In this document: positions 1 through 64,000 of the stretch, in pieces
How positions within the stretch are numbered: the first letter of the stretch is position 1
Layout: each line of letters starts with the position of its first letter
Virus record (IMG/VR): IMGVR_UViG_3300037010_000365
Coordinates: 17,962 to 81,961 of that record
Strand: one strand, 5' to 3'
From: a virus
Length of the DNA stretch: 64,000 nt
Translations under genes and position numbers: made by a program
The notes under the pieces: model-generated
Database searches by the model: none
Told to the model about the DNA's origin: nothing
What the model saw: only the letters and a program-made list of their open reading frames with translations

Positions 1-457
1 TTTACACATTATGGTGGGTAAATTTACCTATTCAAATTGTTATTGATAATAACACTCAAGCTGAGGTATATAATGCCTATTATGCAGTATGACAATAAAC
101 AATCAATTAATTTCATTGAGTATCAATACAACTCTTCGCTAGAGATGAATCCTGAGTGGTCTGGTAGTATTGCTGGGTGCATAATGCTATTGGCTATAAA
201 ACACTAATGGAAAAATACGCTGAAAATGCGTTAAGATGGGCTAGTCGGTTTAATGACATTGATCATAATAAAAATGATGAGTTGATGAACTATGACTGTT
301 CTTATCCATTACGGTTAAAGTATAGAACTGCTAATGATTACTATTGGCAATGTTCAGCTTATAGCGCTTGGCCGACATGTCAAGAGATCACCCTAACGTT
401 GATTACATAACGATCTTAGGCATGTCACTTCCATTTGTTTTCTACCCAAATAGGTAA
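1..457 (+). pseudogene. Partial, frame-broken gene upstream of gp14 (unidentified)
   Basis: Coding-like sequence runs off the left edge but changes frame about three times. Frame 3 is open to 92. Frame 1 is open from about 73 to 207. Frame 3 is open again from 177 to 410. Frame 2 closes the gene at 455-457 with a C terminus ending SLPFVFYPNR. Adding one G to the GGG near 171-174 joins frame 1 to frame 3 as AGVHNAIGYKTLMEKYAENA. A base missing near 376-380 joins frame 3 to frame 2 as SRDHPNVDYITILGM. The position before gp14 is that of T4 gp13, but I see no convincing gp13 similarity in the C terminus. It is a decayed gene or one carrying sequencing indels. Confidence 0.45.
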
Positions 458-462
458 TTTAA

Positions 463-1125
463 ATGTCAAAGCTTTTTGCTCCTAGAAATAGATATATTGA
501 CCAAATTGGTACCAGTGATGAACAAGATTTATACTTAAGTTTATCAGGTGAGATCATATCTACCTTTGGGTTTGATATGGTTTACTTCCCTAGAGACGTA
601 TTTCATACCGATGATTTACTAGGTAGAACTGATGCTCAGTTTGGTAGAAACGCTACTTTGGTAATGTTGATTGAAGATCCTGGTAATGATGCTGATATAT
701 CAGGTCAAGCGGAAATGTATAATAAGTTTGGTGTAAAGTACGAATACGATATTTCAGTGTCTGTAACTCAACAAGCGCTTTGGGAATGTTTTGGTGATGG
801 ATATACACCGACGAAGGGTGATGTGTTTCTAGTTAAGAATCCAGATGACGTAAACAAAAACCTTAATATTCCGTTCACAGTAATGGATGTCGATTATATA
901 AACTTAGAACAGTTCGGCGGTGTAAACGGTGTCTTTAAACTCTCAGCAAAACCTTATGAATCAACTAATGAAGAGTTTGTGACCAATGATCCTCAATTAC
1001 AAGAGCTGAAGAATTCATTCGATGCACAAGGCACATCAAGCTATAACGAATCTGATATTATTTCTGATTTAATGAAAGATATTAAGACGTTCAATCCAGA
1101 TAATCCGTTTGCAAAAAGTTTTTAA
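463..1125 (+). CDS. 14: Neck protein gp14
   Basis: 220 residues (T4 gp14 is 256). In T4, gp14 joins gp13 to form the neck that closes the filled head and receives the tail. The N-terminal part (ISTFGFDMVYFPRDVF, about residues 31-46) matches the gp14 pattern in which a tyrosine/phenylalanine-PR motif follows a short helix. The C-terminal tail ends NPFAKSF, similar to the family's terminal SPFDNDF-type ending. It is followed after 11 nt by gp15, the T4 order. Identification rests on motif, size and synteny. Confidence 0.8.
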   Translation: MSKLFAPRNRYIDQIGTSDEQDLYLSLSGEIISTFGFDMVYFPRDVFHTDDLLGRTDAQFGRNATLVMLIEDPGNDADISGQAEMYNKFGVKYEYDISVSVTQQALWECFGDGYTPTKGDVFLVKNPDDVNKNLNIPFTVMDVDYINLEQFGGVNGVFKLSAKPYESTNEEFVTNDPQLQELKNSFDAQGTSSYNESDIISDLMKDIKTFNPDNPFAKSF

Positions 1126-1136
1126 GGTAATAAATT

Positions 1137-1838
1137 ATGTTAGGTTTTGATTACTTCTATAATGAATCAATTAAGAATATGATTGTTACATTTGGATCGT
1201 TGTTTAATGAAGTATATATTTCAAGAGCAAGAAAAGATACTAATTCAGTGTTGATTAAAGTTCCGTTGCACTACGGTGATCAATCTAAAGTATATATGTA
1301 TAGTAAATCTGGTAACAACCCATTTAATTCAATTTGGCCTAGAATGGCGTTTGATTATGGTATCGGTGCAGTTGATGATCAACGTAAAACTAGCAGAACG
1401 ATTATACATAACTTTGGCAAATCGGTTAATAACACTGGTGAATGGTCGTCACGAAACTTCATTCCGTATGATTTTACATTCAATTTGTATATTGGTGCAA
1501 GTGATATCCAGGACGGATTGCAAATTGTTGAGCAAGTACTACCATTCTTTCAACCAGAATTAACTGTTAAGATCAGACCACTAAAAGATTTTCCAGATTT
1601 TATCGCAGATGTTCCTATTGAATTGCTAAGCGTTACTACTGATTATGAAGCTGACGGTGAAATTGAAGCCAGGGAATATTATAACTGGACTCTTAGTTTT
1701 AATCTAAAGGGGTTCCTATTTAGTCCAGTCATTAAGGATGCTTATAAAGTAATTGATGCTTATGACATTAACCTTAAAGACTTCAACTTACTACAACAGG
1801 ATGCTAAGGATATGGTTGCTAAGAGTGGTATAATTTAA
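1137..1838 (+). CDS. 15: Tail sheath stabilizer / tail completion protein gp15
   Basis: 233 residues (T4 gp15 is 272). The protein caps the tail tube and sheath and forms the interface with the head neck. The N terminus (GFDYFYNESIKNMIVTFGSLFNEVYISR) resembles the gp15 start, in which an FYN motif and a short helix precede a strand carrying basic residues, and PLHYGDQSKVY matches the next conserved strand. The stop codon overlaps the next start (TAATG). The genes on either side (gp14 before, terminase after) support the call. Confidence 0.88.
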   Translation: MLGFDYFYNESIKNMIVTFGSLFNEVYISRARKDTNSVLIKVPLHYGDQSKVYMYSKSGNNPFNSIWPRMAFDYGIGAVDDQRKTSRTIIHNFGKSVNNTGEWSSRNFIPYDFTFNLYIGASDIQDGLQIVEQVLPFFQPELTVKIRPLKDFPDFIADVPIELLSVTTDYEADGEIEAREYYNWTLSFNLKGFLFSPVIKDAYKVIDAYDINLKDFNLLQQDAKDMVAKSGII

Positions 1839-2221
1839 TGAATTTATTAATGTTTAGAATTCCGTTATGGATTGTTGGAGTTGTCTTTATAGCAATGTCG
1901 ACACAGATAGTATCTCTTACATACGATCTAAACAGAGCAGCAGATAAATTAGATAAAGTCAATGAGATGTACACAACAGCTAAGAATAATAATGAGGTGT
2001 TAGTTGCTTCAATATCTGATCAAAATACTGCTATTGATAAGCTTAAGCAGTTGAGTGCGCTGCAACAAAAAGAATTAGATGCGAGAGTGCTAGAAGCTAA
2101 TAGATTAATGGATCTTAATAACAAGGCCGTTAACACAATTAATAATGTCAAGGTCGATACGACAGGTGAAGGGAGTATTAAATGGCTATCAGAACAGTCG
2201 CGTTCATTATCTCAATGGTAA
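1838..2221 (+). CDS. Inner-membrane spanin (Rz-like)
   Basis: 127 residues with one N-terminal membrane segment (IPLWIVGVVFIAMSTQIVSL, about 8-27) and then a long charged helix with heptad character, the architecture of i-spanins such as Rz. The last 40 nt overlap the start of a lipoprotein gene in another frame, the classic overlapped Rz/Rz1 arrangement. Spanins fuse inner and outer membranes in the last step of lysis. In T4 the spanins lie next to pnk, not among the head/tail genes, so the location is unusual. No sequence identity to a named spanin is claimed. Confidence 0.75.
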   Translation: MNLLMFRIPLWIVGVVFIAMSTQIVSLTYDLNRAADKLDKVNEMYTTAKNNNEVLVASISDQNTAIDKLKQLSALQQKELDARVLEANRLMDLNNKAVNTINNVKVDTTGEGSIKWLSEQSRSLSQW

Positions 2222-2469
2222 TAGCATTGCTGCTTTTGTCTGGATGCACCACTCAGCGTGAACCAGTGATTCGGGGTGTTAGAGTTGATGTACCTATCGC
2301 TGTTGAATCTCCGAGTGTCCCTGACAGACCTCTACCAACATTGCCAATAAGTGATATAACAGATGGCTCACCGAATGATGTTGTTGTTAAAAAGTATGCA
2401 ACTAGCATTGTTATCTTAAAGAATGAGATAAATTGGTATAGGTCTGTGATCTACAAGGATAAGCATTAA
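2182..2469 (+). CDS. Outer-membrane spanin lipoprotein (Rz1-like)
   Basis: 95 residues. The N terminus is a lipoprotein signal: a hydrophobic stretch (VAFIISMVIALLLL) followed by lipobox LLSGC, so Cys22 would be lipidated after cleavage. The mature part is proline-rich at first (SPSVPDRPLPTLP), as in many Rz1 proteins, and ends in a helix that could pair with the i-spanin. The start lies inside the i-spanin gene, a 40-nt overlap. The gene ends on TAATG, overlapping the small terminase start. Confidence 0.8.
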   Translation: MAIRTVAFIISMVIALLLLSGCTTQREPVIRGVRVDVPIAVESPSVPDRPLPTLPISDITDGSPNDVVVKKYATSIVILKNEINWYRSVIYKDKH

Positions 2470-2843
2470 TGTTTGGATCCTTACAACAACGGTTTAACGC
2501 AGAACCTATGGAATACACAATATTACCAAGCAAAACTAGCAATAAAGTTGCAGTATCAACTGAAGTAGTTGATACTTATATTGAAGATGAGCTTAAAGAT
2601 ACAGTAACACAGATTAATGATGCAGCGGATAAAATACTAAACTTGGCAAAGACAAGTGAGCAACCTAAAGCCTATGAGGTTTATGGTACGCTACTAAAGA
2701 CTAAAATTGACGCGTTAAAAGAACTAAATAATATCAGAAAAGGTACTGAAAAGCAGGTTGCTGGCGTTATTAATAATACGCAGATAAATGCGTCAGGTAC
2801 CAATATCAACGAAATATTAAAGGCGATGCGAACACAACAATGA
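2469..2843 (+). CDS. 16: Small terminase subunit gp16
   Basis: 124 residues (T4 gp16 is 164). The small subunit recognises viral DNA and stimulates the large terminase ATPase. Central helices (NDAADKILNLAKTSEQPKAY and VYGTLLKTKIDALKELNNIRK) match the gp16 core pattern of an AAK helix, a SPR/QPK-type turn and a second helix ending in LNNIRK/LHKDMK. It starts on the TAATG of the spanin gene and overlaps gp17 by ATGA, implying translational coupling. Confidence 0.85.
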   Translation: MFGSLQQRFNAEPMEYTILPSKTSNKVAVSTEVVDTYIEDELKDTVTQINDAADKILNLAKTSEQPKAYEVYGTLLKTKIDALKELNNIRKGTEKQVAGVINNTQINASGTNINEILKAMRTQQ

Positions 2844-3331
2844 GTAAAAAAGACATACCCTGGGGTAAATTTGATTTAGCATCAAAGCCAGATGATTCTG
2901 TGCTGAACATAGAACCTGATCAAGAAGGGTATTACCATGACGCTGCAGGTGAACGGTTTTCATTCAATGGAAATAGAACGCTTAGACCTGCTCATGTTAG
3001 AATGCACTTAAATGAATATCATATACAGGAAATCGCTAAGTGCGCAGAAGATATGAGATATTTCATTTTTAATTATTGTAAAGTACTAACAAGTCGCGGA
3101 TGGCGTACACCAGATCTCAGAGATTATCAAGAAACATACCTAAAAACAGCGCTAACAGATAATAGAATTGTGCTACTCCAAGGCCGGCAATCAGGTAAAT
3201 GCCAAAATTATAACACGATTATAAATATTCGTAATAAACACACCGGAGAAGTTGAAGCACTCTCTGTTGGTGAATTTCATGAACGAATAAGGAACAAAAA
3301 TAGTGATCAAACTAAAGAAGTCGATTGTTAA
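2840..3331 (+). CDS. 17: Large terminase gp17, N-terminal fragment ending in an intein N-part
   Basis: 163 residues. The first 120 residues are the terminase N-terminal region, ending exactly in the Walker A motif (LLQGRQSGK). T4 gp17 has SRQLGKT at this place. At residue 121 the sequence switches to an intein start: Cys1, then NTIINIRNKHTGEVEALSVGEF, the usual block A followed by the IRN-KTGE-type strand. The frame stops 43 residues into the intein. The rest of gp17 is in another frame from 3453. Without splicing in trans, or a frame repair, no complete P-loop can form, so this break matters for an essential packaging motor. Confidence 0.88.
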   Translation: MSKKDIPWGKFDLASKPDDSVLNIEPDQEGYYHDAAGERFSFNGNRTLRPAHVRMHLNEYHIQEIAKCAEDMRYFIFNYCKVLTSRGWRTPDLRDYQETYLKTALTDNRIVLLQGRQSGKCQNYNTIINIRNKHTGEVEALSVGEFHERIRNKNSDQTKEVDC

Positions 3332-3812
3332 AACATTTAAAATAATATCAGCACCGATTAAACCGTATGATATTATTCCACAAGAAGTTGATTATATATC
3401 GCTATGGGTTTAATACTACAGATTGCGTTTGACATTAGTTCGAGTATAGTAAATGAATTTATCTGATAACACTTACCGTAAATTCACTGAAGTATATGAT
3501 GTTAGTGATTATGAAGTCCTATCTCATAACGGTTGGGTAGATATAACACAATCAAATCAGACTGTAGAGTATGAGGTGTACTTATTAGAATTAGAAAATG
3601 GTTTATCTCTAGAATGTGCTGATACCCATATTTTGATGACTAATGATCTAACCGAAGTATATGCAAAAGACAGTTTGGGTTCGTTGATATACACTAAATC
3701 AGGTCCGTCTAAGGTAATATCGGTTAGCAACCTAGGCTACTCTGAGCGTATGTATGACCTATCTGTAGGTGGTGATCATACGTATTTCACAAATGATATA
3801 TTGTCACATAAT
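3200..3812 (+). other. Intein 1 in terminase Walker A, split into two reading frames
   Basis: The intein begins at Cys (3200-3202), directly after the P-loop lysine, and ends at the Asn codon 3810-3812 in the motif DILSHN. The next extein residue is Thr, which completes GKT. The C part has the penetrated block B-like strand (GLSLECADTHILM) and block F/G (MYDLSVGGDHTYFTNDILSHN). Bases 3329-3452 do not continue either frame: frame 2 stops at 3329 and frame 3 has stops at 3411, 3447 and 3450 before ATG 3453. The two pieces give 43 + 120 residues, about a mini-intein's worth. This is either a split intein or an intein broken by mutation or indels. Confidence 0.8.
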
Positions 3813-5561
3813 ACAGTTGCGACTGCTCTTTATTTTGTTTGGGCTGCTACATTTCACAACGACGTTAAAATTGGTATCAGCTCAAACGTAGAGAAAGGTG
3901 CTATTGAAGTACTTGATAAAGTTAAAAAGATCTACGGATCTTTACCTATTTGGTTGCAACAAGGCGTTGAAAAGTGGAACGTAAAGACCGTCATTTTAGA
4001 AAATAAATCCAGTATTATCACATCAGCTACTAACGGAGATGCGTTTCGTGGATTCTCGTTTGTAGGCGGTGAAGGATATTCTACATTATATGTAGATGAG
4101 TGTGTTGAATATAATACTAAGATTAAAATTCTATCAAGTACTACAAAAATATTCGAAGAAGTAAGTATCGGTGATTTATACCGAAGATTTAACACTGACA
4201 GTGTTGTGTATGTTTCTGATCTATCCGTGATGACGCAGACCGGCATGAGATCTTTTGATGGGATTAAGCGAACTGTTAGATCTGACGGGATTAAGATTAA
4301 AACAGCTTCAGGTGAGTTGATCTGTACACCAGAACATTTACTGAAAATCGAGAATGGCTTCATTGAAGCTAAAGATTCATTCAATAAATTCATTGATAGC
4401 AGTTCGGGCCTTGAATTGGTGACTAGCATAGAGCCGTATAACGTTGAATCTGAATACTTCGACCTTATTAATGTTAAAGGCGGTCATACATACTTAACAA
4501 ATAATATTGTTTCACACAACTGTGCATTTGTTCATGACTGGCAAGCATTTTCAGACTCGGTATTACCTACCGTATCATCTGACCCTAATGCAAATATTAT
4601 TTTGACATCCACAGCAAATGGTATGAATCATTTTTATGAAATGGTTAAACTAGCAAGAGCTAAAATATCTGAATACACACTAATAGAAACGCCATGGAAT
4701 TGTCTACCAGAGAGAAACGAAGAATGGAAGCAGAAGATAATTGCAACTAACGGCATTCAATACTTTAATCAGAACTATGGTAATCAGTTTTTGGGTTCAT
4801 CATATACGCTTATTAACAGCGAAGGTCTTGAAAAACTTATTTCACGCACGCCAATCCAATCAAATGATAATCTTACAATTTATCAAAAACCAATAAAAGG
4901 TGCTAAGTATATCATATTAGGTGATCTTGCGTCTGGAGCTGGTGAAGATTTTTCAGTTTTACAAGTGATTAAACTGAGTAAGCGTAAATTTGAACAAGTT
5001 GCGATTTTTAGATCTAAAGATACTCCAGTTCTTAGTATGCCTTTGGTTATTCAAGAAATTGGTAAAAAATATAATGATGCGTTTGTGTTTATGGAAATCA
5101 ACTTCGGTGAAGAAGCTGCTAGCAGACTATATCACGACTTAGAGTATGAAAATCTTTTAACAATTGCGGTTCATAATGGAAAACAAAAGCTACAAGGCTT
5201 CCGCGGTAAGATGCAAACAGGTCTTCGGGTTGATGTTAAAATTAAGCAGACACAACTTAGCTCATTAAAAACGTTAATTGAATCAAATAAGCTTGTAATT
5301 AATGACAATACTACTATCTCTGAATTTTATTCATTCGTTCAGCATGGCATTTCATTCGCTGCAGAAGCAAATAAGCATGATGATTGTGTTATGGCGTTGG
5401 CACTATTAGGATGGCTAGTAACTCAGCCTGTATTTTCTGAAATTATTGATTATGATTACATTGCTGACTATGAGAGTGAAAAATCTGAAGAATTATCAGA
5501 TTTAATACCTGCCGCGTTTTTTGGGTATAACGACCCAGATGAATGGGAAGTTTTTGAATAG
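3453..5561 (+). CDS. 17: Large terminase gp17, C-terminal fragment with intein C-part, ATPase remainder, second intein and nuclease
   Basis: 702 residues. Residues 1-120 are the end of intein 1. The extein resumes with TVATALYFVWAATF, the strand after Walker A. Walker B is LYVDE, interrupted by a second intein (residues 217-356), after which CAFVHDW continues as in T4 DECAF. The nuclease domain follows: GDLASGAGEDF with the first acidic residue, EINFGEEAA, and HDDCVMALALLGW with the C-terminal acidic pair. Together with the N fragment the exteins match the usual gp17 length. The ATG at 3453 has no strong Shine-Dalgarno sequence, so it may not be a real start. Confidence 0.9.
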   Translation: MNLSDNTYRKFTEVYDVSDYEVLSHNGWVDITQSNQTVEYEVYLLELENGLSLECADTHILMTNDLTEVYAKDSLGSLIYTKSGPSKVISVSNLGYSERMYDLSVGGDHTYFTNDILSHNTVATALYFVWAATFHNDVKIGISSNVEKGAIEVLDKVKKIYGSLPIWLQQGVEKWNVKTVILENKSSIITSATNGDAFRGFSFVGGEGYSTLYVDECVEYNTKIKILSSTTKIFEEVSIGDLYRRFNTDSVVYVSDLSVMTQTGMRSFDGIKRTVRSDGIKIKTASGELICTPEHLLKIENGFIEAKDSFNKFIDSSSGLELVTSIEPYNVESEYFDLINVKGGHTYLTNNIVSHNCAFVHDWQAFSDSVLPTVSSDPNANIILTSTANGMNHFYEMVKLARAKISEYTLIETPWNCLPERNEEWKQKIIATNGIQYFNQNYGNQFLGSSYTLINSEGLEKLISRTPIQSNDNLTIYQKPIKGAKYIILGDLASGAGEDFSVLQVIKLSKRKFEQVAIFRSKDTPVLSMPLVIQEIGKKYNDAFVFMEINFGEEAASRLYHDLEYENLLTIAVHNGKQKLQGFRGKMQTGLRVDVKIKQTQLSSLKTLIESNKLVINDNTTISEFYSFVQHGISFAAEANKHDDCVMALALLGWLVTQPVFSEIIDYDYIADYESEKSEELSDLIPAAFFGYNDPDEWEVFE
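4101..4520 (+). other. Mini-intein 2 in terminase Walker B
   Basis: 140 residues in frame within gp17. It starts with Cys (4101-4103) in CVEYNTKIKI and has block B (GELICTPEHLLKI, with the conserved His). It ends with FDLINVKGGHTYLTNNIVSHN, the terminal His-Asn at 4515-4520. The +1 extein residue is Cys of the Walker B neighbourhood (VDE / CAF). There is no endonuclease domain. All residues needed for cis splicing are visible, so this one should be active. Confidence 0.92.
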
Positions 5562-5569
5562 TATAAATA
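5562..5569 (+). promoter_or_regulatory. Late promoter for gp20
   Basis: TATAAATA, the T4-type gp55-dependent late promoter element, 26 nt before the portal gene start and just after the gp17 stop. Confidence 0.8.
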
Positions 5570-5594
5570 CATAATACGTTAAAGATGGTAGAAT

Positions 5595-7058
5595 ATGAAT
5601 CTTTTTAATTGGCTTGGTACAACCGAGAAAAAACAAAAAATAAAGGATAATGTAGCTCCTGCTGCGTCTCCTGTTATGCCAGATGATCCAAGCGTCCAGG
5701 TTATGTCTGGTTTTGGTATGTTTCATACTGGGTATAATTTTGGTACAAGCAGTGCACAAAATATTGAGAAATCCGTATTATACCGTCGCGAAATGGCTAA
5801 TCAACCAGAAGTTGAGTTTGCCATTGACGAAGTTGTGAATGAAATGGTTGATTTTTCATTAGAGATCCCGTTTGAAATAAACTTTGCTGAAGAATCACAA
5901 TTAAGCGCTGCAGTTAAAGATAAAATCGCTGAATCATTTAAGACAGTTAGTTCATTGTATAGCGCTAACCTTGGTGATGATATTCGCAGTTGGTATATCG
6001 ATGGTATAAGAGCATGGTTTATTCAGCTATCAAAAGATAGAAAAAATATAATTGCGCTTAAACCTATTGAACCATGGATGATTAAAAAGGTAACACCAAC
6101 CCGGATTGAACTAGTTGATGACGTTAATACTTATATTGAAGATGAACCTTACTACGCGTATTCCCAAGACGGTAATTTAGAAGGTTCAAAGATTGTTAAA
6201 CTTGTATACGATTCTGTATTATACATAGACTCAGGTAAGTATGATGCTAATAATAATGCGGTATCTTATCTAGATGCAGCTATCAAACCGTTAAACGATT
6301 TACTATCTCTTGAAAATGCAACAATCATTTACAGATTGACTCGTGCACCGGAAAAACGAGCATTCTATGTTGATACAGGTCAGTTACCTACCAATAAAGC
6401 TGAAGAATATGTAAATGCTTTGATGAAACGGTTTAAGACTAAGCTAGACTATGATTCTAAAACTGGCGCGGTTAAAACATCGAACCAGAATACTATTTCA
6501 GCAACAGTTGACTATTGGTTGCCTCGTCGTGAAGGCTCAACCAGTACAGAAATTAACCAGATCTCTGAGACAAGTAATGCGATCTCTAATATTTCAGAGG
6601 ATATTAACTACTTTAAACGTAAAGCGTTTAGAGCATTAAAAATCCCTGAATCACGTGTTGGTGATAACCCTACGTTTAACTTAGGTCAGAGTGGTACCAT
6701 CACAAGAGAAGAAGTTAAGTTTAGTCAGTTTATTGATAGACTACATAACATATATGTAAGCCCTTTATTTCAATTAATTAAAGTTGATTTAATGATTAAA
6801 GGTATTATGTCTGCTCAAGAATTTGATGATATTGCTGATGATATTAAAATCAAATTAATAAATAATGATTATTTTGCTGAGACAAAACGTATTGAGTTAT
6901 TAACGGAGAAAATTGCGGTAATAGATGCAATTTCGCCTCACATAGGTAAATACTTTACATCTGAATTTGTATTCAAGGATATTTTAGGATTATCTGATGA
7001 AAAAATTGAACAGATTAAAGCGAAGATAGATAAAGAGCCTAAGGTTCAAGAAGAGTAA
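5595..7058 (+). CDS. 20: Portal vertex protein gp20
   Basis: 487 residues (T4 gp20 is 524). It forms the dodecameric portal through which DNA enters and leaves the capsid and on which the prohead starts. Recognised by YRREMANQPEVEFAIDEVVNE (about 56-76), the WRALKIPESR-type motif (KAFRALKIPESRVG) and the FIDRLHNIYVSPLFQLIKVDLMIKG segment, all typical of T4 portals. It has its own late promoter and is followed by the prohead core genes. Confidence 0.93.
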   Translation: MNLFNWLGTTEKKQKIKDNVAPAASPVMPDDPSVQVMSGFGMFHTGYNFGTSSAQNIEKSVLYRREMANQPEVEFAIDEVVNEMVDFSLEIPFEINFAEESQLSAAVKDKIAESFKTVSSLYSANLGDDIRSWYIDGIRAWFIQLSKDRKNIIALKPIEPWMIKKVTPTRIELVDDVNTYIEDEPYYAYSQDGNLEGSKIVKLVYDSVLYIDSGKYDANNNAVSYLDAAIKPLNDLLSLENATIIYRLTRAPEKRAFYVDTGQLPTNKAEEYVNALMKRFKTKLDYDSKTGAVKTSNQNTISATVDYWLPRREGSTSTEINQISETSNAISNISEDINYFKRKAFRALKIPESRVGDNPTFNLGQSGTITREEVKFSQFIDRLHNIYVSPLFQLIKVDLMIKGIMSAQEFDDIADDIKIKLINNDYFAETKRIELLTEKIAVIDAISPHIGKYFTSEFVFKDILGLSDEKIEQIKAKIDKEPKVQEE

Positions 7059-7068
7059 ATTGTGTTTT

Positions 7069-7076
7069 TATAAATA
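7069..7076 (+). promoter_or_regulatory. Late promoter for gp67-gp22
   Basis: TATAAATA (in TTTTATAAATACAT), 47 nt upstream of the gp67 start, between portal and core genes. Confidence 0.75.
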
Positions 7077-7122
7077 CATAAATAGAATTGTGAACATTTA
7101 AAAAATAAATTGGAGACTTATA

Positions 7123-7308
7123 ATGAGTTTAAAAGACGAAATGTTGAAAGAGCTTAGCGGTAAACTTGAAGCAATTGCAGAATCATTTTCAGCTTATGTT
7201 GAATATGTATTGAACGAAAAGAAAGTAGAGCTTGATGATGAAAAAACGGTTGGTGATGATCCTGAAGAGGACGACGTCAAGAAAGAAGATAAAGAAGATA
7301 CTAAATAA
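7123..7308 (+). CDS. 67: Prohead core protein gp67
   Basis: 61 residues (T4 gp67 is 80). An N-terminal helix (LKDEMLKELSGKLEAIAESF) is followed by a strongly acidic tail (DDEKTVGDDPEEDDVKKEDKED). A small acidic protein between portal and gp68/gp21 is the T4 gp67 position. In T4 it is part of the scaffold and is degraded by gp21. The Shine-Dalgarno sequence TTGGAGA precedes the start by a normal distance. Confidence 0.75.
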   Translation: MSLKDEMLKELSGKLEAIAESFSAYVEYVLNEKKVELDDEKTVGDDPEEDDVKKEDKEDTK

Positions 7309-7327
7309 GTATTAATGGAGCCTTCTA

Positions 7328-7564
7328 ATGAAGAGAGTAATACGTTTTAAAGCATCGGGGCAACGCGTTATTAAACGTAAATGTGCACCAGGACAAATCG
7401 TTAGAAATGGGTCGTGTACTGTTCAAACAGCTAGTGATGCGTTAAGGCGTAAGCGTTCAGCTAAGAAAATGGTTAAGACCAAAAATAGACAGCAAGCAAA
7501 AACATCTTTAGGTATCCGTGCCATGAAACGCGCGGTTGCTAAAAGACATGCAGCAGGTTACTAG
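7328..7564 (+). CDS. 68: Prohead core protein gp68
   Basis: 78 residues, very basic (many Lys/Arg, pI clearly high). KCAPGQIVRNGSC, followed by a helix rich in Arg/Lys (RRKRSAKKMVKTKNRQQAK), fits the gp68 family, shorter than T4 gp68 (141). It is probably a scaffold component that contacts the acidic gp67. It lies 19 nt after gp67 and 9 nt before gp21. Confidence 0.7.
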   Translation: MKRVIRFKASGQRVIKRKCAPGQIVRNGSCTVQTASDALRRKRSAKKMVKTKNRQQAKTSLGIRAMKRAVAKRHAAGY

Positions 7565-7573
7565 GAAATAATT

Positions 7574-8131
7574 ATGATTTTAATTGAACACCTACCTAAA
7601 ACTGAAACGCTAACAGAGCAAACAGCTGAAGGTAAAAATCTTTACATTGAAGGTATCTTTCTTCAAGCTGAAGTTAAGAATCGAAATGGTCGTGTTTACC
7701 CTAAAGGTATTCTTGAATCAGCATTAGATACTTATCAGAGAAACTTTATCAATGAGTGTCAAGCTATTGGTGAATTAAATCACCCGGAGAATAGAGCTCA
7801 ACCAGATCCGGCTGAAGCATGTATTATCATTGAATCACTGTCTTGGCATGGTAATGATATTATTGGTAAAGCAAAAGTATTAAATACGCCAAAAGGCTTA
7901 GTCGTTAAAGGTTTGCTTGAAGGCGGATGGCGTGCTGGTGTATCTTCTCGTGCAACAGGTTCAGTTAAGTTGAGAGAGGGTACTAACTTTGTTCAGCCTG
8001 ATCTTATGCTTTATGCTGTTGACGTGGTTAATAATCCAAGTGCGCCTGATGCATATGTTAAGTCGTTATATGAACAAAATCAGAATGTAACTAAATGCAT
8101 TCTAGAATATATTAAATCATTAAAACTCTAA
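7574..8131 (+). CDS. 21: Prohead maturation protease gp21
   Basis: 185 residues (T4 gp21 is 212). This serine protease digests the scaffold and trims capsid proteins after [LI]-x-E. Visible active-site features: GELNHPENR (His about residue 70) and GWRAGVSSRATGS (Ser about 122-123), with the conserved NRNGRVYP substrate strand near residue 35. It lies between core protein genes and gp22. Its cleavage rule is used in the findings to interpret the MKTF-leader proteins. Confidence 0.92.
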   Translation: MILIEHLPKTETLTEQTAEGKNLYIEGIFLQAEVKNRNGRVYPKGILESALDTYQRNFINECQAIGELNHPENRAQPDPAEACIIIESLSWHGNDIIGKAKVLNTPKGLVVKGLLEGGWRAGVSSRATGSVKLREGTNFVQPDLMLYAVDVVNNPSAPDAYVKSLYEQNQNVTKCILEYIKSLKL

Positions 8132-8143
8132 AGGAGAGCTACT

Positions 8144-9046
8144 TTGAATTTATTAGTAGAAAAGCTTAAAGAGTTTGGTGTTGCTGAAACTGATGTTGCT
8201 TTAGTTGAGGCTGCGTTTAAAGCGCAGGTTGATGAAGCAGCTGAAACTCGTGCACAAGAGTTGCTTGAGACAGAACGCCAAACAATGAAAGAGGGAGTTG
8301 ATTCTGTTGTTTCAGAATTTGCTGCTAAATATGAAACGTTAAAAGAATCTATTGATACTCAGATTGATGCTAAGCTTAGCGCTTTAGTTAAAACTGAACG
8401 TGAAGTTACTGTAAACGCTATCGATGCATTTGTCGAAGATCACACAGCAAAGCTTAGCGAATATGCTGCTACCGTTGTTGAATCAGTGGAAGCTAAGTAC
8501 AAAGAAGCATTTGAATCAGAAGCAGCTGCAATCATCGAAAGCTTTACTGAAAAGCTTGATTCTTACTCTGGTTATGTTACTGAATCAATTAAGACTAAAG
8601 CTCAGTCACAGTCAGATTTGAAGGTTGCAATGGCTGAAGAATTGCTTGAATCAATTCGCAGCATTTATGCAGAATACAATGTAACTATGCCTGAATCAGT
8701 TGACTTTACTGCTCAGTTTGAAGATCACTTGAAAGAATCTGAAAAACTTGAAACAGAAAATAAGCGATTGAAAGCTAAATTAACTGAAAAGTCTAAAGCT
8801 GAAGTTATTACTCAAGTTACTGAAGGCATGACGTTAATACAGAAAGAAGATTTTACTTCTTTAACTGAATCAGTTCTTTTTGTATCTGAAGAATTGTACA
8901 CAAAACGTTTACATGAAATGAAGGATCGCTTCTTATCAGGTAAGCAAACAGCGCAAGAAGTCTCAAAACCAGCCGCAACTGCTATTGTAACTGAAGGCAC
9001 TACTGTTCCAAAAGTTGATGTATCGAAGTACCTCGGTCGTCGTTAA
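8144..9046 (+). CDS. 22: Prohead scaffold core protein gp22
   Basis: 300 residues starting at TTG 8144 behind a strong Shine-Dalgarno sequence (AAGGAGAG, 8131-8138). It is almost entirely helical, rich in Glu, Lys and Ala, with coiled-coil character, as expected of the major scaffold. The C terminus DVSKYLGRR parallels the T4 gp22 end (YAKVASRF). Many L-x-E sites are present, consistent with digestion by gp21. An upstream in-frame ATG with a better ribosome site was not seen, so TTG is the likely start. Confidence 0.9.
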   Translation: MNLLVEKLKEFGVAETDVALVEAAFKAQVDEAAETRAQELLETERQTMKEGVDSVVSEFAAKYETLKESIDTQIDAKLSALVKTEREVTVNAIDAFVEDHTAKLSEYAATVVESVEAKYKEAFESEAAAIIESFTEKLDSYSGYVTESIKTKAQSQSDLKVAMAEELLESIRSIYAEYNVTMPESVDFTAQFEDHLKESEKLETENKRLKAKLTEKSKAEVITQVTEGMTLIQKEDFTSLTESVLFVSEELYTKRLHEMKDRFLSGKQTAQEVSKPAATAIVTEGTTVPKVDVSKYLGRR

Positions 9047-9056
9047 TTTTAAAAAC

Positions 9057-9082
9057 TATAAATACATTTGAAACTATAAATA
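9057..9082 (+). promoter_or_regulatory. Tandem late promoters for gp23
   Basis: Two TATAAATA elements, 9057-9064 and 9075-9082, lie 18 bp apart ahead of the major capsid gene. Doubling the late promoter fits the need for very high expression. Confidence 0.8.
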
Positions 9083-9111
9083 TAGATGTATTATTAAGGA
9101 GATTACAATAA

Positions 9112-10398
9112 ATGTCTAATACTTTGTTAGAAACTTGGGGTGACGTGATCGAAGCTAAAGAATTAGGTTCTATCGCTCCACAACACAAATCAACTGTAGC
9201 AGTAATGCTAGAACAGCAAGCTAAACATATTAATGAAGATCTTGCTAACGTTACTGGTGGTGTTGCTAAATGGGATCCAGTCTTGATTGGCATGGTTCGT
9301 CGTTCAATTCCAAAAATGTTAGCGTTTGATTTGGTTGGTGTACAGCCTATGACTATGCCTTCAGGCATCGTTTTCGCAATGCGTTCACGTTATACTGCCC
9401 AGTCTGGTACAGAAGCGTTATACCATGAAGCAAATGCAGCTTTCTCAGGTAACGGTGTAGCTGAAACTGGTTCTATCTTCTCTGGCGACTTTGGCGGTAC
9501 TGGTGCAACCGATCCTGCGGCAATCACAGCTATGTTAACAGCTATCGGTGAAAACTTGGGTGTTGCTGGTTCTGCTAAAGACTTCAATGAAATGGCGTTC
9601 TCTATCGAGAAGAGCTCAGTAATTGCTAAGACACGTGGTTTACGCGCTCAGTGGTCAACAGAATTAGAACAGGATTTGAAAGCAGTTCACGGCATGAATG
9701 CTGATGAAGAAATGATCAACATTCTTTCTATGGAAATCACAAACGAAATCAACCGTGAATTGCTTCGTAAGATGTACTTCTTCGCTAAGTTAGGTGCTCA
9801 GAACTGTACAGTTCCTGGTGTGTTCGACTTGACAGCTGATTCTAACGGTCGTTGGTTAGTAGAAACTTTCAAAGGTTTGTTATTCCAGATCGAAATGGAA
9901 GCTAACAAGATTGCAACTGATACTCGTATGGGTAAAGGCAACTTCGTAGTTTGTTCTAGCAACATCGCTTCTGCTTTGGCTATGACTGGTTTGTTGGACA
10001 ACGTTCCTTCATCTAAGTTAGATACTGGTGCTCAAGTCGATCCTACTAGCTCAACTTATGTTGGTACTATCTTGAACGGTATGGCAGTTTATGTTGATCC
10101 GTATGGTTATGAAGCTTCAGCTGGTGCTGAGTTTGTTCTAGTTGGCTACAAAGGTGCTAGTTCTACTCAAGCTGGTATGATCTATGCTCCATACCAACCG
10201 TTAACTCTTGCTAAGACTGTTAACCCAACAAGCTTCCAACCAGCTGCTGGTTTCAAAACTCGCTACGGTCTAACAGTGAACCCGTTCGCTTATGCTACTC
10301 CATTGGCTAACGCCGATATGACTAGCACTGCAGACTTTACAGCTGCTTATCGTGGTAACATGTTCTATCGCATCATGAAAGTAACTGGTTTGTTGTAA
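9112..10398 (+). CDS. 23: Major capsid protein gp23
   Basis: 428 residues (T4 gp23 is 521), forming the hexameric HK97-fold shell. Key motifs: VRRSIPKMLAFDLVGVQPM (about 63-81), VFAMRSRY, and the C-terminal NPFAYATPLANAD and FYRIMKVTGL. The likely gp21 cleavage site is I-N-E at residues 40-42. Codon use is richer in C/G-ending codons than its neighbours, as common for highly expressed genes. It ends directly before a strong terminator. Confidence 0.96.
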   Translation: MSNTLLETWGDVIEAKELGSIAPQHKSTVAVMLEQQAKHINEDLANVTGGVAKWDPVLIGMVRRSIPKMLAFDLVGVQPMTMPSGIVFAMRSRYTAQSGTEALYHEANAAFSGNGVAETGSIFSGDFGGTGATDPAAITAMLTAIGENLGVAGSAKDFNEMAFSIEKSSVIAKTRGLRAQWSTELEQDLKAVHGMNADEEMINILSMEITNEINRELLRKMYFFAKLGAQNCTVPGVFDLTADSNGRWLVETFKGLLFQIEMEANKIATDTRMGKGNFVVCSSNIASALAMTGLLDNVPSSKLDTGAQVDPTSSTYVGTILNGMAVYVDPYGYEASAGAEFVLVGYKGASSTQAGMIYAPYQPLTLAKTVNPTSFQPAAGFKTRYGLTVNPFAYATPLANADMTSTADFTAAYRGNMFYRIMKVTGLL

Positions 10399-10420
10399 AA
10401 CGATCAGTTAGTTTTAATAA

Positions 10421-10444
10421 AAGGAGACTTCGGTCTCCTTTTTG
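10421..10444 (+). terminator. Terminator after gp23
   Basis: AAGGAGAC-TTCG-GTCTCCTT followed by TTT: perfect 8-bp stem, UUCG tetraloop and U-run, a typical intrinsic terminator. Confidence 0.92.
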
Positions 10445-10448
10445 TTTA

Positions 10449-11021
10449 TTAAGCAACTAATAATTTAAGTACTTCGCTATCGCTAATACCTGTTAATAAT
10501 TCTTTTAATGCATTATGTTGTCTAAACGTGTTAATTTGAAATTCATATGATTTATCTATTTCATCCAGTGTAGTTAAGCAGTTAGATTTGCTTAACGATA
10601 ATAACAGGTCATTATAAAGAATTAACCCTATTCTGTTGAAATTTATCGGTAGTACACAGCTTTGTTCAAGTGACCAAAATCCGCTCTTGTAATCAGTTTT
10701 GTGTTCTAATGAAACACCAAATAAAAATTGTATTGTTTCATCGTTTAGCTGTATGAAGTATGGAACTCTAACTAATTTAATATCATTAACTGTGCAGTAT
10801 TCGGATAACAATGTGTCTCGCAATTGTGTTTTTGCCGATGTGTAGTGATGATACCCGTCAAATTCAATCAGAGTATCTATTTTACCATCAACTATCACAG
10901 CGTAATCAATTATCATCCGTTTATTCTTAAACTTAATAGAATATTGAGACTCAATAACGCATTGGCGGTATAGTTTAATAAGAATAAGCGCTAACGATTC
11001 CTCAGTAAGGTAATCTTTCAT
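10449..11021 (-). CDS. Free-standing homing-type endonuclease (Vsr/EDxHD-like fold)
   Basis: 190 residues and the only confident - strand gene here. Central motif: a hydrophobic strand, IEFDGYHHY, then RDTLLSEYCTVNDIKLVRVPYFIQL. This is the D-G-x-x-H ... R-D ... K ... L-x-R-x-P-Y pattern of Vsr-like (PD-D/EXK-related) phage endonucleases found free-standing or inside split-intein breaks. It is inserted antisense between the gp23 terminator and uvsY, with its own AT-rich upstream region (TATAAT on the - strand near 11075) and a GAGGATGG ribosome site. It probably spreads by cutting gp23-region DNA of competing phages. Activity is inferred. Confidence 0.65.
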   Translation of the reverse strand: MKDYLTEESLALILIKLYRQCVIESQYSIKFKNKRMIIDYAVIVDGKIDTLIEFDGYHHYTSAKTQLRDTLLSEYCTVNDIKLVRVPYFIQLNDETIQFLFGVSLEHKTDYKSGFWSLEQSCVLPINFNRIGLILYNDLLLSLSKSNCLTTLDEIDKSYEFQINTFRQHNALKELLTGISDSEVLKLLVA

Positions 11022-11105
11022 TTTACCATCCTCAATTTATTATTCTTAATATGTAATATTATAACATATAACTTAAAATAAATAAACCAAAAGGAACTAA
11101 CTATC

Positions 11106-11540
11106 ATGGATCTTACACTCGATCAAATCTTATCTGAGTCTGAAAAAGACTTATATGTCGATCACTTAGGTGACATCGGAAAACAAGTTGCTCAGCAGTC
11201 TAACATATTCTCTAAATGGCTAAGAATTACAAAAAAAGAAACCCTAAAGCTTAGAGCTCTTGATATTGAAATGGAAGCGCTAAAAGCTGAGTTGTGGTTG
11301 TATTATACAGGTAAGGCAGATCCTAGCGTGTATCGTGACCATCCAATGGATACGAGATTCTTGAAGTCTGAATCAAAAGAAGCAATTAATGCAGATCCAA
11401 GATATAAAAAGCTAAACATTAAAATAACTGTTCAATCTGAAACAGTTGATACATTGGAAAAAATTCTAGATCGTGTTAAATCAAGAGACTTCCAATTAAA
11501 GAATATTATTGAATGGAAGCGTTTTGAGTCTGGCGTATAA
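11106..11540 (+). CDS. uvsY: Recombination mediator UvsY
   Basis: 144 residues (T4 UvsY is 137). It loads the UvsX recombinase onto single-stranded DNA covered by gp32. The N-terminal SEKDLYVD, then FSKWLRITKKETLKL (matching T4 YSKWLNKHSSIKKEML), ELWLYYTGKADP and the C terminus VKSRDFQLKNIIEWKRFESG (T4 IKSRGFAIKHIQDMRAFEAG) make the assignment firm. Unlike in T4, it sits inside the structural block, between capsid and tail tube genes. Confidence 0.93.
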   Translation: MDLTLDQILSESEKDLYVDHLGDIGKQVAQQSNIFSKWLRITKKETLKLRALDIEMEALKAELWLYYTGKADPSVYRDHPMDTRFLKSESKEAINADPRYKKLNIKITVQSETVDTLEKILDRVKSRDFQLKNIIEWKRFESGV

Positions 11541-11543
11541 ATA
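11536..11543 (+). promoter_or_regulatory. Late promoter overlapping the uvsY stop
   Basis: TATAAATA overlaps the TAA of uvsY and lies 25 nt before the next structural gene. Confidence 0.75.
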
Positions 11544-11567
11544 TCGAACAACACTTAGGTAAAAATA

Positions 11568-12593
11568 ATGTTATTAATTAACTCAGCAAAAGAAATTAAC
11601 TGGTTAGCTAGCTTTCAAGTTAGATCGCCAACGGGTAAGCACATTGATATATCACAGTATATTCAACAAGTTAACATTCCATCTATTTCGTTGATGCCGT
11701 TGGATACAGCTGCTCCTAGAGGTATTACTAAATTCTACGGGACACAGACTCAATACGGTTCTTTTGATGTTCAGTTTTTAATGGATGAAAACTGGGAAAT
11801 CTATACGTTGCTTTTATCATTTCTATTTAACATGTCTAGATCAAGCAAACCTAATGAAGTTTTTGGGTCAGTAACTGTTATTGCCGTTGATTCGTATCAG
11901 GTACCTAAATTTAGAATTGAGTTTGATAATCTAGTGCTTAGTTCTATAACAGATATTCAATTGCAGACGTCTAACACAAATCAGCCGTTAATTGTTAACT
12001 GTCAATTTGATTTTAGCATGATTAAGTTTAGAAAAATATCAACTGCAGGTGATTTAGGTATTGGTGCAGGTATTAATACTAATGGATATTACCTTGAAGA
12101 TGGTTCATGGACTGGGATTGATTCAAGTTTAATAAGAAACAAATATTTAACATATGAAGGTAGATTAATTAACTCGGCTACAGGTGCTGCTCAATGGTCA
12201 GTTGATTTGTTAGAACAAGATAGCTATACGGTATTTATCCCAAAAAATACAGTTAAATTTGTAGAAGGTTTAACTGAAATTGAAATAGCTTGCGGAGTTG
12301 TTGTTACTGTCAATAATATACCTAAAAATAATGGATTGTTCAGTCGAACTGTTACTGTTCTTAAAGGCGGTGTAAAAGTTTTAACCAATAACTTCATATT
12401 AGAGTCATGTGTAGATATAAATACATTTAATAAAAAATATTCATCCGCTGATGGTGTTATTATTGAATTCACTTACACATTAGATCCAGCTGGGTACTCG
12501 ATTAGCTTCAATATACACGATCAGTTTAATCCTAATATGACATCAGGCGCTGAATATATTCAAAGCAATATAATTGATGGTTGTGTTAAATAA
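11568..12593 (+). CDS. Tail-tube-like structural protein (unassigned)
   Basis: 341 residues. Not recognised by name. Residues 1-155 look like a tail tube fold: strands around YIQQVNIPSISLM, a G-x-F-V-x-F strand (GSFDVQFLMDENWEIYTLLLSFLF), then a strand-rich part ending QFDFSMIKF. This resembles the gp19/gp48/gp54 family, in which a long beta-hairpin is followed by NWE-Y-LL. Residues 190-341 form an added beta-rich domain. It has a late promoter and lies directly before gp19, so it is a virion protein. It could be a tube-related tail protein or a decoration. Function is inferred only from fold-like pattern and context. Confidence 0.5.
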   Translation: MLLINSAKEINWLASFQVRSPTGKHIDISQYIQQVNIPSISLMPLDTAAPRGITKFYGTQTQYGSFDVQFLMDENWEIYTLLLSFLFNMSRSSKPNEVFGSVTVIAVDSYQVPKFRIEFDNLVLSSITDIQLQTSNTNQPLIVNCQFDFSMIKFRKISTAGDLGIGAGINTNGYYLEDGSWTGIDSSLIRNKYLTYEGRLINSATGAAQWSVDLLEQDSYTVFIPKNTVKFVEGLTEIEIACGVVVTVNNIPKNNGLFSRTVTVLKGGVKVLTNNFILESCVDINTFNKKYSSADGVIIEFTYTLDPAGYSISFNIHDQFNPNMTSGAEYIQSNIIDGCVK

Positions 12594-12599
12594 AAATTC

Positions 12600-12607
12600 T
12601 ATAAATA
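12600..12607 (+). promoter_or_regulatory. Late promoter for gp19-gp18
   Basis: TATAAATA (CTATAAATACAT) 57 nt before the gp19 ATG. No separate late promoter is seen for gp18, so the two are probably cotranscribed. Confidence 0.75.
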
Positions 12608-12663
12608 CATTTAGGAGTTTGGGTTAATTCCTAAACACATTAAACAATTAATTGGAGAAGAAT

Positions 12664-13179
12664 ATGGCAGATTTTGGCATAGATTCATTTATTGGTAGTA
12701 TGACACATGGCGGGGCACGTGGTAACTTATATACGGTTACGCTAAACTCGCCTTATGGTTCCACTGATGATCTTACATTTAGATGTAAAGCTGCAAGCTT
12801 ACCAGCAGCTACTGTTGGCGTTATTGAAGTGCCGTATATGGGCCAGATTAGTAAGTGGCCAGGTAACACGACATACGAAGAGTGGAATGTTACTATTTTG
12901 ATGGATGAAGGTTTAGAATCGCGCGCCGCTATTGAAGTTTGGCAAGATGCTATCAACGGACGCGTATCAAATATCACTCAAGATAATACTACTCGTAATC
13001 ATTTCATCGATGCAATTGTAACACAATATAACAAAGATGGTTCTGTTGGTGCAGAGTACACAATTCATGGCATGTGGCCTACCAGTTTAGGTGCAGTTGA
13101 AATGTCATGGGAAGCGGCTTCGGCTGTGTTAGAGTTTCAATGTAGTTTTGCTGTGCAATACTGGACTCGTAACGTATAA
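12664..13179 (+). CDS. 19: Tail tube protein gp19
   Basis: 171 residues (T4 gp19 is 163). It stacks as hexamers to form the inner tail tube. Conserved features: RGNLYTVTL, FRCKAASLPAATVGVIEVPYMG, the WPGNTTYEEWNVTILMDEG motif near 60-80, and a C-terminal AVEMSWEAASAVLEFQCSFAVQYW strand pair. The start is set at ATG 12664, with GGAG six bases upstream. An in-frame TTG at 12652 is less likely. Confidence 0.93.
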   Translation: MADFGIDSFIGSMTHGGARGNLYTVTLNSPYGSTDDLTFRCKAASLPAATVGVIEVPYMGQISKWPGNTTYEEWNVTILMDEGLESRAAIEVWQDAINGRVSNITQDNTTRNHFIDAIVTQYNKDGSVGAEYTIHGMWPTSLGAVEMSWEAASAVLEFQCSFAVQYWTRNV

Positions 13180-13200
13180 TATTAAAATAAGGAAATTATA

Positions 13201-15120
13201 ATGGCATATTTAGATTCTCCTGGTATTGCTATAAAAGAAGTTGATAAATCTTCTTATGTTGGCGGTAACAGTTCTACTACTGGTGGTTATGCTGGTGCGT
13301 TTGGTTGGGGTCCTGTATTAGTACCTACCATCATATCAAATCAAACAGATTTGATTCGCACATTTGGTGGCCCTGTTACTGGTTACAATCAGCAAGATTT
13401 TTACTCTGTTGCTTACTTTTTAAAGTATTCTAATGCTTGTTATGTTACTCGTGTAACAGGACCAGACGCTAAGAACGCGGTAGCAATGAAAGATAATTCA
13501 ACAACTGTTGGTAAAGAAGTTGTGATTAACTCATCTCAAGCTTTTGAGACCACTTTCACTAACTCAACTAGCGTTGACTTTGCTGCTAGATACCCTGGCT
13601 CTTTAGGTAATGGTATTGAAATTATCATCATTGATTCAATTTCATTTACATCATCCAAATACAAGAACTTGTTCACAGGTGCACCTACTGGTACTGAACT
13701 TCACGTATTATTATTGAAGAATGGTTCTGTTCTTGAAAAGTACGAATATTTGAATGCTTTACCTGGTACTAAAAAATCAGATGGCACAGTTGCATACTAT
13801 GTTGAAGTAATTAATACCCAATCTAATTACATTTACGTCTTGAAAGAAACAGGCGCTTGTGATTGCATACTGTCTGGCGGTACGCTAGGTGCAACTTTTG
13901 CTACATATAAAATATCATCTGTTACATATGCGGCAAGTATTTACCCCGGTATTGGTAATAACACTGTAATTTACTTAGTTGATAGTGCAAACTACGCTGC
14001 TTTGAGTACTGATGTTAAGTCACATTTGGTTGGCGCGCCTGCAGTTGATCAGTGCGCTGTGGTTGTTTATACTAATGGTTTCTTCACTGAAGTATTTGAA
14101 GCTTTGGACAAGTTATCTACATCTGCTAACTATTACGTAACCCAGTTTAACGCTCAATCATCTACAGCGCATTTAATGTCACCTGTTGACTTCACAGTAG
14201 CTGCTCAAACAGTTATGACATTAACTGGCGCAGTTGGTGATGTTCCAGTTGGTGATTCAGTTGTTAACGGTTATAACATTATGGCTGATGCTGATACTTA
14301 TGATATTAGCTTGATGTTTGCTGGATCAAATACTACAGTGTGTCAAACTGCTGTTGTTTCTATTGCAGAATCTCGCAAGTTTACAGTTGGTTTTGTCAGC
14401 CCTCAGTTTAGTTCATGTAAGTTAGGCGGTTCTGCTGCTTTAACTGCAGTGTTAGCTGATCGTCAAGCAATTTACTCTTCAAGTTATGGATTCATGGATT
14501 CTAACTGGGGTAAGGTTTACGATCCAATCAATAAGAACTCTTTCTGGATGGCTATGAATCCTGTATCTGCTGGTCTTCAAGCACAGGTTGAAAATCAGCG
14601 TGAAGCTTGGTATGTTGGTATGGGTACCACTTATGGTAGAATCTCAGGCATTCAAGCGTTAGCATGGGAACAGAGTCAAGTTATTCGTGATGCTTTGTAC
14701 AAGTCTCAAATCAATCCATTATGCACGTTTAAAAACGAAGGCATTTTGTTATTTGGTTCTAAGACATTACAAGTTAAGCCTAGCGCATTTGATCGTTTGA
14801 ATGTACGTCGTTTATTCATTGTAATTGAAAAAGCTGTTGGTAAAACTGCTAGAGCTCTTATTGGTGAACTTAACACTGATCAAACTCAGCGTTCTGTAGT
14901 TAACTCGATTACACCGTTTATGCGTGATATCAAAGCTAAGCAAGGTTGTTATGATTTTGCTATTGTTTGTGATGCCACGAATAACACGCCACAAGTTATT
15001 AACACTAATGGTATTGCAATTGGTTTGTACATCAAGCCTACTAAAAACATTGACTTTGTTTATGTTGATATGGTTGCAGTTAGCTCTGGTGTTTCTTTCC
15101 AAGAGATCATCGGCAAATAA
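13201..15120 (+). CDS. 18: Contractile tail sheath protein gp18
   Basis: 639 residues (T4 gp18 is 659). The N terminus (YLDSPGIAIKEVDKSSYVG, then GAFGWGP) is the sheath hallmark. The C-terminal domain has NRLFIVIEKAVGKTARALIGE-like sequence (RLNVRRLFIVIEKAV) and ends in a domain with NIDFVYVDMVAVSSGVSF. The gp19-gp18 order is reversed relative to T4 (18-19-20). The gene ends before a bidirectional terminator. Confidence 0.95.
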   Translation: MAYLDSPGIAIKEVDKSSYVGGNSSTTGGYAGAFGWGPVLVPTIISNQTDLIRTFGGPVTGYNQQDFYSVAYFLKYSNACYVTRVTGPDAKNAVAMKDNSTTVGKEVVINSSQAFETTFTNSTSVDFAARYPGSLGNGIEIIIIDSISFTSSKYKNLFTGAPTGTELHVLLLKNGSVLEKYEYLNALPGTKKSDGTVAYYVEVINTQSNYIYVLKETGACDCILSGGTLGATFATYKISSVTYAASIYPGIGNNTVIYLVDSANYAALSTDVKSHLVGAPAVDQCAVVVYTNGFFTEVFEALDKLSTSANYYVTQFNAQSSTAHLMSPVDFTVAAQTVMTLTGAVGDVPVGDSVVNGYNIMADADTYDISLMFAGSNTTVCQTAVVSIAESRKFTVGFVSPQFSSCKLGGSAALTAVLADRQAIYSSSYGFMDSNWGKVYDPINKNSFWMAMNPVSAGLQAQVENQREAWYVGMGTTYGRISGIQALAWEQSQVIRDALYKSQINPLCTFKNEGILLFGSKTLQVKPSAFDRLNVRRLFIVIEKAVGKTARALIGELNTDQTQRSVVNSITPFMRDIKAKQGCYDFAIVCDATNNTPQVINTNGIAIGLYIKPTKNIDFVYVDMVAVSSGVSFQEIIGK

Positions 15121-15137
15121 ATCTATATTCGATTATG

Positions 15138-15167
15138 AAAAATGGGAGCATACGCTCCCATTTTTGT
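15138..15167. terminator. Bidirectional terminator after gp18
   Basis: AAAATGGGAGC-ATAC-GCTCCCATTTT: long perfect stem with A-run before and T-run after, so it can stop rightward gp18 transcription and leftward transcription from the - strand promoters near 16 kb. Confidence 0.9.
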
Positions 15168-15213
15168 TATTCGTTAACTAATCTATAGTGTTATAATTAG
15201 CTCTTGTGTATCT

Positions 15214-15291
15214 AGAAGTTCACTGGTTTAATTCAAAAAGAAAAGATATAGATTTTATCATATATTTTGTTTGGATTAAACCTGAGTGATT
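15214..15291. repeat. Long hairpin repeat, copy 1
   Basis: About 78 bp: AGAAGTTCAC, then GGTTTAAT ... ATTAAACC closing a stem around AAAAAGAAAAGATATAGATT, ending CCTGAGTGATT. A near-identical direct copy lies at 17713-17791 and an inverted related copy at 37679-37747. Function unknown. It marks the left end of the non-coding block. Confidence 0.8.
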
Positions 15292-15292
15292 C

Positions 15293-15998
15293 AGATAATT
15301 TTAACAGTTCGGCCATTATATACCGGTGTGGCCTTGCGAGAAAGTTTCAATGATGTTCTGTACATTGTCGGATTACGAATACATCTACTCCCTTTTCTTT
15401 CCGCTGGATAATGAACCGGTTATTAATTAAAGTAATAATAAACAGATAACGCTGTTGAAAATTAATCTAATTAATAATTCGGTATTAATCCAGTTACCTC
15501 TAGTAAAAGGTAATCGCAGAAGCGAAGGAAATACTCAGTTTCTTTTAGTGATTAAACACTACCAGTTCATTCCCGTAGAACTGTCTTTCCTGATAACTTT
15601 TTAAGGCGTTATCACCAAATCAATATTAATTTCATGTAAGTCCATTACACTACTCATAACATCAACAGTAAAGAATACGTATACTCAATACATGAAACTA
15701 CGACTATCTTAGGTATTCGTTTCATTGGGCTGTCTACCCGAACCATCCTGTCTTACTAGGATATCCATCGTCGCTGGGTGCAAAGGGGAGCAGTGCCAGC
15801 ATTTTATTTTTAAGTTTTGGTCTACAATAGAAGTATGTTTAATTTAGATAAAGGGATATAGAATCCTGCATTATCAGAGTTCTAGACGTATCATAGCATA
15901 GTCAGATAGTAACTCAACCGTATGGATTGGTGTTTAACGGTTCCTAATTTGCATTTAACTTGGGTATGTTGTTTGTATTTTCTATTTATAGAATTCTA
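15293..15998 (-). ncRNA. Candidate large structured non-coding RNA (leftward)
   Basis: About 700 bp with no credible reading frame on either strand but an unbroken series of perfect short hairpins. Examples: 15311-15333 (GGCCA/TGGCC), 15494-15513 (TTACCT/AGGTAA), 15563-15583 (CAGTTC/GAACTG), 15591-15614 (TGATAAC/GTTATCA), 15692-15725 (ATGAAAC/GTTTCAT) and 15773-15800 (GCTGG/CCAGC). Two early-type promoters on the - strand (15999-16028, 16120-16149) read into it, and the bidirectional terminator at 15138-15167 closes it. I do not recognise a known family. Size and density of structure recall large ornate phage RNAs such as GOLLD/ROOL. Confidence 0.55.
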
Positions 15999-16028
15999 TT
16001 TATAACACATATCAGTCTAAAAGTAAAC
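15999..16028 (-). promoter_or_regulatory. Early-type promoter, - strand, proximal
   Basis: On the - strand: GTTTAC(TTTT), 18-nt spacer, TATAAA. Same form as the + strand early promoters. It lies in a roughly 70-bp repeat shared with 16103-16175. Confidence 0.65.
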
Positions 16029-16119
16029 AACTAAATGATAAAAAGTTAAAATAAACTTGTTGTTCGGTTGACACAACTATAGAGTAATAAATAATTAATG
16101 AATAGAATCTTATTTATAC

Positions 16120-16149
16120 ATTATAACATGAATTAGACTAAAAGTAAAC
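16120..16149 (-). promoter_or_regulatory. Early-type promoter, - strand, distal
   Basis: On the - strand: GTTTAC(TTTT), 18-nt spacer, TATAAT, a full match to the phage's early consensus. It ends 28 bp before the uvsW start and fires away from it into the non-coding block. Confidence 0.7.
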
Positions 16150-16177
16150 AACTAAATTATAAAAAGTTAAAAATAAA

Positions 16178-17692
16178 ATGCCAGACATCATAATACACTA
16201 CTATGACTCAACCTACATAAAGCTGGAGTTTCCTAATCGGTATTCCATAGCAGATGAGGTGCATCAGAACTTTAGTTTTTTCGCAGAAGGATACAAGTTT
16301 CATCCAAAGTACAAGATGAAAGTATGGGACGGAAAGATAAAGTTGTTTGATAAAGGTAGATCTCTGTTGCCGTATGGATTGCTTAGCGATCTAGTTTCAT
16401 TTGCTGCTAAACAAAATTATACGGTTAAAGTACCTAAAGAATTAACACTACAGTCTAAAGTAACAGTAGAAGTTCTTGAAGAATTCTGTAGGTCAATTCT
16501 AAAGCTACCATTTGAGCCTAGAGATTATCAGTTAGAAGCAGCAGTACAGTGTATCAGAAATGGAAGACGTTTAGTTGTAAGTCCTACCGGGTCTGGTAAG
16601 AGTGTGATTCAGTATATCATTATTCAATATCTAACATTAGTTGAAGGTTTTGATCGAATATTGCTTACTGTACCTACGACAGGGTTAGTAACTCAGATCT
16701 ATAATGATTTTAAAGACTATGCTCAGAACGTAGAATTTAATGAAGCTGATTATCTGACAATTCCAAACAAACAGAATATTAAGTTTAAAGCTGACGCTAA
16801 AGTTATTATATCTACCTGGCAATCAATACAAAAACAAGATATCGAATATTTTGAAAATTTTGATGTACTGATGTGTGATGAAGTGCATACTATGGCAGCA
16901 GATGTTAGTCAACAAATATCGTTAAAATCAAAAAACGTATCTGTAAAATTAGGTATGACAGCAACTTTGTCTAATACTAAGTTGGGTGAAATGCCGTTGA
17001 TTGGTCTTTTTGGACCTATCTTCAAAACAACAACAACTGCAGACTTGATAGGACAAGGAATGTTAGCTAAGATAGAAATCAAAGCTATCCAGATGTCATT
17101 TCCTAATATATCTAATAGAGCTAGAATTATTGACTATGCTGAAGAGATCAGTATATTAACAAATTCAGTAGAACGAACCGAGTTTATTGCTAAATTAGCT
17201 GGAAAGTTAAAAGGAAATACATTAGTACTGTTTAATCATATTGAACATGGTACGTCTATATTCAATAACATTAAAAAGCTATATCCTGAAAAGAAAGTAT
17301 TCTATATAGCCGGATCAAGTTCAAAACAAGAAAGAGAAGATGTTAGAGTAGTTGCAGAAAAAAACGATGACGTGATAATTGTAGCTGGATATGCTGTATT
17401 CAGTACTGGTGTTAACATTAAAAATCTACATAACTTAATGTTTGCAGCACCAAGCAAGTCTATGATTAGAATATTACAGTCAATCGGTCGAGTATTAAGA
17501 TTACATAATGGTAAAGACTGCGCTGTTGTATATGACTTGTACGACATATTTGGCGATGATCAAGCTAAAGCTAAAAACTATGGGTTTAAACACTTTATTG
17601 AAAGATACAAAATTTATAATGATGTAAAAATGGAATGCTCTATCGTAGAAGGACCTAAGTTTATTACAACTGATCCAGGTATTAGCGACTAG
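16178..17692 (+). CDS. uvsW: RNA-DNA and DNA helicase UvsW
   Basis: 504 residues (T4 UvsW is 503). An SF2 helicase that unwinds R-loops and branched recombination or fork structures, switching replication from origin- to recombination-dependent mode. Motifs: N-terminal substrate domain with FHPKYKMKVWDGKIKLFD, Walker A SPTGSGKS (about 136-143), DEVH box (about 233-236), TATL motif III, FSTGVNIKNLHN and SIGRVLR motif VI. No late promoter is visible. A weak TTGACA at 16068 may serve it. Confidence 0.94.
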   Translation: MPDIIIHYYDSTYIKLEFPNRYSIADEVHQNFSFFAEGYKFHPKYKMKVWDGKIKLFDKGRSLLPYGLLSDLVSFAAKQNYTVKVPKELTLQSKVTVEVLEEFCRSILKLPFEPRDYQLEAAVQCIRNGRRLVVSPTGSGKSVIQYIIIQYLTLVEGFDRILLTVPTTGLVTQIYNDFKDYAQNVEFNEADYLTIPNKQNIKFKADAKVIISTWQSIQKQDIEYFENFDVLMCDEVHTMAADVSQQISLKSKNVSVKLGMTATLSNTKLGEMPLIGLFGPIFKTTTTADLIGQGMLAKIEIKAIQMSFPNISNRARIIDYAEEISILTNSVERTEFIAKLAGKLKGNTLVLFNHIEHGTSIFNNIKKLYPEKKVFYIAGSSSKQEREDVRVVAEKNDDVIIVAGYAVFSTGVNIKNLHNLMFAAPSKSMIRILQSIGRVLRLHNGKDCAVVYDLYDIFGDDQAKAKNYGFKHFIERYKIYNDVKMECSIVEGPKFITTDPGISD

Positions 17693-17712
17693 TAATACAT
17701 CTGACAGTGTAC

Positions 17713-17791
17713 AGAAGTTCACAGGTTTAATCCAAAAAGAAAAGATATAGATTTTATCATCTAGTGTGATTATAATTAAACCTGAGTGATT
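17713..17791. repeat. Long hairpin repeat, copy 2
   Basis: Direct copy of the element at 15214-15291. GGTTTAATCC and ATTAAACC pair around the same AAAAAGAAAAGATATAGATT core, with the same CCTGAGTGATT end. It lies between uvsW and the gene 55 promoter. Confidence 0.8.
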
Positions 17792-17811
17792 TTAAAAAAT
17801 AATGAAAACAT

Positions 17812-17841
17812 GTTTACTTTTATATAAAACTATGTTATAAT
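17812..17841 (+). promoter_or_regulatory. Early promoter for gene 55 operon
   Basis: GTTTACTTT, 18-nt spacer, TATAAT, followed by gene 55, 47 and 46 in the same direction. Confidence 0.75.
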
Positions 17842-17872
17842 AGAATAATTACACATGTAAGGAATAGATTTT

Positions 17873-18439
17873 ATGATTGAAATTACCGCGAAACCGTATG
17901 ATGTTAGATTCGCAAAGCGTAAAGCTAGAAATAAAGATGCAGCCGATTATATCAATAATTCTTTGTTGTACGAAGAAATGGTAAGATGGAAGGAATCTGG
18001 AGAAGAGAAAGTATCTGCTGAACTTGGTAGAATGTTTTTATTATTAGCAAAAAAAGTAACATCACATCGCCATTTTTCTAGATATCCAATTGAATTAAAA
18101 GAAGAAATGGTAAACGAAAGCGTTATAACCTTATTAAAAGGCGCTAGCAAGTTTAATCTTGAATTTAAAAATCCATTTGCATATTTTACACAATTCTGTT
18201 TCAACGCAAATATTGGTGTTATTAAAAAGTACTACGCTGAGAATGCTGGGACAATTCAATACTTTTTAGCAAACACACAAGAAATTGATGTCACTGATGG
18301 TCATACATTAGCAGTTATTGAGCAAGCAAAGATGTATTCAGATTCTAGAGCAAATTCTAGCAAAAAAACAAAATCAAATAAAGCAGTTAGACCAACATTA
18401 TTTGATTTTGATGAATTCGTAAAAGAACTTGTTGATTAA
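17873..18439 (+). CDS. 55: Late sigma factor gp55
   Basis: 188 residues (T4 gp55 is 185). This sigma-70-like subunit directs RNA polymerase to TATAAATA late promoters. ELKEEMVNESVITLLKGASKFNLEFKNPFAYFTQFCFNANIGVIKKYY (about 82-129) matches the region 2-like core of gp55 (NPFAYFT is diagnostic). The C terminus RPTLFDFDEFVKELVD should carry the gp45 clamp-binding motif known for T4 gp55, and its PTLF recurs at the ends of two other proteins here. Expressed from an early-type promoter. Confidence 0.93.
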   Translation: MIEITAKPYDVRFAKRKARNKDAADYINNSLLYEEMVRWKESGEEKVSAELGRMFLLLAKKVTSHRHFSRYPIELKEEMVNESVITLLKGASKFNLEFKNPFAYFTQFCFNANIGVIKKYYAENAGTIQYFLANTQEIDVTDGHTLAVIEQAKMYSDSRANSSKKTKSNKAVRPTLFDFDEFVKELVD

Positions 18440-18477
18440 ATATTATCATATAATAGGAACAGGAATTATGAATTTTA

Positions 18478-19533
18478 ATGTATGCTTTAATTACAGACAC
18501 TCACTTTGGGACACGTGGTGAATCCCAAATCTTCTTAGATGCTCACACAGCACTTCTAAAATCATTCTTCGAGTTTATCGATAAAAATAAAATCAAAAAG
18601 ATTATTCATACTGGTGATCTTTTTGATTCACGCAAAGCTGTATCTTCTAAATTACTGAATTGGGTTAGAGTCAATTGGATTGAACCAATAGTAAAAAGAA
18701 AGATAGAGTGTATTGTTATCGCAGGTAACCATGATACACATTTTAGATCGACTAATACTCCAAACTCAGTAAGAGAAGTTCTTTCTCCTTACTCAAAAAA
18801 CTTTATAGTTGTCGATGAAGCACCGCTGTACTTGTCATCGGGTATTAATAGGTTTGCTCTATTTCCATGGATTAATCCAAACTTAGAACAAACAATAACC
18901 GAAGACCTCAGTAAAAATACGTATGATATTGTATTTGGCCACTTTGATATTATCGGTGCAATTATGCAAGGCAATCAACTGTCTGAGCATGGACTTACTA
19001 TGGACATGTTAAAACATCATGGTAAGGTAATATCAGGACACTATCATAAAAGATCTATCACAAACAATATCCATTATCTTGGCAATCCAGTAGCTACTTC
19101 ATGGATGGAGTATTTTGATCAACACGGATGGTATACTTTAGATTCTGATACTTTAGATCTTAAATTTTACGAATTTGATTACCCGCTATATGACAGGATC
19201 TATGTTAACAGTGAAACTGAAATATTGTACGAGTGGTCTGGCGCTAAATTTATTAAAATCGATATCGATCAAAAGTCTGAATTCTGGTTTCAAAAACTGC
19301 TAACCTATCTAAGATCAATCCCTGAGATCATCCAGATTCAAATAAATGATAATACAATAGAAACATTAGGTGATAGCGTAACTATTTCAGAGGATGAACT
19401 TAAAGATGATCTGGTCACCATTATGAATAGAGCTATTGATGAATCTGCAGATTTAGCTAGCATATCAAATGAAATGAAGAAGTTAATTGCCGAATTACAC
19501 GAAGAAATATCTGGAAAGGGAATAATTAAGTGA
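18478..19533 (+). CDS. 47: Recombination nuclease subunit gp47 (Mre11-like)
   Basis: 351 residues (T4 gp47 is 339). A metallophosphoesterase that with gp46 resects DNA ends. Motifs: DTHFG (residues 7-11), HTGDLFDSR (about 43-51), AGNHDTH (about 82-88), FGHFD and SGHYHKR, which supply the metal ligands. GTGA overlap with gene 46 indicates translational coupling. Confidence 0.94.
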   Translation: MYALITDTHFGTRGESQIFLDAHTALLKSFFEFIDKNKIKKIIHTGDLFDSRKAVSSKLLNWVRVNWIEPIVKRKIECIVIAGNHDTHFRSTNTPNSVREVLSPYSKNFIVVDEAPLYLSSGINRFALFPWINPNLEQTITEDLSKNTYDIVFGHFDIIGAIMQGNQLSEHGLTMDMLKHHGKVISGHYHKRSITNNIHYLGNPVATSWMEYFDQHGWYTLDSDTLDLKFYEFDYPLYDRIYVNSETEILYEWSGAKFIKIDIDQKSEFWFQKLLTYLRSIPEIIQIQINDNTIETLGDSVTISEDELKDDLVTIMNRAIDESADLASISNEMKKLIAELHEEISGKGIIK

Positions 19534-21254
19534 AAATTATTAAAATAACAGCTAAGAATTTCTTATCCTTTGGTAATAACACAGAAGAACTGAACATTGA
19601 TCTTAACGAATTAGTTCTATTGCAAGGTCGTAATGGTGCAGGTAAGAGTAGCATTTCAGAGACTATTACCTATGCGCTGTACGGTAAAACGTTAAGAAAC
19701 GTAAAGAAGTCAGATTTAGTTAATAAGGTAAACCGAAAAGAATGCATTGTTACTATTGAGTTCGAACAACACGGTTTTAACTATCTGGTTCGCCGAGGCA
19801 TTTCACCCAACATTTTTGAAATCTTTAAGAACGGAGAACTGGTTAATCAATCATCTTCTGTGTTAGACTATCAAACTATTTTAGAAACTGAAATACTTAA
19901 AATGTCTTATAACATGTTTAGACAGTTAGTTATTTTAAGTCCTAGCTCATTTACTTCGTTCTTTGAGATGAGCGCTTCAAATAGACGAGGTTTGTTAGAA
20001 GAGTTATTAGGGTTGACCGAAATCTCTATGATGCTAAACGTGCTAAATGGTAAAATTGTAGATGTTAAATCTAAACAAAACACGACCAAAGCTACGTCAG
20101 ACGAATTAACAAATACGATTAAAACGTTAAATGATAGTTTGAAAAAATCGCGTGAGTCATCTGATGAGTTATCTTCACAAATTCAATCAAAAATAGATAA
20201 GCTAAAATTAAACTTAGACCACGCTAGACAGGCAATGGATGATAAGATTCAATGTTTAACTGAATTACAAGTTGAATCGGTAAAAGCAAGCGCATCAACA
20301 ATAGATTCGACGATAAATCAGCTACAACATGGCATCACGGAAATTAATGCAATTATATCTCAGCTGAATAAGGAAGTTCAGTTTTTAGAATCTAACGATA
20401 ACTGCCCTACCTGTCACCAAGACATCACACAAGAACACAAGACTGAACTAATTAATAAGAATAACACTAAAAAAGAATCGGTTGCGCCTAAGTTAGATAC
20501 AGTGAGATCAAAGATTGAATCATTAAGCTTAGAAAAATCATCGCTAACTGAGGTAATTGCCAAAGCGAATGAACTTACATCAGATATTAGAAATCTTTCT
20601 AACGTGATTAAACAAGTTCAAACGCAAATAGACGATAATACATCTATTATATTAGAGGTTAGCACTCGAGACGATATTCAATTTATTAGTGATAAGGTTA
20701 ATGACACTAAGAATCGATTAATTGAGACACTTACATTATTACAAGATATTGGGACACAGCTGAATTTATACACGTCGACTAAAATGTTTTTAAGCGATGA
20801 TGGTATTAGAAAGCATATTATTCAAAAGTACATTCCGTTTATTGTTAATAAAGTTAACGAATGGTTAGAGCTGCTTGACTTTTTTGCTGTATTGGAAATC
20901 AATGATGATTTTGATGAAGTTATTAAAGTAAGAGGTTTTGATCCAACCAAGTACGGTAATCTTTCGTCAGGAGAACGTGCTAAATTAACTCTTGCATTAG
21001 TTATGACTTTTAGAGAACTATTATCTATTCGTAACAATTCAACCTGGAATTTATTATCATTGGATGAAATACTTGAAACCATCGACGCCGAGTCAAAAAA
21101 CAAGTTATTCTGGAGTCTGCGCAATATATCAGAAAAAGAACAAATGTCTATCATGGTTGTGAGTCATGGTACTAGCGTTACTGATCAATTTCATAAAGTT
21201 ATGGAAGTTAACAAGATTGGTAATTTTACAAAGATAACAAACATGGAATTGTAA
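19530..21254 (+). CDS. 46: Recombination nuclease subunit gp46 (Rad50-like ATPase)
   Basis: 574 residues (T4 gp46 is 560), GTG start. Walker A GRNGAGKS near residues 34-41. A long coiled coil is broken by a zinc-hook-like CPTC (nt about 20404-20415). ABC signature LSSGERAKL and Walker B SLDEILE lie near the C terminus. Partner of gp47 in making the 3' ends used by UvsX. Confidence 0.94.
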   Translation: MKIIKITAKNFLSFGNNTEELNIDLNELVLLQGRNGAGKSSISETITYALYGKTLRNVKKSDLVNKVNRKECIVTIEFEQHGFNYLVRRGISPNIFEIFKNGELVNQSSSVLDYQTILETEILKMSYNMFRQLVILSPSSFTSFFEMSASNRRGLLEELLGLTEISMMLNVLNGKIVDVKSKQNTTKATSDELTNTIKTLNDSLKKSRESSDELSSQIQSKIDKLKLNLDHARQAMDDKIQCLTELQVESVKASASTIDSTINQLQHGITEINAIISQLNKEVQFLESNDNCPTCHQDITQEHKTELINKNNTKKESVAPKLDTVRSKIESLSLEKSSLTEVIAKANELTSDIRNLSNVIKQVQTQIDDNTSIILEVSTRDDIQFISDKVNDTKNRLIETLTLLQDIGTQLNLYTSTKMFLSDDGIRKHIIQKYIPFIVNKVNEWLELLDFFAVLEINDDFDEVIKVRGFDPTKYGNLSSGERAKLTLALVMTFRELLSIRNNSTWNLLSLDEILETIDAESKNKLFWSLRNISEKEQMSIMVVSHGTSVTDQFHKVMEVNKIGNFTKITNMEL

Positions 21255-21313
21255 TTAGATTTTATATAATCTAAACTGAAATAAATAATACATTAATCAA
21301 AGGAACAATCTAT

Positions 21314-22363
21314 ATGAGTCTATTATCAAAATTCAAAGCAAACAAAAACATTTCAGAATTCATTCTTTCTGAAGAAAATCAAGTAGACAAAGGATTTATC
21401 TCAACCGGGTGTATGTCGTTAAACATTCTATTTTCTGGCAGATTGGATGGCGGTATTCCTATTGGTAAAATTAGCCAGGTTGCTGCTCCATCTGCCCTAG
21501 GTAAAAGCTTTATTGGGATGAAAGTAGCTAAGAACGCCCAAAAGAAAGGTCTGGAAGTAGTTTATATCGATACAGAGTTTGCGTTTGACTTTGGATTTGC
21601 TGAATCTATCGGTCTCGACAACGATAAGCTTATGGTTATTCAAGATAATCAAATCGAAAGTGTACAGAAAACTATTATGCAAATGCTAGAAGGTATTGAC
21701 AAGAAAGAACGTGATCGTTTGCTTATTCTTATCGATTCTTGGGGTGGTTTGGTAACGAGCAAGACTACTACAGACGCGCTAGATGGTAAAGACGTTAGCG
21801 ATATGACTGTTAGTAAGAAAAAGAATATGCTGTCTCGATTATTAATGGGCGGACCTACAGTGTTTGTCATCAACCAGGTGTACGATACATTTGACCAGTA
21901 TAATCCTTTAGCAATTGCAGGCGGTCGCGGATTATATTTTGCTTCAAGCTCTATTGTATTAGGTTCGTCAAAAGCTAGAGAAAAAGATTCAGACGGCGAT
22001 ATTTCAGGCGCTATCGTAACAGCTGTAACAAAAAAATCAAGATCTTCAAAAGAAAATACGAAATTAAAGTACCTAATTCGATATGACGGTGGTATTCATC
22101 CAGTGTATGGTATTTTAGAAGATGCTATGGAGTGTGGTGTTGTTGAGAAGCCATCTATGGGTTGGTACACAAGACCTGACGTAGAAAATGATAGAAAATG
22201 GCGTGAGAAGGAAGTATGGAATACCTGGGAAGTGTTTTGGGCTCCTATTTTAAAATCAGCCAAGTTTAAAAAGTTCATTGAAGACAAATATAGCTTTAAG
22301 GAATCAAAGATTATTGATGAGAACTTTGATTTTGACGATTCTTCAACTGATAGAGAAGAGTAA
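21314..22363 (+). CDS. uvsX: Recombinase UvsX
   Basis: 349 residues (T4 UvsX is 391). RecA/Rad51-type strand exchange protein. Walker A APSALGKS (about 57-64), Walker B LLILIDSWG, the FVINQVYDT strand, and the UvsX-specific GGRGLYFAS and WYTRPD...WREKEVWNT segments. No intein is present here, although UvsX-type genes are common intein hosts. Followed by a strong terminator. Confidence 0.95.
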   Translation: MSLLSKFKANKNISEFILSEENQVDKGFISTGCMSLNILFSGRLDGGIPIGKISQVAAPSALGKSFIGMKVAKNAQKKGLEVVYIDTEFAFDFGFAESIGLDNDKLMVIQDNQIESVQKTIMQMLEGIDKKERDRLLILIDSWGGLVTSKTTTDALDGKDVSDMTVSKKKNMLSRLLMGGPTVFVINQVYDTFDQYNPLAIAGGRGLYFASSSIVLGSSKAREKDSDGDISGAIVTAVTKKSRSSKENTKLKYLIRYDGGIHPVYGILEDAMECGVVEKPSMGWYTRPDVENDRKWREKEVWNTWEVFWAPILKSAKFKKFIEDKYSFKESKIIDENFDFDDSSTDREE

Positions 22364-22390
22364 CGTTTGTTTATAAAACAAGTTTGAATG

Positions 22391-22413
22391 AAAAGGAGCT
22401 TCGGCTCCTTTTA
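22391..22413 (+). terminator. Terminator after uvsX
   Basis: AAAAGGAGC-TTCG-GCTCCTTTT: perfect stem with UUCG loop and short U-run. Confidence 0.9.
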
Positions 22414-22432
22414 ATTTATAAGGTTTATCATA

Positions 22433-23125
22433 TTGAAAACGTTTAAATAATTCTTACCGGAAAATCCAATAAATTTTCCGGATTATAATCGAACAAATTA
22501 TAAAAATTTATGGCAAGCAGAATATTCTACGTACTTTCATACTAAGAAAGATAATAAACTTGTAAAACTTAGCGATGAATTTTATCGATTAGATATAGAC
22601 CCTAATAGAAAACAGATTATGGTTTATTTCGTTCGTGGCGATAATCTTATTGGAATAGTTGGACTTGTGAAGGTCAATTTGCACACTGGTGCATACATGG
22701 AAAGATTAATTATTAAGAATCCAGAGTACTCTGAATTTAAAGGATTAGCCGAGAAAATGTATAAATTTATTAGCAGTTATATTGTTAACGGGCTAATACT
22801 GTCAGACGAAGAGCATTCAGATACTAATAAAGCAATTTGGTTGAAATGGTTTAAACAAGGAAAAGCTGTTGCCTTTAATTTGCAAACCAGAAGCATTGTA
22901 TCAGACGAGAAAGAAATATATGGTAAAGATAAACGACATATTATTTTGGTATTGGACATTAACAAACAATTCGATAATTTAACTGAATGCTTCGCTAATG
23001 TGCACGAATATAATATAAGCGTTCAATCTATGTTAGATCAGAGTCTGAACTATGATAATAATATAGATAGCATTGGTAAGTCTACTGAAGAATTTATTTT
23101 AAAAATTAGACAAAATACGTTATGA
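22433..23125 (+). pseudogene. GNAT-like protein with capsid-targeting-type leader, interrupted by an in-frame TAA
   Basis: Read from TTG 22433 (AAGG Shine-Dalgarno about 10 nt upstream), the frame gives M-K-T-F-K, a TAA at 22448, then FLPENPINFPDY and runs open to 23125. Replacing the stop by any sense codon gives MKTFK-x-FLPE, the leader seen in other small proteins of this window. An ATG at 22619 would give 168 residues. The body has GNAT-like traits: a long strand before ERLIIKNPEYSEFKGLAEKMYKFI and LSDEEHSDTNKAIWLKWFKQ, as in acetyltransferases where a helix follows the cofactor loop. Acetylation is inference. The stop suggests decay. Confidence 0.5.
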
Positions 23126-23234
23126 TATACTAAACATAAACCAAATGAACAATACCGTGCATATCTTTGAAACCGCTATGTCCCCTTCAATAAATAAAGA
23201 TGTCATTTATAAAAAATATAAGGAACAAATCAAG

Positions 23235-24023
23235 ATGTATACACCAGCTAAAACTAAGTTAATTTCACGCGCTGATGACTATGAAGAAAAGTCAATCACT
23301 GTAGCAGAAGATTCGTCTCGTGATATCTGTTTACTATACATCAGAGGACCTATTGAAGAGGTTGAGACTTATAGTAAAGAGCTAATTGAACTTGATCGTT
23401 TGTCAAGCAAGTATGATAGAATCGAGATTGTTATTAATACGCCAGGCGGTGCGCTGACAACTACAATTGATCTTATTAATATAATTCGTAAATTCAAATA
23501 TGTTACTACATTTGGCGTAGGCGAAATCTGCTCAGCTGGTTTTATTCTATGGGCTCTTGGTGATGTTAAGGTTGTTGCTCCTTACTCACTATACATGTCG
23601 CACAGGGAATCGTACGGGACATATGGTAAAACACTAGAACATAAGCGTATGGCGTTAATCAACGAGCAGATTAACGGTAGGTTATATGATGAAATTGTTA
23701 TCCCGTTACTAACATCAGAAGAGATTAGCGTTATTGGTTTAAGTGAATGCTGGATTGATGGGCAAAGTCTTGTTGATCGTGGTGTTGCTATCACAGAAGA
23801 AACATACAACAATCCAAAAACAGTAGCTAGAGTAGATATATATAGTATTGACGGCCAAATGTTTGTATGGAATGAAGAAAGCAAAGTATTCTTTGAAGTT
23901 GACACAATTTCCATCACAAATCGATATGTTGAAGATTTAAACCAGTACGCTCTTGGTTTATCTGATGTACTATGTGATATTGATGATAGTCAAGAAGGAG
24001 ATGATACCGGACCTCATTACTAA
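23235..24023 (+). CDS. ClpP/SppA-like serine protease
   Basis: 262 residues from ATG 23235, which has AAGGAAC 11 nt upstream. An in-frame ATG at 23145 lacks a ribosome site. The crotonase-like ClpP fold is shown by ICLLYIRGPIEE, IEIVINTPGG (oxyanion glycines), GEICSAGFILWALGD with the nucleophile Ser (about residue 98) and YMSHRES with the catalytic His (about 121). Many T4-like phages carry such a protein of unknown substrate. It may act on phage or host proteins in the cytosol. Placed after uvsX and before phoH. Confidence 0.78.
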   Translation: MYTPAKTKLISRADDYEEKSITVAEDSSRDICLLYIRGPIEEVETYSKELIELDRLSSKYDRIEIVINTPGGALTTTIDLINIIRKFKYVTTFGVGEICSAGFILWALGDVKVVAPYSLYMSHRESYGTYGKTLEHKRMALINEQINGRLYDEIVIPLLTSEEISVIGLSECWIDGQSLVDRGVAITEETYNNPKTVARVDIYSIDGQMFVWNEESKVFFEVDTISITNRYVEDLNQYALGLSDVLCDIDDSQEGDDTGPHY

Positions 24024-24071
24024 CGAATAACGTATGCGACTGAACATTAAAAATAAAAATAAAGGATTATA

Positions 24072-25457
24072 ATGTCTAATAAAATTTACTGTCTGGATAC
24101 TAATGTTTTATTATCTGATCCAACGGCGATTTACAACTTCGATGAACACCAAGTCTATATTCCTTTTATAGTTTTAAGCGAATTGGATAGTAAGAAAGTA
24201 GGACATACCGATTTAAACCGTAATGCTCGTGAAGCTACTCGGCAGTTAGAAATTATAATGCAGACTGAGGTTTCCAATAATCTCTATAAAATAAACGAAG
24301 CTGGTGGAACATTATCTTTCACCACTCAAGATCTAAAAACATCCATCAGCGGTGAAATGACAAATGACGATATTATCATTGCAGAAGTTAGCAAATTAAG
24401 CGAAACTATTAAAGACAAGCAGGTTATTCTAGTTTCAGCTGATATTAACATGAGAGTTAAGGCCAAGTCACTATTGCTATTAGTAGAAGCTTATAAACAC
24501 AATCAAGTTAACATAGCTGATTCTGACGTCGTAGGCCTTGGTTATAAGCTTGCTCACGATCATTTTTCTCAAAACACTATTGATCGTTTAGTTCAAGTAT
24601 TTCATTCTAGTAAGGACACGATTACAGTACCTTACACTGGTGATGAACTAGAGCCTTTTACTATCAATGGTTACATTGCTGTATCTGATAATGTTCAATT
24701 TGCTGTGATTGATCAAGATGAGCTAAAAGTAACTCTAGCCCCTGTTACACAATACAATGGTAGAGCTAATGTTTGGGGTATTAGAGCTAAGAACGCTGAA
24801 CAGAATATTGCGTTAAACATGTTAATGGATAAGAATAAGCACCTGGTTGTAGTCGGTGGGCAAGCAGGGTCAGGTAAAACTATTATCGCATTGGCAGCTG
24901 CGTTAGAATTAGTAATTGAGCAGAAGCTTTACGAACGAATTGTTTTCATGCGGGAGACTGTAGTTGCAGCTGGTGCTGAGGAGATTGGTTTCTTACCAGG
25001 TACGTTAGATGATAAGATGATTCCATATTTAGGCGCGCTAACAGAAAACCTAAAGCAACTGACTGGTTTTGCTGAACAACCTAAAACTTCAAAGAAACAA
25101 ACAACTCCTGAAAAAATTACTAGCCCTTTAGGTCAGTTTGAAGATATAATTGAGATTAATAGTATCGGACTCATGCGCGGCACAAGCATTCCTAATGCTA
25201 TTATCATTATTGATGAGTCACAAAACTTGACTAAAGATATGGTAAAGATGTTACTCACACGAGCAGGTGAAGGTACTAAAATCATAATGCTAGGTAACAT
25301 GAATCAGATTGATAATGTATATTTGTCAAAGAACAATAATGGTATGGCGATTGTTGTAGACAAGTTCAAAGATTGTGATATTTTTGGATATACTATTCTT
25401 CAGCAGACTGTTAGATCTAAGCTTGCTGAAGAAGCAGTAAATAGACTAGTTGGTTGA
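24072..25457 (+). CDS. phoH: PIN-PhoH fusion ATPase/ribonuclease
   Basis: 461 residues. Residues 1-170 are a PIN nuclease domain with acidic residues in CLDTNVLLSD, VLSELD and NDDIIIAEV. Residues 240-461 are a PhoH ATPase with Walker A GGQAGSGKT (about 262) and Walker B IIIIDESQNL (about 376), followed by GNMNQIDN and the arginine-bearing TVRSKLAE. The PhoH2 class couples RNA unwinding with PIN cleavage, so an RNA-processing role is likely. Followed by a 13-bp hairpin. Confidence 0.9.
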   Translation: MSNKIYCLDTNVLLSDPTAIYNFDEHQVYIPFIVLSELDSKKVGHTDLNRNAREATRQLEIIMQTEVSNNLYKINEAGGTLSFTTQDLKTSISGEMTNDDIIIAEVSKLSETIKDKQVILVSADINMRVKAKSLLLLVEAYKHNQVNIADSDVVGLGYKLAHDHFSQNTIDRLVQVFHSSKDTITVPYTGDELEPFTINGYIAVSDNVQFAVIDQDELKVTLAPVTQYNGRANVWGIRAKNAEQNIALNMLMDKNKHLVVVGGQAGSGKTIIALAAALELVIEQKLYERIVFMRETVVAAGAEEIGFLPGTLDDKMIPYLGALTENLKQLTGFAEQPKTSKKQTTPEKITSPLGQFEDIIEINSIGLMRGTSIPNAIIIIDESQNLTKDMVKMLLTRAGEGTKIIMLGNMNQIDNVYLSKNNNGMAIVVDKFKDCDIFGYTILQQTVRSKLAEEAVNRLVG

Positions 25458-25469
25458 TTTTAAATGATA

Positions 25470-25507
25470 TTCATACTTATTTTGATTTATTTTGAAATAA
25501 GTATGAA
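25470..25507. terminator. Hairpin after phoH
   Basis: TTCATACTTATTT ... AAATAAGTATGAA: 13-bp perfect stem with 12-nt loop, no U-run. Terminator or processing site between phoH and the next promoter. Confidence 0.55.
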
Positions 25508-25513
25508 ATAACA

Positions 25514-25544
25514 GTTTACTTCTTAGCAAGATGTAGTATATAAT
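25514..25544 (+). promoter_or_regulatory. Early promoter
   Basis: GTTTACTTC, 19-nt spacer, GTATATAATTAT. The downstream leader ACAAGTTAAGAAGTTAAC is a diverged form of the leader repeated at 26.5, 27.6 and 29.0 kb. Confidence 0.7.
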
Positions 25545-25596
25545 TATCACAAGTTAAGAAGTTAACGATTTTAAATAAATGTAATAGGCGAATATC

Positions 25597-25776
25597 ATGG
25601 ATCAGAAAGAATTTGTAACAATCAACGGTACAATTGTTGAAGCGGAAATGACTTTTGAAGAGATTGCTAAAGAATTAGGTATCACCGTTCAAGGCGCTCG
25701 CGCATTATATTGTCGCGCCATTATCAAGTTGCAAAAACAAGCTAAGCGCTTAGGGTTAGACGTATATCTATCGTAA
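25597..25776 (+). CDS. Small protein resembling sigma region 4 (HTH)
   Basis: 59 residues. The second half, MTFEEIAKELGITVQGARALYCRAIIKL, has the helix-turn-helix pattern of sigma-70 region 4.2 (T-x-E-E-I-A-x-x-L-G-I-T, ..., R-A-x-x-K-L). There is no region 2, so this is a stand-alone region-4-like domain. In T4 late transcription gp33 contacts the polymerase beta flap where sigma region 4 normally sits. This protein could play such a role or regulate early promoters. No gp33 homologue was recognised in the window. The ribosome site is weak (AATAGGCG). Confidence 0.6.
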   Translation: MDQKEFVTINGTIVEAEMTFEEIAKELGITVQGARALYCRAIIKLQKQAKRLGLDVYLS

Positions 25777-25805
25777 TAATTTTTACATCATTTGAGTATA
25801 CAGAC

Positions 25806-26462
25806 ATGCAAACATTTAATGAGTATCTATTTGAAATGTCTATAGCTATGTTAGGCGATTGGAAAGATGGGTATGCGAATCTAACGCCAATTAGTAAACT
25901 AGTAACAGATAAAAACTGGGAACTAATTACAACTATAGAAATATCAGGCGATGTATACGAACTAAGAAAACTCAAAGAAAAAGAAGTATATATCTTGGGT
26001 AAATTTGTTGAAGCTGAAGACTTGGAATTAACTACCAATGAATTAGTTACTAAATTCAACGTCGTATTTCAAATCAACCTAGGTAGAGATTATAAAGTCG
26101 AATCACAATTATCGCGTATTGGTGGTAATTATACACGCATTGCTAATGTAAATGGTGTTGTTGTTGACACATCTATGCAAGGTAAGGGAATTGCTCTAAC
26201 AATTTATAAATGGTTAGTAAATGATCAGGGTTTTGTAATAATGGGTGATTCTAAACAATACTTTGGCGCAAGAAAACTATGGTCAAAACTAAGTAAGCAA
26301 CATGATATAGTTGTTGATTTGGTTGATATTAAGCGAGGAAAGCTAATAGAATCTCATGTTAAACTACATCAAGGCGATCATGAAACTGACTTTGACGCTC
26401 GCTTATGGTCATTAGGTAAAGAAAAGAAAAACATTAGACCTGTTCTACGAAAAATATTGTAA
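25806..26462 (+). CDS. GNAT-like protein with capsid-targeting-type leader
   Basis: 218 residues. Starts MQTFNEYLFEM, close to the T4 internal head protein leader MKTYQEFIAE, with an L-F-E site after which gp21 could cut (after residue 10). The body resembles an acetyltransferase: VNGVVVDTSMQGKGIALTIYKWLV gives the Q-G-K-G-I-A cofactor loop, and VIMGDSKQYFGARKLWSKL matches the later GNAT helix. It may be packaged in the capsid and injected with DNA. Both the activity and packaging are inferences. No late promoter element was found just upstream. Confidence 0.6.
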   Translation: MQTFNEYLFEMSIAMLGDWKDGYANLTPISKLVTDKNWELITTIEISGDVYELRKLKEKEVYILGKFVEAEDLELTTNELVTKFNVVFQINLGRDYKVESQLSRIGGNYTRIANVNGVVVDTSMQGKGIALTIYKWLVNDQGFVIMGDSKQYFGARKLWSKLSKQHDIVVDLVDIKRGKLIESHVKLHQGDHETDFDARLWSLGKEKKNIRPVLRKIL

Positions 26463-26469
26463 ATAATTG

Positions 26470-26498
26470 TTTACTTTCTAATAAGATAGTATATAATT
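26470..26498 (+). promoter_or_regulatory. Early promoter, tRNA leader unit 1
   Basis: GTTTACTTT, 17-nt spacer, TATAAT. The following about 70 nt (AAGTTAAGGAAGC ... GCTTCCT) form a leader hairpin repeated almost unchanged at 27.6 and 29.0 kb. Confidence 0.75.
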
Positions 26499-26569
26499 AT
26501 TACAAGTTAAGGAAGCTAACCGCATAAATTAAAATACTTTGATTTAATTAAATGCTTCCTGTTAAACTT

Positions 26570-26625
26570 AGGACTGTAGCTCAGTTGGTGAGCAACAGTT
26601 TGTCATCATTGATAAGCCTTTACGC
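26570..26625 (+). tRNA. Orphan 5' part of a tRNA-like gene
   Basis: AGGACTG acceptor strand, TAGCTCAGTTGGTGAGC D-arm, then sequence that no longer folds as a tRNA. The acceptor strand is the exact complement of CAGTCCT at 27685-27691, where a T-arm with CCA-like end lies. Probably the residue of a recombination between leader repeats, or a tRNA-like RNA. Not a functional tRNA by itself. Confidence 0.35.
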
Positions 26626-26692
26626 GGCGATGATATAAGTAAACATTTATTTGTTGAAACTAATTATCAAAAAATTAGCGACTAGCTAAAAC

Positions 26693-26769
26693 TCCTCCGG
26701 TAGCTCAACTAGTAGAGCAGTTCTCTCATAAAGGACCGGTTGCAGGGGCAGAGCCTGCCTGGAGGACCA
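26693..26769 (+). tRNA. tRNA with CAT anticodon, likely tRNA-Ile2 (lysidine type)
   Basis: Acceptor TCCTCCG/TGGAGGA, then a CCA end encoded in ACCA-like form. D-arm TAGCTCAACTAGTAGAGC. Anticodon stem-loop GTTCT-CTCATAA-AGGAC with CAT. The T-arm is odd: GCAGG/CCTGC around GGCAGAG, lacking TTC, with one extra base before the acceptor. A second CAT tRNA at 32321 is a standard tRNA-Met. This one lies just upstream of a TilS-like gene, whose enzyme converts the CAU of tRNA-Ile2 to lysidine-AU. Identity is inference from context. Confidence 0.6.
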
Positions 26770-26909
26770 ATTATGTGTTATGATGCATTGTACGAATATA
26801 TTGATATTCTCCTGTCGATAGAAAGCAATACATTCAGCTACCAATCGTTTAGCTGTTTACCTGACTGCTGATCAGAATTTGGTTTATATAAAATTCAAAG
26901 GACTGTATA

Positions 26910-27515
26910 ATGAGACTAGCTTGCAAACTACCTCATGATTGTTATATTGCGTTTAGCGGGGGTTCTGATTCATCTGCTCTAACACATTTCGCTTTATCAC
27001 ATCCTAAGCGCAAAGTTGCGTTAGTATATGTTGTTTATCAAGACTTCAACCACGTAGATTCTGAACTGGCGTATGTAACAACTGCAGCTAAAGAATATAA
27101 TCTAGATTTGATTTTATACTATGCTGAATTAAATCCAGGTAACCTAACAAAAGAGCAGCATTGGTCTATTCAACGCAACAAGTTCTTTAACACTCTTGAT
27201 AAACCAGTATTAACCGGTCATAATTTAGATGATGCGTTAGAGTGGTTTATGATGACATCAACAAGAGGGAATATGATTGGTAAGTTAATGCCAATTATTA
27301 ACAAAAATGTTCAGCGACCTTTGTTATTCACTAACAAACAAACTGTAATGAAATATATCGATAAACACGATATTAAATACTTTTACGATATAACTAATAG
27401 CGACACCAGCATTGCTCGCAATGAGATTAGGCACAACGTAATTCCTAGTCTGGTTAAGATTAACCCTGGAGTTTACAGGTCACTTATTAGACGGTACGGT
27501 AACATACCGGGCTAA
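26910..27515 (+). CDS. tilS: TilS-like tRNA(Ile)-lysidine synthase
   Basis: 201 residues, shorter than cellular TilS (about 320 or more), so only the core N-terminal domain. PP-loop SGGSDSS at residues 16-22 binds ATP. TGHNLDDALEWFMM matches the HxxDD-x-x-E motif. ARNEIRHNVIPSL near the end is the strongly conserved TilS signature (R-N-x-I-R-H-x-x-x-P). It adds lysine to C34 of tRNA-Ile2 so that it reads AUA, a codon common in AT-rich phage genes. The phage CAT tRNA lies 140 bp upstream. Confidence 0.85.
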   Translation: MRLACKLPHDCYIAFSGGSDSSALTHFALSHPKRKVALVYVVYQDFNHVDSELAYVTTAAKEYNLDLILYYAELNPGNLTKEQHWSIQRNKFFNTLDKPVLTGHNLDDALEWFMMTSTRGNMIGKLMPIINKNVQRPLLFTNKQTVMKYIDKHDIKYFYDITNSDTSIARNEIRHNVIPSLVKINPGVYRSLIRRYGNIPG

Positions 27516-27527
27516 GTTGAAATAATT

Positions 27528-27557
27528 GTTTACTTTCAATCAATATAAGTATATAAT
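27528..27557 (+). promoter_or_regulatory. Early promoter, tRNA leader unit 2
   Basis: GTTTACTTT, 18-nt spacer, TATAAT, then the repeated leader AAGTTAAGGAAGC ... GCTTCCTGTTAA. Confidence 0.75.
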
Positions 27558-27626
27558 TATTACAAGTTAAGGAAGCTAACAGCATAAATTAGAAATTGCT
27601 TTAATTTAATGCTTCCTGTTAAATTT

Positions 27627-27695
27627 GGTACTGTATCTTAGTTGGTCAGAGTGGTAGATACATGGTCGTTGGTTCAAGCCCAACCAGTCCTACCA
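27627..27695 (+). tRNA. tRNA-like element lacking an anticodon arm
   Basis: A D-arm-like hairpin with a 7-bp stem (TGTATCT/AGATACA) and a good T-arm (GTTGG-TTCAAGC-CCAAC), then CAGTCCTACCA, with no anticodon arm between them. The 3' CAGTCCT matches the orphan 5' half at 26570. The 9-mer AGTCCTACC is then repeated in tandem three times up to 27713. Either a decayed tRNA or a tRNA-like small RNA. Confidence 0.4.
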
Positions 27696-27713
27696 GTCCT
27701 ACCAGTCCTACCA

Positions 27714-27721
27714 TATAAATA
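27714..27721 (+). promoter_or_regulatory. Late promoter for the MKTFLEFLNE protein
   Basis: TATAAATA followed by TAATTTTA, 30 nt before the start. Late expression supports a virion role for the next gene. Confidence 0.7.
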
Positions 27722-27751
27722 TAATTTTATTAATAAATTGAGGTAACCGAT

Positions 27752-28111
27752 ATGAAAACGTTTTTAGAGTTCTTAAATGAAAGTAATAACAAATTAACTA
27801 GTAACCCTTCTAAGAAATTCATCGATATGATGCCGACGATCATAGATTCGATTTTCGATAGCTGGTTCAAAGCTAATGGGGTGAATATATTGAGTTCGAA
27901 AGTTGTTAACGGTAATCGTGCATATTTTGGTTCAAAGGGTGATAAATATTATAAGTTCTCTTTCTATTTAGGTCGTTCTTTCTCTACTGTTAAATTTTCA
28001 ATGTTGAGTGAAGATAATATTAAAATTCTAACAAAAAGACCTGATACTGATCCAGCAGAAATTATGGACGTTAGTCAATTTAAGTTTATCGATGATATTT
28101 TAACTTTGTAA
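27752..28111 (+). CDS. Putative packaged head protein with capsid-targeting leader
   Basis: 119 residues. Starts MKTFLEFLNE/S: closely like the T4 capsid-targeting sequence MKTYQEFIAE, with the L-N-E site for gp21 at residues 8-10. A late promoter precedes it. The body (FIDMMPTIIDSIFDSWFKANGV, then a beta-rich part) is not recognised. Expected to enter the prohead, lose its leader, and be delivered with DNA. These roles are inferred from leader and promoter only. Confidence 0.6.
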   Translation: MKTFLEFLNESNNKLTSNPSKKFIDMMPTIIDSIFDSWFKANGVNILSSKVVNGNRAYFGSKGDKYYKFSFYLGRSFSTVKFSMLSEDNIKILTKRPDTDPAEIMDVSQFKFIDDILTL

Positions 28112-28129
28112 TCAGCTATAAAGGCAAAA

Positions 28130-28916
28130 GATTAACAATAAACAGTCGATTCGATTGATATTATATTATTAATCAAATCGACACTCTCGAGATAATGCAA
28201 CCTTTACGAGGTTCGAGAGATAAAGTAGCACAATCCATGACGTGTCTTATGGTATAGTAGAAGAGTTTAATTCTCTTTCTAGTTTCGGTGACAGACATAA
28301 TGACAAACGTTTCAAGCCTGGAGTTGCGCGAAAACTAATAGCATAGAGTTTGGATGCCTCGATAGGTGCTCGTAACACCGGTTACGTGAAAATTGTGATA
28401 CTCCGACCCGAAGTATATCTAATCTATGATGTTTATTTGTTTTTCAGGGAAATCCAGAAAAACATTAAATGGCGCAAGGAAATAACAGCTACTGCTGTCG
28501 CCGAATAAACTTCTTATCAGATATATAGATACTAGTGAAGATGGATTTGATCACCATCAACGCCGGAAGGGTGCATAGTTCAAAATCGCGAGATTACGAA
28601 AAAACTTGTTGTATAGTAAATGCTGTATAGAAACGTTAGACCCACAGTCTAAAAGTCTGCTTTAGCAACAGTTTCATGGCGACGGTTATGAAATAGTTTA
28701 ACCAAAATACAACAGTCAACTGGAAAGACTTAGAAAATAGTACCAGCGTGAAATGCGAATGTTGCAGACGAAACGTGCAAGCTGGAGACATAACCAGCAT
28801 CAACATGAAAGAGTAGGACATGAGGTATACTCATGAGATACGCATAAATTAATGAAGATAGCGCTAAAGCGTTCTTCGAGTATGTTTGTAATAACTTCAA
28901 AACCAATAACATAAAA
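28130..28916 (+). ncRNA. Candidate large structured non-coding RNA
   Basis: Nearly 800 nt without credible genes, inside the tRNA region. It contains many successive hairpins: 28145-28182 (12-bp, one mismatch), 28184-28219 (CTCTCGA/TCGAGAG), 28438-28464 (TGTTTTTC/GAAAAACA), 28471-28502 (GGCG, CAGC/GCTG, CGCC), 28636-28652 (TTAGAC/GTCTAA), 28743-28785 (CCAGC/GCTGG with inner TTGCA/TGCAA) and 28819-28835 (CATGAG/CTCATG). Giant ornate RNAs such as GOLLD are known from phages beside tRNA arrays and have this size. Family and strand are not proven. Confidence 0.5.
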
Positions 28917-28921
28917 TAATT

Positions 28922-28951
28922 GTTTACTTTTCCATCAAGATAGTATATAAT
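28922..28951 (+). promoter_or_regulatory. Early promoter, tRNA leader unit 3
   Basis: GTTTACTTT, 18-nt spacer, TATAAT, then the same leader hairpin (AAGGAAGC ... GCTTCCTG) and the Y-RNA-like element. Confidence 0.75.
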
Positions 28952-29023
28952 TATTACAAGTTAAGGAAGCTAACAGCATAAATTAGAAATTATTTTGGTT
29001 TAATTAAATGCTTCCTGTATAAG

Positions 29024-29121
29024 TTAACTTTGTCGGCTAGTATCTCAACCGCCTTCTAAGCGGTCGTTAATCGAGTAATTGGAGTATGTAGGTTCGAACC
29101 CTATCTAGCCGACAAAGTTAA
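29024..29121 (+). ncRNA. Y-RNA-like / tRNA-like element with 17-bp terminal stem
   Basis: The ends TTAACTTTGTCGGCTAG (29024-29040) and CTAGCCGACAAAGTTAA (29105-29121) are perfect reverse complements. Inside are an anticodon-like hairpin (ACCGC-CTTCTAA-GCGGT) and a canonical T-arm (GTAGG-TTCGAAC-CCTAT), but no D-arm and no CCA end. A normal tRNA has a 7-bp acceptor stem. Bacterial Y RNAs (YrlA) combine a long terminal stem that binds Ro60 with a tRNA-like module. The Ro60-like gene begins 167 bp downstream. Alternative: an aberrant tRNA-Arg (TCT). Confidence 0.55.
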
Positions 29122-29287
29122 TTTGAAATGAAAATATGAGAATTATACGGGATATTGTGGCTATATTAGCGATAGATAACCGAATATTATTTCATAAACC
29201 CATTTGATTCTCACACAACTCTAGTTATAATGATTACACACTGCGGTGCCACTCGAAAATCTACTAATCCTGAAAGGAACCTATATC

Positions 29288-30731
29288 ATGACAACATTTA
29301 CACAAGCGGTTGAATCAGCAAACAAGAAAGGTCACACAAAGACAGAAAATGGAATGAAGACCCGTAAATCTTCATTAAGTTCGGTTGTAGACTTTTTCTA
29401 TGGAGTTGGTGGTAATCGAGCTAATCCAGAAAATTCATTGAAACTTTTTACAGCAGCATTACAAGAAGATGTTGATTTGGCAATTCGTGTGTTATTGTGG
29501 TCTCGCGATGTTCGTGCTGGTGCAGGGGAACGTAACCAATTTCGAATCATGTTGCAATATTTGGCGATGAATGAATTCGATCTAGGTAAGCGGGTTTTAA
29601 CAAAAATTCCTGAACTCGGGCGGTGGGATGACATTCTAACTTTAATCGGAACACCATTAGAACATGAAGCATTGGAAATGATTTCTTCTGCTCTGAATGC
29701 TGGTAATGGATTGTGTGCTAAGCGGATGCCTAGAGAGAAGTCTGCTCATAAATCTACAGCATTGAAGATTATGAAGTATATGGATCTAAAACCAACTCAA
29801 TATCGTAAATTATTGTCACAAAATACGGAAGTTGTTGAACAATTAATGTGTGCTAACGAATGGCCGGTAATTAACTATTCTCATGTTCCATCTATAGCAG
29901 CTAAGATGTATTCTAAAGCATTTGCGAAACGAGATTCATTACGATACGAAGAATACTTGACAAAGTTGATAAAGGGTGATACTGATGTCAAGATTAACGC
30001 TGGTGCGATTTTCCCCCACGATGTTATTTCTTCAATTTGGGATCATACGACTAAATCAGAAGAAATGCGAGTTCAGGCTCAGCGGGATGCGTTACCAAAC
30101 TTTATGGAAGGTAAGGAATATACTATATTACCCCTGGTTGATGTTTCTGGTTCGATGGGATTCAACCTCAGTAAATCGAATACAACTGCGCTACAGGTTG
30201 CCGTGTCGCTTGGGCTGTATATTTCAACGAAAATCAGGGTGCCTTCAATGGTTTAATTTGTACATTTAGCACAGCTCCGAAGTTACATAAGATTTATTCT
30301 AACGGTATTAAGCAACAGTTGGAAGAAGTCAAACGTTTGGATTGGGGATGGAGACGAATATTGAAGCTGCATTTTCAGAAATACTGAAAGTTGCTACTAA
30401 AAATTCTGTACCACCATCAGAAATGCCAAACGTTATTTTGATTTTGTCTGATATGCAGTTCGATGAATGTATTAACAGCGGAGATTCGCTGAGCGCAAAT
30501 TCAATGATTCGTGAAAAATACAAAGAAGCAGGATATGAAGTTCCAAATATTGTTTTCTGGAATCTGAAGACTTCTAACGGTGTACCTGTTAAGATGGGTA
30601 CGAGCGGCACCGCTTTGGTGTTAGGGTTCAGTCCATCTATTCTGAAATCGGTATTAACATCTATAGAAGATATGACACCAGTTGGTGTGATGATGAAGAC
30701 TATTATGAAAGATTGTTATTCAATTGTTTGA
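29288..30731 (+). pseudogene. Ro60/TROVE-like (HEAT repeat plus vWA) RNA-binding protein, frame broken
   Basis: The first frame gives 322 residues from ATG 29288 to 30256 and the second runs 30342-30731. Adding one A to AAAA near 30229 and one G to GGGG near 30345 restores a single protein of about 480 residues. The N part has a helical repeat domain (WSRDVRAGAGERNQFRIML, IPELGRWDDIL, KRMPREKSAHK, YRKLLSQNTEVVEQLMCANEWPVINYSHVPS). The C part is a vWA domain with MIDAS motif DVSGSM. This HEAT-vWA layout matches Ro60/Rsr and the related DUF2828 proteins that bind misfolded RNAs and Y RNAs. Both breaks are at homopolymers, so sequencing error is possible. Confidence 0.65.
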
Positions 30732-30753
30732 AATAAAATAATATAAAATAATC

Positions 30754-30783
30754 ATTTACTTTTATCGGTCGAATGATTATAAT
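30754..30783 (+). promoter_or_regulatory. Early promoter
   Basis: ATTTACTTT, 18-nt spacer, TATAAT. The leader AACACGTT ... AACGTGTT can form a hairpin. No intact gene follows directly. Confidence 0.6.
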
Positions 30784-30904
30784 GAACACGTTAAGGAAAC
30801 TAACAGTAATAACATCCAACGTGTTATCTAGGTTGAGCCTTTATGAGTCGATTATATAAGTATTTGGTTAAATTGAAACTACTTCAAATCAACTAAGCAC
30901 ACTA

Positions 30905-30912
30905 TATAAATA
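30905..30912 (+). promoter_or_regulatory. Late promoter for a decayed head-protein gene
   Basis: TATAAATA 30 nt before ATG 30942. Confidence 0.7.
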
Positions 30913-30941
30913 TAGTTTTAATAAACTTTAGGATATGCTAA

Positions 30942-31387
30942 ATGAAAACAGTTAAAGAATACTGGTAAACAAGCTCAGAAACCCAACTCATAGAAGCGGT
31001 TGTTGTAAATGAGGGAACCCTTGGATCGTGTTTAATGATGTTGCGAAATGACCAAAAGGTTGTTGACTATTGTGAAAGCATCGCACGACAGAAGTTTAAT
31101 CCAAAGTTACTAGAATTTAATTTTATGACTAATGGTTATGACCCACAACACCGCCCCCAATTCCATATACTCCTTCTGATACTAATTCAGTAACTCGGTA
31201 TGATATGTTGATTGAGAGTGGAAATATTGGAACAGTAGAAGTCCATTATGGCGATACCACATTAATTGATAGAAAAGAATTAAGAAGAATTTTCACTTAT
31301 TATGATGGTACGTTTCAATTCATATCGAAAGAATTGTCTATGATAGGAAATATTGAAAAATACTTCTTTACATTTCTGATGTGTTAG
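30942..31387 (+). pseudogene. Decayed capsid-targeted protein gene
   Basis: ATG 30942 begins MKTVKEYW, then TAA at 30966. The frame continues as TSSETQLIEAVVVNEG, giving an L-I-E site typical of gp21. A second break at the CCCCC near 31150 (one missing C) shifts the frame. After it HRPPIPYTPSDTNSVTRYDM and the C-terminal part run to 31387. A nonsense codon plus a frameshift with a preserved late promoter indicates a recently inactivated member of the MKTF-leader family. Confidence 0.55.
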
Positions 31388-31406
31388 TTTATAATGAACT
31401 AAATGA
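31304..31406 (+). repeat. Direct repeat A, copy 1
   Basis: About 100 bp beginning TGGTACGTTTCAATTC and containing an early-type promoter (TTTACATTT ... TATAAT 31390-31395). Almost identical sequence recurs at 32143-32244, and its promoter half again at 32825-32940. The two copies flank the 31465 gene, suggesting a duplication that copied the end of the decayed gene. Confidence 0.75.
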
Positions 31407-31423
31407 GGTTAAGAATCTCAACA

Positions 31424-31431
31424 TATAAATA
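31424..31431 (+). promoter_or_regulatory. Late promoter for the MKSFKEFL protein
   Basis: TATAAATA followed by TAATTTTA, 33 nt before ATG 31465. Almost identical context to the late promoter at 27714. Confidence 0.7.
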
Positions 31432-31464
31432 TAATTTTAACAATTAATGAAGAGCGCGGGTAGT

Positions 31465-32130
31465 ATGAAATCATTTAAAGAATTCTTGAAAGTTGATAGT
31501 GAACCACAGTTAACTAATTTAGTTGAAGGGTTTAACTATAAAAATCCATTATTTCATCCTGATAATAGTTTATTAGGGAATGCTTGCTTTTACAGAGATA
31601 ATTTCTATCTTATTATTGAAGCGAATAGAACTCCTGATGACCTGTTATTTTGTATGGTGGATAGCGATAATAACTTTAAACCGTTTATATCACCGACAAT
31701 TGAAAAAGCCAGAGACTCCGATAGTGTCGGTCCAATTGTATCAGCAACAGGTGGTAGAACTATTGTAGCGTTTGATACAAACGGAATGGTTGGTGGAGTT
31801 ATTGGGTCAATAGTTGAAAAATCCATTAACGGATATGGTGTGAAGGGATTTACCTTTGATGACATGATATATTCTAATCGCAACATGAAAGACGGCGATT
31901 TTAGATATACTTGGGATTCAATTGCATTTTCGATTGAATCTTTTAAAGGAAAAGATGTTCTTTTGAAACAAAAAGAATTTACAGACTTTGAAGTGAATCT
32001 AATTAAAAAATTAGCGTTTGCCTCATCGAAAAAGGTGAAATTTGGTAAAGTTAAATCAGATGAAATAGTTTATTTCTCAAAAAATAAACTAGAAGCAAGT
32101 CCAACACTATATTACGTACAGTTTTCGTAA
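31465..32130 (+). CDS. Putative packaged head protein with capsid-targeting leader
   Basis: 221 residues from ATG 31465 (an earlier in-frame ATG at 31447 is less likely because the leader motif begins at the second). Starts MKSFKEFLKVDSE. The first gp21-type site is L-V-E at residues 20-22. The body has strands around CFYRDNFYLIIEAN and a glycine-rich loop (SATGGRTIVAFDTNGMVGGVIG), not assigned. Late promoter upstream and flanking direct repeats. Role in the virion is inferred. Confidence 0.55.
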   Translation: MKSFKEFLKVDSEPQLTNLVEGFNYKNPLFHPDNSLLGNACFYRDNFYLIIEANRTPDDLLFCMVDSDNNFKPFISPTIEKARDSDSVGPIVSATGGRTIVAFDTNGMVGGVIGSIVEKSINGYGVKGFTFDDMIYSNRNMKDGDFRYTWDSIAFSIESFKGKDVLLKQKEFTDFEVNLIKKLAFASSKKVKFGKVKSDEIVYFSKNKLEASPTLYYVQFS

Positions 32131-32142
32131 TATATATATATG

Positions 32143-32244
32143 GTACGTTTCAATTCATATCGAAAGAATTGTCTATGATAGGAAATATTGAAAAATACTT
32201 CTTTACTTTTCTGATGTGTTAGTTTATAATGAACTAAATAAAGG
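32143..32244 (+). repeat. Direct repeat A, copy 2
   Basis: Near-identical to 31304-31406, with TTTACTTTT and TATAAT (32225-32230). It continues into GTTGAGGATCTCAAC and a T-arm-like TTGGTTCGAATCC, a segment repeated again at 32870-32940. Confidence 0.75.
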
Positions 32245-32320
32245 TTGAGGATCTCAACTTCATATAAATTTTAGGTAATAACGTGACGTTGGTTCGAATC
32301 CGATATTACGATCCAAATTT

Positions 32321-32397
32321 GGTGATTTAGCTCAGTTGGTTAGAGCGTCGGATTCATAACCCGAAGGTCGATAGTTCAATTCTATCATTCACCACCA
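32321..32397 (+). tRNA. tRNA-Met (CAT)
   Basis: 77 nt: acceptor GGTGATT/ATTCACC, D-arm AGCTCAGTTGGTTAGAGC, anticodon loop TTCATAA, T-arm GATAG-TTCAATT-CTATC, discriminator A and encoded CCA. Elongator type. Confidence 0.93.
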
Positions 32398-32498
32398 GAC
32401 GTGTTGTCCGCTTGTAGAAATCTGATAATTTCTACACAGACACCTTTCAGTCATGATTGAATGGCTACGTTGGTGATCTATACGTTAATCACTTTAAT

Positions 32499-32583
32499 GC
32501 GAGTGTAGGAAAATTGGTAACCCCAGTGGATTGTAAATCCGTCGCCCATGGCACTGTTAGTTCGACTCTAACCACTCGCACCA
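32499..32583 (+). tRNA. tRNA-Tyr (GTA)
   Basis: 85 nt: acceptor GCGAGTG/CACTCGC, anticodon loop TTGTAAA, long variable arm as in bacterial class II tRNAs, T-arm GTTAG-TTCGACT-CTAAC, encoded CCA. Confidence 0.92.
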
Positions 32584-32940
32584 CTTTGGAAATATAGTAT
32601 TTGCCTTGACGTGGCGCCAAAGCTGAGTAGTTCTTTGAACGAAACTAAATGATACTCTTTAGATCTTTAACAGTTAGATTGAAAAATCACGTTATGTAGT
32701 ATTACGGTAGAGGCTGATATCCGATTAATAGAAGTTCAATTCTTCTTGGAACGACAGAATTTAAGAGAACATATAATGTGAATGTTAATACGACAAAACT
32801 GTTCCCCTGTTTATTTTAGGAAAAAGTGAAAATACTTCTTTACTTTTCTGATGTGTTAGTTTATAATGAACTAAATAAAGGTTGAGGATCTCAACTTCAT
32901 ATAAATTTTAGGTAATAACGTGACGTTGGTTCGAATCCAA
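32584..32940 (+). other. Gene-free spacer with tRNA relic and third promoter copy
   Basis: Contains a tRNA-like relic near 32690-32755 (TAGTATTACGGTAGAG, a T-arm GAAG-TTCAATT-CTTC) that does not fold as a whole tRNA. It also holds the third copy of the repeat-A promoter (TTTACTTTT, TATAAT at 32862-32867). No gene seen. Confidence 0.5.
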
Positions 32941-32954
32941 CTCAGTCATTTATT

Positions 32955-33029
32955 TGGCAAGTAGCTCAGTGGTAGAGCAGTTGGCTGTTAACCAATTGGT
33001 CGCAGGTTCGAATCCTGCCTTGCCAGCCA
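32955..33029 (+). tRNA. tRNA-Asn (GTT)
   Basis: 75 nt: acceptor TGGCAAG/CTTGCCA, D-arm AGCTCAGTGGTAGAGC, anticodon loop CTGTTAA, T-arm GCAGG-TTCGAAT-CCTGC, discriminator G and encoded CCA. Confidence 0.93.
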
Positions 33030-33034
33030 ATTAT

Positions 33035-33109
33035 GCACCTATCGTCTAGCGGTTGGGACTCATGGTTTTCATCCATGCAACAGCAGTTCGATTCTGCTTA
33101 GGTGTACCA
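33035..33109 (+). tRNA. tRNA-Glu (TTC)
   Basis: 75 nt: acceptor GCACCTA/TAGGTGT, anticodon stem-loop CATGG-TTTTCAT-CCATG, T-arm AGCAG-TTCGATT-CTGCT, encoded CCA. Only 5 nt after tRNA-Asn. Confidence 0.92.
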
Positions 33110-33386
33110 AACATCGGTATCAGCTACCTACAGCTGCGAGACCTGACTTGAGACTCAGGGTAGGGAGTAGTCTCCGAATAGATTACCTGATTGTGGAACA
33201 GTTATCACCATACGCTGTAGTATGCAAGCGTTACCAAGTATACCAAGAGACTGCTCTTGTTAATAAGAGTCTCATGTTAGATACATTGGTGATGCTTTGT
33301 AGTCTAACTTTCTCGAGAGATAGTGATATACCTTTTCGTGGTGCTCGAGATAAGTAGGAAATTTCCGAAACTAAATATCATTCAAA

Positions 33387-33460
33387 CGGTCTGTAGTATA
33401 GAGGTAATACCCTAGTTTTGGGAACTAGAATCGAATGTTCAATTCATTCCAGACCGACCA
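33387..33460 (+). tRNA. tRNA-Pro (TGG)
   Basis: 74 nt: acceptor CGGTCTG/CAGACCG, D-arm AGTATAGAGGTAATAC, anticodon stem-loop CTAGT-TTTGGGA-ACTAG, T-arm GAATG-TTCAATT-CATTC, discriminator A and CCA. Confidence 0.92.
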
Positions 33461-33471
33461 AATTTAATCAT

Positions 33472-33549
33472 GCAATGTTAGCTTTTGTAGTTGTTTGCTA
33501 AACAGTCGAGGTAACATCTACACTGGTTCGAATCCAGTACATTTCGTCA
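33472..33549 (+). tRNA. Degenerate tRNA-like, possibly Ser (GCT)
   Basis: Acceptor GCAATGT/ACATTTC with one mismatch, anticodon-like GTTGT-TTGCTAA-ACAGT, T-arm ACTGG-TTCGAAT-CCAGT. The D-arm is too short and there is no CCA. Another tRNA-like relic follows at 33555-33620. Decayed tRNA or RNA needing the phage's CCA-adding enzyme. Confidence 0.35.
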
Positions 33550-33647
33550 AATTACAGGACTTAGCTAAGTTAGCAGAGTACCTTGCTTTACGCTAATGAG
33601 GTAAACTCTCCTAGTTTCCACAAAATAAAGTGATAATCATAATATTA

Positions 33648-33670
33648 AGGGAGCCGCAGCTCCCTTTTTC
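33648..33670 (+). terminator. Terminator closing the tRNA block
   Basis: AAGGGAGC-CGCA-GCTCCCTT plus TTT: perfect 8-bp stem and U-run. Confidence 0.9.
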
Positions 33671-33689
33671 ATTTATTTTTCATAAAACG

Positions 33690-33719
33690 TTTTACTTTTA
33701 TCACGACTTAGGTTATAAT
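33690..33719 (+). promoter_or_regulatory. Early promoter
   Basis: TTTTACTTT, 18-nt spacer, TATAAT. Its leader (ACAAGTTGATGGAAAC ... ACTACTAATCCTGAT) is repeated after the promoter at 35712, and the ACTACTAATCCTGA part also before the Ro60-like gene. Confidence 0.7.
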
Positions 33720-33778
33720 AATTACAAGTTGATGGAAACCTAAAATTTTTAACTACTAATCCTGATGAGGAAACCAAA

Positions 33779-34123
33779 ATGAATACATGTCTTGTAAAAT
33801 CTGGCAGCTTGTGTGTATCAACTACAGCTATCATTGAAGTGAAAATGTCTCATATCCATGGTAAGAGTAAGTTCCATCGCGAAAATGCAGCAAAACATGG
33901 ACCAAAGAAACTCCGCAGATCGTTTGTTAAGGATGAAGGTGATATTCCAACTGCGTGTACCTTATTAGTTAATGGCACTCAGCAAGTTTCTGGTTGGGTA
34001 TCTCCTGAAGCAGTAGTCCTACCCGTCGTTAACACCCGTGGTATGGGGTATGCTCATCGTAATGCAAAGCGTTATCGTGTAGGCAAGTTATTAGCTAAAA
34101 AGTATTCTTGGGTGTTGATATGA
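33779..34123 (+). CDS. Unknown basic protein
   Basis: 114 residues, not recognised. Basic (KSKFHRENAAKHGPKKLRRSF) in the middle, with a C-terminal AHRNAKRYRVGKLLAKKY. A GATGAGGAAACC Shine-Dalgarno region precedes the ATG. First gene of an ATGA-coupled run 33779-35069 expressed from an early promoter, so perhaps a host-takeover protein. The basic surface could bind nucleic acid (inference). Confidence 0.65.
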   Translation: MNTCLVKSGSLCVSTTAIIEVKMSHIHGKSKFHRENAAKHGPKKLRRSFVKDEGDIPTACTLLVNGTQQVSGWVSPEAVVLPVVNTRGMGYAHRNAKRYRVGKLLAKKYSWVLI

Positions 34124-34278
34124 TGTTGTTACAACTTTTCTCCACGGTTATCATGATATTTGCTGTTGCTGGAGCTTCGATTTGGTTGCTACAATCTGAC
34201 ATCGTGGCTATGCAAAATAACGCTAGTTCTAACGAACCTCTAATCGATATCCACCTTCGAGAGAATGTCTATAAATGA
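34120..34278 (+). CDS. Small membrane protein
   Basis: 52 residues. One membrane segment (LLQLFSTVIMIFAVAGASIWLL, about 3-24) and a short polar C-terminal tail. Overlaps its upstream neighbour by ATGA and its downstream neighbour by ATGA, which supports it being real. Function unknown. Confidence 0.6.
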   Translation: MMLLQLFSTVIMIFAVAGASIWLLQSDIVAMQNNASSNEPLIDIHLRENVYK

Positions 34279-35069
34279 AAACAGCAATCATATATGATAG
34301 CGCATACGACGTAGAATCACAGCGCGAGGTTTATCTAATCGAAAATCTTGATGACTTAATTGAGTACCAAACATATATTCAAGCGGAAGGAGCTCATGCT
34401 GCTAATAAAATGTTGAAAGACATTGCAGACGGATATCCGACAAGTAGACTAATTCATTACTGCTATGGGCTAGACTTAATCGATTCGCTAGTCGTCTTAG
34501 CAGTTAGTATGGGTAGGAATCCTTTTTGGTCGATTGGTGAAGAAATTAATGGTATGCTCAAAATATTCTATGATCATGTTGTTAATGAAAATCAGACAAT
34601 CATCCTAAACAAGAATTTATCTTGGAGAATATTCTGTGTTGGTGAAGATGAGATTGTAGAAAAATACGATTCACTACTCGGAGAAAAACTCGAGATTGTT
34701 GATGGCTGTAGTAATGTTATTCAATTAGAGAATGATTCAGAGTTAGATGTTGGCTGGATTGACGCATTCTCAGCTAGACATAATTGTTTATACCCAACCG
34801 TTATACCAAAGTTACGATCTTGGAGCCATTCGGAATTATTGTCAACATTAACTAATTGGGTGAAATCAACGCCAGAAGAAAAGATTCTTTGCCAATATAC
34901 TACTGGGACAGACGTACCGCAAATGCACCAATATCTTGAAATTTGTATAAAAGCTGGTATTAAGAAGGCGGAGTTCATGTTCGGCGCAGGTTATAGTTCA
35001 GAGTTACGAATTTTCATAGATTCTTATCATGTAAACGATAAAATTAAAGTCACTTGCATCAACTCATAG
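34275..35069 (+). CDS. Unknown protein
   Basis: 264 residues, acidic, mixed alpha/beta, no motif recognised. Two halves each contain a segment of the type ...LIHYCYGLDLIDSLVVLAVSMG and GWIDAFSARHNCLYP. Coupled by ATGA to the membrane protein gene before it. Confidence 0.65.
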   Translation: MKTAIIYDSAYDVESQREVYLIENLDDLIEYQTYIQAEGAHAANKMLKDIADGYPTSRLIHYCYGLDLIDSLVVLAVSMGRNPFWSIGEEINGMLKIFYDHVVNENQTIILNKNLSWRIFCVGEDEIVEKYDSLLGEKLEIVDGCSNVIQLENDSELDVGWIDAFSARHNCLYPTVIPKLRSWSHSELLSTLTNWVKSTPEEKILCQYTTGTDVPQMHQYLEICIKAGIKKAEFMFGAGYSSELRIFIDSYHVNDKIKVTCINS

Positions 35070-35086
35070 CATATTGGAGATTAACA

Positions 35087-35282
35087 ATGTATAAATTAGA
35101 CAACTCAATGATAAGCATATCGTCCGACACTGGTAGATTCATGAACTTTAACATTTCTAGAAAACAGAGTGATGACCTAGAACAGTACGACCAATGGTGA
35201 AACCTGGACATTAGAAGAAGCCAAGCAAGCCGAAGCTGGGATTCTTTTGGTTGTTAATAAAATCTTAAACACAGGACAGTGA
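35087..35282 (+). pseudogene. Frameshifted small unknown gene
   Basis: ATG 35087 after TTGGAG gives 37 residues (MYKLDNSMISISSDTG...) stopping at 35200. Another frame continues as TNGETWTLEEAKQAEAGILL to the TGA at 35280-35282. One base change near 35190 would give a 64-residue protein. Broken or mis-sequenced. Confidence 0.45.
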
Positions 35283-35286
35283 TATT

Positions 35287-35685
35287 ATGAACGTTGGTTA
35301 TATGAAAGAACAGAATCCGAATGACATTGATGTCATTCTCGCTAGACTGAAATGTATCAGCATCGGGGTTCAATTTAGTTTGTGCAATGGTACTGGTGAA
35401 ATTAAACGAAGTGAAATTAATCGTGAGCTTGCAGAGATAGACGAATTAGTTTCAGACGTTGAGAAAATGAGGGATGAAGAAATTAACCAAACATACAACA
35501 TCGATCAAGAAAGAATTGATTCTTGTTCTTACTTACCAGTTGCATACCAAAGTAGAATGCGGATGGATGAAGATGGCTATGTTTTCGGTGACTGGTATGA
35601 TGTCAGCAAGGGAACGCACGAAGATCACCTACGAGTTCCGATCAATTCTGGTTGGGAATATGAAACTCGCGCTCTATATACATAA
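35287..35685 (+). CDS. Unknown acidic protein
   Basis: 132 residues, not recognised. A helical N part (NRELAEIDELVSDVEKMRDEEINQTY), then a C part with DEDGYVFGDWYDVSKGTHEDHL. No close ribosome site other than a weak AGTGATATT, and it starts 4 nt after the previous stop. Confidence 0.6.
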   Translation: MNVGYMKEQNPNDIDVILARLKCISIGVQFSLCNGTGEIKRSEINRELAEIDELVSDVEKMRDEEINQTYNIDQERIDSCSYLPVAYQSRMRMDEDGYVFGDWYDVSKGTHEDHLRVPINSGWEYETRALYT

Positions 35686-35711
35686 AGCAAGTAAAATATT
35701 TTCATAAATCC

Positions 35712-35741
35712 ATTTACTTTTCTCCTGACTTTAGTTATAAT
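35712..35741 (+). promoter_or_regulatory. Early promoter
   Basis: ATTTACTTT, 18-nt spacer, TATAAT. The leader is nearly identical to that after 33719 up to the start codon. Confidence 0.72.
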
Positions 35742-35798
35742 AATTACAAGTTGATGGAAACATTAAATTTAACTACTAATCCTGATAAGGAAACCAAA

Positions 35799-36326
35799 AT
35801 GAAAATCGAAAATCCTATCATCGCAGCCTTAAACGCTAATCTTGAATCGGTGTTGCATGTTGTGGATACCAACTACAGATCTTATCTACAAACGATTATA
35901 TATCGTGTTGCTGAGTGCACTGGTAATATCGATAAAGCGTTTCCATCTCCTTCAGCAAATTTAAGTCATAATGAATATCACGCTAAATCTGTTCTGCGTC
36001 ATTTAGCTAGAGAAATTCACATTTTACCTCCAGTTTATCTGTCAGACTTACATTTACTTTCTGAGGGAGTTGATCAAAATGGGGTAGACTTCTTGGTTAA
36101 ACGTCATCAGAAAGATACGATAGAAAGATACGAACAATATGTCAATAAATTGATCAATAAAGTTGGCGATTGTGACTCTGTTACTGTCGCTGGTGACCTA
36201 TGGAACTATAGTATTTTAACTATCACCAATGGCGCTGTTGTAGAACGTTGGAAAACTTCCATGATTCTAAATGTTAGTAAAAATGGTAAAGTCTTCAACC
36301 AATTCCCAACTCGTAAGATTATGTGA
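35799..36326 (+). CDS. Unknown early protein
   Basis: 175 residues from ATG 35799 (GATAAGGAAACC precedes it). Longer readings from 35751 use leader sequence shared with the 33779 gene and are unlikely. Helical N part, then VTVAGDLWNYSILTITNGAVVERW with beta character. Not recognised. Confidence 0.62.
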   Translation: MKIENPIIAALNANLESVLHVVDTNYRSYLQTIIYRVAECTGNIDKAFPSPSANLSHNEYHAKSVLRHLAREIHILPPVYLSDLHLLSEGVDQNGVDFLVKRHQKDTIERYEQYVNKLINKVGDCDSVTVAGDLWNYSILTITNGAVVERWKTSMILNVSKNGKVFNQFPTRKIM

Positions 36327-36336
36327 GAGCGAGTTT

Positions 36337-36609
36337 ATGAGCACCGATGGGTTACACCGTAGAATGATGGACACACTTTCAGATTATGTGGAAACTCTAC
36401 AACATATAGGAAAGTCTTCTGGTTATACCGAGTACTATTACACGATTGACTCTAGATATATGTCGAAATATACTTGGTTGTGTTTTATCGTGTATGCCCC
36501 AAATATTCAAATAGCGACGCACATAGCAAGTCGACGGTTCTTAGAGTTAATATCATACGGAGAAAGGAGTCTTAGAAAAATTCAATTAGTTGATACTTTG
36601 TGTAAATAA
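36337..36609 (+). CDS. Unknown protein
   Basis: 90 residues from ATG 36337 with GAGCGAG just upstream. Contains YTEYYYTIDSRYMSKYTWLCF and IASRRFLELISYGERSL. Not recognised. Probably cotranscribed with the preceding gene. Confidence 0.55.
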   Translation: MSTDGLHRRMMDTLSDYVETLQHIGKSSGYTEYYYTIDSRYMSKYTWLCFIVYAPNIQIATHIASRRFLELISYGERSLRKIQLVDTLCK

Positions 36610-36621
36610 TTTATCAAACTC

Positions 36622-36651
36622 ATTTACTTTTTAGATAACTTAGATTATAAT
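36622..36651 (+). promoter_or_regulatory. Early promoter for tRNA-Cys unit
   Basis: ATTTACTTT, 18-nt spacer, TATAAT. Confidence 0.72.
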
Positions 36652-36726
36652 AATTATAAATTGATCCTAACAAAATTTGTTGTAATACTTACATTTAGGA
36701 ACATTTTATTAGTGCTACCAAATAAC

Positions 36727-36804
36727 GCATCAGTGGCGGAGAGGTCCATCGCACCGGATTGCAAATCCGAACAACCGCCAGTTCGAATCTGGCCTGATGC
36801 TCCA
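36727..36804 (+). tRNA. tRNA-Cys (GCA)
   Basis: 78 nt: acceptor GCATCAG/CTGATGC, anticodon stem-loop with TTGCAAA, T-arm GCCAG-TTCGAAT-CTGGC, discriminator T and encoded CCA. Isolated from the main tRNA block. Confidence 0.9.
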
Positions 36805-36817
36805 AATTAGGATTTAT

Positions 36818-37072
36818 ATGAATTTTGATATAAATAAACATGTTCAAGAAGCTAGAACCCGATATTATGACATGATGATTTTGTTTCAGAATAAAGAATA
36901 CAAATTAATAAAATCTAAATGCAAACAAATCGCAAGCTTACATGGTATTGATTTTGCCGACGAAACTATTTTAGATGAATACAAAAGTAGAATTAGTCAT
37001 GAATATACTATTAAAGATTTAAGTTTCAATCAACGTAGCATTATCGGACCATTAATTAAACCATTAGTATAG
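36818..37072 (+). CDS. Unknown small helical protein
   Basis: 84 residues from ATG 36818, 13 nt after tRNA-Cys, with AGGATTT upstream. Lys-rich helices (YYDMMILFQNKEYKLIKSKC). Not recognised. Shares its transcript with tRNA-Cys. Confidence 0.6.
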   Translation: MNFDINKHVQEARTRYYDMMILFQNKEYKLIKSKCKQIASLHGIDFADETILDEYKSRISHEYTIKDLSFNQRSIIGPLIKPLV

Positions 37073-37246
37073 AAACCTGCGATATTTTGGATTATCAGTT
37101 CAATCGCTACAAGGATCATTTAGCATGGTCGATATTTCAGCTATGGACACGATGGCTGTCTTAGACTACTCTATATCAATTTTGTTTTGATGGTTGCAAT
37201 CTCAATCCACAAATGCCGTATCTTCCAAACAGCTTCAAAAATACAT

Positions 37247-37276
37247 GTTTACTTTCATAATAATCTAGTGTATAAT
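37247..37276 (+). promoter_or_regulatory. Early promoter
   Basis: GTTTACTTT, 18-nt spacer, TATAAT, 27 nt before the next gene. The 37073-37246 spacer holds no gene. Confidence 0.75.
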
Positions 37277-37302
37277 AATTCTATCTTAAATGGAGTTATT
37301 AT

Positions 37303-37542
37303 ATGATTGTCTATCACGTAACGTGCTTAAGCAAATTAAACAAATATCTTGAATCAGGTCATATTCGACCTCCAGTACGCGCTTGGGAAAACATTGAACA
37401 AGCTAAAAGAATGAGTTTGTCTACAGGACGTAGAATCATCCTTAGACTTAAGTTCCCAGATAATGCCGATAAGTTAGAAGGGCATTTTAATCAAGCACTG
37501 GTGTTACAAACACCATATAAAATGGAACCAGGTCATTACTAA
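37303..37542 (+). CDS. Small protein with possible ADP-ribosyltransferase-like N terminus
   Basis: 79 residues. MIVYHVTCLSKLNKYLESGHIRPPVRAWE has the Y-H-x-T ... L ... S-G-x-I-x-P layout seen at the start of small ART-fold proteins (DarT- and Tpt1-like). The part that would hold the catalytic Glu is not clear. After the stop, other frames continue with coding-like sequence (VITNIAGVFEAILDRAVKYK, then a frame ending DYYQDYHY at 37665), so the gene may be frameshifted and originally about 120 residues. ART activity is a guess. Confidence 0.45.
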   Translation: MIVYHVTCLSKLNKYLESGHIRPPVRAWENIEQAKRMSLSTGRRIILRLKFPDNADKLEGHFNQALVLQTPYKMEPGHY

Positions 37543-37908
37543 TATAGCTGGAGTATTTGAAGCTATTTTAGACCGTGCAGTCAAGTACAAAGTACCAGAA
37601 GTAGACGTGTCTAAAGTTCTATTGATTTTAATCGATATGACTATTATCAGGATTATCATTACTAAATAACCAGCAATCCCGGCTTAATCCAATCAAATTA
37701 GATAATAGAATCTATATCTTTTCTTTTTTGGTTAAGCCAGAGTGCTAGAAATGAATTAAAATGTTGTTTATAATATTTCAATAATGTGATATTATGATTA
37801 TTAGAAGTTAAATCTTCTACATCGCAGTGATTTTACTGCTTAACCTTGTCCTAATCTCAGCATTAACCTGCCGAGCCAATGACAAAAAACTGAAATAAGG
37901 GAGACTAT
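37543..37908 (+). other. Intergenic region before ino1
   Basis: 366 bp. The first 120 bp look like a frameshifted continuation of the preceding gene. Then comes hairpin repeat copy 3 (37679-37747). A weak promoter-like GTTTATAAT/TATTAT near 37763-37795 follows, then an untranslated leader with AAGTTAAATCTTC and a ribosome site (AAGGGAGAC). Confidence 0.5.
37679..37747. repeat. Long hairpin repeat, copy 3 (inverted)
   Basis: CGGCTTAATCC ... GGTTAAGCC stem around AATCTATATCTTTTCTTTTTT, the reverse complement of the core in copies 1 and 2, with compensatory changes in the stem (GGCTTAA/TTAAGCC instead of GGTTTAA/TTAAACC). Stem conservation by compensation points to a structured RNA or DNA element. 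Confidence 0.75.
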
Positions 37909-39198
37909 ATGTCTAAAATTAAAGTAGCTATTGTAGGTGTTGGTAACTGTGCCAAATCATTAGTAGAAGGAATTCAATACTATAACGAAAATCCAAATGA
38001 TACTGTCGGATTAATGTATCCTGATATTGGCGGCTATAAATCTAGCGATATCGAATTTGTTGCTGGTTTTGACGTTGATATTCGTAAAGTTAATAAACCT
38101 CTAATTGAAGCTTTGCGAGCTAGTCCAAATTGTGCTATGGATCACGTTATTGAAATTACTGATAGCGAAATGACATCTTGTGTAACAAAGGGCGCCATGG
38201 TTTATTCAGGTCCAACCATGGATGGCGTTGCTCCATACATGCTAGACTTTCCAGAAGAAGTATCTTTTCGTATCGGCGCTATTCCAGCAGAACCATTCGA
38301 TCGAGTTGTCGAATTATTGAAATACCACAAAGTCGATGTAGTTATTAATTATCTACCAGTCGGGTCTGAAGAAGCTTCTAAGTTTTATATTGACGCAGCT
38401 ATTAAAGCAAAATGCCACGTTGTTAACTGTATTCCTACATTAATTTCAACAGCTGATACTATGGAATATGAACAAAAGTTTATTGATGCTGGGTTGACTA
38501 TTGTTGGTTCTGATATGCGTTCTGCTTGGGGTGCTAGCCGATTATCTGAAGTGCTACAGGGTGCTATGCTAGATGCTGGTCTGCTAGTAACACAACATAT
38601 CCAAATGAATATGGCAGCAGGCACTACGCAAGGTCAAGAAACCATTAGAACTGGCCGTACGGCAAACACTGATTTTTTAAACATGATTAGCAAGGATCGT
38701 TTACACAGCAAACATGTGTCGAAGGAAAATGTCTTGCGTGGCCAAAATTCCGTTCGAGACGTTGACACTGCTGGCATGACATTATATGCAGGTCCTTCGT
38801 TAACGGTTTTACAAAAGCCAGGTGGCCAATACGTTGGTTCAGATAATAAAATTGCTAATTTGGATCTAGTTGCTTACGGTTTCGGTGGAGCTCGATACGA
38901 ATTAACTGCACGATTATCTGTACAAGACAGTCCTAATTCTGGCGGTGTAGTTGTATCAGCTATTCGTTTCTGTAAAGTAGCTAGTGAAATGGGTATTGTT
39001 GGATTTTTACGTGGACCTAGCGCTTATACCCAAAAGACACCGCCATTACAGCTAAGCTCATCTGATTCAAAATTTGAATGTGACGCTTTGTCTCGTCGTG
39101 TGTTAACATCGTTAACAGAACCTCAACTTAAGATTAATAACCCAGTCGCAACGGATTTGCCATATACGTTCCAATCAAGTAAAACTGATTATGAATAA
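37909..39198 (+). CDS. ino1: myo-Inositol-1-phosphate synthase (Ino1)
   Basis: 429 residues. Converts glucose-6-phosphate to inositol-1-phosphate using NAD. The N terminus IKVAIVGVGNCAKSLVEGIQYY is the Rossmann start of the bacterial Ino1 family. Also VYSGPTMDGVAPYM, VDVVINYLPVGSEEASKFY, IVGSDMRSAWGAS and the C-terminal VQDSPNSGGVVVSAIRFCK with GPSAYTQKTPP. Full length for the bacterial/archaeal type. It stands at the head of a run of genes leading to hydroxymethyl-dCMP synthesis, so its product may feed a DNA or capsid modification. Strong ribosome site AAGGGAG. Confidence 0.88.
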   Translation: MSKIKVAIVGVGNCAKSLVEGIQYYNENPNDTVGLMYPDIGGYKSSDIEFVAGFDVDIRKVNKPLIEALRASPNCAMDHVIEITDSEMTSCVTKGAMVYSGPTMDGVAPYMLDFPEEVSFRIGAIPAEPFDRVVELLKYHKVDVVINYLPVGSEEASKFYIDAAIKAKCHVVNCIPTLISTADTMEYEQKFIDAGLTIVGSDMRSAWGASRLSEVLQGAMLDAGLLVTQHIQMNMAAGTTQGQETIRTGRTANTDFLNMISKDRLHSKHVSKENVLRGQNSVRDVDTAGMTLYAGPSLTVLQKPGGQYVGSDNKIANLDLVAYGFGGARYELTARLSVQDSPNSGGVVVSAIRFCKVASEMGIVGFLRGPSAYTQKTPPLQLSSSDSKFECDALSRRVLTSLTEPQLKINNPVATDLPYTFQSSKTDYE

Positions 39199-39217
39199 TT
39201 GAAGTGGTTTAACAATA

Positions 39218-39607
39218 ATGAATCAAATTTATTCATACGACATTGATGGAGTTATTAATTTAGATACTGGACGAATTGGTATTCGTCCAGGGTCTGTTAA
39301 TGACGTTATTATTTCTGGTAGGTCTACTGACGAACTTACTGACACTATAAAGTTTCTTCGAGATAACGGCATTGGTAACTACGTTTATCTTAATCCTATT
39401 CCATTCGAAGAAAAGACACGTGTTTTATCAGGTATTCATAAAGGTAATACTATTTTAGCTTTGCGTGAATTAGGGTTGAATATCGTGACACATTATGAAG
39501 ATGATGTAGTTCAAATTGAGCAGATAATGAAGATTGTCCCAGATTTAATAATTATTCACGTCAATCATAATGGAATTGTAAATTATGAAAACGTTAAAAG
39601 AGGTTAA
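39218..39607 (+). CDS. HAD-like phosphatase
   Basis: 129 residues. Begins IYSYDIDGVINLDTG: the D-x-D-G-V motif I of HAD phosphatases near residues 7-11. ISGRSTDEL is motif II (S/T) and the Lys and C-terminal acidic motif (HYEDDVVQIEQI) follow. A short, cap-less HAD. Placed right after ino1, it could dephosphorylate inositol-1-phosphate or a nucleotide, but substrate is unknown. Confidence 0.7.
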   Translation: MNQIYSYDIDGVINLDTGRIGIRPGSVNDVIISGRSTDELTDTIKFLRDNGIGNYVYLNPIPFEEKTRVLSGIHKGNTILALRELGLNIVTHYEDDVVQIEQIMKIVPDLIIIHVNHNGIVNYENVKRG

Positions 39608-39610
39608 ATA

Positions 39611-40663
39611 ATGAATTACGTATATGGAATCTTAGGTTCTATACCTAAACTTAAATTCTCTCATAATTCAGCTTATGCAAAAATATGGGCAAACGTTAGT
39701 AAATCTTGTATTACTGATGATTTAGATTCTGTTACATCTTCAGACAATGTTTTGCTGTATTTTGGTGTAGGGTTTAATGGTAAATTATTAAACCTTTTTG
39801 ACGGTGCTAATTCTAAGTTGTTTAACAGACTTAATGCTTTCTTATCTTGTCAAGCTGAATTTACTAGTATTGATTTTGATATGCCAGACATTGGAGCTAT
39901 GCTAACAATTAGAATTGGTAATAATACTACTGATCCGAGATTTACTAAAGAGTTTCTTGATAAAATTAGTGATAAGTGTAAAACTGTTAAGCAAATTAAC
40001 ATGAAAGATTTTATTAATGACACTATTGTTATCGGTGATTCACATAGTCTTTCAATGACTCCGCTAAATGCACCAGTAATTTATATGACAGGCAAAACAA
40101 TGTTTGGTATTACTAAATCTGGATTATCAGAAATCGTTGATTTGAATAATATCAATAAATTAACTTTATCGTTTGGTAGTATCGATATTCGACATCATTT
40201 ATTCAGACAGACAAATCCTAATGTAGCTGCTACTAAACTGGTTACAGATTATCTGAATATGATTACTTTACTGTTAGACTCGCATCTGCAGATTAATATT
40301 GAATTATGTTCTACTGTTCCTGTTGAATTCGAAGGTAGAAAATTGCCAAAAACTGGCTATTATAAAGGTACCCCATTTGCTGGTAACAGACAACAGCGAT
40401 TAGATGTAACGTTGATGATTAATAACATGCTTAGCGAATTTGCAAATATGACAAATAGAGTTTCGTACATGTCATTTCCATTGGAATGGTATGAAATGGA
40501 TCCTAAACTGTTTGCTGATACTATCATGGAAAGACCTAAATCTGTTCATATCGGTTACCCGTTTTATAGACTAAATGATTTTGGTAAAGTAGAGCAGTTC
40601 AACGATGAAGAACCAGAGAATAATACAGAAAAACCTATGTTTTCTGGTCCTACTTTATTCTGA
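39611..40663 (+). CDS. SGNH/GDSL-hydrolase-like protein with C-terminal SGPTLF tail
   Basis: 350 residues. DTIVIGDSHSLSM (near 140) is a GDS motif (block I), LTLSFGSIDIRHHLF resembles block III (G-x-x-D), and HIGYPFY near 315 could carry the catalytic His of block V. So a serine esterase or transferase fold is likely. The last residues, KPMFSGPTLF, are shared with the next gene (EIYSGPTLF) and resemble PTLF in the clamp-binding tail of gp55, so it may be tethered to the sliding clamp. Substrate unknown. Confidence 0.5.
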   Translation: MNYVYGILGSIPKLKFSHNSAYAKIWANVSKSCITDDLDSVTSSDNVLLYFGVGFNGKLLNLFDGANSKLFNRLNAFLSCQAEFTSIDFDMPDIGAMLTIRIGNNTTDPRFTKEFLDKISDKCKTVKQINMKDFINDTIVIGDSHSLSMTPLNAPVIYMTGKTMFGITKSGLSEIVDLNNINKLTLSFGSIDIRHHLFRQTNPNVAATKLVTDYLNMITLLLDSHLQINIELCSTVPVEFEGRKLPKTGYYKGTPFAGNRQQRLDVTLMINNMLSEFANMTNRVSYMSFPLEWYEMDPKLFADTIMERPKSVHIGYPFYRLNDFGKVEQFNDEEPENNTEKPMFSGPTLF

Positions 40664-40852
40664 TACTTATTATGGAAATACCATCGAATACACCGTTGAA
40701 TTTAACCCATGTTAATACTTAATAATTTTGGATTGCTATCATCAAGCGCTCCAAAATTATTCTAAACGGTTACAAAATTCTATTAACTAAAATGAGGGGG
40801 ATATTAAATCATTAAAACACCAAATATTATTTCACATCCAGATTTTCCAATT

Positions 40853-42115
40853 ATGATGGACCATTGTTTTGTTGGCAAACCTCAAGAACCTGATTTTGAT
40901 TATACACCAGATTCTTGGTATGATTCTTCTAAAGGGTTCGATAAAAATATCAATTATTCAAAATTAAGAGTGATTACACCAAAAGTTTCTAAAATATTAT
41001 GGGAATCCGTTGACAAGGATTTTCTGCATGAAATGCGTATGTTTACACATAATGTTCAAAGAACATGGGAAATCCATTATGGTGTAAGACCAGTTGAACA
41101 TTATATTGCACCAAATCCTGCTCTTGCCCTTGACGTTGAATATTTCGGGTTTTGGGTAACCGCAGACGACCGTTTAAGATATATTGCTGAAAATATAACA
41201 ACTAATCCAGACTTACCATTAATAGACCAGATTGGCAATGGTTTAGCATCACATTTTTACGGAGCAAGAAACGTACATAAAGCTATGAATGGCATTGATG
41301 ATCCTAAAACAGCGTTAGTAAACTACAGTAAATTAGCAGAAGAACAAATTGAGTTTAAGACGTCTGGTATTATTGGGGAATACACCTTGCATATGAGATC
41401 CTTTCTTGAAGAACAGAAGAAGAAAGGTGAAAAACTCTGGGGAACTACTGAGCTACACACGTCTATCCAAACTGCTGGGCGTCGCTGGTTAAACGAGTGG
41501 TATAACGATGATAGACTACATCAAAATAAAGGTTCATCAAATAACGTTAATGAATGGATTGCTTCGTTTAAGAATTCTGGTTTGCTAGATAAAATGGTAG
41601 CTAATTCTGGATTAAAGTCAATGTGTGATATTCTTGGGTCTGAATGGGGTATCGGCGATTATTACCGGTTTCACGGTGGTTCTGATTTATCATTATGTCC
41701 TGAATTAAACGCATATATTGATGAACGATATGTGGTACCTGGTCCTGGAGCAACATGGACATTAAAAAATCTATATCCAGATTTATCAACTAAAGACGTT
41801 TCTCTTGCTGATAGAGTTATTTGGTTTAGAGAAAACCAATCATATTTGCTAGGTCTTCCTGAGATTAATCCGTTTTTTCATAAACTGGAAGTCAATGGCA
41901 TTAACATTTTTCCTGAACCGATTAATGAAATCAAAACAACTCAAGCTGAAGTATGTCATTGCCAGTTCGGAATTTATGTAGATTTGCGAGACAATCCACA
42001 TAAAATCGATAAACGAAAAGTAGCAAGAAACGATAATGCTACTTGCGCGATTGATAGCGTGCAATCACCGAATAAACGAAAAGCAGAAATTTATTCTGGA
42101 CCTACTCTATTTTAA
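40853..42115 (+). CDS. Putative DNA-base hypermodification enzyme with SGPTLF tail
   Basis: 420 residues from ATG 40853. The frame is open upstream with a strong GAGGGGGAT site at 40793-40801 and would give IKTPNIISHPDFPIM, so the real start may be a non-ATG codon at 40808-40811. Mostly helical. The YVVPGPGATWTL stretch and the AEVCHCQFGIYVDLRD segment recall the glycosylase-like alpha-glutamyl/putrescinyl-thymine pyrophosphorylase families of modified-DNA phages, but similarity is weak. Ends EIYSGPTLF like its neighbour. Context (kinase, hydroxymethylase, dCTPase follow) supports a role on DNA bases. Confidence 0.4.
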   Translation: MMDHCFVGKPQEPDFDYTPDSWYDSSKGFDKNINYSKLRVITPKVSKILWESVDKDFLHEMRMFTHNVQRTWEIHYGVRPVEHYIAPNPALALDVEYFGFWVTADDRLRYIAENITTNPDLPLIDQIGNGLASHFYGARNVHKAMNGIDDPKTALVNYSKLAEEQIEFKTSGIIGEYTLHMRSFLEEQKKKGEKLWGTTELHTSIQTAGRRWLNEWYNDDRLHQNKGSSNNVNEWIASFKNSGLLDKMVANSGLKSMCDILGSEWGIGDYYRFHGGSDLSLCPELNAYIDERYVVPGPGATWTLKNLYPDLSTKDVSLADRVIWFRENQSYLLGLPEINPFFHKLEVNGINIFPEPINEIKTTQAEVCHCQFGIYVDLRDNPHKIDKRKVARNDNATCAIDSVQSPNKRKAEIYSGPTLF

Positions 42116-42128
42116 TAAAAGGAATTAA

Positions 42129-42623
42129 ATGATAGTTATTATTGAAGGACCTGATCGGGTCGGTAAAGATTCACTATTATCTCAAGGGGTTTTTACAGAG
42201 TACGAACAGATTCATTGCGGATCACCAAAGCTAAAAACCAAAGATTATTACTATGGATATTATACTGGTTTATATCAATCATTAAATCAATTGAATACCC
42301 GTGTTGTATTAAATCGAAGTTCAATAGGTGAATATGTTTATGGACATTTATATCGCAACAACGAATATGAATTGTTAGATATAGTAGATCCTCATCAAAT
42401 TATTGCAAATCATGAAGTTAGAATAATCACATTAATCGATTCAGCTGAAACTTTATTGTCTAGAGAAGACGGTGAATCATTTGGAAAAACGTTACAAGCA
42501 AAAAAAGATGAAATTGACCGGTTTATTAAAGTCACCGAATTTTTTAATGGGTCAGTTATTAATTGCGCAGGTAAAACTTCTAATGAAGTATACGAAGAAG
42601 TTGTAGGAGTTATGTATGGATAG
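42129..42623 (+). CDS. Deoxynucleoside monophosphate kinase (thymidylate-kinase-like)
   Basis: 164 residues. P-loop IIEGPDRVGKDS at residues 4-15, VLNRSSIGEYVYGHLYR (the D/N-R-S-x-x-G-E-x-V-Y-G motif of thymidylate kinases, near 59-75) and a short lid. The gene overlaps the hydroxymethylase gene by 8 nt, so it likely phosphorylates hydroxymethyl-dCMP, the job of T4 gp1, although the sequence is more TMP-kinase-like. Confidence 0.72.
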   Translation: MIVIIEGPDRVGKDSLLSQGVFTEYEQIHCGSPKLKTKDYYYGYYTGLYQSLNQLNTRVVLNRSSIGEYVYGHLYRNNEYELLDIVDPHQIIANHEVRIITLIDSAETLLSREDGESFGKTLQAKKDEIDRFIKVTEFFNGSVINCAGKTSNEVYEEVVGVMYG

Positions 42624-43308
42624 AGTAAGCGATATTAGAAATCAGTTGGTAAACCAATATAACACAGGCGATTTTGTTATTGATAAGACTGGTGCAAAAA
42701 TGGTAGAACTTATCGGCGCTACATTTATCGCTGATGAAGATTGGATTATTAGAAAACCAAATATGGAATATGTTAAGCATGAGTTAGATTGGTACGAATC
42801 ACAAAGCTTGAATGTTTATGATATACCTGGAGTTGTTCCAGAAATTTGGAAACAGATCGCAGACATGTATGGTAACATTAACTCTAATTATGGTTGGTGT
42901 ATCTATTCTGATGAAAATTCAGCTCAATTCCAGAAATGCTTAAACGAATTACTAGCTAATAAATTTAGTCGACGATCAACTATGATTTATAATAGACCGT
43001 CTATGCATGAAGACTATAAAGAAAATGGTAAAAATGATTTTATTTGCACCTACGCTAATCAGTTTTTTATTAGAGACAACAAATTAGTTTCTCATTACAT
43101 AATGCGGTCAAATGACTCGGTATTTGGGTATTGTAATGATTATCAGTGGGCTAAATATGTACAGCAACATATGCTTTCTGAATTGCTATTAGACTATCCA
43201 GGTCTTGAGTTAGGCGATATCATATGGACAGCATCAAGTCTTCATGTATATGAACGACATTTTAAATTTATTGAAGAATATAAAGGAACACAAAATGGCA
43301 GTATTTAA
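42616..43308 (+). CDS. 42: dCMP hydroxymethylase (thymidylate synthase fold, gp42-like)
   Basis: 230 residues (T4 gp42 is 246). Thymidylate synthase superfamily: FICTYANQFFIRDNKL has the nucleophile Cys144 and Q-F. IMRSNDSVFGYCND (163-175 region) is the phosphate-binding R-S-x-D motif. LHVYERHF is the late H-x-Y motif. Where thymidylate synthase has the Asn that selects dUMP (G-x-P-F-N), this protein has Asp (G-Y-C-N-D), as in T4 dCMP hydroxymethylase. So dCMP is the predicted substrate and DNA probably contains 5-hydroxymethylcytosine or a derivative. Confidence 0.8.
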   Translation: MDRVSDIRNQLVNQYNTGDFVIDKTGAKMVELIGATFIADEDWIIRKPNMEYVKHELDWYESQSLNVYDIPGVVPEIWKQIADMYGNINSNYGWCIYSDENSAQFQKCLNELLANKFSRRSTMIYNRPSMHEDYKENGKNDFICTYANQFFIRDNKLVSHYIMRSNDSVFGYCNDYQWAKYVQQHMLSELLLDYPGLELGDIIWTASSLHVYERHFKFIEEYKGTQNGSI

Positions 43309-43831
43309 TCAATGCTCACACTTAGTAAATGAAGAATCATTAGCGCAAGTTCGTAACGCGGTGAACTTGTCTAAACATGTAGGTAATAACCCATTTCAAT
43401 TAGTGCTAGACACTCAATTGAAATTGCAAAAAGAATTAGCTGCTAAGTTACCAGAAAATGGTAACATTGATCCTGAAAATATGGCCGATTGGGCTACTTG
43501 CGGTCAGATGGTAGATTATATGCGTGAACAGAAAGATTCACTAGACGACGAGTTCCGTGAATTGCTTACATCATTCGGTGGGATGTCTAACGGTGAAAAA
43601 TCAGCTACATCAGTCTGGAAGAAGTGGAAAAAAGATAACCAGTCTAGACGTAACACTTTATTTTCTGAATTGTCAGAAGAAGATAAATTAGAAGTTTATA
43701 TGGAATTAATCGATGCTGTTCATTTCTTTGCTAATAAAATCAATGCATTAGGTTTAACAGCTGACGATGTTTGTGAGTTGTATCTCATTAAAAATGCTGA
43801 AAATTTTAATAGGTATAACGCTGGTTATTAA
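43295..43831 (+). CDS. 56: dCTPase/dUTPase (all-alpha NTP pyrophosphatase, gp56-like)
   Basis: 178 residues from ATG 43295, with AAGGAACAC upstream, overlapping the hydroxymethylase gene. All-helical dimeric dUTPase/MazG-type fold: MADWATCGQMVDYMREQKDSLDDEFRELL and EEDKLEVYMELIDAVHFFANKINALG, followed by LIKNAENFNRYNAGY. The E-x-x-D and K-N-x-x-N-R-x-x-G-Y pattern is diagnostic. In T4 gp56 removes dCTP and dUTP so that only modified C enters DNA, and the neighbouring genes make the same logic likely. Confidence 0.8.
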   Translation: MAVFNQCSHLVNEESLAQVRNAVNLSKHVGNNPFQLVLDTQLKLQKELAAKLPENGNIDPENMADWATCGQMVDYMREQKDSLDDEFRELLTSFGGMSNGEKSATSVWKKWKKDNQSRRNTLFSELSEEDKLEVYMELIDAVHFFANKINALGLTADDVCELYLIKNAENFNRYNAGY

Positions 43832-43840
43832 TTTTATACA

Positions 43841-43870
43841 AAACCGTTTAGTTTTACATCTAAACGGTTT
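43841..43870. terminator. Hairpin after the dCTPase gene, overlapping a promoter
   Basis: AAACCGTTTAG ... CTAAACGGTTT, 11-bp perfect stem and 8-nt loop. Its 3' arm contains the -35 of the next promoter. Confidence 0.6.
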
Positions 43871-43896
43871 ACAAATCATTCGTGATGTAATATAAT
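43867..43896 (+). promoter_or_regulatory. Early promoter
   Basis: GTTTACAAA, 18-nt spacer, TATAAT, then AAAAAGGAG before ATG 43916. Confidence 0.72.
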
Positions 43897-43915
43897 AATC
43901 AAAAAGGAGTACACC

Positions 43916-44549
43916 ATGCAAGATCATACACTGTCAGCTATCTATAAAATCATTACAGGTAAAGACGAAGACTTAAAAGTAGACAACTCAGAATTAAACC
44001 AGATTGGTACTTAGCACTTTTGATTTAAATCAACTCACTGTAAACTTGCTCGCAAGCGATGGTAATCTTTATCCGTTTACATACAATTTAAGCAAGGTGG
44101 TAAACGGCGATGTTCTGGCATCAGCAACGACTAATATGCTAATCAAACGCAAATCAAAACAATCGCCAACCAGTATTCGATTTAACGATGTTGCTGTTTG
44201 GAATGCACGTGCAAAGATTAACGAAAAGCTTAATACGCTACGACGTGAACTAACTAAGAAGTATATTGAACTAAAGCAACAGAAGAATATTCAAGATTAT
44301 ACTCACGAGCAAAAACAATTATATCTGAAGCTTTTAGAGTTCGAACAGCTTAGCGAAAAGGCTAAAGTTGAGTACGCATCCACATACTTTAAGAATAGCG
44401 GTATTAATTTAGATAGCTCTAATGATTATCAGGTTTCAATTAACGGTTATACCCAGACATGGAAACACGGCAACCATCAAGAAGTATCTGTAGCTAAATT
44501 CGATTGGCATAATATGACCACCCATAATATTCACGGATACTCGAATTAA
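43916..44549 (+). CDS. Unknown protein, probably frameshifted near its N terminus
   Basis: ATG 43916 with a strong ribosome site gives only MQDHTLSAIYKIITG... and stops at 44014-44016. A second frame open from 44004 (TTG, no ribosome site) gives 181 residues (LSTFDLNQLTVNLLASDGNL...) to 44549. One base change near 44005-44012 would make one protein of about 210 residues. The body is helical with a long coiled part (INEKLNTLRRELTKKYIEL) and a C-terminal STYFKNSGINLD...FDWHNMTTHN. Not recognised. Confidence 0.55.
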
Positions 44550-44776
44550 TGGGAAGAGTAGTACACAAATTTTACAGTCTATCCCACACTGATGCTGTCA
44601 AGATTATTAAAAAAATTAAAATGCGTAAGAATAAAACGTTATTTCCTAACGCTTCTTTTGTGTATGAAGAGCTGTCGTCTCTAGATTATGAAAGAACTAG
44701 TAATGGATCGACAAATTTGGTACGACCAAATAAAAAAGATAGATGCGCTTTGACTGTTGAGTGGGATAAACTATGA
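44549..44776 (+). CDS. Unknown small basic protein
   Basis: 75 residues. Starts on TAATG of the preceding gene. Basic N half (SLSHTDAVKIIKKIKMRKNK). Overlaps the next gene by ATGA. Coupling argues it is translated. Confidence 0.55.
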   Translation: MGRVVHKFYSLSHTDAVKIIKKIKMRKNKTLFPNASFVYEELSSLDYERTSNGSTNLVRPNKKDRCALTVEWDKL

Positions 44777-45057
44777 AATTAACTGGAATTGTAACAACTC
44801 AGAAAGAGTTTGATGTTAGTTTTAATAGTGTTTTACAGTCAATAAGCAAAGAGTTAACGGGCAGCACAGATTGGCGTGTAGATTATAATGAAGCAACAGG
44901 TCAACATCAATACCGTGTATACGAACGTGTATCATGGGATGAGTATGATTACGTAACCAAAAGACTAGCAACAGATGAAGAGCAGAAAATCTTTTATGCT
45001 ATTAACACACTGAAGGAGGTTTATCTTGCAAGAGAGTCTAACAAAGCACTTAGATGA
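44773..45057 (+). CDS. Unknown small protein
   Basis: 94 residues. Aromatic/basic middle (STDWRVDYNEATGQHQYRVYERVSWDEYDYV). ATGA overlap upstream and a 32-nt overlap with the next gene. Confidence 0.55.
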   Translation: MKLTGIVTTQKEFDVSFNSVLQSISKELTGSTDWRVDYNEATGQHQYRVYERVSWDEYDYVTKRLATDEEQKIFYAINTLKEVYLARESNKALR

Positions 45058-45490
45058 TGTTGAAATTCCAACATCTTGCAGTTTTGAATATTCAATGTCA
45101 AACGGTAATGACCGGCACTACAAGGTAACACTTGGCTGGTTTGGGTATACAGACAATAAACCTTATTTAAAACGTAAGCTAGTTTACGATATTGTTATTC
45201 ATATAAAGAGTTTTAACGAGTATTTTGTTTATATTATCGATAGCTCGTTTACTGCAACTACATTAATACGAGTTCATATCACCGACGATTATTTTGGCGA
45301 TGTTAGCGACTTAACTGAAGATGAAAAGATTCAGGTTAAAGGTTCTATAGGGATGGACATAGTTAAGACTAAAACTATTGCAATGTTAGGGCGGTGTAAC
45401 ATCAAGTACGCGCATATGCTATATGAGATTCATAAATCTGTTGAAGATCTTGAACAATCAGAACGCCAACAAAATAAAATAATTCATTAA
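45026..45490 (+). CDS. Unknown protein, TTG start
   Basis: 154 residues starting at TTG 45026 behind GAAGGAGG at 45012-45019, which decides the start. Beta-rich (HYKVTLGWFGYTDNKPYLKRKLVYDIVIHIKSF). Not recognised. Confidence 0.6.
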   Translation: MQESLTKHLDDVEIPTSCSFEYSMSNGNDRHYKVTLGWFGYTDNKPYLKRKLVYDIVIHIKSFNEYFVYIIDSSFTATTLIRVHITDDYFGDVSDLTEDEKIQVKGSIGMDIVKTKTIAMLGRCNIKYAHMLYEIHKSVEDLEQSERQQNKIIH

Positions 45491-45522
45491 ACGGTTTACA
45501 AATTAACAAAGGTGTGGTTACA

Positions 45523-45720
45523 ATGGAAAATAATCAAGATAGATTAACACTAGATTGCATTTGTAATCTGTTTATTGATAATTCAGTAGTGTTTATTGAT
45601 AAGTTTGATATCAAAACCAAAGAGGATGTCTTAACTCTTGTGTTAAGACATCCAGATATCGCAACAAATTATATCTGGTGCGGATTAAAACATATAGTAA
45701 ACGGAATACAAGATGTGTAA
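45523..45720 (+). CDS. Unknown small protein
   Basis: 65 residues from ATG 45523 (AAAGGTG upstream). Overlaps the phosphatase gene by 8 nt. Not recognised. A GTTTACAAA sequence upstream at 45494 resembles the -35 half of an early promoter but lacks a good -10. Confidence 0.5.
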   Translation: MENNQDRLTLDCICNLFIDNSVVFIDKFDIKTKEDVLTLVLRHPDIATNYIWCGLKHIVNGIQDV

Positions 45721-46177
45721 TATTCAAAACTTATCAATGCTTCAATACTTAGAACGGAAATACACAGCTGATCGTTGTGTTATGATTCGTATCTTCGACA
45801 ATACGTTTGATAAAGATTTATACCCAACTGCTGTATTCGATGGTAGAGATGAGTTAGTTCGAGTGTATACGTTTGACGATGCTGACCGCGGTGAACCGAA
45901 TACTCTTACTTTGGAAACGGCCAGCGATATTATCGCTGATTTAAAATATGCGAAGGAATTGAACAAAGACGTTCGTGTTCATTGCCTAGCAGGCTTATCA
46001 AGATCGGGCGCAGTTACTCAGTTTGCAATAGACTATCTTGGATTTGAAGATACTGGTAGACCCAGAGTACCTAACTCTCATGTGTATCAAATGCTTGTTG
46101 AGTCTTATACAGGGTTGACTATTGAACAACAAGTTATTAAAGCCTTTGAAAATTATATGCAAGGAGAAGATGTATGA
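45713..46177 (+). CDS. Dual-specificity / tyrosine protein phosphatase
   Basis: 154 residues. Active-site loop VHCLAGLSRSGAV (about 89-101) is the H-C-x-x-G-x-x-R-S signature with the nucleophile Cys and Arg. An upstream acidic loop FDDADRG could supply the general acid. It may act on host or phage phosphoproteins or on RNA 5' ends, as some phosphatases of this fold do, here near the RNA-repair genes. Confidence 0.8.
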   Translation: MCNIQNLSMLQYLERKYTADRCVMIRIFDNTFDKDLYPTAVFDGRDELVRVYTFDDADRGEPNTLTLETASDIIADLKYAKELNKDVRVHCLAGLSRSGAVTQFAIDYLGFEDTGRPRVPNSHVYQMLVESYTGLTIEQQVIKAFENYMQGEDV

Positions 46178-46260
46178 TCTATACTGCAAAAGTATCAATG
46201 CACAACGGTAAACGTAGCTTTAAATCAGCAACTCAACAAATAAATCAAATATTGCGCTAA
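46174..46260 (+). CDS. Possible tiny protein
   Basis: 28 residues (MIYTAKVSMHNGKRSFKSATQQINQILR). Overlaps the phosphatase stop by ATGA after AAGGAGAAG. Real translation is plausible but not shown by similarity. Confidence 0.35.
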   Translation: MIYTAKVSMHNGKRSFKSATQQINQILR

Positions 46261-46273
46261 AAGTTGAAATGCA

Positions 46274-46303
46274 GTTTACTTTTTCATGGAAGCATAATAT
46301 AAT
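46274..46303 (+). promoter_or_regulatory. Early promoter
   Basis: GTTTACTTT, 18-nt spacer, TATAAT, ahead of the 46338 gene and the ligase operon. Confidence 0.75.
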
Positions 46304-46337
46304 AGCTATACGTTAATCAAATAGGAATAGATATATC

Positions 46338-46631
46338 ATGTCAAAGCTAACAGTTAGTACAATTCGTTCATTGTTTCCTTCTAGCTCCAAAGCGTCAGCT
46401 TCAATGATCCCAATTGAGTATGTCGACAGTGTTCGAGCTGCATATCATAATGAAGGTTATAAAGTAACTATGCGATACCGTGGAAGCCGACAAAAGCAAT
46501 CTGGCATCGTTATGACACACGACGCTTTAGGTCGTGTTTATTCTCGTAAACGTGTACGTTCCCCTGATGCGGCACAACGCGAATGTTTAAAAGATTATGC
46601 TGAACACTTCACAGTTTACATTCGAGATTAA
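46338..46631 (+). CDS. Unknown small basic protein
   Basis: 97 residues, strongly basic (RYRGSRQKQ, GRVYSRKRVRS). Ser/Ala-rich N part. Upstream of rnl2 in one unit. It could bind nucleic acid. Not recognised. Confidence 0.58.
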   Translation: MSKLTVSTIRSLFPSSSKASASMIPIEYVDSVRAAYHNEGYKVTMRYRGSRQKQSGIVMTHDALGRVYSRKRVRSPDAAQRECLKDYAEHFTVYIRD

Positions 46632-46642
46632 GGAGTAGTAAT

Positions 46643-47692
46643 ATGAAAAATATGTTTAAATTTCCAAGCATTGAACAATTTGCTTCGGTGGTTAAAAGCG
46701 TTCGAGAACGTTCTAAGTTTGTTGGATTAGACACTGATGGGAAAGCTATTTTTGATCTAAGCAAAGTTGCACCTAAATTATCGTTTCATGGCACTGTAAA
46801 ATTACATGGAACAAATGCTTCAGTGTGCTTTAACCAAGTAGATGGATTATGGTTCCAGTCTCGTGAAAATATCATTACGCCTGAAAAAGATAATGCTGGT
46901 TTTGCGTTCTACGTAGAATCTAATAAATTTGAGTTTCTCCGCATTATTAATCAGTTTAGTGTAGATAATCAACTAGATTTATCTACGACGTCTCTATGTA
47001 TTTACGGTGAGTGGTGTGGTGGTTCGATTCAGAAAGGTGTAGCGCTGAACCAGTTACCTAAAATGTTTGTAGTTTTCGGTGTTAAGCTAATGACTTTTGA
47101 CAGTGAAGAATCAGTAGGCACATGGTTAGATCATTCAAGCATTAACGATGAGACTATTCGTTGTTATAATATTGAACAATTCCCAACTTACGATATCGAG
47201 ATTGACTTCGAGAACCCTTCATTATCACAGAATAAGTTAATTGATATGACTATCGCTGTTGAAGATGAGTGTCCAGTTGGTAAGCACTTCGGAGTTTCGG
47301 GTATCGGTGAAGGAATTGTTTTCTCCCATGTCTATGAAGATGGTACTGTGCTTCGCTTCAAATCTAAAGGTGAAAGACACGCTAGCTCTAAAGTAAAAAC
47401 ACTAAAAGTTGTGGATGACGCTAAAGAGCAGTTAAAATTAGATATTGCTGAAAAAGTAACACCGGACTGGCGAGTTGATCAAGCTATTCAAGAGGTGTTT
47501 GACACTAATAACAATGGTGTAATCGATATTAAGAAAATTGGTGATGTCATCAAGTGGGTTAACCAGGATATCATGAAAGAAGAGCTTCATGTATTTGCAG
47601 AAGCTGGGTTAGAGCCTAAAGAGGTAATGTCCAAAGTTGCACAATTTGTTAAAACACGTTTCTTTACTGTTATGAATGAGAATTTAGTATGA
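46643..47692 (+). CDS. rnlB: RNA ligase 2 (Rnl2 family)
   Basis: 349 residues (T4 Rnl2 is 334). Seals 3'-OH/5'-P nicks in duplex RNA through an enzyme-AMP intermediate. Nucleophile motif I K-L-H-G-T-N at 53-58. Motif III-like LCIYGEWCGG, motif IV EGIVFSHV and motif V RFKSKG follow in order. The C-terminal helical domain is present. Strong Shine-Dalgarno sequence (AAGGAGTAG). Overlaps the next gene by ATGA. Confidence 0.93.
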   Translation: MKNMFKFPSIEQFASVVKSVRERSKFVGLDTDGKAIFDLSKVAPKLSFHGTVKLHGTNASVCFNQVDGLWFQSRENIITPEKDNAGFAFYVESNKFEFLRIINQFSVDNQLDLSTTSLCIYGEWCGGSIQKGVALNQLPKMFVVFGVKLMTFDSEESVGTWLDHSSINDETIRCYNIEQFPTYDIEIDFENPSLSQNKLIDMTIAVEDECPVGKHFGVSGIGEGIVFSHVYEDGTVLRFKSKGERHASSKVKTLKVVDDAKEQLKLDIAEKVTPDWRVDQAIQEVFDTNNNGVIDIKKIGDVIKWVNQDIMKEELHVFAEAGLEPKEVMSKVAQFVKTRFFTVMNENLV

Positions 47693-48054
47693 CATACGAT
47701 GAAAAACTAGAGATTATTAAGTCTCTGGTTTACAACTTTGAAGCAGTGTCTGGACAGTATATTGAACGGAACAACATCACTAAGCGTGGTGTAGCATTAT
47801 TATTTGATGTTGACATAAATTTAGCTCCACCGTTCGATTTTCCAGTGCATCCGTGGGATGATTTAACAGACACATACGATAACGTGATATTTGTACTCAC
47901 CGGTGTGCATAACATTATTAACTATTGGTGTGAAACATCTTTGTTTCCGCATAAACCTGAATCATTTGGGTCAATTAAATTTAAAGACACTGATTATCGA
48001 ATTAAAACAGCAGATGATGTTATGGAATACATAAAAACGCAAATTAAAGAGTGA
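47689..48054 (+). CDS. Unknown protein between the two RNA ligases
   Basis: 121 residues. Acidic, helical at both ends (VYNFEAVSGQYIERNNITKRG; YRIKTADDVMEYIKTQIKE) with VHPWDDLTDTYDNVIFVLTGVHN in the middle. Coupled to both neighbours, so probably part of the RNA repair set. Not recognised. Confidence 0.6.
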   Translation: MTYDEKLEIIKSLVYNFEAVSGQYIERNNITKRGVALLFDVDINLAPPFDFPVHPWDDLTDTYDNVIFVLTGVHNIINYWCETSLFPHKPESFGSIKFKDTDYRIKTADDVMEYIKTQIKE

Positions 48055-48059
48055 TAGGT

Positions 48060-49172
48060 ATGAATATTAATGAAATGTCCGTAGCTATGCAGCGCGACGA
48101 GATTCGGGTCAAACATGAAGAAATTAACGGTGAATCATTTAACATTATTTGTTATATGGTAGCTACACGTGATTTATGGGACATACCAGGCGCTATTGAA
48201 TGCCGAGGTATCACATTTAATGACCAGGGTAATTGTGTTTGTCGTACAATGCCAAAGTTCTTCAATCTAAACGAAAATAAATTCACTCAATTAGTTGATT
48301 TGAATTTTGACAACGCAAAATGTTATGAAAAGCTCGATGGCTCAATGGTTACTCCAGTCAAACTAAAAGATGGTTCAATTCGTTTCAAGACAAAGAAAAG
48401 CTTTTATTCAGACGTAGCTCATCAAGCTAATTGTTATTTCAGACAAAACCAGAACTATATTGACTTCTGTAATTATCTAATTGATAACAATATGACTCCA
48501 TCGTTTGAATTTCAATCACCTGACGCTAAAATTGTTGTCGATGTTGCCGAAACGGTTGCAACCTTAATTCTGGTACGACAAATCAATACGGGTGCTGATG
48601 TATCTCTTGAATCGCTCGCATCATTAACTCAACAGTATAACATTCCTGTTGTTTATGGTTCGAAGTTAAACTCAGAACATAATAGTATGCGCATTCAAGA
48701 TTATATTAATCTCAGTCAGACAATCGAAGGCATAGAAGGTTGGGTGTTTGTATTAGCATCAGGTCAACGGGTAAAACTTAAGACTAAGTGGTATCTTGAC
48801 CGTCATCGTCTAACTACGTATCATGAACGTAATATTGTAGATATGATTATTGATGAGTCTCTTGACGATATTATGCCGGTTGTATCATTGCTACCAGGTG
48901 CAACTGAAACAGTAGAAGCTATCGAGCTTAAGATTGCGCATCAGTTTAAAGAGATTGACATTGCCGTATCTGAACTGCTTGATTTAATGAAACTCGAACC
49001 GGATATCAAGAGTACATCTCTCAAATATTCTAAACATACCTACTTCTCAGTTGCCGTTAGGTTATATAATGGTCAAGAAGCTGATGTGCAGATCAAGAAA
49101 TTATGGAAAAAGTTGCACTATCATGAATGGTCAACACGACCGTTATTCTGGGGTTTTGACACAGACGCATAA
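48060..49172 (+). CDS. rnlA: RNA ligase 1 (Rnl1)
   Basis: 370 residues from ATG 48060 (T4 Rnl1 is 374). A GTG at 48051 is less likely. Motif I is Y-E-K-L-D-G-S with Lys91 as AMP acceptor. RGITF-type strand CRGITFND upstream, EFQSPDAKIV (motif III) and EGWVFVLASGQRVKLKTKWY (motifs IV-V) follow. Repairs tRNA anticodon breaks together with Pnk in T4. Pnk lies 1.1 kb downstream. Confidence 0.92.
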   Translation: MNINEMSVAMQRDEIRVKHEEINGESFNIICYMVATRDLWDIPGAIECRGITFNDQGNCVCRTMPKFFNLNENKFTQLVDLNFDNAKCYEKLDGSMVTPVKLKDGSIRFKTKKSFYSDVAHQANCYFRQNQNYIDFCNYLIDNNMTPSFEFQSPDAKIVVDVAETVATLILVRQINTGADVSLESLASLTQQYNIPVVYGSKLNSEHNSMRIQDYINLSQTIEGIEGWVFVLASGQRVKLKTKWYLDRHRLTTYHERNIVDMIIDESLDDIMPVVSLLPGATETVEAIELKIAHQFKEIDIAVSELLDLMKLEPDIKSTSLKYSKHTYFSVAVRLYNGQEADVQIKKLWKKLHYHEWSTRPLFWGFDTDA

Positions 49173-49199
49173 GCGCTTCATAATATATTAGTAAAATAA

Positions 49200-49229
49200 G
49201 TTTACTTTTTGGTTTGCTTATATTATAAT
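49200..49229 (+). promoter_or_regulatory. Early promoter
   Basis: GTTTACTTT, 18-nt spacer, TATAAT, before the exported protein gene. Confidence 0.75.
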
Positions 49230-49262
49230 ACTACTATGTTAATTAGAAATAGGATGATAAAG

Positions 49263-49580
49263 ATGAAATCAATACTAGCCAGCTCATTGTTGCTGTTATC
49301 ATTAAACGCTAACGCATATGTTGAGGATACTGCTACATTCTACAATCGTTTATCTGATGCTGATAAGTGGACATTGACCTCAGTTGCATCTAACGTAAAC
49401 GAATTCACAGATATTAAAATGAAGTGGAAAACTATGGATTCACGGAAGTTTGAAATGAATATCTCTGGATTACATAATAATTCAGGTAAAACGTGTAAAC
49501 ATTATCGTTTGTTTTTAGATGGATACCAAGCTATGGGTGAGTTTTGCAAAGATCCTGATGGTACATGGTCGTTTCGATAG
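49263..49580 (+). CDS. Small exported protein
   Basis: 105 residues from ATG 49263. Signal peptide MKSILASSLLLLSLNANA, cleavage after ANA. The mature part has two Cys (KTCKHYRLF, GEFCKDPDG) that could form a disulfide in the periplasm. Resembles in layout the protein at 59689. Function unknown. Periplasmic superinfection or envelope role is speculation. Confidence 0.65.
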   Translation: MKSILASSLLLLSLNANAYVEDTATFYNRLSDADKWTLTSVASNVNEFTDIKMKWKTMDSRKFEMNISGLHNNSGKTCKHYRLFLDGYQAMGEFCKDPDGTWSFR

Positions 49581-49593
49581 AAGGAGTTATAAG

Positions 49594-49776
49594 ATGACAT
49601 TAGATAAAAACGAAATGCAATTAATTATTGCATGTTCAATGGATCATGAGTTAATGCAGCAAACTATGAGAGTTAACAGCAAACTAGCGTGGGCTTCTAT
49701 GGATAGCGAATTAGTTGCCTATTGCGCTGACGCTCTAGCGCACGAAGAGTTAGGATGGGTGGATGCAGCAAACTAA
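49594..49776 (+). CDS. Unknown small acidic protein
   Basis: 60 residues from ATG 49594 (AAGGAG upstream). Met- and Ala-rich, helical. Overlaps the phosphoesterase gene by 14 nt. Confidence 0.55.
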   Translation: MTLDKNEMQLIIACSMDHELMQQTMRVNSKLAWASMDSELVAYCADALAHEELGWVDAAN

Positions 49777-50275
49777 GTTTATTAGTGACACACATTTCTC
49801 ACACAGGAGTGTATGCTCATGGCGTCCTCAATTTGTTACCGTAGAGTCACACGATAATTATTGTTTAGATATGATTATGTCTAACGTTAATCCTAATGAT
49901 AATCTTTGGATTTTGGGCGATGTGTGTTTTTGTAAAGAGTCTTTCGTAAAGCATGTTTTGCCTATTGCTAACAAGGTTAATCTTTCTATCGTTTTGGGTA
50001 ATCACGATGGCGAGCGACGATACGCTCCTACTATTCTTGATTATATCAATGCTGGTATTAACGTTTACGGTTTAGCGAAATATAAAACAGCAAATGATTC
50101 TTTCATTTTATCTCATTGCCCAGTTCATCCAGCTGAGCTCCGCGGTAATTTAAACCTGCACGGTCACGTTCACAACGTGACGATTAACGACCATCGATAC
50201 ATTAATTGTTGTTGTGAGGTTGTTGATTTTATTCCAAAAACTATTAACGAATTATTGAAAACGAGAGTATTATGA
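49763..50275 (+). CDS. Calcineurin-like metallophosphoesterase
   Basis: 170 residues. Complete metal-binding series: FISDTHFSH (6-14), WILGDVCF (about 48-55), VLGNHDGER (about 75-83), LSHCPVHP and LHGHVHN. Small stand-alone member. Coupled to pnk by ATGA overlap (50272), so it may take part in RNA end healing, but the substrate is unknown. Confidence 0.85.
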   Translation: MQQTKFISDTHFSHRSVCSWRPQFVTVESHDNYCLDMIMSNVNPNDNLWILGDVCFCKESFVKHVLPIANKVNLSIVLGNHDGERRYAPTILDYINAGINVYGLAKYKTANDSFILSHCPVHPAELRGNLNLHGHVHNVTINDHRYINCCCEVVDFIPKTINELLKTRVL

Positions 50276-51231
50276 AGCAAGTAATTTTTACAGTTGGGCC
50301 ATCCGCGTCTGGTAAAACTACATGGTCTAACATTTGGGTTACTCACCGTAATCAAATGAAAAAGCTTGGCATGTCAATCGATTCATGGGTTAATATTAAC
50401 CGTGACGATATTCGAGCTGATGTGTTTAAACAAAAGAAAAACAATGCTAGTTTTAAGTGGTCTGAGTGGAAATGGAAATGGGAAGATGAGGTTACATCAA
50501 TCCAGCGAGAGAAGATTCAACGGGCGATAGCTGATGGTGATTCTGTCGTTATTTCTGATACAAATCTAAATCCAAAATACCTGCATAAAACAATTGAGCT
50601 TTTTACGAATGAAGGTTACGAAGTAATCTATCGTTATTTTACAGATGCTAGCTATAACGAGCTTATTACCCGTGATAATCAACGAGAAAACGGTGTAGGT
50701 TATTCAGTTATCCGTAAGCAGTGGAAAGATCAATTGAATCTTTTATCAGATCAAGGTACACATAAATTTTATACACCTGACTTATCTAAACCAAAAGCAA
50801 TTCTATGTGATATTGACGGTACTATTGCTAAGATGGTTGATAGGGGCCCTTTTGAATGGCATAAGGTTGGCACAGATGAACCTGATTTTATGATGCAGTT
50901 TATCATTTCATCATGGTTATCAGATCCAACCAATAACGTTGTGTTTTTGTCTGGTCGTGATTCTGTATGTCGTAATGAGACAATTGAGTGGATTAAAAAG
51001 CATTTCAATAACGTTGATTTTACAGATGGATCCGGTAACTGTACACTGTATATGCGCCAAGCTGATTCATACATCCCAGATGAGATTGTTAAACCTGATC
51101 TGTTCTGGAATCATGTAGCCCCTTATTATAACATCGTTTCTGTGTTTGACGATCGACCAAAAGTAGTTCGTGCCTGGCATGATATTGGTTTGAAAGTGTG
51201 GGCGACTGGTGATCAATTCATCAATTTTTAA
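50272..51231 (+). CDS. pseT: Polynucleotide kinase 3'-phosphatase
   Basis: 319 residues (T4 Pnk is 301). The N domain is a P-loop kinase with GPSASGKTT at 9-17 and NINRDDIR. The C domain is a HAD phosphatase with LCDIDGTIA (about 178-186), FLSGRDS and VFDDRPKVV. It adds 5'-phosphate and removes 3'-phosphate so that RNA ligase can reseal tRNAs cut by host defence nucleases. Confidence 0.95.
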   Translation: MKQVIFTVGPSASGKTTWSNIWVTHRNQMKKLGMSIDSWVNINRDDIRADVFKQKKNNASFKWSEWKWKWEDEVTSIQREKIQRAIADGDSVVISDTNLNPKYLHKTIELFTNEGYEVIYRYFTDASYNELITRDNQRENGVGYSVIRKQWKDQLNLLSDQGTHKFYTPDLSKPKAILCDIDGTIAKMVDRGPFEWHKVGTDEPDFMMQFIISSWLSDPTNNVVFLSGRDSVCRNETIEWIKKHFNNVDFTDGSGNCTLYMRQADSYIPDEIVKPDLFWNHVAPYYNIVSVFDDRPKVVRAWHDIGLKVWATGDQFINF

Positions 51232-51237
51232 AAAACT

Positions 51238-51267
51238 GTTTACTTTTAGTATAAAGTGGTTTATAAT
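51238..51267 (+). promoter_or_regulatory. Early promoter
   Basis: GTTTACTTT, 18-nt spacer, TATAAT, ahead of the CCA-adding enzyme gene. Confidence 0.75.
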
Positions 51268-51293
51268 ATACATAATGATATAAGGTAAACAAA

Positions 51294-51950
51294 ATGATAC
51301 AACATATTAAAGATAACAATACGCTTCTGCAGCTATTCTTAATTCTGGACAGCATTGCTCAAGATGTATGTTTAGTTGGCGGTAGTGTACGAGATTCTTT
51401 AATTAGTGAATACTATAATATACCAGTAATCATTAAAGATTTTGACATAGTACTAAACGGTGATCTAGATATAATTTATAGCACGCTTGTTAGTAATGGT
51501 TGGAAAGTATCCGAAGCAGGTAAGCAATTTCTGGTGATGATCGCATCAAAGAACGAACAATCATTTGAAATTGCTTTATACAGAAAAGATGGTACTTATA
51601 CAGATGGTCGCCGTCCTGATTCGGTAGACGTTGGTACAATTTATGATGATGCTAATCGCCGAGATTTTACAATCAATGCTTTGTATTATGATATTTTACA
51701 TGGTGTGTATATAGACCCAACTGGTCAAGGTATAGAACATATTAAACAACGTAAACTTCAATTTGTTGGCAGCGCCAAAGCTCGTATTATGGAAGATAAA
51801 CTTAGAATCATGAGAGCTTATCGATTTGCAATAACAAAGGGGTTTTCAATGGATAATAAAACTCATAGCGTTATACGACGGTATTTCGAAGACATGATTA
51901 AAAGCGTGCCATCAGCACGAATTATGCAAGAATTAGATAAAATGCTTTAG
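51294..51950 (+). CDS. CCA-adding enzyme / tRNA nucleotidyltransferase head domain
   Basis: 218 residues, about half the size of cellular enzymes. Covers the class II polymerase-beta head and neck: VGGSVRD (28-34), DFDIVL with the metal Asp pair (49-51), RRDFTINALYYD, and KLRIMRAYRFAITKGFS. Lacks most of the C-terminal body/tail. It could repair or add CCA to phage tRNAs that do not encode it, such as the relics near 29 and 33.5 kb. Confidence 0.85.
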   Translation: MIQHIKDNNTLLQLFLILDSIAQDVCLVGGSVRDSLISEYYNIPVIIKDFDIVLNGDLDIIYSTLVSNGWKVSEAGKQFLVMIASKNEQSFEIALYRKDGTYTDGRRPDSVDVGTIYDDANRRDFTINALYYDILHGVYIDPTGQGIEHIKQRKLQFVGSAKARIMEDKLRIMRAYRFAITKGFSMDNKTHSVIRRYFEDMIKSVPSARIMQELDKML

Positions 51951-51981
51951 TTTTTCGCTGAAGCTATAAGGAAGATACATT

Positions 51982-52263
51982 ATGAGTTCAATACGTAAAT
52001 TTTTTACAATCGAAGCTTTCGGGTTTACATTTTTATGTGCTTCTATTTTCGTGGTTGTATTTTATACATTAAATCCGCCAATAGCCCCACAGAAATTATG
52101 CATCGTTGGTAATCAAGCAACTCAAACTGATATGCACACATTAACTTGTACCTCTGTCGAGATTGATAAAGTTAGCCGTGGCGTAATTATCAAAGATGAT
52201 ATTAAAAAGACTAAAATGATTTTAGACTTAACAAACACTTATGTTAAAGTAGAGGATTTATAA
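51982..52263 (+). CDS. Small membrane-anchored protein
   Basis: 93 residues. N-terminal membrane segment (FTFLCASIFVVVFYTLNPPI, about 15-34), then a soluble part with two Cys (LCIVGNQA, LTCTSVEID), probably periplasmic. TAATG overlap with dexA. Confidence 0.6.
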   Translation: MSSIRKFFTIEAFGFTFLCASIFVVVFYTLNPPIAPQKLCIVGNQATQTDMHTLTCTSVEIDKVSRGVIIKDDIKKTKMILDLTNTYVKVEDL

Positions 52264-52865
52264 TGCACGTTATTATCGATTTTGAGACATTAGGCAAAGC
52301 TACTGATGGTCTAGTTGCATATGTAGCGTACAAGGCATTCGATCCGTTTACTATTCAATCGTTTAGCGAAAATAAAGAAGATATTAAAACATTCAAGTTT
52401 AACTACCATGATGATAGTCAATCTTCTTGGAAAGCAGATCCTGCAGTCATGGATTTTTGGCGAAATCAAGATATTAATATTGTCAGATCTATGTTGGGTA
52501 ACCCTGAAGAAGGCGGTAGTATTTCTGAATTTATTACACAATTTAACGAATTTATGTTTAGTTGCGGATTCAACGCGAAACGAGACGTTATTTGGTCAAG
52601 AGGTAACACGTTTGATATCACTATCTTAGATCGATTATACTCTTCGGTTGGTCAAGAAGCACCATATCCATTCTATCGGGTTAGAGATATCCGAACATTT
52701 TTAGACTCATATAATATTTGCAATAACTTAATTAGCAAAGATACACATTTTGCTGGTAAAATGATTGGTGTTGAATTAGTATACAATGCTCATGATGCTG
52801 TTGATGATATTGCTAAAGATATTACGCAGCTTCAGTTAACTATACAAAATTTAAAAACAAAATAG
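52263..52865 (+). CDS. dexA: Exonuclease A (DexA, DEDD family)
   Basis: 200 residues (T4 DexA is 227). Exo I motif IIDFETLG (4-11), Exo II around SRGNTFDITILDRLY, Exo III HDAVDDIAKDI near 178-188. WKADPAVMDFWRNQ matches the T4 DexA-type segment. A 3'-5' exonuclease on DNA, possibly also RNA. Confidence 0.88.
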   Translation: MHVIIDFETLGKATDGLVAYVAYKAFDPFTIQSFSENKEDIKTFKFNYHDDSQSSWKADPAVMDFWRNQDINIVRSMLGNPEEGGSISEFITQFNEFMFSCGFNAKRDVIWSRGNTFDITILDRLYSSVGQEAPYPFYRVRDIRTFLDSYNICNNLISKDTHFAGKMIGVELVYNAHDAVDDIAKDITQLQLTIQNLKTK

Positions 52866-52894
52866 TTTACATTTACCTATTTCTATTATATAAT
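52865..52894 (+). promoter_or_regulatory. Early promoter
   Basis: GTTTACATT, 18-nt spacer, TATAAT, before the 52926 gene and the nrd operon. Confidence 0.72.
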
Positions 52895-52925
52895 AGATTA
52901 TATCAAATGAAATAGGTAAATCATC

Positions 52926-53267
52926 ATGACTCGTGAATGCATTATGGGTAATATCGTTGAGATTATTTCAGATAATCTATCTGAGTTAATTGATCCATTA
53001 AACTATAAAGATTACCAATTGGTTAATAAATGCATTATCAGTAGCTATTATGTTAAGCAGTTAAAATTACTCGTCGATCAAAAAGTAATAATCACATCAA
53101 TTCAAACAAATGACTGCTCACATCATTTTACAACAGTAGTCGAAGTATCAATCATGCATACACCAACCATGAATACAGCTAGGCTTCATTTTGAAAATAA
53201 TGAACTAGTTAGCGGTGTTGGTTTATCTAATATTCAGTTTCTAACGCAGTTCAACACATACACATAA
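52926..53267 (+). CDS. Unknown protein
   Basis: 113 residues. Helical N half, beta C half (HHFTTVVEVSIMHTPTMNTARLHFEN). Not recognised. First gene after an early promoter. Confidence 0.6.
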   Translation: MTRECIMGNIVEIISDNLSELIDPLNYKDYQLVNKCIISSYYVKQLKLLVDQKVIITSIQTNDCSHHFTTVVEVSIMHTPTMNTARLHFENNELVSGVGLSNIQFLTQFNTYT

Positions 53268-53286
53268 CCTAAACAAGGAGGATTTA

Positions 53287-53685
53287 TTGTCAAAACAAAT
53301 CAAAGTTAGAAGCTTTCTGGTTAATCTCAAATTAGAGGTAAATGAAGGAATTCCAACTGTATATGATGCAGATGGTTTTCAAGTTACACCGGTAGATCTC
53401 AAAATGTCTGAAGGACATATCTATACAACATGGACAAATTCACCGTTCAGCGCAATTGGTTATAACATTTTATCTGTGCAAGACGATTATAATGAAGAAG
53501 ACCCAAAAAGTTCAATCACGTTTACATATGAAGTTGAAATTTTAAAAGAATCAATCAACACTGCTCAGTCAATTCAATACATATCAACTATTGTTTACCC
53601 GACTATTGCTTCATACATTATCAATGCGTTAACAATCGCTAAAGACGTAAATGAAGAAGTTGAATCTAAGTTCACTGTTCAATAA
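53287..53685 (+). CDS. Unknown protein, TTG start
   Basis: 132 residues from TTG 53287 behind AAGGAGGA (53275-53282), the decisive evidence for the start. Beta-rich (KVRSFLVNLKLEVNEGIPTVYD, ITFTYEVEILKES). Not recognised. Confidence 0.6.
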   Translation: MSKQIKVRSFLVNLKLEVNEGIPTVYDADGFQVTPVDLKMSEGHIYTTWTNSPFSAIGYNILSVQDDYNEEDPKSSITFTYEVEILKESINTAQSIQYISTIVYPTIASYIINALTIAKDVNEEVESKFTVQ

Positions 53686-53718
53686 ATAAGAAACCTATTT
53701 TATGAAAGGAACACAAAA

Positions 53719-55341
53719 ATGAAAACAATTCACGTTAGAAAACGCTCAGGTGAATTAGAGCTTCGCGACGATGATAAAATCAATAAGCTGGTACAGTTTG
53801 CTTGTGAAGGTGTAAATGATGTTTCAGCGTCAATGGTTGTTATTCAATCTAAAGTGAAGTTTTATGATGGTATTCCAACTGATGATATTCACGAAGCATT
53901 AATTAAAACCGCAGCTGATTTAATCACAGTAGCAACCCCAAACTATCAACAAGTTGCGGCTAAGCTAATTTCTTATAAATTACGAAAAATTGCATATCGT
54001 ACTTATACACCGCCTACGTTGTTAGATCATATCAATCGTGTGGTTAGTTTAGGATTCTACGATAAGGCTATTCTAGAACTATACACCGAAGACGAAATTA
54101 ATAAGCTAGATAAGGTTATTAATCACGGGAATGACGATTTGTTTACATACGCGGCTATGAAACAATTTGAAGATAAGTATCTCGTTAGAAATCGTTCAAC
54201 CGGTGAAGTACTAGAAACCCCTCAAATGGCTTACATTCTAGTAGCTATGACTCTATTTTCCATGGAAGACGCTAGTTGCAGAATGGAATTGGTTAAAGAG
54301 TATTATAAAGAAATCTCAACAGGTATCAAGTCAACAATCAGTTTACCTACGCCAATTAGCGCAGGAGTTAGAACACCTACACGCCAATTCAGTTCATGCG
54401 TAGTTTTAAAAGCAGGTGATTCAATTGACTCCTTGAATGCTACAACATCAGCTATTGTGAAGTACGTTTCTAAACGAGCTGGCATTGGCGTTGATTTTTC
54501 AGCTGTACGTCCTAGTGGATCCCCAATTCGTGGGGGTGAAGCAACACATACAGGAGCCATTCCGTTTATTAAGTATATCCAAGGTGGTGTTAAGAGCAGT
54601 TCACAAGGTGCTATTAGAGCAGGCGCTGCTACGCTTTACATACCAGTATGGCATCGTGAAATCGAAGACTTAATTGTTATTAAAAATAACAAAGGCACTG
54701 AAGATAACCGAGCTAGAGGGTTAGACTACGCTATTCAATTAAACGGACACTTCTATAAGAAAGCAATGGCTCGCGAAGAATATTGTCTATTCAATCCTAA
54801 CGAACATCACGACTTATATGAAGCATTCTTTAACGATCAAGATTTGTACAGCACCCTGTACGATAAACTATCGAAGAAGAAAGGTGTTAAGAAAGTAGAT
54901 GCATTCACATTGTTGACTAATATCATCACTGAAAGAGCAAGCACAGGTCGTATCTATATTATGAACGTTGACCATGTGAATAAACAAACTTCACATAAAT
55001 CAACAATTTATAGTTCAAATCTTTGCTTATCTGGTGAAACCATAGTTACCATTAAACAAGACGGTGTTGCTAATCAAGTATCAATGAAAGAATTGGATGA
55101 AATTTTCACAAATCATAAAAATATTATGATTAAGTCGTATGACGAAAATACGGATAGCGTAGTATGGACATTGGTAGAAGCTTCAGCAATGACATCTGTG
55201 TCAGCTAAGGTTGTGAAAGTAACTGATTCGTCAAGCGGCCAATCCATAATTTGTACGCCTGACCATGAAGTTTATACCTCAAACCGTGGATACGTTAAAG
55301 CTGGTAATTTATTAAGCGATGATAAATTAGTTTTATGCTAA
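53719..55341 (+). CDS. nrdA: Ribonucleotide reductase large subunit NrdA, N-part fused to split-intein N-half
   Basis: 540 residues. Residues 1-435 are class Ia NrdA: N-terminal ATP-cone (VRKRSGELELRDDDKI), QFSSCVVL with the redox Cys equivalent to E. coli Cys225, GIGVDFSAVRPSGSPIRG and RGLDYAIQLN. After SSNL the next residue should be the thiyl-radical Cys, but an intein N-half starts instead: CLSGETIVTIKQDG ... SIICTPDHEVYTSNRG ... DDKLVLC, 105 residues, then stop. The rest of NrdA is encoded beyond an endonuclease gene. Only protein trans-splicing can give whole NrdA. Confidence 0.93.
   Translation: MKTIHVRKRSGELELRDDDKINKLVQFACEGVNDVSASMVVIQSKVKFYDGIPTDDIHEALIKTAADLITVATPNYQQVAAKLISYKLRKIAYRTYTPPTLLDHINRVVSLGFYDKAILELYTEDEINKLDKVINHGNDDLFTYAAMKQFEDKYLVRNRSTGEVLETPQMAYILVAMTLFSMEDASCRMELVKEYYKEISTGIKSTISLPTPISAGVRTPTRQFSSCVVLKAGDSIDSLNATTSAIVKYVSKRAGIGVDFSAVRPSGSPIRGGEATHTGAIPFIKYIQGGVKSSSQGAIRAGAATLYIPVWHREIEDLIVIKNNKGTEDNRARGLDYAIQLNGHFYKKAMAREEYCLFNPNEHHDLYEAFFNDQDLYSTLYDKLSKKKGVKKVDAFTLLTNIITERASTGRIYIMNVDHVNKQTSHKSTIYSSNLCLSGETIVTIKQDGVANQVSMKELDEIFTNHKNIMIKSYDENTDSVVWTLVEASAMTSVSAKVVKVTDSSSGQSIICTPDHEVYTSNRGYVKAGNLLSDDKLVLC
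55024..55338 (+). other. Split-intein N-half in NrdA
   Basis: Codons for 105 residues from Cys1 (55024-55026) to the last Cys before TAA. Contains block A (CLSGETIV), block B with T-P-D-H and the Y-T-S-N-R-G-Y-V-K-A-G-N-L block. Length matches known natural split inteins, where the break lies between blocks B and F. Confidence 0.92.
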
Positions 55342-55347
55342 GAGATT

Positions 55348-55383
55348 ACTCCGCTCATTAAATACTATTTTAATGAGCGGAGT
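55348..55383. promoter_or_regulatory. 15-bp hairpin covering the endonuclease ribosome site
   Basis: ACTCCGCTCATTAAA ... TTTAATGAGCGGAGT, perfect 15-bp stem with a 6-nt loop. The GGAG at 55379-55382, the only Shine-Dalgarno for ATG 55393 (10 nt away), is locked in the 3' arm. Could block translation of the endonuclease from long transcripts or act as a terminator-like structure. Confidence 0.7.
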
Positions 55384-55392
55384 CCTCTATCA

Positions 55393-56352
55393 ATGAACTA
55401 TGAAAGACTGTATAATATTTTTATTGATTATTGTAGAGTCACACCGCCGACACAGCGGATTGAGCGTAGAAATAAACATGATGAGAGATTATTTCAAGAT
55501 CATTTATACCTTGAAAAGCATCATATTATACCTAGACATAACGGTGGAAGAGATACAGATGAAAACCTTGTGGTATTACTACCAGAAGAACATTATCTCG
55601 CGCATTTGATAAGGTTTAAAGCTTACAACGATAGAAATGATTTTTTAGCAATTAGATTCATGGTTAATGGATATAACAATAGCGAAAGAAAGTTGCTAAT
55701 ACCTAAAAAGGTAACATCAAAAATTATAGGTAGATTTAAACAAAAGATTTATTATTTTAGGAAGAAAAACACATGGCATACTGATGATGGTATACAACGT
55801 ATATCTAGAGCTAGGACTGGAAAGGTATCAGTAGTTGATTCAATAACAAAAGAAGTAATTGGTTCAATAGATAGAAATCATCCTAATATCATTTCTGGAA
55901 AATGGGTACACCATACTAAAGGTATGCTTAGTGCAATTTCGATAGAAACAGGTAAAACTGTTAGACTCACGACATCAGAGTACAGAAATAATAAAGAGTT
56001 GTATAAACCATTGCTGGATACTAGCGGCGAAGCCAATCAGAATTTTTCTGGGTTTAGCGATGATGATCTTATTAATTTATATTATGAATTTTGTGGTAAA
56101 CTAATTTCGCTAGGGTCATCAATTATTCCATCGTACTCAACGTCAATACGCTATCATAGATCAATTGGGGTTTATGTGCCTATTACTTATACTAAATTTA
56201 GGTTTAACGGTAATTATGACCAATGCGTTCGTGATATGCATGACGAAATGTCTAAAAAATATAAGCTTCCACTTATGAAAATTAGGAGTAATAAAGACAT
56301 AAAATATATAAATGATTTAATCAGGAGATTAAAATTAAATGATAACAATTGA
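55393..56352 (+). CDS. HNH homing endonuclease inside the nrdA break
   Basis: 319 residues. HNH domain at about 41-75: LEKHHIIPRHNGGRDTDENL and LLPEEHYLAHLIRF, giving the H-H, N and H of the beta-beta-alpha-metal site. The C-terminal half has repeated DNA-recognition-like segments (GKVSVVDSITKEVIGSIDRN, then GKTVRLTTSEYRNNKELY, as in NUMOD-type modules). AT-rich compared with nrdA. The gene overlaps the start of the NrdA C-part by 14 nt. It probably cuts unfractured nrdA of related phages at the insertion site. Confidence 0.88.
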   Translation: MNYERLYNIFIDYCRVTPPTQRIERRNKHDERLFQDHLYLEKHHIIPRHNGGRDTDENLVVLLPEEHYLAHLIRFKAYNDRNDFLAIRFMVNGYNNSERKLLIPKKVTSKIIGRFKQKIYYFRKKNTWHTDDGIQRISRARTGKVSVVDSITKEVIGSIDRNHPNIISGKWVHHTKGMLSAISIETGKTVRLTTSEYRNNKELYKPLLDTSGEANQNFSGFSDDDLINLYYEFCGKLISLGSSIIPSYSTSIRYHRSIGVYVPITYTKFRFNGNYDQCVRDMHDEMSKKYKLPLMKIRSNKDIKYINDLIRRLKLNDNN

Positions 56353-57454
56353 ATATTTAGATTATGAGATACCAGTATATGATATTACTGTAGCAGATAC
56401 TCATAATTTTTTCGCTAATGGTATTTTAGTGCATAACTGCCTAGAAATTGCCGCTCCTACAGCTGACCTAACTGAGTTTAGTAATTTACGTACTGAAGTT
56501 GCAAAAGATACCGGTTTATATTCAGATGACATGCCAATGGAACAGTTTAGAACTCGTTTTGGCGAGATTAATCTTTGTACGTTATCTGCTATTAATTGGG
56601 GTAATATTAAGAAGCCAGGGGACTTTGAACGAGTTTGTCATCTAGCACTCAGAGCGTTGGATAACTTAATTACATACCAAGATTATCCGATGATTGCAGC
56701 CCACGTACCTGCCATTAATCGACGTAACCTTGGTGTGGGTATTATCAACTTAGCGCACTTCTTAGCAACTCATAACGTTAAGTACGGTGAAGAAAAGGCA
56801 TTAGAGTTGGTTGATACATACGCTGAAGCAATGTATTACTATCTGATGAAAGCCAACGTACAATTAGCTAAAGAACGGGGACCTTGCGGCTGGTATAAAG
56901 ACACTCATTACTCAGACGGTGTGTTTATACATGAATTACGAAATGCTAATGTTGACTCTCTAATTCCACATAATCCAAAAATGGATTGGGAATCTCTTAG
57001 AGCTGATATGATTAAATATGGTGTACGTAATTCACAAGTAGTAGCATTGATGCCTTCAGAGACATCAGCAGTTATTTCAAACGCTACTAATGGCATTGAA
57101 CCTCCACGGAAAATCATTACAGTAAAAACGTCAAAAGACTCTGTAATGAAACAATTGGTACCTAAACCTAAACTAAAATATGACTTATTATGGGATCAAC
57201 CAACCCCAGCAGGTTATATTAAAACGGTTGCTGTGTTACAAAAATACAATGATCAATCAATCTCGGCAAATACGTCTTATAACCCTGATAATTTCAACGG
57301 TCCTATTCCAATGACTCAACTTCTTCAGGATATTTTGATGTGTTATAAGTTTGGGGTAAAAACAGCTTACTATCATAATACAATGGTAGAAATGACTGAT
57401 GATATTACAGAAACAAAATCTGAAGAATCAGATTGTGAATCTTGCAAAATTTAA
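56339..57454 (+). CDS. nrdA: NrdA C-part fused to split-intein C-half
   Basis: 371 residues, ATG 56339 with CAGGAG upstream. Residues 1-33 are the intein C-half: MITIEYLDYEIPVYDITVADTHNFFANGILVHN in one-letter form across blocks F and G, ending His-Asn. Residue 34 is the +1 Cys, which is also the catalytic thiyl-radical Cys of NrdA (C-L-E-I, E. coli Cys439). INLCTLSAINWG carries the second redox Cys (Cys462), and LMPSETSAVISNATNGIEPP the active-site loop. C-terminal CESCKI is the redox tail. Confidence 0.94.
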   Translation: MITIEYLDYEIPVYDITVADTHNFFANGILVHNCLEIAAPTADLTEFSNLRTEVAKDTGLYSDDMPMEQFRTRFGEINLCTLSAINWGNIKKPGDFERVCHLALRALDNLITYQDYPMIAAHVPAINRRNLGVGIINLAHFLATHNVKYGEEKALELVDTYAEAMYYYLMKANVQLAKERGPCGWYKDTHYSDGVFIHELRNANVDSLIPHNPKMDWESLRADMIKYGVRNSQVVALMPSETSAVISNATNGIEPPRKIITVKTSKDSVMKQLVPKPKLKYDLLWDQPTPAGYIKTVAVLQKYNDQSISANTSYNPDNFNGPIPMTQLLQDILMCYKFGVKTAYYHNTMVEMTDDITETKSEESDCESCKI

Positions 57455-57476
57455 ATTAAAATAAGGAAATCTTAAA

Positions 57477-58043
57477 ATGACAAAAACAATTTTAACTATG
57501 GCTTTGACTGCTCTTTTATCAACTTCTGTATTGGCATCTGGCGGTGTTGAAGTTCAAGCTGGTTACGAACAAGGTAAGTTGGCAGCTGGTAGTTCAGCAG
57601 CTGTTGTGATTCGTCCATTCGTTGATGTTTGGTCTGGCTATACAGTAGCTTTACGTTCAGTGTCGCAGCGTTATGTGTCAAATGGCGCTATTGTATCATT
57701 TATTGAACCTCAAGTGTCTAAAACGGTAGTAGATGGTAATGCATTGTATGGTGTAACTGGCGGCTTGGGTGTGGTATCCGGTTCTACTGGGTCGTACGGA
57801 TATTACACTGTAGAGCCTAAAGTTGGTTACGTTATTAATGGTAAATTAACAGTCGGTGCTTCAGTTCGCTACCGTGATTTGATTGATGGTTCAGCTGCTC
57901 CATTCAAGATGCAGTCGTTGACATATAACGTTGGGGCTTATTATGAAGTAGCTAAAGGTACTACCGTTGGTTTAGTTGGATATGAAAAGAATCTTGACGA
58001 AAAAGCAACAGGTGCTTTACTATCTGTAACTCAAGCATTCTAA
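57477..58043 (+). CDS. Outer-membrane beta-barrel protein
   Basis: 188 residues. Signal peptide MTKTILTMALTALLSTSVLAS, then alternating strands rich in Gly, Tyr and Val (VEVQAGYEQGK, SGYTVALRSVSQRYV, YGVTGGLGVVS, YYTVEPKVGYVI, VGASVRYRDL, TYNVGAYYEV, LLSVTQAF) ending in Phe, the beta-barrel assembly signal. About 8 strands. Codon use is like the highly expressed capsid gene. Unusual between nrdA and nrdB. It may alter the host surface to exclude other phages (inference). Confidence 0.78.
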   Translation: MTKTILTMALTALLSTSVLASGGVEVQAGYEQGKLAAGSSAAVVIRPFVDVWSGYTVALRSVSQRYVSNGAIVSFIEPQVSKTVVDGNALYGVTGGLGVVSGSTGSYGYYTVEPKVGYVINGKLTVGASVRYRDLIDGSAAPFKMQSLTYNVGAYYEVAKGTTVGLVGYEKNLDEKATGALLSVTQAF

Positions 58044-58049
58044 ATCTAC

Positions 58050-58075
58050 AGGTGAAGCGACAATTGTCGCTTCAC
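58050..58075. terminator. Hairpin after the barrel gene
   Basis: GGTGAAGCGAC-AATT-GTCGCTTCACC: 11-bp perfect stem but no U-run. Likely transcript-end stabiliser or weak terminator. Confidence 0.65.
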
Positions 58076-58094
58076 CATACAAAAGGAATAGTTA

Positions 58095-58460
58095 ATGTCC
58101 TTTCTTGATAAATTACTCAATAAAACACAACCAACGAAATCAATTAAAACTCAATCTGATTTAATAGAATCTAAACTAAAATCAAACGAAATTCCTGATA
58201 TTCTTAAAGATATTAATAAGTTATCAATTGAAATAGTTGATGATATTATTGATGAATTTAACATGAGCATACAGCTTAGACCTTCAACTAATTCATATAT
58301 GGCCGATGTTAGACGTATTTTATCTTGTTACGCATTTAATTCAGATATTAAACTAGTAACAAATGTAACACCGAAGTATATGGCTAAAGTAGAGTCGTTG
58401 TTAATATCTAGAGGGTTCGTGGTTGAGTCATCAGGTTACAATTTAATTATTAAAATTTAA
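58095..58460 (+). CDS. Unknown protein in the nrd operon
   Basis: 121 residues. N-terminal Lys/Gln/Ser-rich helix (SFLDKLLNKTQPTKS), then a compact alpha/beta part (VRRILSCYAFNSDIKLVTNVTPKYMAKVESLLISRGF). Not recognised. It lies 8 nt before nrdB. Confidence 0.6.
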   Translation: MSFLDKLLNKTQPTKSIKTQSDLIESKLKSNEIPDILKDINKLSIEIVDDIIDEFNMSIQLRPSTNSYMADVRRILSCYAFNSDIKLVTNVTPKYMAKVESLLISRGFVVESSGYNLIIKI

Positions 58461-58468
58461 GGAGATAT

Positions 58469-59605
58469 ATGGAACAACAATGCTCTAAAACATTCTCATT
58501 GTGCAATTTACATTCAGCTCAACTTGAAAATACTTGCTTTTTGTCGTTGAACTGTACACCAGCAGTTCAACGTTTTGATGTAGTTAAGCATCAATCAATT
58601 TTAAAGCTTAATAACCAAATGTTAAGTGTGTTTTGGCGTCCAGAAGAGATTGATCTAAGTCGTGATCGTAATGATTTTAACGCTTTATCAGATGCACAAC
58701 AGCAGATCTTTACTCAAACATTGCTGCGTGCTGTAATGTTGGATAGTATTCAAGGTAGAGCTCCATTTGAAGTGCTTGGACCCATTTGCGGGTTGTCAGA
58801 GGTAGAATCTGGTTTAATTATTCAGACCGCGTTTGAGAACATCCATTCTCAGAGTTATTCGCATATTATCCGAAACATTTATGCCCATCCTGATAAGATT
58901 TTCGATCAGTTGAAAGATAACCCTGATATTATCAAATGCGCCTCTGATATTTCAAAATACTATGATGACGTATTACGGTTTAATACTCTTAAAGATTGTA
59001 CCGAATACGGAATTCCTACTACTGAAGTTTATGATTTGTACGAGCATAAAAAAACCGTGTGGAAATTATTGATTAGTATCAACGGGCTAGAAGCATTACG
59101 TTTCCATTCTGCATTTGCTGTATTCTTTGCTTTTGCCGAAGTTGGTTCAATGATTGGTAACTCTAAAATCTTATCAATGATTGCCAGGGATGAACAGTTA
59201 CACGTAGCATTTACTAGTCAGTTACTAAACATTATGCCTAAAGAAGATCCTGACTATTCTAAGATTCAGAAAGAATGTTATCAAGACACGGTAAGCATTT
59301 ATAATTCGATTGCAGACCAGGAAATCGAATGGGTTGATTATCTGTTTAGTAATGGTGTAATGCTTGGGCTTAATAGAGATATTTTAGTTGATTATATTCA
59401 TAGTGTGGCAAGAACTCGTATGATTAAGTTTGGTGTTGCTGCTAGCGATATTAAGTATCCAGTTGTTAAAAACCCAATCCCATGGATGTCTAACTATCTG
59501 GAAACTAGCAGCGTGCAGACTGCTCCACAAGAATCAGAGCTTATCAATTACACACAAGGCACTATTGATAATAGTAACTTAAATGAATTTACTTTTGAGT
59601 TCTAA
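58469..59605 (+). CDS. nrdB: Ribonucleotide reductase small subunit NrdB
   Basis: 378 residues (T4 NrdB is 388), class Ia. Iron ligands and radical Tyr are in place: AVMLDSIQGR (Asp), FENIHSQSYSHI (Glu, His and the Tyr), FAFAEVGS (Glu), ARDEQLH (Glu and His). The C-terminal NEFTFEF is the NrdA-docking tail. No intron or intein here, unlike T4 nrdB with its group I intron. Confidence 0.95.
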   Translation: MEQQCSKTFSLCNLHSAQLENTCFLSLNCTPAVQRFDVVKHQSILKLNNQMLSVFWRPEEIDLSRDRNDFNALSDAQQQIFTQTLLRAVMLDSIQGRAPFEVLGPICGLSEVESGLIIQTAFENIHSQSYSHIIRNIYAHPDKIFDQLKDNPDIIKCASDISKYYDDVLRFNTLKDCTEYGIPTTEVYDLYEHKKTVWKLLISINGLEALRFHSAFAVFFAFAEVGSMIGNSKILSMIARDEQLHVAFTSQLLNIMPKEDPDYSKIQKECYQDTVSIYNSIADQEIEWVDYLFSNGVMLGLNRDILVDYIHSVARTRMIKFGVAASDIKYPVVKNPIPWMSNYLETSSVQTAPQESELINYTQGTIDNSNLNEFTFEF

Positions 59606-59608
59606 TCA

Positions 59609-59638
59609 GTTTACTTTTTACTGAAGATGGTGTATAAT
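59609..59638 (+). promoter_or_regulatory. Early promoter
   Basis: GTTTACTTT, 18-nt spacer, TATAAT, before the exported protein and glutaredoxin genes. Confidence 0.75.
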
Positions 59639-59688
59639 GTCCTTAAGTAGTTAAAACTACATTATTAAACGAAATAGGAAATACTCAA

Positions 59689-60018
59689 ATGAAAGCATTC
59701 TTCACAACTGCATTAGTTATGACTTTATCGACCCAATCATTTGCTAACAGCGTGCCAGTTAACGAGATTATTGATACTATGTCTAAAAGTGATCTGACAG
59801 TTGTTCAACAAATGGTTCGAACAAACAAACAAATCACAAGCAAAACATGGGATAGCGGTAAGAAGCATATTACAGTGTATCAAGAGCTAACTCCAGCCGA
59901 AGCTAAGTGTCGACCGGTTCAATTAGTTAGCGGTAATATGATCTCGGACTTTTTCTCTTGTGAAGTTGAGCCAAATAAGTATTTTTTATTCGATGATATT
60001 CCGGTTGATATTGATTAA
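59689..60018 (+). CDS. Small exported protein
   Basis: 109 residues. Signal peptide MKAFFTTALVMTLSTQSFANS with cleavage after SFA. The mature part has two Cys (EAKCRPVQL, FFSCEVEP) probably disulfide-bonded in the periplasm. Similar plan to the protein at 49263 (NEIIDTMSKSDLTVVQQMVRTN). Function unknown. Confidence 0.65.
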   Translation: MKAFFTTALVMTLSTQSFANSVPVNEIIDTMSKSDLTVVQQMVRTNKQITSKTWDSGKKHITVYQELTPAEAKCRPVQLVSGNMISDFFSCEVEPNKYFLFDDIPVDID

Positions 60019-60033
60019 TTAAAGAGGTAGATT

Positions 60034-60198
60034 ATGGGATTCAAATATGTTTATTATGATTCATCAGTGAATTATATTCGTGTTAGAGTTCCAGGTAAGA
60101 AGACTATTAATTTTAGTCTATCAAACGAATCTAAAGGAACAGTATTATTAAAAGCACTAAATGCTAGAGATAGCATTATTAATAGGAGAAATAAGTGA
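60034..60198 (+). CDS. Small basic protein (possible AP2-like DNA-binding module)
   Basis: 54 residues. Strands YVYYDSSVNYIRVRVPGKKTINFSL and a helix TVLLKALNARDSIINR, the three-strand-plus-helix layout with K-K-x-x-x-F-S-L seen in AP2-like modules of phage endonucleases. AGAGGTAG ribosome site. Overlaps the glutaredoxin gene. Assignment is tentative. Confidence 0.5.
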   Translation: MGFKYVYYDSSVNYIRVRVPGKKTINFSLSNESKGTVLLKALNARDSIINRRNK

Positions 60199-60416
60199 GA
60201 TATAAAATCTTTACAAAAACCAATTGTCCAGGTTGTGACGTGTTAAAAGCTCGACTGAATCAAGCTGGATTGCTTGAAAGCGTCTCGATCGAAATGATCG
60301 GACCTGATAATATTGATGTTATTAAGTCTTTAGGAGCTCGTAGAGCGCCTGTTATCATCGATTCTAAAACAAGTTCTATTATTACAGAACAAGAGCTTGT
60401 AAATTCTTTATTATAA
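60195..60416 (+). CDS. nrdC: Glutaredoxin
   Basis: 73 residues, GTG start. Active site C-P-G-C at residues 11-14, cis-Pro motif R-A-P-V-I near 50. Supplies electrons to the ribonucleotide reductase encoded just upstream. Shorter than T4 NrdC (87). Confidence 0.88.
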   Translation: MRYKIFTKTNCPGCDVLKARLNQAGLLESVSIEMIGPDNIDVIKSLGARRAPVIIDSKTSSIITEQELVNSLL

Positions 60417-60430
60417 ATTTGAGTTACATC

Positions 60431-60541
60431 ATGAATAACAACAACACTCATTGGACTGAGTACCCTAATTGGGTATATGTTTCTGCGTTAACACTGTTAG
60501 CTACACTTACATTTGTATCATATATTTTAAAATCACACTAA
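60431..60541 (+). CDS. Tiny membrane protein
   Basis: 36 residues. Polar Asn-rich start, then one membrane span (VYVSALTLLATLTFVSYIL) and a short basic end. The ribosome site is weak. Plausible because it fills the gap in a tight operon. Confidence 0.45.
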   Translation: MNNNNTHWTEYPNWVYVSALTLLATLTFVSYILKSH

Positions 60542-60552
60542 AGGTAACACTA

Positions 60553-60852
60553 ATGTTTTCAGCAAAAGAATTAGCAGAGCAAGTTATTAATCATTTAATG
60601 CAAGAAGTTAAAAACAAACAATCGAACAAATCGTATGAACAATTCAAAGGCTTGGAAGATGCATACGATGAACAAGAGCCAGTGTCTGAAGATGAATCAA
60701 CACTAACTGAGTTCTTAAATGATTGTGATGATCTTCTTAACATGGCCCAGAATTTAATTCGTTATCAAACAAACGAGATTAATGAATTAAGCAACTATAT
60801 TCAATTTCTCGAATCTAAAATCGAAGCAATCGTATCAATTATCAACAACTAA
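60553..60852 (+). CDS. Unknown coiled-coil protein
   Basis: 99 residues from ATG 60553 after AAGG. Acidic middle (DAYDEQEPVSEDESTLTEFL), then a heptad helix (IRYQTNEINELSNYIQFLESKIEAIVSII). Its place before a DsbA-like gene is the T4 position of gp33, but I see no gp33 sequence features. Confidence 0.55.
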   Translation: MFSAKELAEQVINHLMQEVKNKQSNKSYEQFKGLEDAYDEQEPVSEDESTLTEFLNDCDDLLNMAQNLIRYQTNEINELSNYIQFLESKIEAIVSIINN

Positions 60853-60864
60853 TAGGAAACTAAA

Positions 60865-61167
60865 ATGGAACAAAACTTATCATCTCAATACCCAGCCACA
60901 ATCACACCGGATATGGCGAAAATCTTTGCTAATAGCTTTTCAGAGTTCAGCAATTCAAAAATTCGTGAGCAAGCTGAAAAAGACTTACAGAATGATATTT
61001 GCGAAAAAGCTGCTACACAATGCGGTCTTAAACCAGCAAAGGTTAAATCGCTAGCTAATGATTACCATCGTGGTAACTTAGAACAGAAAGAAGCTGAAAA
61101 AGATGATTACTTCGCTTTTGCTGCAATGGTAATGGACGCAGTAGCTGCGGCTAAGAAAGGAGCTTAA
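60865..61167 (+). CDS. dsbA: DsbA-like double-stranded DNA-binding protein
   Basis: 100 residues (T4 DsbA is 89). The C half QCGLKPAKVKSLANDYHRGNLEQKEAEKDD matches the T4 DsbA pattern (E-L-G-x-x-G-K-x-F-N-x-L-x-x-x-Y-H-K-x-N-R-x-x-x-E-A-E). T4 DsbA binds late promoter DNA. It sits just before the clamp gene. Confidence 0.62.
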   Translation: MEQNLSSQYPATITPDMAKIFANSFSEFSNSKIREQAEKDLQNDICEKAATQCGLKPAKVKSLANDYHRGNLEQKEAEKDDYFAFAAMVMDAVAAAKKGA

Positions 61168-61169
61168 CT

Positions 61170-61796
61170 ATGAATATTAAACTACTTAAAGCGTTTAGTG
61201 TTATTAACAACGGTATTGTTATCACTGAAGGCGCTCCTCTTGTAACTATTAGTGCAGCGCTTAATATCTTAGCGGTGTCTAACGAAGTATCTGATGTATC
61301 GTTCGCAATTTATGATTTAAACAATTTTCTTAGCGTGTTGTCGTTAACTTCAGATGAACGAACAATGTCAGTAGACGGTTCAGCCATGACAATCAAAGAT
61401 GGTAAAACTGTAATGAGCTATATGGGCGGTAATCCTAAAACTATTATTACCCCGCCATCTAACATCTCGCCATTGACTGACGCCGATTACACTAATGAGT
61501 TTACACTATCAGTAACTGAGTTTAAAAAGCTCATGGATGCTTGTTCAGTGTTACAAGCTAAAAAACTTCAGTTTAATTTTGATGGAACTAATGTTACAAT
61601 TAAAACTGAAGCTGATTATGCCGATGCAAATTCGTTTGCGTGTGACTATGACACTGAAGAAGGTGTATCACGCGCAGTAAAACTCGACGTAACTACAATC
61701 AAAATTCCAGTAGCAGAGTATAAAGTATCGTTAGGCCCTAAAGCTATGCGATTCGTCTCAGACGAATGTACGTTCTACATTGTGTTAGCTATCTAA
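61170..61796 (+). CDS. 45: Sliding clamp gp45
   Basis: 208 residues (T4 gp45 is 228). Trimeric clamp that gives polymerase processivity and activates late transcription through gp55 and gp33. LLKAFSVINNGIVITEG at the N terminus, then FAIYDLNNFLSVLSL, and the C-terminal KVSLGPKAMRFVSDECTFYIVLAI fit the family. Strong AAGGAG ribosome site. Confidence 0.92.
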   Translation: MNIKLLKAFSVINNGIVITEGAPLVTISAALNILAVSNEVSDVSFAIYDLNNFLSVLSLTSDERTMSVDGSAMTIKDGKTVMSYMGGNPKTIITPPSNISPLTDADYTNEFTLSVTEFKKLMDACSVLQAKKLQFNFDGTNVTIKTEADYADANSFACDYDTEEGVSRAVKLDVTTIKIPVAEYKVSLGPKAMRFVSDECTFYIVLAI

Positions 61797-61823
61797 AACG
61801 CTATCAGCAACACCTGATTTGTC

Positions 61824-61888
61824 CTCGGTTACACTATCTAATATTAGTTAATAGATTATATATCTATGCTAGTATTAGTGTAACCGAG
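61824..61888. promoter_or_regulatory. Long hairpin between gp45 and the next gene
   Basis: CTCGGTTACACTA ... TAGTGTAACCGAG with an inner hairpin ATAGATTATATATCTAT, followed by TGATTTTGATTT. The 3' end C-C-G-A-G-T-G-A-T-T resembles the CCTGAGTGATT end of the repeat copies 1 and 2. It may limit clamp versus loader expression. Confidence 0.6.
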
Positions 61889-61919
61889 TGATTTTGATTT
61901 AATCTAAAGGAATAGGAAA

Positions 61920-62342
61920 ATGTTTAACGTTAAAATTCTCAAACCACCACGAAAAATAGAAGAAGCCTTATCACGAATGGGTGTTTCATCAGATAACGCT
62001 AATGTTTTGTTTACTAGCGTTGTGTTAATTCATAATAAACAAACTAATGTTTCATATATTGCTCATTTCAAAGAAGCATTGGCATTAATTCATCAAACAC
62101 CGAATTTTGTCATGGATAAAGAATCAGAAGCTATTCTTAATAATGTCGTAATCATGTTATCTAATTGGGGATTAATTTCAATAGAAAATCACCAACTAGC
62201 ATTTAACAATGAATATAAAGTCAAAGTTATCAAAAAGCTTGACTTAGAAGGTGATAATCCATGGGTAGTTCAACATAAGTTTAAGATGACATTACCTAAA
62301 TTACAAAGATTAATCGAATTAATAGGAAATAAAAATGACTGA
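61920..62342 (+). CDS. Unknown protein between clamp and clamp loader
   Basis: 140 residues. Helical (KIEEALSRMGVSSDNANVLFTSVVLIHNKQTN, ending FKMTLPKLQRLIELIGNKND). Not recognised. T4 has no gene between 45 and 44. Overlaps gene 44 by 8 nt, so translation is coupled to the loader. Confidence 0.6.
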   Translation: MFNVKILKPPRKIEEALSRMGVSSDNANVLFTSVVLIHNKQTNVSYIAHFKEALALIHQTPNFVMDKESEAILNNVVIMLSNWGLISIENHQLAFNNEYKVKVIKKLDLEGDNPWVVQHKFKMTLPKLQRLIELIGNKND

Positions 62343-63273
62343 TATTTCACAAGATCAAACAAATCCAATTTGGGCGTTGCGATATCGACCTAACAAAGTA
62401 TCTGAGCTGATTTTACCTAAGCGTATTAAAGATCAAATTGAGGACGCTGTTAAAGGAGAATCAAGTCACTTATTGTTATCTGGCGATCCTGGGCTAGGTA
62501 AAACAACAGCAGCCAAAGCTATTGCTAACGATATGAACGCGTCTACTATGTTCATTAATGCTAGTTTAGAAACTGGTGTTGATGTTATTCGTGAAAAATT
62601 AACACAATTCTGCTCTACTGTTTCTGCGTTTAGCGTAAGCGATCGTAAGGTTGTTATTCTTGATGAGTTTGAAGCTGGTAGTTCTCTATTCTTTCAAGCG
62701 CTGCGTGGATTCTTAGAACAATTTAGCAAACAAGCATTGTTTATCTTTACAACCAATTATGCAAATCGAATCCCTGATCCTATCATGAGCCGTGTTAATC
62801 ACATCGTGTTCGATATTCATGCAGACGAACGTGCAGACATGATTAAACAAGCTTTTATTCGATCTACCTCTATTTTAGATTTAGAAGAAGTCGAATATGA
62901 TAGAACTTTAGTTGCTACAGTCGTTAAGAATAATTACCCTGATATGCGTGCGATTTTAACATCTTTACAACGCGGTTCAATTTCAGGTAAACTAGACTCA
63001 TCTTCTCTTATTAGTGAGAAGTCCAACTACGCTGAGTTAGTCGATATGGTAAAGGCTAAGAACTGGGCTGGTGCGCGCCAATGGGTTGCTAATACACCTG
63101 GTGTGTTTGGATATAGCGACTTTTATGAAGAGTTATCAAAACAAGTAGACAAGAAATCAGCATTGCCTGAAATTGTAGTTCTTACATCACAGTATGATTA
63201 CCGCAGCCAATTTGTTATGAATAAACAGATTACTACTGTAGCGTATCTCACAGAAGTTATGGGTGCACTGTAA
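62335..63273 (+). CDS. 44: Clamp loader large subunit gp44
   Basis: 312 residues (T4 gp44 is 319). AAA+ ATPase. WALRYRPNKVSELILP start, Walker A SGDPGLGKTT (about 50-59), Walker B VVILDEFE, sensor 1 FIFTTNYANRI with the SR-N motif IMSRVNHIVF (arginine finger SRV). Loads gp45 with gp62. TAATG coupling to gp62. Confidence 0.95.
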   Translation: MTDISQDQTNPIWALRYRPNKVSELILPKRIKDQIEDAVKGESSHLLLSGDPGLGKTTAAKAIANDMNASTMFINASLETGVDVIREKLTQFCSTVSAFSVSDRKVVILDEFEAGSSLFFQALRGFLEQFSKQALFIFTTNYANRIPDPIMSRVNHIVFDIHADERADMIKQAFIRSTSILDLEEVEYDRTLVATVVKNNYPDMRAILTSLQRGSISGKLDSSSLISEKSNYAELVDMVKAKNWAGARQWVANTPGVFGYSDFYEELSKQVDKKSALPEIVVLTSQYDYRSQFVMNKQITTVAYLTEVMGAL

Positions 63274-63698
63274 TGTCAGACGCTTTATCCCCGTTTGAGG
63301 CAATTAATGCTCTTAGTTTCGAAAAGCGTAAATTATCTGATAGTCAAATTGAAACATTAGATCACTTTATGATTAGCATGGCTTTATCGATGGGTAAAGC
63401 CACTATTTACTATTCAGACTACATTAATTACACTAACATGTCAAAGCGAATGATTCATGACTTTTTGATTAACAGCTTGCCTAAGCAAAAGATCTTTAAT
63501 AAATGGATTAAAGGCTCTGTTCAAGATGATATTGTCGAATTACTGCAAACCGTTTATAAAATCGATAAAGAAGAGGCTGAAGGGTATGTCATGTTATTAG
63601 ACGAGACTGATATCCAATATCTTAAAGATGCCTTGTTTACTGGTGGTTCTGATATTAAACCTAAACGAAAAGGGAAACCAAAAAAGAATGCAGATTGA
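63273..63698 (+). CDS. 62: Clamp loader small subunit gp62
   Basis: 141 residues (T4 gp62 is 187). SPFEAINALSFEKRKL at the N terminus, MSKRMIHDFLINSLPKQKIFNKWIK in the middle, basic C terminus (KPKRKGKPKKN). Assigned by position between gp44 and gp43 and by the helical pattern. Confidence 0.82.
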   Translation: MSDALSPFEAINALSFEKRKLSDSQIETLDHFMISMALSMGKATIYYSDYINYTNMSKRMIHDFLINSLPKQKIFNKWIKGSVQDDIVELLQTVYKIDKEEAEGYVMLLDETDIQYLKDALFTGGSDIKPKRKGKPKKNAD

Positions 63699-64000
63699 TA
63701 ATTACATTTCAGTTACACAAAGAGGTGACAAGCTATTAGTTAGAGGATTAGATTCAGACGGAAAACCAGTTAATTTCGTAGAATATGATTTTAAACCATA
63801 CTTATATATACAATCAAATAAAAATGTTAATGCTGTTGGCTTAATGGGTGAAAAACTCAAACGAGTTGATTTTGATTCTATCGAGTCATATGGAACTTGG
63901 CTAAAAGAACAAAAAGCGCTTGGCATCCCAGTTCATGGCGATTTAGGAACTCCTGAATTATACATTTCTGAATTACCAAAGAAACGAACAGTCACCAAAG
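63688..64000 (+). CDS. 43: DNA polymerase gp43, N-terminal part (cut by the window edge)
   Basis: 104 residues before the edge, starting ATG 63688 inside the end of gp62. NYISVTQRGDKLLVRGLDSDGKPVNF and the later LKEQKALGIPVHGDLGTPELYISEL match the N-terminal domain of family B T4-type polymerase (T4: FYLTVEQVGNNIVERYIDENGKE ... LGMNDFKLAYIS). No regA-like gene lies between gp62 and gp43, unlike T4. Confidence 0.9.
   Translation, partial: MQIDNYISVTQRGDKLLVRGLDSDGKPVNFVEYDFKPYLYIQSNKNVNAVGLMGEKLKRVDFDSIESYGTWLKEQKALGIPVHGDLGTPELYISELPKKRTVTK

What the first reader, a model, noticed from the sequence alone, without database searches (positions are those of the whole stretch)
2840..5561. Terminase motor interrupted in both Walker A and Walker B by two inteins, the first one broken
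Intein 1 sits between Lys and Thr of the P-loop (GRQSGK / T). Intein 2 sits inside Walker B (VDE / CAF). Intein 2 is an intact 140-residue mini-intein. Intein 1 is divided into two frames by 3331-3452. That gap has no endonuclease and only scraps of open frame (for example KSIVKTFKIISAPIKPYDI in frame 3). If real, gp17 would need one trans-splice and one cis-splice to make an ATPase. The break after 43 residues is not at the usual split-intein position, so it may be a new type of split or a recently shattered intein.
Basis: partly seen in the sequence, partly recalled or inferred. Interest (0 to 1): 0.86.

Follow-up and report, generated by a model that had tools for sequence, protein, structure and literature searches.

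The report
Split intein in phage packaging motor
The phage's DNA-packaging motor gene really is cut into two genes inside a self-splicing insert, but the cut sits where a known class of naturally split inteins is cut, so the protein is most likely stitched together from two pieces; it is a good new member of that class, not a broken gene or a new kind of split.

Summary
Intein 1 (3200-3812, Cys1...His-Asn, Thr+1) sits between Lys and Thr of the gp17 P-loop. It is encoded as a 43-aa N half (ORF 2840-3331) and a 120-aa C half (ORF 3453-5561) in different frames, with a 121-nt spacer. Intein 2 (4101-4520, 140 aa) is an intact cis mini-intein in Walker B. 'Broken' and 'new type of split' do not hold. 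At least 4 base edits would be needed to join the frames. The C half starts within about 3 residues of the N-terminus of CatC, the C fragment of the atypically split Cat-TerL intein. In an AlphaFold model of an unsplit relative the break falls in the only disordered loop. Of 62 distinct sequences with both halves visible, 57 are split at this place: 36 with a long spacer, mostly holding an endonuclease-sized ORF, and 21 (this one included) with a short one. A cultured phage, VmeM-32, carries the two gp17 halves about 77 kb apart. A ~91% identical contig has an empty site 1 and keeps intein 2. Best reading: a functional, endonuclease-free, naturally split intein; gp17 needs one trans-splice and one cis-splice. 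Splicing itself was not shown.

The parts
2840..3199 (+). gp17 (TerL) N-extein, 120 aa, ending in GRQSGK of the P-loop
   Evidence: (PHROG terminase large subunit 1.1e-21)
3200..3331 (+). N half of intein 1 (43 aa, Cys1) and its stop codon TAA 3329-3331
3332..3452 (+). 121-nt spacer between the halves, stops in all frames, no endonuclease or RNA family
3303..3413 (+). 36-aa GTG ORF overlapping the end of the N half, where relatives start their endonuclease ORF; identity unproven
3453..3812 (+). C half of intein 1 (120 aa), own ATG, block B His, block F Asp, terminal Ser-His-Asn
3813..4100 (+). gp17 middle extein, Thr+1 to Walker B VDE (96 aa)
4101..4520 (+). Intein 2, intact 140-aa cis mini-intein in Walker B (VDE/CAF)
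4521..5561 (+). gp17 C-extein with the RNase H-like nuclease domain, and stop

Best explanation
The phage makes gp17 from two genes. The first encodes the N-extein up to the P-loop Lys plus a 43-aa intein-N fragment. The second encodes a 120-aa intein-C fragment, the rest of the ATPase with a cis mini-intein in Walker B, and the nuclease. The two intein fragments associate into one Hint fold and splice in trans (Cys1, Thr+1, His-Asn), giving GRQSGK-T; intein 2 splices itself out in cis. The intein belongs to a large family of P-loop inteins split at this loop, most members of which carry a separate endonuclease-sized ORF in the gap; this copy lacks it. Shown here: the anatomy, the homology, the split position, the shared arrangement, the empty site. 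Inferred: fragment association, splicing in infected cells, and loss of an endonuclease in this lineage.
For: Catalytic positions are intact and invariant across relatives. At least 4 edits are needed to join the frames. L019, about 91% identical, has GRQSGK/TVTT uninterrupted and keeps intein 2. Cultured phage VmeM-32 has the N half at 79947-80624 (-) and the C half at 1102-3216 (+), with both inteins at the same sites. Split in 57 of 62 distinct sequences with both halves visible, 21 with spacers under 500 nt. The C-half profile aligns with CatC, profile position 15 at CatC residue 12, E 9e-10. AF2 of cis relative L086: pLDDT 90, only residues ~35-56 disordered, which is the split point; best PDB match is VidaL, which I recall as another atypically split intein. 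L039 and L040: same N half at protein level (dN 0, dS 0.47), one with a ~500-aa spacer ORF, one with overlapping ORFs. Only one TerL in the 82-kb record. NrdA in the same window is also split by an intein.
Against: No splicing was measured. The window's C half has a weak Shine-Dalgarno site (about the weakest fifth of ORFs over 150 aa). There is no close relative that has intein 1, so selection on this copy could not be tested directly. The record is incomplete, so a second TerL cannot be fully excluded. In VmeM-32 the separation rests on one assembly.
Confidence: 0.88

Rival explanations
1. Assembly or sequencing error: the real phage has one cis intein and the two frames are joined.
For: Metagenomic assembly, reads not checked here; cis versions exist at this site.
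Against: At least 4 edits needed; the same break, at the same place, in 56 other distinct sequences and a cultured phage.
Confidence: 0.04
2. A dead, decaying intein in a non-viable phage or a defective copy.
For: No endonuclease; frame interrupted; weak ribosome site.
Against: Splicing residues intact, both ORFs open to their ends, comparison with L019 shows purifying selection on exteins and intein 2; only TerL copy found.
Confidence: 0.06
3. The spacer is removed at RNA level or skipped by the ribosome (intron or bypassing), so a single polypeptide with a cis intein is made.
For: Introns in phage terL are known, e.g. ICP1 (PMC10448857).
Against: No Rfam match in 2800-4700; 121 nt is very short for a group I or II intron (own knowledge); the C half has its own ATG; VmeM-32 halves are on separate loci.
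Confidence: 0.02

Closest known systems
AceL-TerL and GOS-TerL atypically split inteins (25/104 and 37/115 aa; table in PMC11766414) and the consensus Cat-TerL (6dsl)
   Same: Terminase large subunit, short N fragment and long C fragment, break at the same point of the Hint fold, Cys1 as in AceL
   Different: +1 residue is Thr here, Cys there (PMC11766414), so a different insertion site; this one is at the P-loop Lys/Thr. N fragment 43 aa. C halves are only distantly alike.
Fractured genes with split inteins and free-standing homing endonucleases (Dassa et al. 2009, cited in PMC10448857 and PMC7090010; paper itself not held)
   Same: Split intein in a phage gene; relatives L013, L014, L041, L048, L070, L080, L107 have DUF559/REase-like or T5orf172 ORFs between the halves
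   Different: No endonuclease in the window's spacer
TerL1-a (P-loop Lys/Thr) and TerL1-e (Walker B) inteins of mycobacteriophages (PMC5050341)
   Same: Same two motifs of the terminase ATPase
   Different: Described there without mention of splitting, and in another terminase family
TerL split intein of Vibrio phage vB_VmeM-32 (KU160494; unremarked in PMC6483233)
   Same: Both inteins at the same two sites; intein 1 split at the same place
   Different: Halves lie at separate genome loci rather than 121 nt apart
VidaL intein (6vgv/6vgw)
   Same: Best fold match of the cis relative L086, TMt 0.84; C-half profile E 1.1e-8. I recall it as atypically split with a very short N fragment (not checked in a paper).
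   Different: Only 17% identity to L086

Membership tests
Class 1 intein | Cys1/Ser1, block B His, block F Asp, terminal His-Asn, nucleophilic +1 residue | tested here: met
   Cys1, His59 of the C half, Asp102, Ser-His-Asn, Thr+1
Naturally split intein | Halves encoded by separate ORFs that cannot be read through | tested here: met
   at least 4 edits; same halves on separate loci in VmeM-32
Naturally split intein | Trans-splicing activity | not testable with these tools
   Needs protein expression
Atypically split (AceL/GOS/Cat-TerL position) | Break after the first strands and helix, short N and long C fragment | tested here: met
   alignment to CatC 6dsl_B; one search disordered loop 35-56; 43/120 aa
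AceL/GOS-TerL | Same insertion site with Cys+1 | tested here: not met
   +1 is Thr at the P-loop; AceL and GOS have Cys+1 (PMC11766414)
Fractured gene sensu Dassa 2009 | Free-standing endonuclease ORF between the halves | tested here: not met
   no endonuclease or detectable remnant in 3332-3452
Terminase large subunit (T4 gp17) | Walker A/B ATPase plus RNase H-like nuclease domain | tested here: met
   Terminase_6C and PHROG terminase large subunit matches

The most novel reading that the evidence does not exclude
There is a large, little-described family of P-loop-targeting inteins, in terminases and also in DnaB-like helicases, ClpB-type ATPases and clamp loaders, for which being split at this N-proximal loop is the normal state, with the homing endonuclease gained and lost repeatedly. 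In this phage lineage the packaging ATPase is assembled only after splicing at both Walker A and Walker B.
Probability: 0.6. Interest if true: 0.55.

Novelty: new member of a known kind. Interest (0 to 1): 0.42.

Why it matters
An essential ATPase whose catalytic P-loop does not exist until two separate proteins splice together is a clean natural case of post-translational gene assembly. Its relatives span unsplit, split with endonuclease, split without endonuclease and halves at distant loci, which makes the evolution of split inteins traceable step by step. The 43/120 pair with a Lys/Thr junction is also a candidate tool for protein labelling.

Tried and rejected
Joining the frames by one or two edits: needs at least four. 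RNA intron: no Rfam match. Endonuclease remnant in the spacer: the 36-aa ORF has no Pfam match and only chance PHROG matches; blastp to all relatives' spacers best E 0.14; Smith-Waterman with shuffles not significant against 44 spacer ORFs, nor at DNA level against the sister clade L029/L030. Second terL copy: none in the record. N half against PDB: only chance matches. The tree of C halves is poorly resolved (121 columns, 35 of 64 branches open), so it shows intermixing of spacer types but cannot tell gain from loss. Dassa 2009 and Stevens 2018 are not in the paper library. Searches failed on coordinates.

Full report
What is there. The T4-like gp17 gene is in two ORFs: 2840-3331 (163 aa) and 3453-5561 (702 aa). 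The first ends its terminase part at the P-loop GRQSGK and continues with 43 intein residues beginning with Cys. The second starts with 120 intein residues ending Ser-His-Asn, then Thr+1 and the rest of the terminase, which carries a second, intact 140-aa intein at VDE/CAF (4101-4520). The first intein spans 3200-3812, 613 nt.

The empty site. Contig L019, about 91% identical in DNA across the region, has the uninterrupted P-loop GRQSGK/TVTT and keeps intein 2. This fixes the borders of intein 1 and shows that it is a presence/absence element among close relatives. Between window and L019, both exteins compared and intein 2 are under purifying selection (dN/dS about 0.04 to 0.14).

The split is shared. 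Cultured Vibrio phage vB_VmeM-32 has both inteins at the same sites. Its gp17 C part (1102-3216, +) starts at the same point of intein 1, and its N part (79947-80624, -) ends 34 residues after the P-loop Lys; they are at separate loci about 77 kb apart on the record. Its genome was assembled from PacBio data as one contig, and a search of the paper's text finds no mention of an intein (PMC6483233). A profile search of viral contigs found more than 500 relatives, of which the best 80 were kept. Among distinct sequences with both halves visible, the window included, 57 are split and 5 contiguous; 21 of the split ones, the window included, have spacers under 500 nt, and 36 have longer ones, all but two with an open frame of 300 residues or more. 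Of 12 spacer ORFs scanned, seven match DUF559/REase-like or T5orf172 families above the curated cut-off; the rest match weakly or not at all. L018 keeps only a piece that resembles the end of such an enzyme by eye. L039 and L040 are the same intein with and without the long ORF. Some relatives sit in other P-loop ATPases: DnaB-like, ClpB-like, clamp loader. These counts describe the best-matching 80, not the whole family.

Which split. The usual natural split is about 100/35-40 residues (PMC10189870); known atypical ones in terminase are AceL-TerL 25/104 and GOS-TerL 37/115 (PMC11766414). The C-half profile matches CatC, the C fragment of the consensus Cat-TerL, with profile position 15 at CatC residue 12, so the breaks coincide within a few residues. 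In the AlphaFold model of the contiguous relative L086 (pLDDT 90) only the loop ~35-56 is disordered, and that is where the window is split. Its best fold match is the VidaL intein. The insertion site differs from AceL/GOS (Thr+1 here, Cys+1 there); Lys/Thr P-loop and Walker B intein sites are both known in mycobacteriophage terminases (PMC5050341).

How it works. Most likely the two proteins associate through their intein fragments and splice in trans, restoring Walker A, while intein 2 splices in cis, restoring Walker B. Only then is there an ATPase. The order of the two reactions is unknown. That an endonuclease was lost in this lineage is an inference: its nearest tree neighbours L029 and L030 have long spacers (97% SH-aLRT), but no remnant is detectable in the window's spacer and the tree cannot give direction. 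The same window holds a second split gene, NrdA, with an HNH endonuclease ORF between its halves, so trans-splicing would not be a one-off for this phage.

Verdict. 'Broken' and 'new type of split' are not. It is a new member of a known kind, of more interest for its family than for itself.

Noticed in passing
53719-57454: The ribonucleotide reductase large-subunit gene (NrdA) is also in two pieces with a split intein (ORF 53719-55341 and ORF 56339-57454) and an HNH homing-endonuclease ORF (55393-56352) between them: the classical fractured-gene layout.
   Followed up: partly
L013 3980-5848 and L015 3428-5602: A further intein-like start (CVVGDTKI / CVTADTVVT) in terL runs in frame into a GIY-YIG-like sequence and the ORF ends without the rest of the terminase; possibly another split intein with its endonuclease fused to the N half.
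   Followed up: no
L056, L065, L068, L077, L081, L082, L093, L097, L098: Relatives of this intein in other P-loop ATPases (DnaB-like, ClpB-like and clamp loader by Pfam for those scanned; others untyped), mostly split at the same place.
   Followed up: partly
3303-3413: 36-aa GTG ORF with a better Shine-Dalgarno site than the C-half gene, overlapping the end of the N half; could be a leader for translational coupling or a leftover; no match found.
   Followed up: partly

Follow-up and report, generated by a model that had tools for sequence, protein, structure and literature searches.

The window analysed here is a stretch of 64,000 nt, corresponding to positions 17,962-81,961 of the IMG/VR record IMGVR_UViG_3300037010_000365 (G000; 81,961 bp). 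Its source is, to judge by the sequence, a T4-superfamily myovirus remote from isolates. The gene set comprises terminase, portal, major head protein, UvsY, tail tube, tail sheath, UvsW, a gp55-like late sigma factor, an SbcD-like gp47 and UvsX; best amino acid identities in the phage collection were 32% for the sheath and 40% for UvsW. It should be added that a lone minus-strand ORF with weak HNH/homing-endonuclease matches (10449-11021) separates the gene of the major head protein from uvsY, and that a phage-encoded myo-inositol-1-phosphate synthase-like protein (Pfam PF01658) is found on the plus strand at 37909-39198.

The gp18 sheath gene ends at position 15120 and uvsW starts at 16178, both pointing right, with an interval of 1057 bp without a gene between them (15121-16177). 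An initial sequence-only reading had seen no convincing ORF in this block, and this was confirmed: over 996 bp, no ORF of at least 50 aa was present on either strand, and the minus strand has 17-24 stops per frame with a longest open run of 45 codons. With the tRNA island set aside, no other part of the window is free of ORFs over such a length as the block, the sole comparable gap being that of the tRNA cluster at 32.1-33.1 kb. The bidirectional terminator noted earlier proved to be strong, with a perfect stem usable both ways (Table 1), and is the predicted end of the leftward RNA and also of gp18 transcription. Counted from the inner promoters, the predicted RNA would be about 850 nt long; with the outer ones as its start, about 965 nt.

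Two minus-strand early promoters within a duplicated unit had been proposed, and both are exact matches to the early motif. In its strict form this motif occurs 11 times in the 64-kb window, nine times on the plus and twice on the minus strand, against a mean of 0.017 in shuffled sequences, and we therefore regard it as real phage grammar; the two copies at the block are the only minus-strand ones in the window. The N18 spacing given earlier was wrong, the distance from GTTTACTTTT to the -10 hexamer being 14 nt and the -35/-10 spacer 17, and the duplication itself held while its length was reduced from 70 bp to 52 nt. Furthermore, the block carries minus-strand copies of the T4 late-promoter octamer TATAAATA, absent from the sequence-only reading. 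These three copies are the total for the minus strand of the window, all inside 136 bp (15983-16118) and interlaced with the early promoters; the chance of three random sites clustering in this manner is about 5e-6. On the plus strand, the octamer is found mostly ahead of structural genes. The gene of a gp55-type late sigma factor is located close by (Table 1). Since early promoters and TATAAATA octamers stand at one spot, leftward transcription of the block is predicted for the early as well as the late phase.

The richness in hairpins pointed out earlier is true, but it is weak evidence by itself, as other segments of the genome fold about equally well. The transcript body (818 nt) had a folding z of -4.85 against dinucleotide shuffles, compared with a mean of -1.44 (sd 1.67) for 40 control segments of the same window, four of which were at -4 or lower. 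The minus strand of the block folds better than the plus strand, and local z in 120-nt windows did not single out the block, the terminator excepted. As the fold energy is unexceptional for this genome, the case is made by a relative of the block and not by the counting of hairpins.

This relative was reached via a scan for a dispersed hairpin element and is located in L030, a contig of the record IMGVR_UViG_3300037010_000793 (G001). The copy (1355-2030, about 670 nt) has its promoter, core and terminator in the same order as the block, and shows a fold z of -4.6; in L039, the stretch containing L030, no ORF-free gap is larger than the one it occupies. Two other ORF-poor gaps of 600-700 bp in G001 (L039:3128-3828 and 8451-9051), each with an early-type promoter, are unrelated to the RNA core. 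The L030 copy lies on the strand opposite to its neighbours and adjoins a RuvC-like resolvase gene, in a gene context unlike that of the window. This bears on the reading of the block as a cis regulator or insulator of the gp18-uvsW junction, where antisense transcription and the terminator would separate expression and the RNA sequence itself would be inert. The placing of the elements would suit such a role, with the minus-strand promoters immediately ahead of the start of uvsW and the terminator immediately behind gp18; however, the same cassette is placed among different genes in L030 and the internal sequence is conserved, not the ends alone, and we consider this reading quite improbable.

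Table 1. Features of the gp18-uvsW block and of its relative in L030. Positions refer to the window unless L030 is named.
Feature	Position	Strand	Basis or remark
Predicted large noncoding RNA	15138-15990	-	No ORF; promoters and terminator at the ends; homologue at L030:1355-2030
Intrinsic terminator, bidirectional	15138-15165	both	12-bp stem, T/A tracts on either side
Dispersed 75-nt imperfect hairpin	15214-15291	-	In the 3' part of the predicted transcript
Second conserved block AGACAGTTCTACGGGAATGAACTG	15554-15586	-	91% over 34 nt at L030:1788-1821; inner 24 nt identical
Conserved core	15742-15908	-	75% identity over 170 nt to L030:1462-1635, E 2e-22
Late-promoter octamer TATAAATA, inner	15983-15990	-	Motif match
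Late-promoter octamer TATAAATA, middle	15997-16004	-	Motif match
Inner early promoter TTTACTTTT-N13-TTATAA	16000-16027	-	Motif match
Promoter unit, 52 nt, two copies	16000-16051 and 16121-16172	-	Direct repeat, 88% identical, 121 bp apart
Late-promoter octamer TATAAATA, outer	16111-16118	-	Motif match
Outer early promoter TTTACTTTT-N13-TTATAA	16121-16148	-	Same motif as the plus-strand early promoters of the phage
gp55-type late sigma factor gene	17873-18439		
Early promoter of the L030 copy	L030:1318-1346		
TATAAATA of the L030 copy	L030: about 1411		
Terminator-like GC hairpin of the L030 copy	L030:2010-2027		Aligns with the window terminator; weak T tract in sense direction

G001 has almost no protein content in common with the window. 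Its first positions (G001:1-936) match G000:3-938 in reverse with 91.6% identity, and its baseplate gp6 and gp32-like genes complement the set of the window; on the basis of this end overlap and of the complementary genes, we regard G001 as the other half of a sister phage genome. No tRNAs were found in the pieces of G001 examined. One RNA copy belongs to the record of the window and the other to G001, and these two contigs suggest that the phage lineage probably carries two paralogous RNA loci per genome. The paralogues would predate the divergence of the two phages, as their core is 75% identical and the overlap 91.6%. Alternatively, a single copy may have been relocated.

The consensus fold of the two copies reached -44.2 kcal/mol against -25.1 +/- 4.2 for column shuffles, of which none among 200 was as good. 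The consensus fold of the reverse strand was weaker (z -3.5), and the covariation term alone was within the range of column shuffles, with 20 of 200 as good. In the covariation analysis, proposed by the sequence-only reading and run here on the L030 homologue, all 68 consensus pairs were kept in both sequences, 10 of them via two-sided changes, a number as high in 1 of 500 partner shuffles and to be set against 0-3 such pairs in slid structures; the test is small, comprising two sequences and a consensus structure derived from the same alignment. As an example, a helix reads ATCCT-AGTAAGAC-AGGAT in one copy and ATCCC-AGTAAGAC-GGGAT in the other, and helix 10 contains three two-sided changes. 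An anti-Shine-Dalgarno role of the conserved loop GCTCCCCTTTG was considered and rejected, with virtually no complementary phage sites outside the locus itself.

The alignment of the two copies has gaps of 1, 2, 4 and 7 nt, among others; such lengths, not being multiples of three, do not fit coding. The homologue thus exhibits non-triplet gaps and compensatory changes in place of the coding conservation that the sequence-only reading had named as a sign against a noncoding RNA. A decayed protein gene, to which a long intergenic gap in a dense genome might point, is hardly credible in view of the stops in all frames, the non-triplet gaps, the intact promoters and terminator and the compensatory changes.

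GOLLD and ROOL exemplify the large RNAs of phages, being both abundant and elaborate; GOLLD has a conserved 3' domain and is frequent near or within tRNA islands, and ROOL and GOLLD form homo-oligomeric RNA cages. Both are phage-encoded, roughly 600-900 nt long, with many hairpins and no protein, their cellular role being unknown (PMC12286853). The predicted RNA of the block is similar to them in size, hairpins and lack of protein. The likeness to GOLLD and ROOL suggested earlier therefore holds for size, setting and anatomy, but it does not extend to any model match: Rfam cmscan of both copies at E up to 10 returned weak sub-threshold matches only, with no large-RNA class, and no homology to the Rfam families, including GOLLD, ROOL, OLE and group I/II introns, was detected in either copy. 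In contrast to GOLLD, moreover, the block is situated 16 kb away from the tRNAs at 32.3-36.8 kb.

Searches of the phage database gave chance-level matches only. A covariance model of the core (R1), for which the window and L030 copies served as training sequences (both 200+ bits), gave no convincing match in 17 further records, among them that of ICP1, the best other score being 19 bits. Pattern scans with the conserved core retrieved L030 only, plus chance matches, one of them in a bacterial MAG, and the pattern GAAACTTTCTCGCAAG had 18 matches in the viral contig collection, all in unrelated sequence. With gp18 as bait no relatives were found; UvsW and MCP baits yielded distant relatives (38-47% aa), none with a copy of the RNA.

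We regard the RNA of ICP1 and the lncRNAs of kayviruses as the nearest precedents, and they indicate that such blocks can be heavily transcribed. The lytic Vibrio phage ICP1 has an ORF-less gap of 1 kb between gp139 and gp140 with a noncoding RNA of ~800 nt, which is its most abundant phage transcript (PMC7567579). The block is alike in the size of its predicted RNA, in its ORF-less 1-kb gap and in not lying by tRNAs; there was no sequence similarity between the two RNAs (blastn word 7) and no R1 match in the whole ICP1 record. In kayviruses, lncRNA1 and lncRNA2 are two highly transcribed noncoding regions of 525-570 bp in one genome, lncRNA2 being expressed from an early promoter (PMC7698491). 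Unlike the RNA of the block, they adjoin tRNA genes, and searches of the phage collection gave no match beyond chance. The RNA described here very probably represents a new family among the large structured RNAs of phages, one that resembles GOLLD and ROOL solely in anatomy.

The main rival explanation is that of a replication origin, where the leftward transcript would prime DNA synthesis as an R-loop, as at oriF/ori(uvsY) of T4, UvsW would later remove it, and the L030 copy would act as a further origin. Transcripts from promoters are used at the origins of T4, with oriE needing an early promoter and a late promoter suggested for oriC, and UvsW unwinds the R-loops of oriF and oriG (PMC3016281). 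The block is comparable with the oriF and oriE transcripts in having an early or middle promoter near recombination genes and a link with UvsW (PMC3016281), since it abuts uvsW and its second copy abuts the resolvase gene. However, according to the review no sequence motif is common to all T4 origins (PMC3016281), whereas a structured 170-nt core and compensated helices are kept here, and a late promoter would keep the R-loop forming when UvsW appears. Besides, the strand or skew shift seen near three T4 origins was not found at the block: both flanking genes have the same orientation, and the cumulative GC skew continues to climb across 15-16 kb. We hold an origin to be unlikely.

The best reading remains the one put forward from the sequence at the outset, namely that gp18 and uvsW are separated by a leftward noncoding RNA gene, driven by promoters and closed by a terminator; it is supported by the L030 homologue and the compensatory changes. 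The attributes of large structured phage ncRNAs in the broad sense are present, namely an own promoter and terminator, no ORF and a structure conserved in a homologue. In our judgement it is highly likely that the block encodes a large structured noncoding RNA, made early and late and acting in trans as RNA; the action in trans is suggested by the second copy, which has the same promoters, core and terminator and adjoins unrelated genes. Directly after infection, host-type RNA polymerase would transcribe the block leftward from the two early promoters, and later the phage gp55-directed polymerase would do so from the TATAAATA promoters at the same place. Transcription would stop at the terminator, and the RNA would fold into a string of hairpins and work as such.

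As to function, our tentative guess, which could well prove mistaken, is a high-copy RNA that acts in trans as a scaffold, cage or decoy and is comparable in kind to GOLLD and ROOL. Rather doubtful, though conceivable, is a new class of large ornate RNA represented in each genome by two paralogues that have diverged; stacked promoters of the early and late types would have it made throughout infection, as the T4-superfamily counterpart of GOLLD and ROOL, possibly with hetero-oligomers of the two copies. If the noncoding RNA gene is real, an unrelated new family in the T4 superfamily would show that large phage RNAs arose more than once; its promoters would tie the RNA, apparently in two copies per genome, to the early as well as the late programme, and a large RNA would be available in a group of phages with some of the most highly developed genetics.

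The dispersed hairpin found in the block has further intergenic copies at 17713-17791, 37681-37740, G001:11055-11133 and G001:75462-75540 (83-96% identical), with a T-A to C-G change in the stem of the 37681 copy. As it lies beyond the terminator in L030, it is probably a separate element, and it has the look of a promoter/stem-loop cassette of the T4 type or of a hairpin that binds protein. Mobile cassettes of this kind were reportedly described in T4-type phages by Arbiol and colleagues in 2010 and are said to be short. They resemble the hairpin plus early promoter at 17713-17846, but are too short to explain a conserved block of 850 nt. Nevertheless, the whole block might be conceived as a pile of such cassettes with no RNA function of its own, considering that its promoter unit is duplicated and that both contigs contain scattered copies of the hairpin and of 100-bp repeats with promoters. 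Against this, the conserved core is confined to the two large blocks and is neither a promoter nor a simple stem-loop, and the dispersed hairpin falls outside the transcript in L030; we give this explanation very little credence.

It should also be added that the gp55 gene has an early promoter upstream, and that the hairpin copy at 17713 stands immediately before this promoter. The early-promoter repeats of ~100 bp are located at 33683-33782, 35705-35802 and G001:50927-51025, upstream of different genes and 91-93% identical between the contigs, and identical early promoters TTTACTTTTCTGATGTGTTAGTTTATAATGAAC occur at 32202 and 32839 in the tRNA cluster.

Follow-up and report, generated by a model that had tools for sequence, protein, structure and literature searches.

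A large family of phage arginine and isoleucine tRNAs whose D-loop apparently lies 3' of the anticodon arm

Introduction

Few features in biology are as strongly conserved as the order in which D-arm, anticodon arm and T-arm follow one another. Among non-standard tRNA architectures, allo-tRNAs (8/4 and 9/3 folds) alter the lengths of helices, and permuted tRNA genes alter the order of the gene and mature to a normal cloverleaf; in D-armless mitochondrial tRNAs a short loop stands in place of the D-arm and the contact between D-loop and T-loop is lost. The phage RNA family described here shares a non-standard architecture with allo-tRNAs and permuted tRNA genes, but differs from both in the order of elements within the RNA itself. 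It resembles the D-armless tRNAs of animal mitochondria, as extracts of two accounts portray them (PMC2797822, PMC7730189), in that the D hairpin is missing from both, but it keeps a GG-containing D-loop, which has moved. Compared with bacterial tRNA-Arg(UCU) and tRNA-Ile (RF00005), with which it shares the 7-bp acceptor stem, the 5-bp anticodon and T-arms, the UUCRANN T-loop and the identity bases, the family lacks the D hairpin and has instead a helix around the anticodon arm (helix 2), with D-loop-like bases 14-20 located 3' of it.

Two further systems resemble the locus studied here. YrlA Y RNAs likewise feature a tRNA-like module, a long stem and a Ro60 neighbour, as seen in this window, whereas the window RNA matches no Y-RNA model and has behaved as a tRNA in all tests run. 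Ro60/TROVE proteins, such as the Ro60 of Thermus phage phiLo (9l5y), share the predicted fold of a homologue of the neighbouring gene, but in sequence that neighbour is a DUF2828/DUF7788 protein, and its gene in the window is broken. A search of open-licence PMC full texts, a corpus outside which most subscription papers fall, returned no description of the relocated-D-loop architecture; judging from sequence, the novelty would lie in structure, as a new strand order, while by function the RNA would be a tRNA.

The window is the whole stretch of DNA that was analysed, 64 kb out of a virus record of 81,961 bases, and its portal, sheath and terminase genes are those of a tailed phage. The parts of the RNA and of the neighbouring gene described below all lie on the plus strand.

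Structure of the RNA element in the window

The first-pass annotation had described a perfect 17-bp stem enclosing an anticodon-like hairpin and a T-arm, with neither a D hairpin nor CCA, and that description holds. Positions 29024-29040 are the exact reverse complement of 29105-29121; the anticodon arm at 29048-29064 has 5 bp and a 7-nt loop (CUUCUAA, with the anticodon UCU at 29055-29057); the T-arm lies at 29088-29104 (GUAGG UUCGAAC CCUAU); there is no D hairpin, and CAA directly follows 29112. The long stem is composed of an acceptor stem, with strands CGGCUAG (29034-29040) and CUAGCCG (29105-29111), and an extra 10-bp stem formed by a leader half (29024-29033) and a trailer half (29112-29121). 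The tRNA-Arg(UCU)-like RNA with its relocated D-loop spans 29034-29112, from acceptor base 1 to the discriminator A73 at 29112. Between acceptor stem and anticodon arm lie U8, A9, U10 and the 5' strand of helix 2, C11 U12 C13 (29041-29046 in all), which pairs with GAG at 29073-29075 and thus holds the anticodon arm inside; helix 2 is short, with 3 bp plus a U10.U25 mismatch. A D-loop-like segment, UAANUGGA, is positioned 3' of the anticodon arm. The stretch UAAUUGGA at 29076-29083 would correspond, by analogy, to U25 A14 A15 U16 U17 G18 G19 A20, an assignment based on two covariations seen across the family, one between base 15 and base 48 (here U48, at 29087), the other between base 20 and the anticodon.

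The window RNA hence displays the 7-bp acceptor stem, the 5-bp, 7-nt anticodon arm and the UUCRANN T-loop of a tRNA, and fails to display the D hairpin expected between acceptor stem and anticodon arm. By analogy of position, a Levitt pair 15-48 and a GG facing the T-loop are also present, the GG having been forced in most scans, and the tRNA-Arg identity set (A20, C35, U36, A73) is complete. ARAGORN did not report the element. Its one Rfam match, to the tRNA family RF00005 (34.1 bits), passes over the D-arm and needs an insertion of approximately 20 nt in the variable region. Our own model of the family, R1, scores it at 79.1 bits, a value that is not independent because the window RNA is a row of the alignment from which R1 was built. 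The minimum free energy is -36.7 kcal/mol, against a mean of -18.55 for shuffled sequences (z -5.87). In the minimum-energy fold of this one sequence the interior has other pairs, and for the inner structure we relied on comparative evidence. A chance hairpin was considered and ruled out by the covariation within the family and by the fold energy relative to shuffles.

Distribution of the family

A blastn search with 151 bases around the element matched 133 of 50,697 phage records, and the family is present in at least these 133. The matches fall in Justusliebigvirus, Vequintavirinae, Ounavirinae and Klebsiella phages of ~110 and ~145 kb, and further in large Salmonella and Klebsiella phages and in Vibrio and Pectobacterium phages; pattern scans place family members in hundreds of viral contigs as well. 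Other tRNA genes surround many of the copies. Most of the matches listed carry no annotated feature, or are labelled tRNA-OTHER, tRNA-Undet or tRNA-TERM. The window RNA, in short, belongs to a large and mostly unannotated family of phage tRNAs for arginine and isoleucine.

From 223 distinct sequences we set aside 17 (cloverleafs, truncated members and members failing the pairing filter), one of which, L157 (U20, A73), was restored for the count of identity bases. A misread cloverleaf, L234:5440, was then removed to leave 205 parsed members, although it is still contained in the 206 rows used to count CCA and long stems. Two of the pattern scans, designed without C at position 35, let C35 in by a shift.

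Members also occur in bacterial genome contigs, with true members at six or more loci (L270, L278, L285, L302, L326, L339) among the matches listed, which comprised 119 stretches; a second row from L326, with anticodon GAG, is a misread cloverleaf and was rejected. The idea that bacteria regularly carry this tRNA class on their chromosomes is unsupported: among 295 genomes of one family a single one had a match at E<=1e-10, and among 295 of one order three had, the starting genome being counted both times. In two Rhodobacteraceae (L278, 6990-7146; L302, 1344-1499) a relocated-D tRNA-Arg(UCG) immediately follows a cloverleaf tRNA-Arg with anticodon GCG. In Devosia elaeis (L339) a relocated-D tRNA at 3559-3635 lies ~270 bases from a gene at 1732-3288 that looks, by eye, like a tyrosine integrase.

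Covariation of the helices

Because three of the scan patterns forced helix 2, covariation was assessed on rows obtained by blastn and by the other pattern scans, in which the pair C11-G24 was itself imposed, as were UAA and UGGA for most rows. In the resulting alignment of 82 non-redundant members (A1), RNAalifold recovered, unaided, the acceptor, anticodon and T helices together with helix 2 (C11-N-N with N-N-G24), which directly encloses the anticodon arm. Paired cells amount to 99.3%, against 63.1% after shuffling, and none of 500 shuffles reached the observed value. Helix 2 is paired in 82/82 members, and at its two variable pairs both sides have changed in 45 and 38 members; C11-G24 varies as well (to A-U, U-A and G-C) in members where the scans had not forced it. 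When the partners are slid by 1-3 columns, pairing falls to only 38-46%.

These results bear on another reading, namely that a canonical tRNA has decayed into a pseudogene and lost its D-arm. The missing D-arm is what such a reading would predict, and the labels given to annotated relatives (tRNA-OTHER and the like) agree with it. The same architecture is nonetheless kept, with compensatory changes, across unrelated phages; covariation of this kind contradicts decay, and we give the pseudogene next to no credence.

Relocated D-loop and amino-acid identity

Downstream of helix 2, nearly all members carry the segment UA(A/G)N(U/C)GG(A/U), followed in most by the T-arm after 4-5 nt. In canonical numbering the segment would be U25, A14, R15, N16, Y17, G18, G19, N20. 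Among the 290 parsed members from the matches listed (85 from the predictive scan described below and the 205), bases 15 and 48 form A15/U48 in 255, G15/C48 in 25, A15/C48 in 8, G15/U48 in 1 and G15/G48 in 1, which amounts to covariation of the Levitt type (Fisher ~5e-28 on the first four pair classes, for members among the matches listed). The predictive scan alone, whose pattern imposed a purine at 15 and a pyrimidine at 48 and left their match free, gave A-U 59, G-C 19, A-C 6 and G-U 1 among the matches listed (Fisher 8e-13).

Base 20 tracks the anticodon. A review of identity elements (PMC9976931) gives A20, C35, U/G36 and A/G73 for bacterial tRNA-Arg; for bacterial tRNA-Ile it gives A73, and counts U20 as one of the core elements. 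Members with the arginine anticodons found in the family (UCU, CCU, ACG, UCG and CCG) have A20 in 199/199 cases, most of these rows coming from scan patterns that imposed it, and 28 of the 199 depart from A/G73, with U73 in 24 and C73 in 4. The isoleucine anticodons GAU and UAU turned up among members found with R1, and the seven members with them have A73 in 7/7 and U20 in 6/7; the exception, L204 (UAU), has an A20 that its scan pattern demanded. In rows where base 20 was not forced, A20 accompanies arginine anticodons in 11/11 and U20 isoleucine anticodons in 5/5.

The predictive scan kept the same architecture, required a base other than A at position 20 and left the anticodon and base 73 open; its pattern was built on the few isoleucine members already known and is to that extent not independent of the idea. 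Among the matches listed it produced 92 distinct sequences, of which 85 passed the pairing filter and seven were dropped as weakly paired (six with UAU or GAU, one misparsed). The anticodons of the 85 structured members, among the matches listed, are UAU (65), GAU (13) and CAU (7), with no arginine anticodon; again among the matches listed, U20 is present in 85/85 despite C and G being allowed, and A73 in 85/85 despite base 73 being free. The canonical tRNAs of the same stretches offer a reference: tRNA-Arg has A after GG in 66 of 68 parsed (78 in total, 10 unparsed) and tRNA-Ile has U after GG in 40 of 59 parsed (71 in total, 12 unparsed). Since bases 15 and 48 covary and base 20 follows amino-acid identity, the segment behaves as a D-loop.

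At least seven relocated-D tRNAs (L553, L572, L584 and others) have CAU with U20 and A73, and could be for Ile2 or Met.

The Ro60-like neighbour

The RNA had been interpreted as a Y-RNA-like element beside a phage Ro60-like protein, and the two halves of that proposal fare differently. The protein half stands, on the predicted fold of a homologue. The next gene matches DUF2828 and DUF7788 in Pfam and contains DVSGSM, as had been claimed for a protein of the Ro60/DUF2828 type. In the window it is broken over three frames, with changes near AAAA at ~30230 and near GGGG at ~30340, and the two frame changes could be sequencing errors: an N-terminal piece (29288-30256) holds the helical repeats and the start of the vWA domain, a C-terminal piece (30342-30731) holds the rest of the vWA domain, and the stretch between them is in the third frame. 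It is the intact homologue L241, and not the broken window gene, that shows the Ro60/TROVE fold, with helical repeats and vWA domain predicted at a mean pLDDT of 72.5. The ten best Foldseek matches of this model are all Ro60/TROVE proteins, that of Thermus phage phiLo among them, and the top two Ro60 structure matches have VIA Z scores of 14.8 and 13.8. The Pfam TROVE family itself was not matched: above cut-off, the pieces from the window (E<=1) and four homologues (E<=0.01) hit DUF2828 and DUF7788 alone. Viral contigs yielded no relative when queried with the DUF2828 piece from the window, and tblastn located DUF2828 homologues in 678 of the 50,697 phage records.

The RNA half of the proposal, in which a phage RNA of the YrlA type would bind the Ro60-like protein next door by its long stem, the tRNA-like module being a mimic, does not survive. 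In its favour are the predicted Ro60 fold of the neighbour, the window's 17-bp stem, and the recurrence of the RNA upstream of DUF2828 in L071 and L166 (0.2-0.8 kb in these two and the window; within ~3 kb in L151 and Felixounavirus). The comparison with Y-RNA covariance models that had been proposed as a check, however, gave no Rfam Y-RNA match even at E<=10 in 28900-29300, nor did any Rfam Y-RNA family appear in the whole window at the gathering threshold. The DUF2828 gene is present in only 2 of the 14 named phage records that carry the RNA and missing from the other 12, and 197 of 206 family rows lack the long stem, which in the nine that have it shows no tie to the DUF2828 protein. The logic of anticodon and identity bases and the exchange with tRNA-Arg are likewise foreign to a Y RNA, and we regard this reading as highly improbable. 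The recurrent neighbourhood may reflect some link between the two, but is explained well enough by location, as both RNA and DUF2828 gene sit in tRNA regions. In one of three other DUF2828 phages a tRNA lies ~3 kb upstream; in the remaining two no tRNA is annotated within 3 kb.

CCA is encoded in 117 of the 206 family rows. A leader:trailer stem of 12-15 bp occurs in 9 of the 89 members that do not encode CCA, the window RNA included, whereas a leader:trailer helix of more than 3 bp occurs in 0 of the 117 members that do. We infer that the long stem is a precursor feature of a subset of the family, trimmed before CCA addition. The ligase, Pnk and CCA-enzyme genes listed in the first-pass annotation are confirmed in the window, as two RNA ligases, a PNKP and a head domain of CCA/poly(A) polymerase, with the candidate CCA enzyme encoded at 51294-51950.

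Exchange with cloverleaf tRNAs

In Felixounavirus and a related Mooglevirus, phages Barry, MET-P1-301, pEP20, ph2-2 and Michonne carry a canonical tRNA-Arg(UCU) between tRNA-Ile and tRNA-Ser, and REP9 and JLBYU32 carry the relocated form at that same site, with near-identical flanks (the flank alignment covers REP9, Barry, Michonne, pEP20 and JLBYU32). A canonical tRNA-Arg(UCU) is absent from each of ten complete phage genomes with the RNA, three of which have 23-25 other tRNAs, and from the window. Stretches with a relocated UCU tRNA also have a canonical one in 6/68 cases, against 12/17 in the others (Fisher 6e-7). Across the 85 stretches in which a canonical tRNA-Arg or tRNA-Ile occurs, the relocated and the canonical forms share an anticodon 7 times, against 21.4 in shuffles, of which 0 in 20,000 were as low; a cloverleaf with the same anticodon coexists in seven stretches. 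Some contigs hold two or three relocated tRNAs with differing anticodons, such as L202 (UCU, CCU, UCG), L238 (CCG, CCU, UCU) and L032 (UCU, ACG). Counted within the phages examined, AGA makes up 0.8-1.6% of codons.

A tRNA mimic, charged or bound without decoding and acting as a decoy for host tRNA nucleases or as a regulatory RNA, could have an unusual topology such as this one, and phage tRNAs are reported, in extracts of PMC10264068 and PMC11555353, to counter tRNA-targeting defence. A decoy, however, need not keep such sets as are found here: five arginine anticodons plus three ending in AU, with U33 and A37 conserved across the family, and an avoidance of cloverleaf anticodons and a replacement of the cloverleaf allele that point to decoding. 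We consider a mimic very unlikely.

Interpretation and implications

We mark the RNA as a tRNA because of its anticodons, its identity bases, the allelic exchange and the complementarity of the tRNA sets. With four helices, the 15-48 covariation, an intact T-loop with an opposing GG, bases 20 and 73 that track Arg or Ile anticodons, and exchange with a cloverleaf tRNA-Arg(UCU) at one locus, all from sequence comparison, it is in our judgement highly probable that 29034-29112 is a working tRNA-Arg(UCU) with a relocated D-loop, which would be charged and would decode. It appears that a tRNA can be wired in a second way, with the D-loop following the anticodon arm.

In this reading C11-U12-C13 and G22-A23-G24 close directly around the anticodon arm, replacing the D hairpin, and the D-loop bases A14-A15-N-U-G18-G19-A20 lie on the strand joining helix 2 to the T-arm. 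We propose that two limbs, a stack of acceptor stem and T-arm and an extended anticodon arm, would form the L-shape, with the UGG of the joining strand docking onto the T-loop to make the elbow contact. ArgRS would charge the RNA by A20, C35, U36 and A73, the ribosome would decode AGA via the anticodon UCU, and the leader:trailer stem would be processed before the candidate CCA enzyme encoded in the window might add CCA.

Our favoured guess is that phages keep the relocated form to evade host factors that read the D-arm. In a fuller version, which we put forward tentatively and hold to be somewhat more doubtful than probable, this would be a second translation-competent topology: hundreds of phages would have tRNAs for Arg and Ile, and perhaps for Ile2 or Met as well, with the order of D-loop and anticodon arm swapped and the tertiary core kept, and the exchange with cloverleafs would occur because the swapped form is hidden from host factors, defence nucleases for instance, that read the D-arm or the body of the tRNA.

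Should charging and decoding by these RNAs hold true, there would be a second strand order that leads to the tRNA fold, and one could ask which parts of tRNA recognition depend on the D-arm as a hairpin and which on the loop bases alone. The two alleles at one Felixounavirus site constitute a ready natural experiment. Even in well-studied coliphages (phi92, wV8 and other Felixounavirus) the family is overlooked or wrongly labelled by annotation tools, and the phage tRNA sets on which studies of codon usage and anti-defence rely are therefore incomplete for Arg and Ile.

Other features of the window

Several further observations were made in the window. A CAU tRNA at 26694-26766 (42.2 bits), missed by ARAGORN, has a T-loop that is not UUCRANN and is followed by a TilS-like PP-loop gene (PF01171) at 26910-27515, possibly a tRNA-Ile2 with its own lysidine synthetase. 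A truncated-looking tRNA at 27627-27692 (Rfam, 33.3 bits) has a three-fold repeat at its 3' end. At 53719-57454 the large subunit of a ribonucleotide reductase is interrupted by intein-splicing pieces that flank an HNH gene. Finally, the intergenic stretches 28922-28980 and 30740-30800 are similar, each with promoter-like boxes followed by GTTAAGGAA(G/A)CTAACAG, as judged by eye, and are perhaps a repeated phage promoter or leader.
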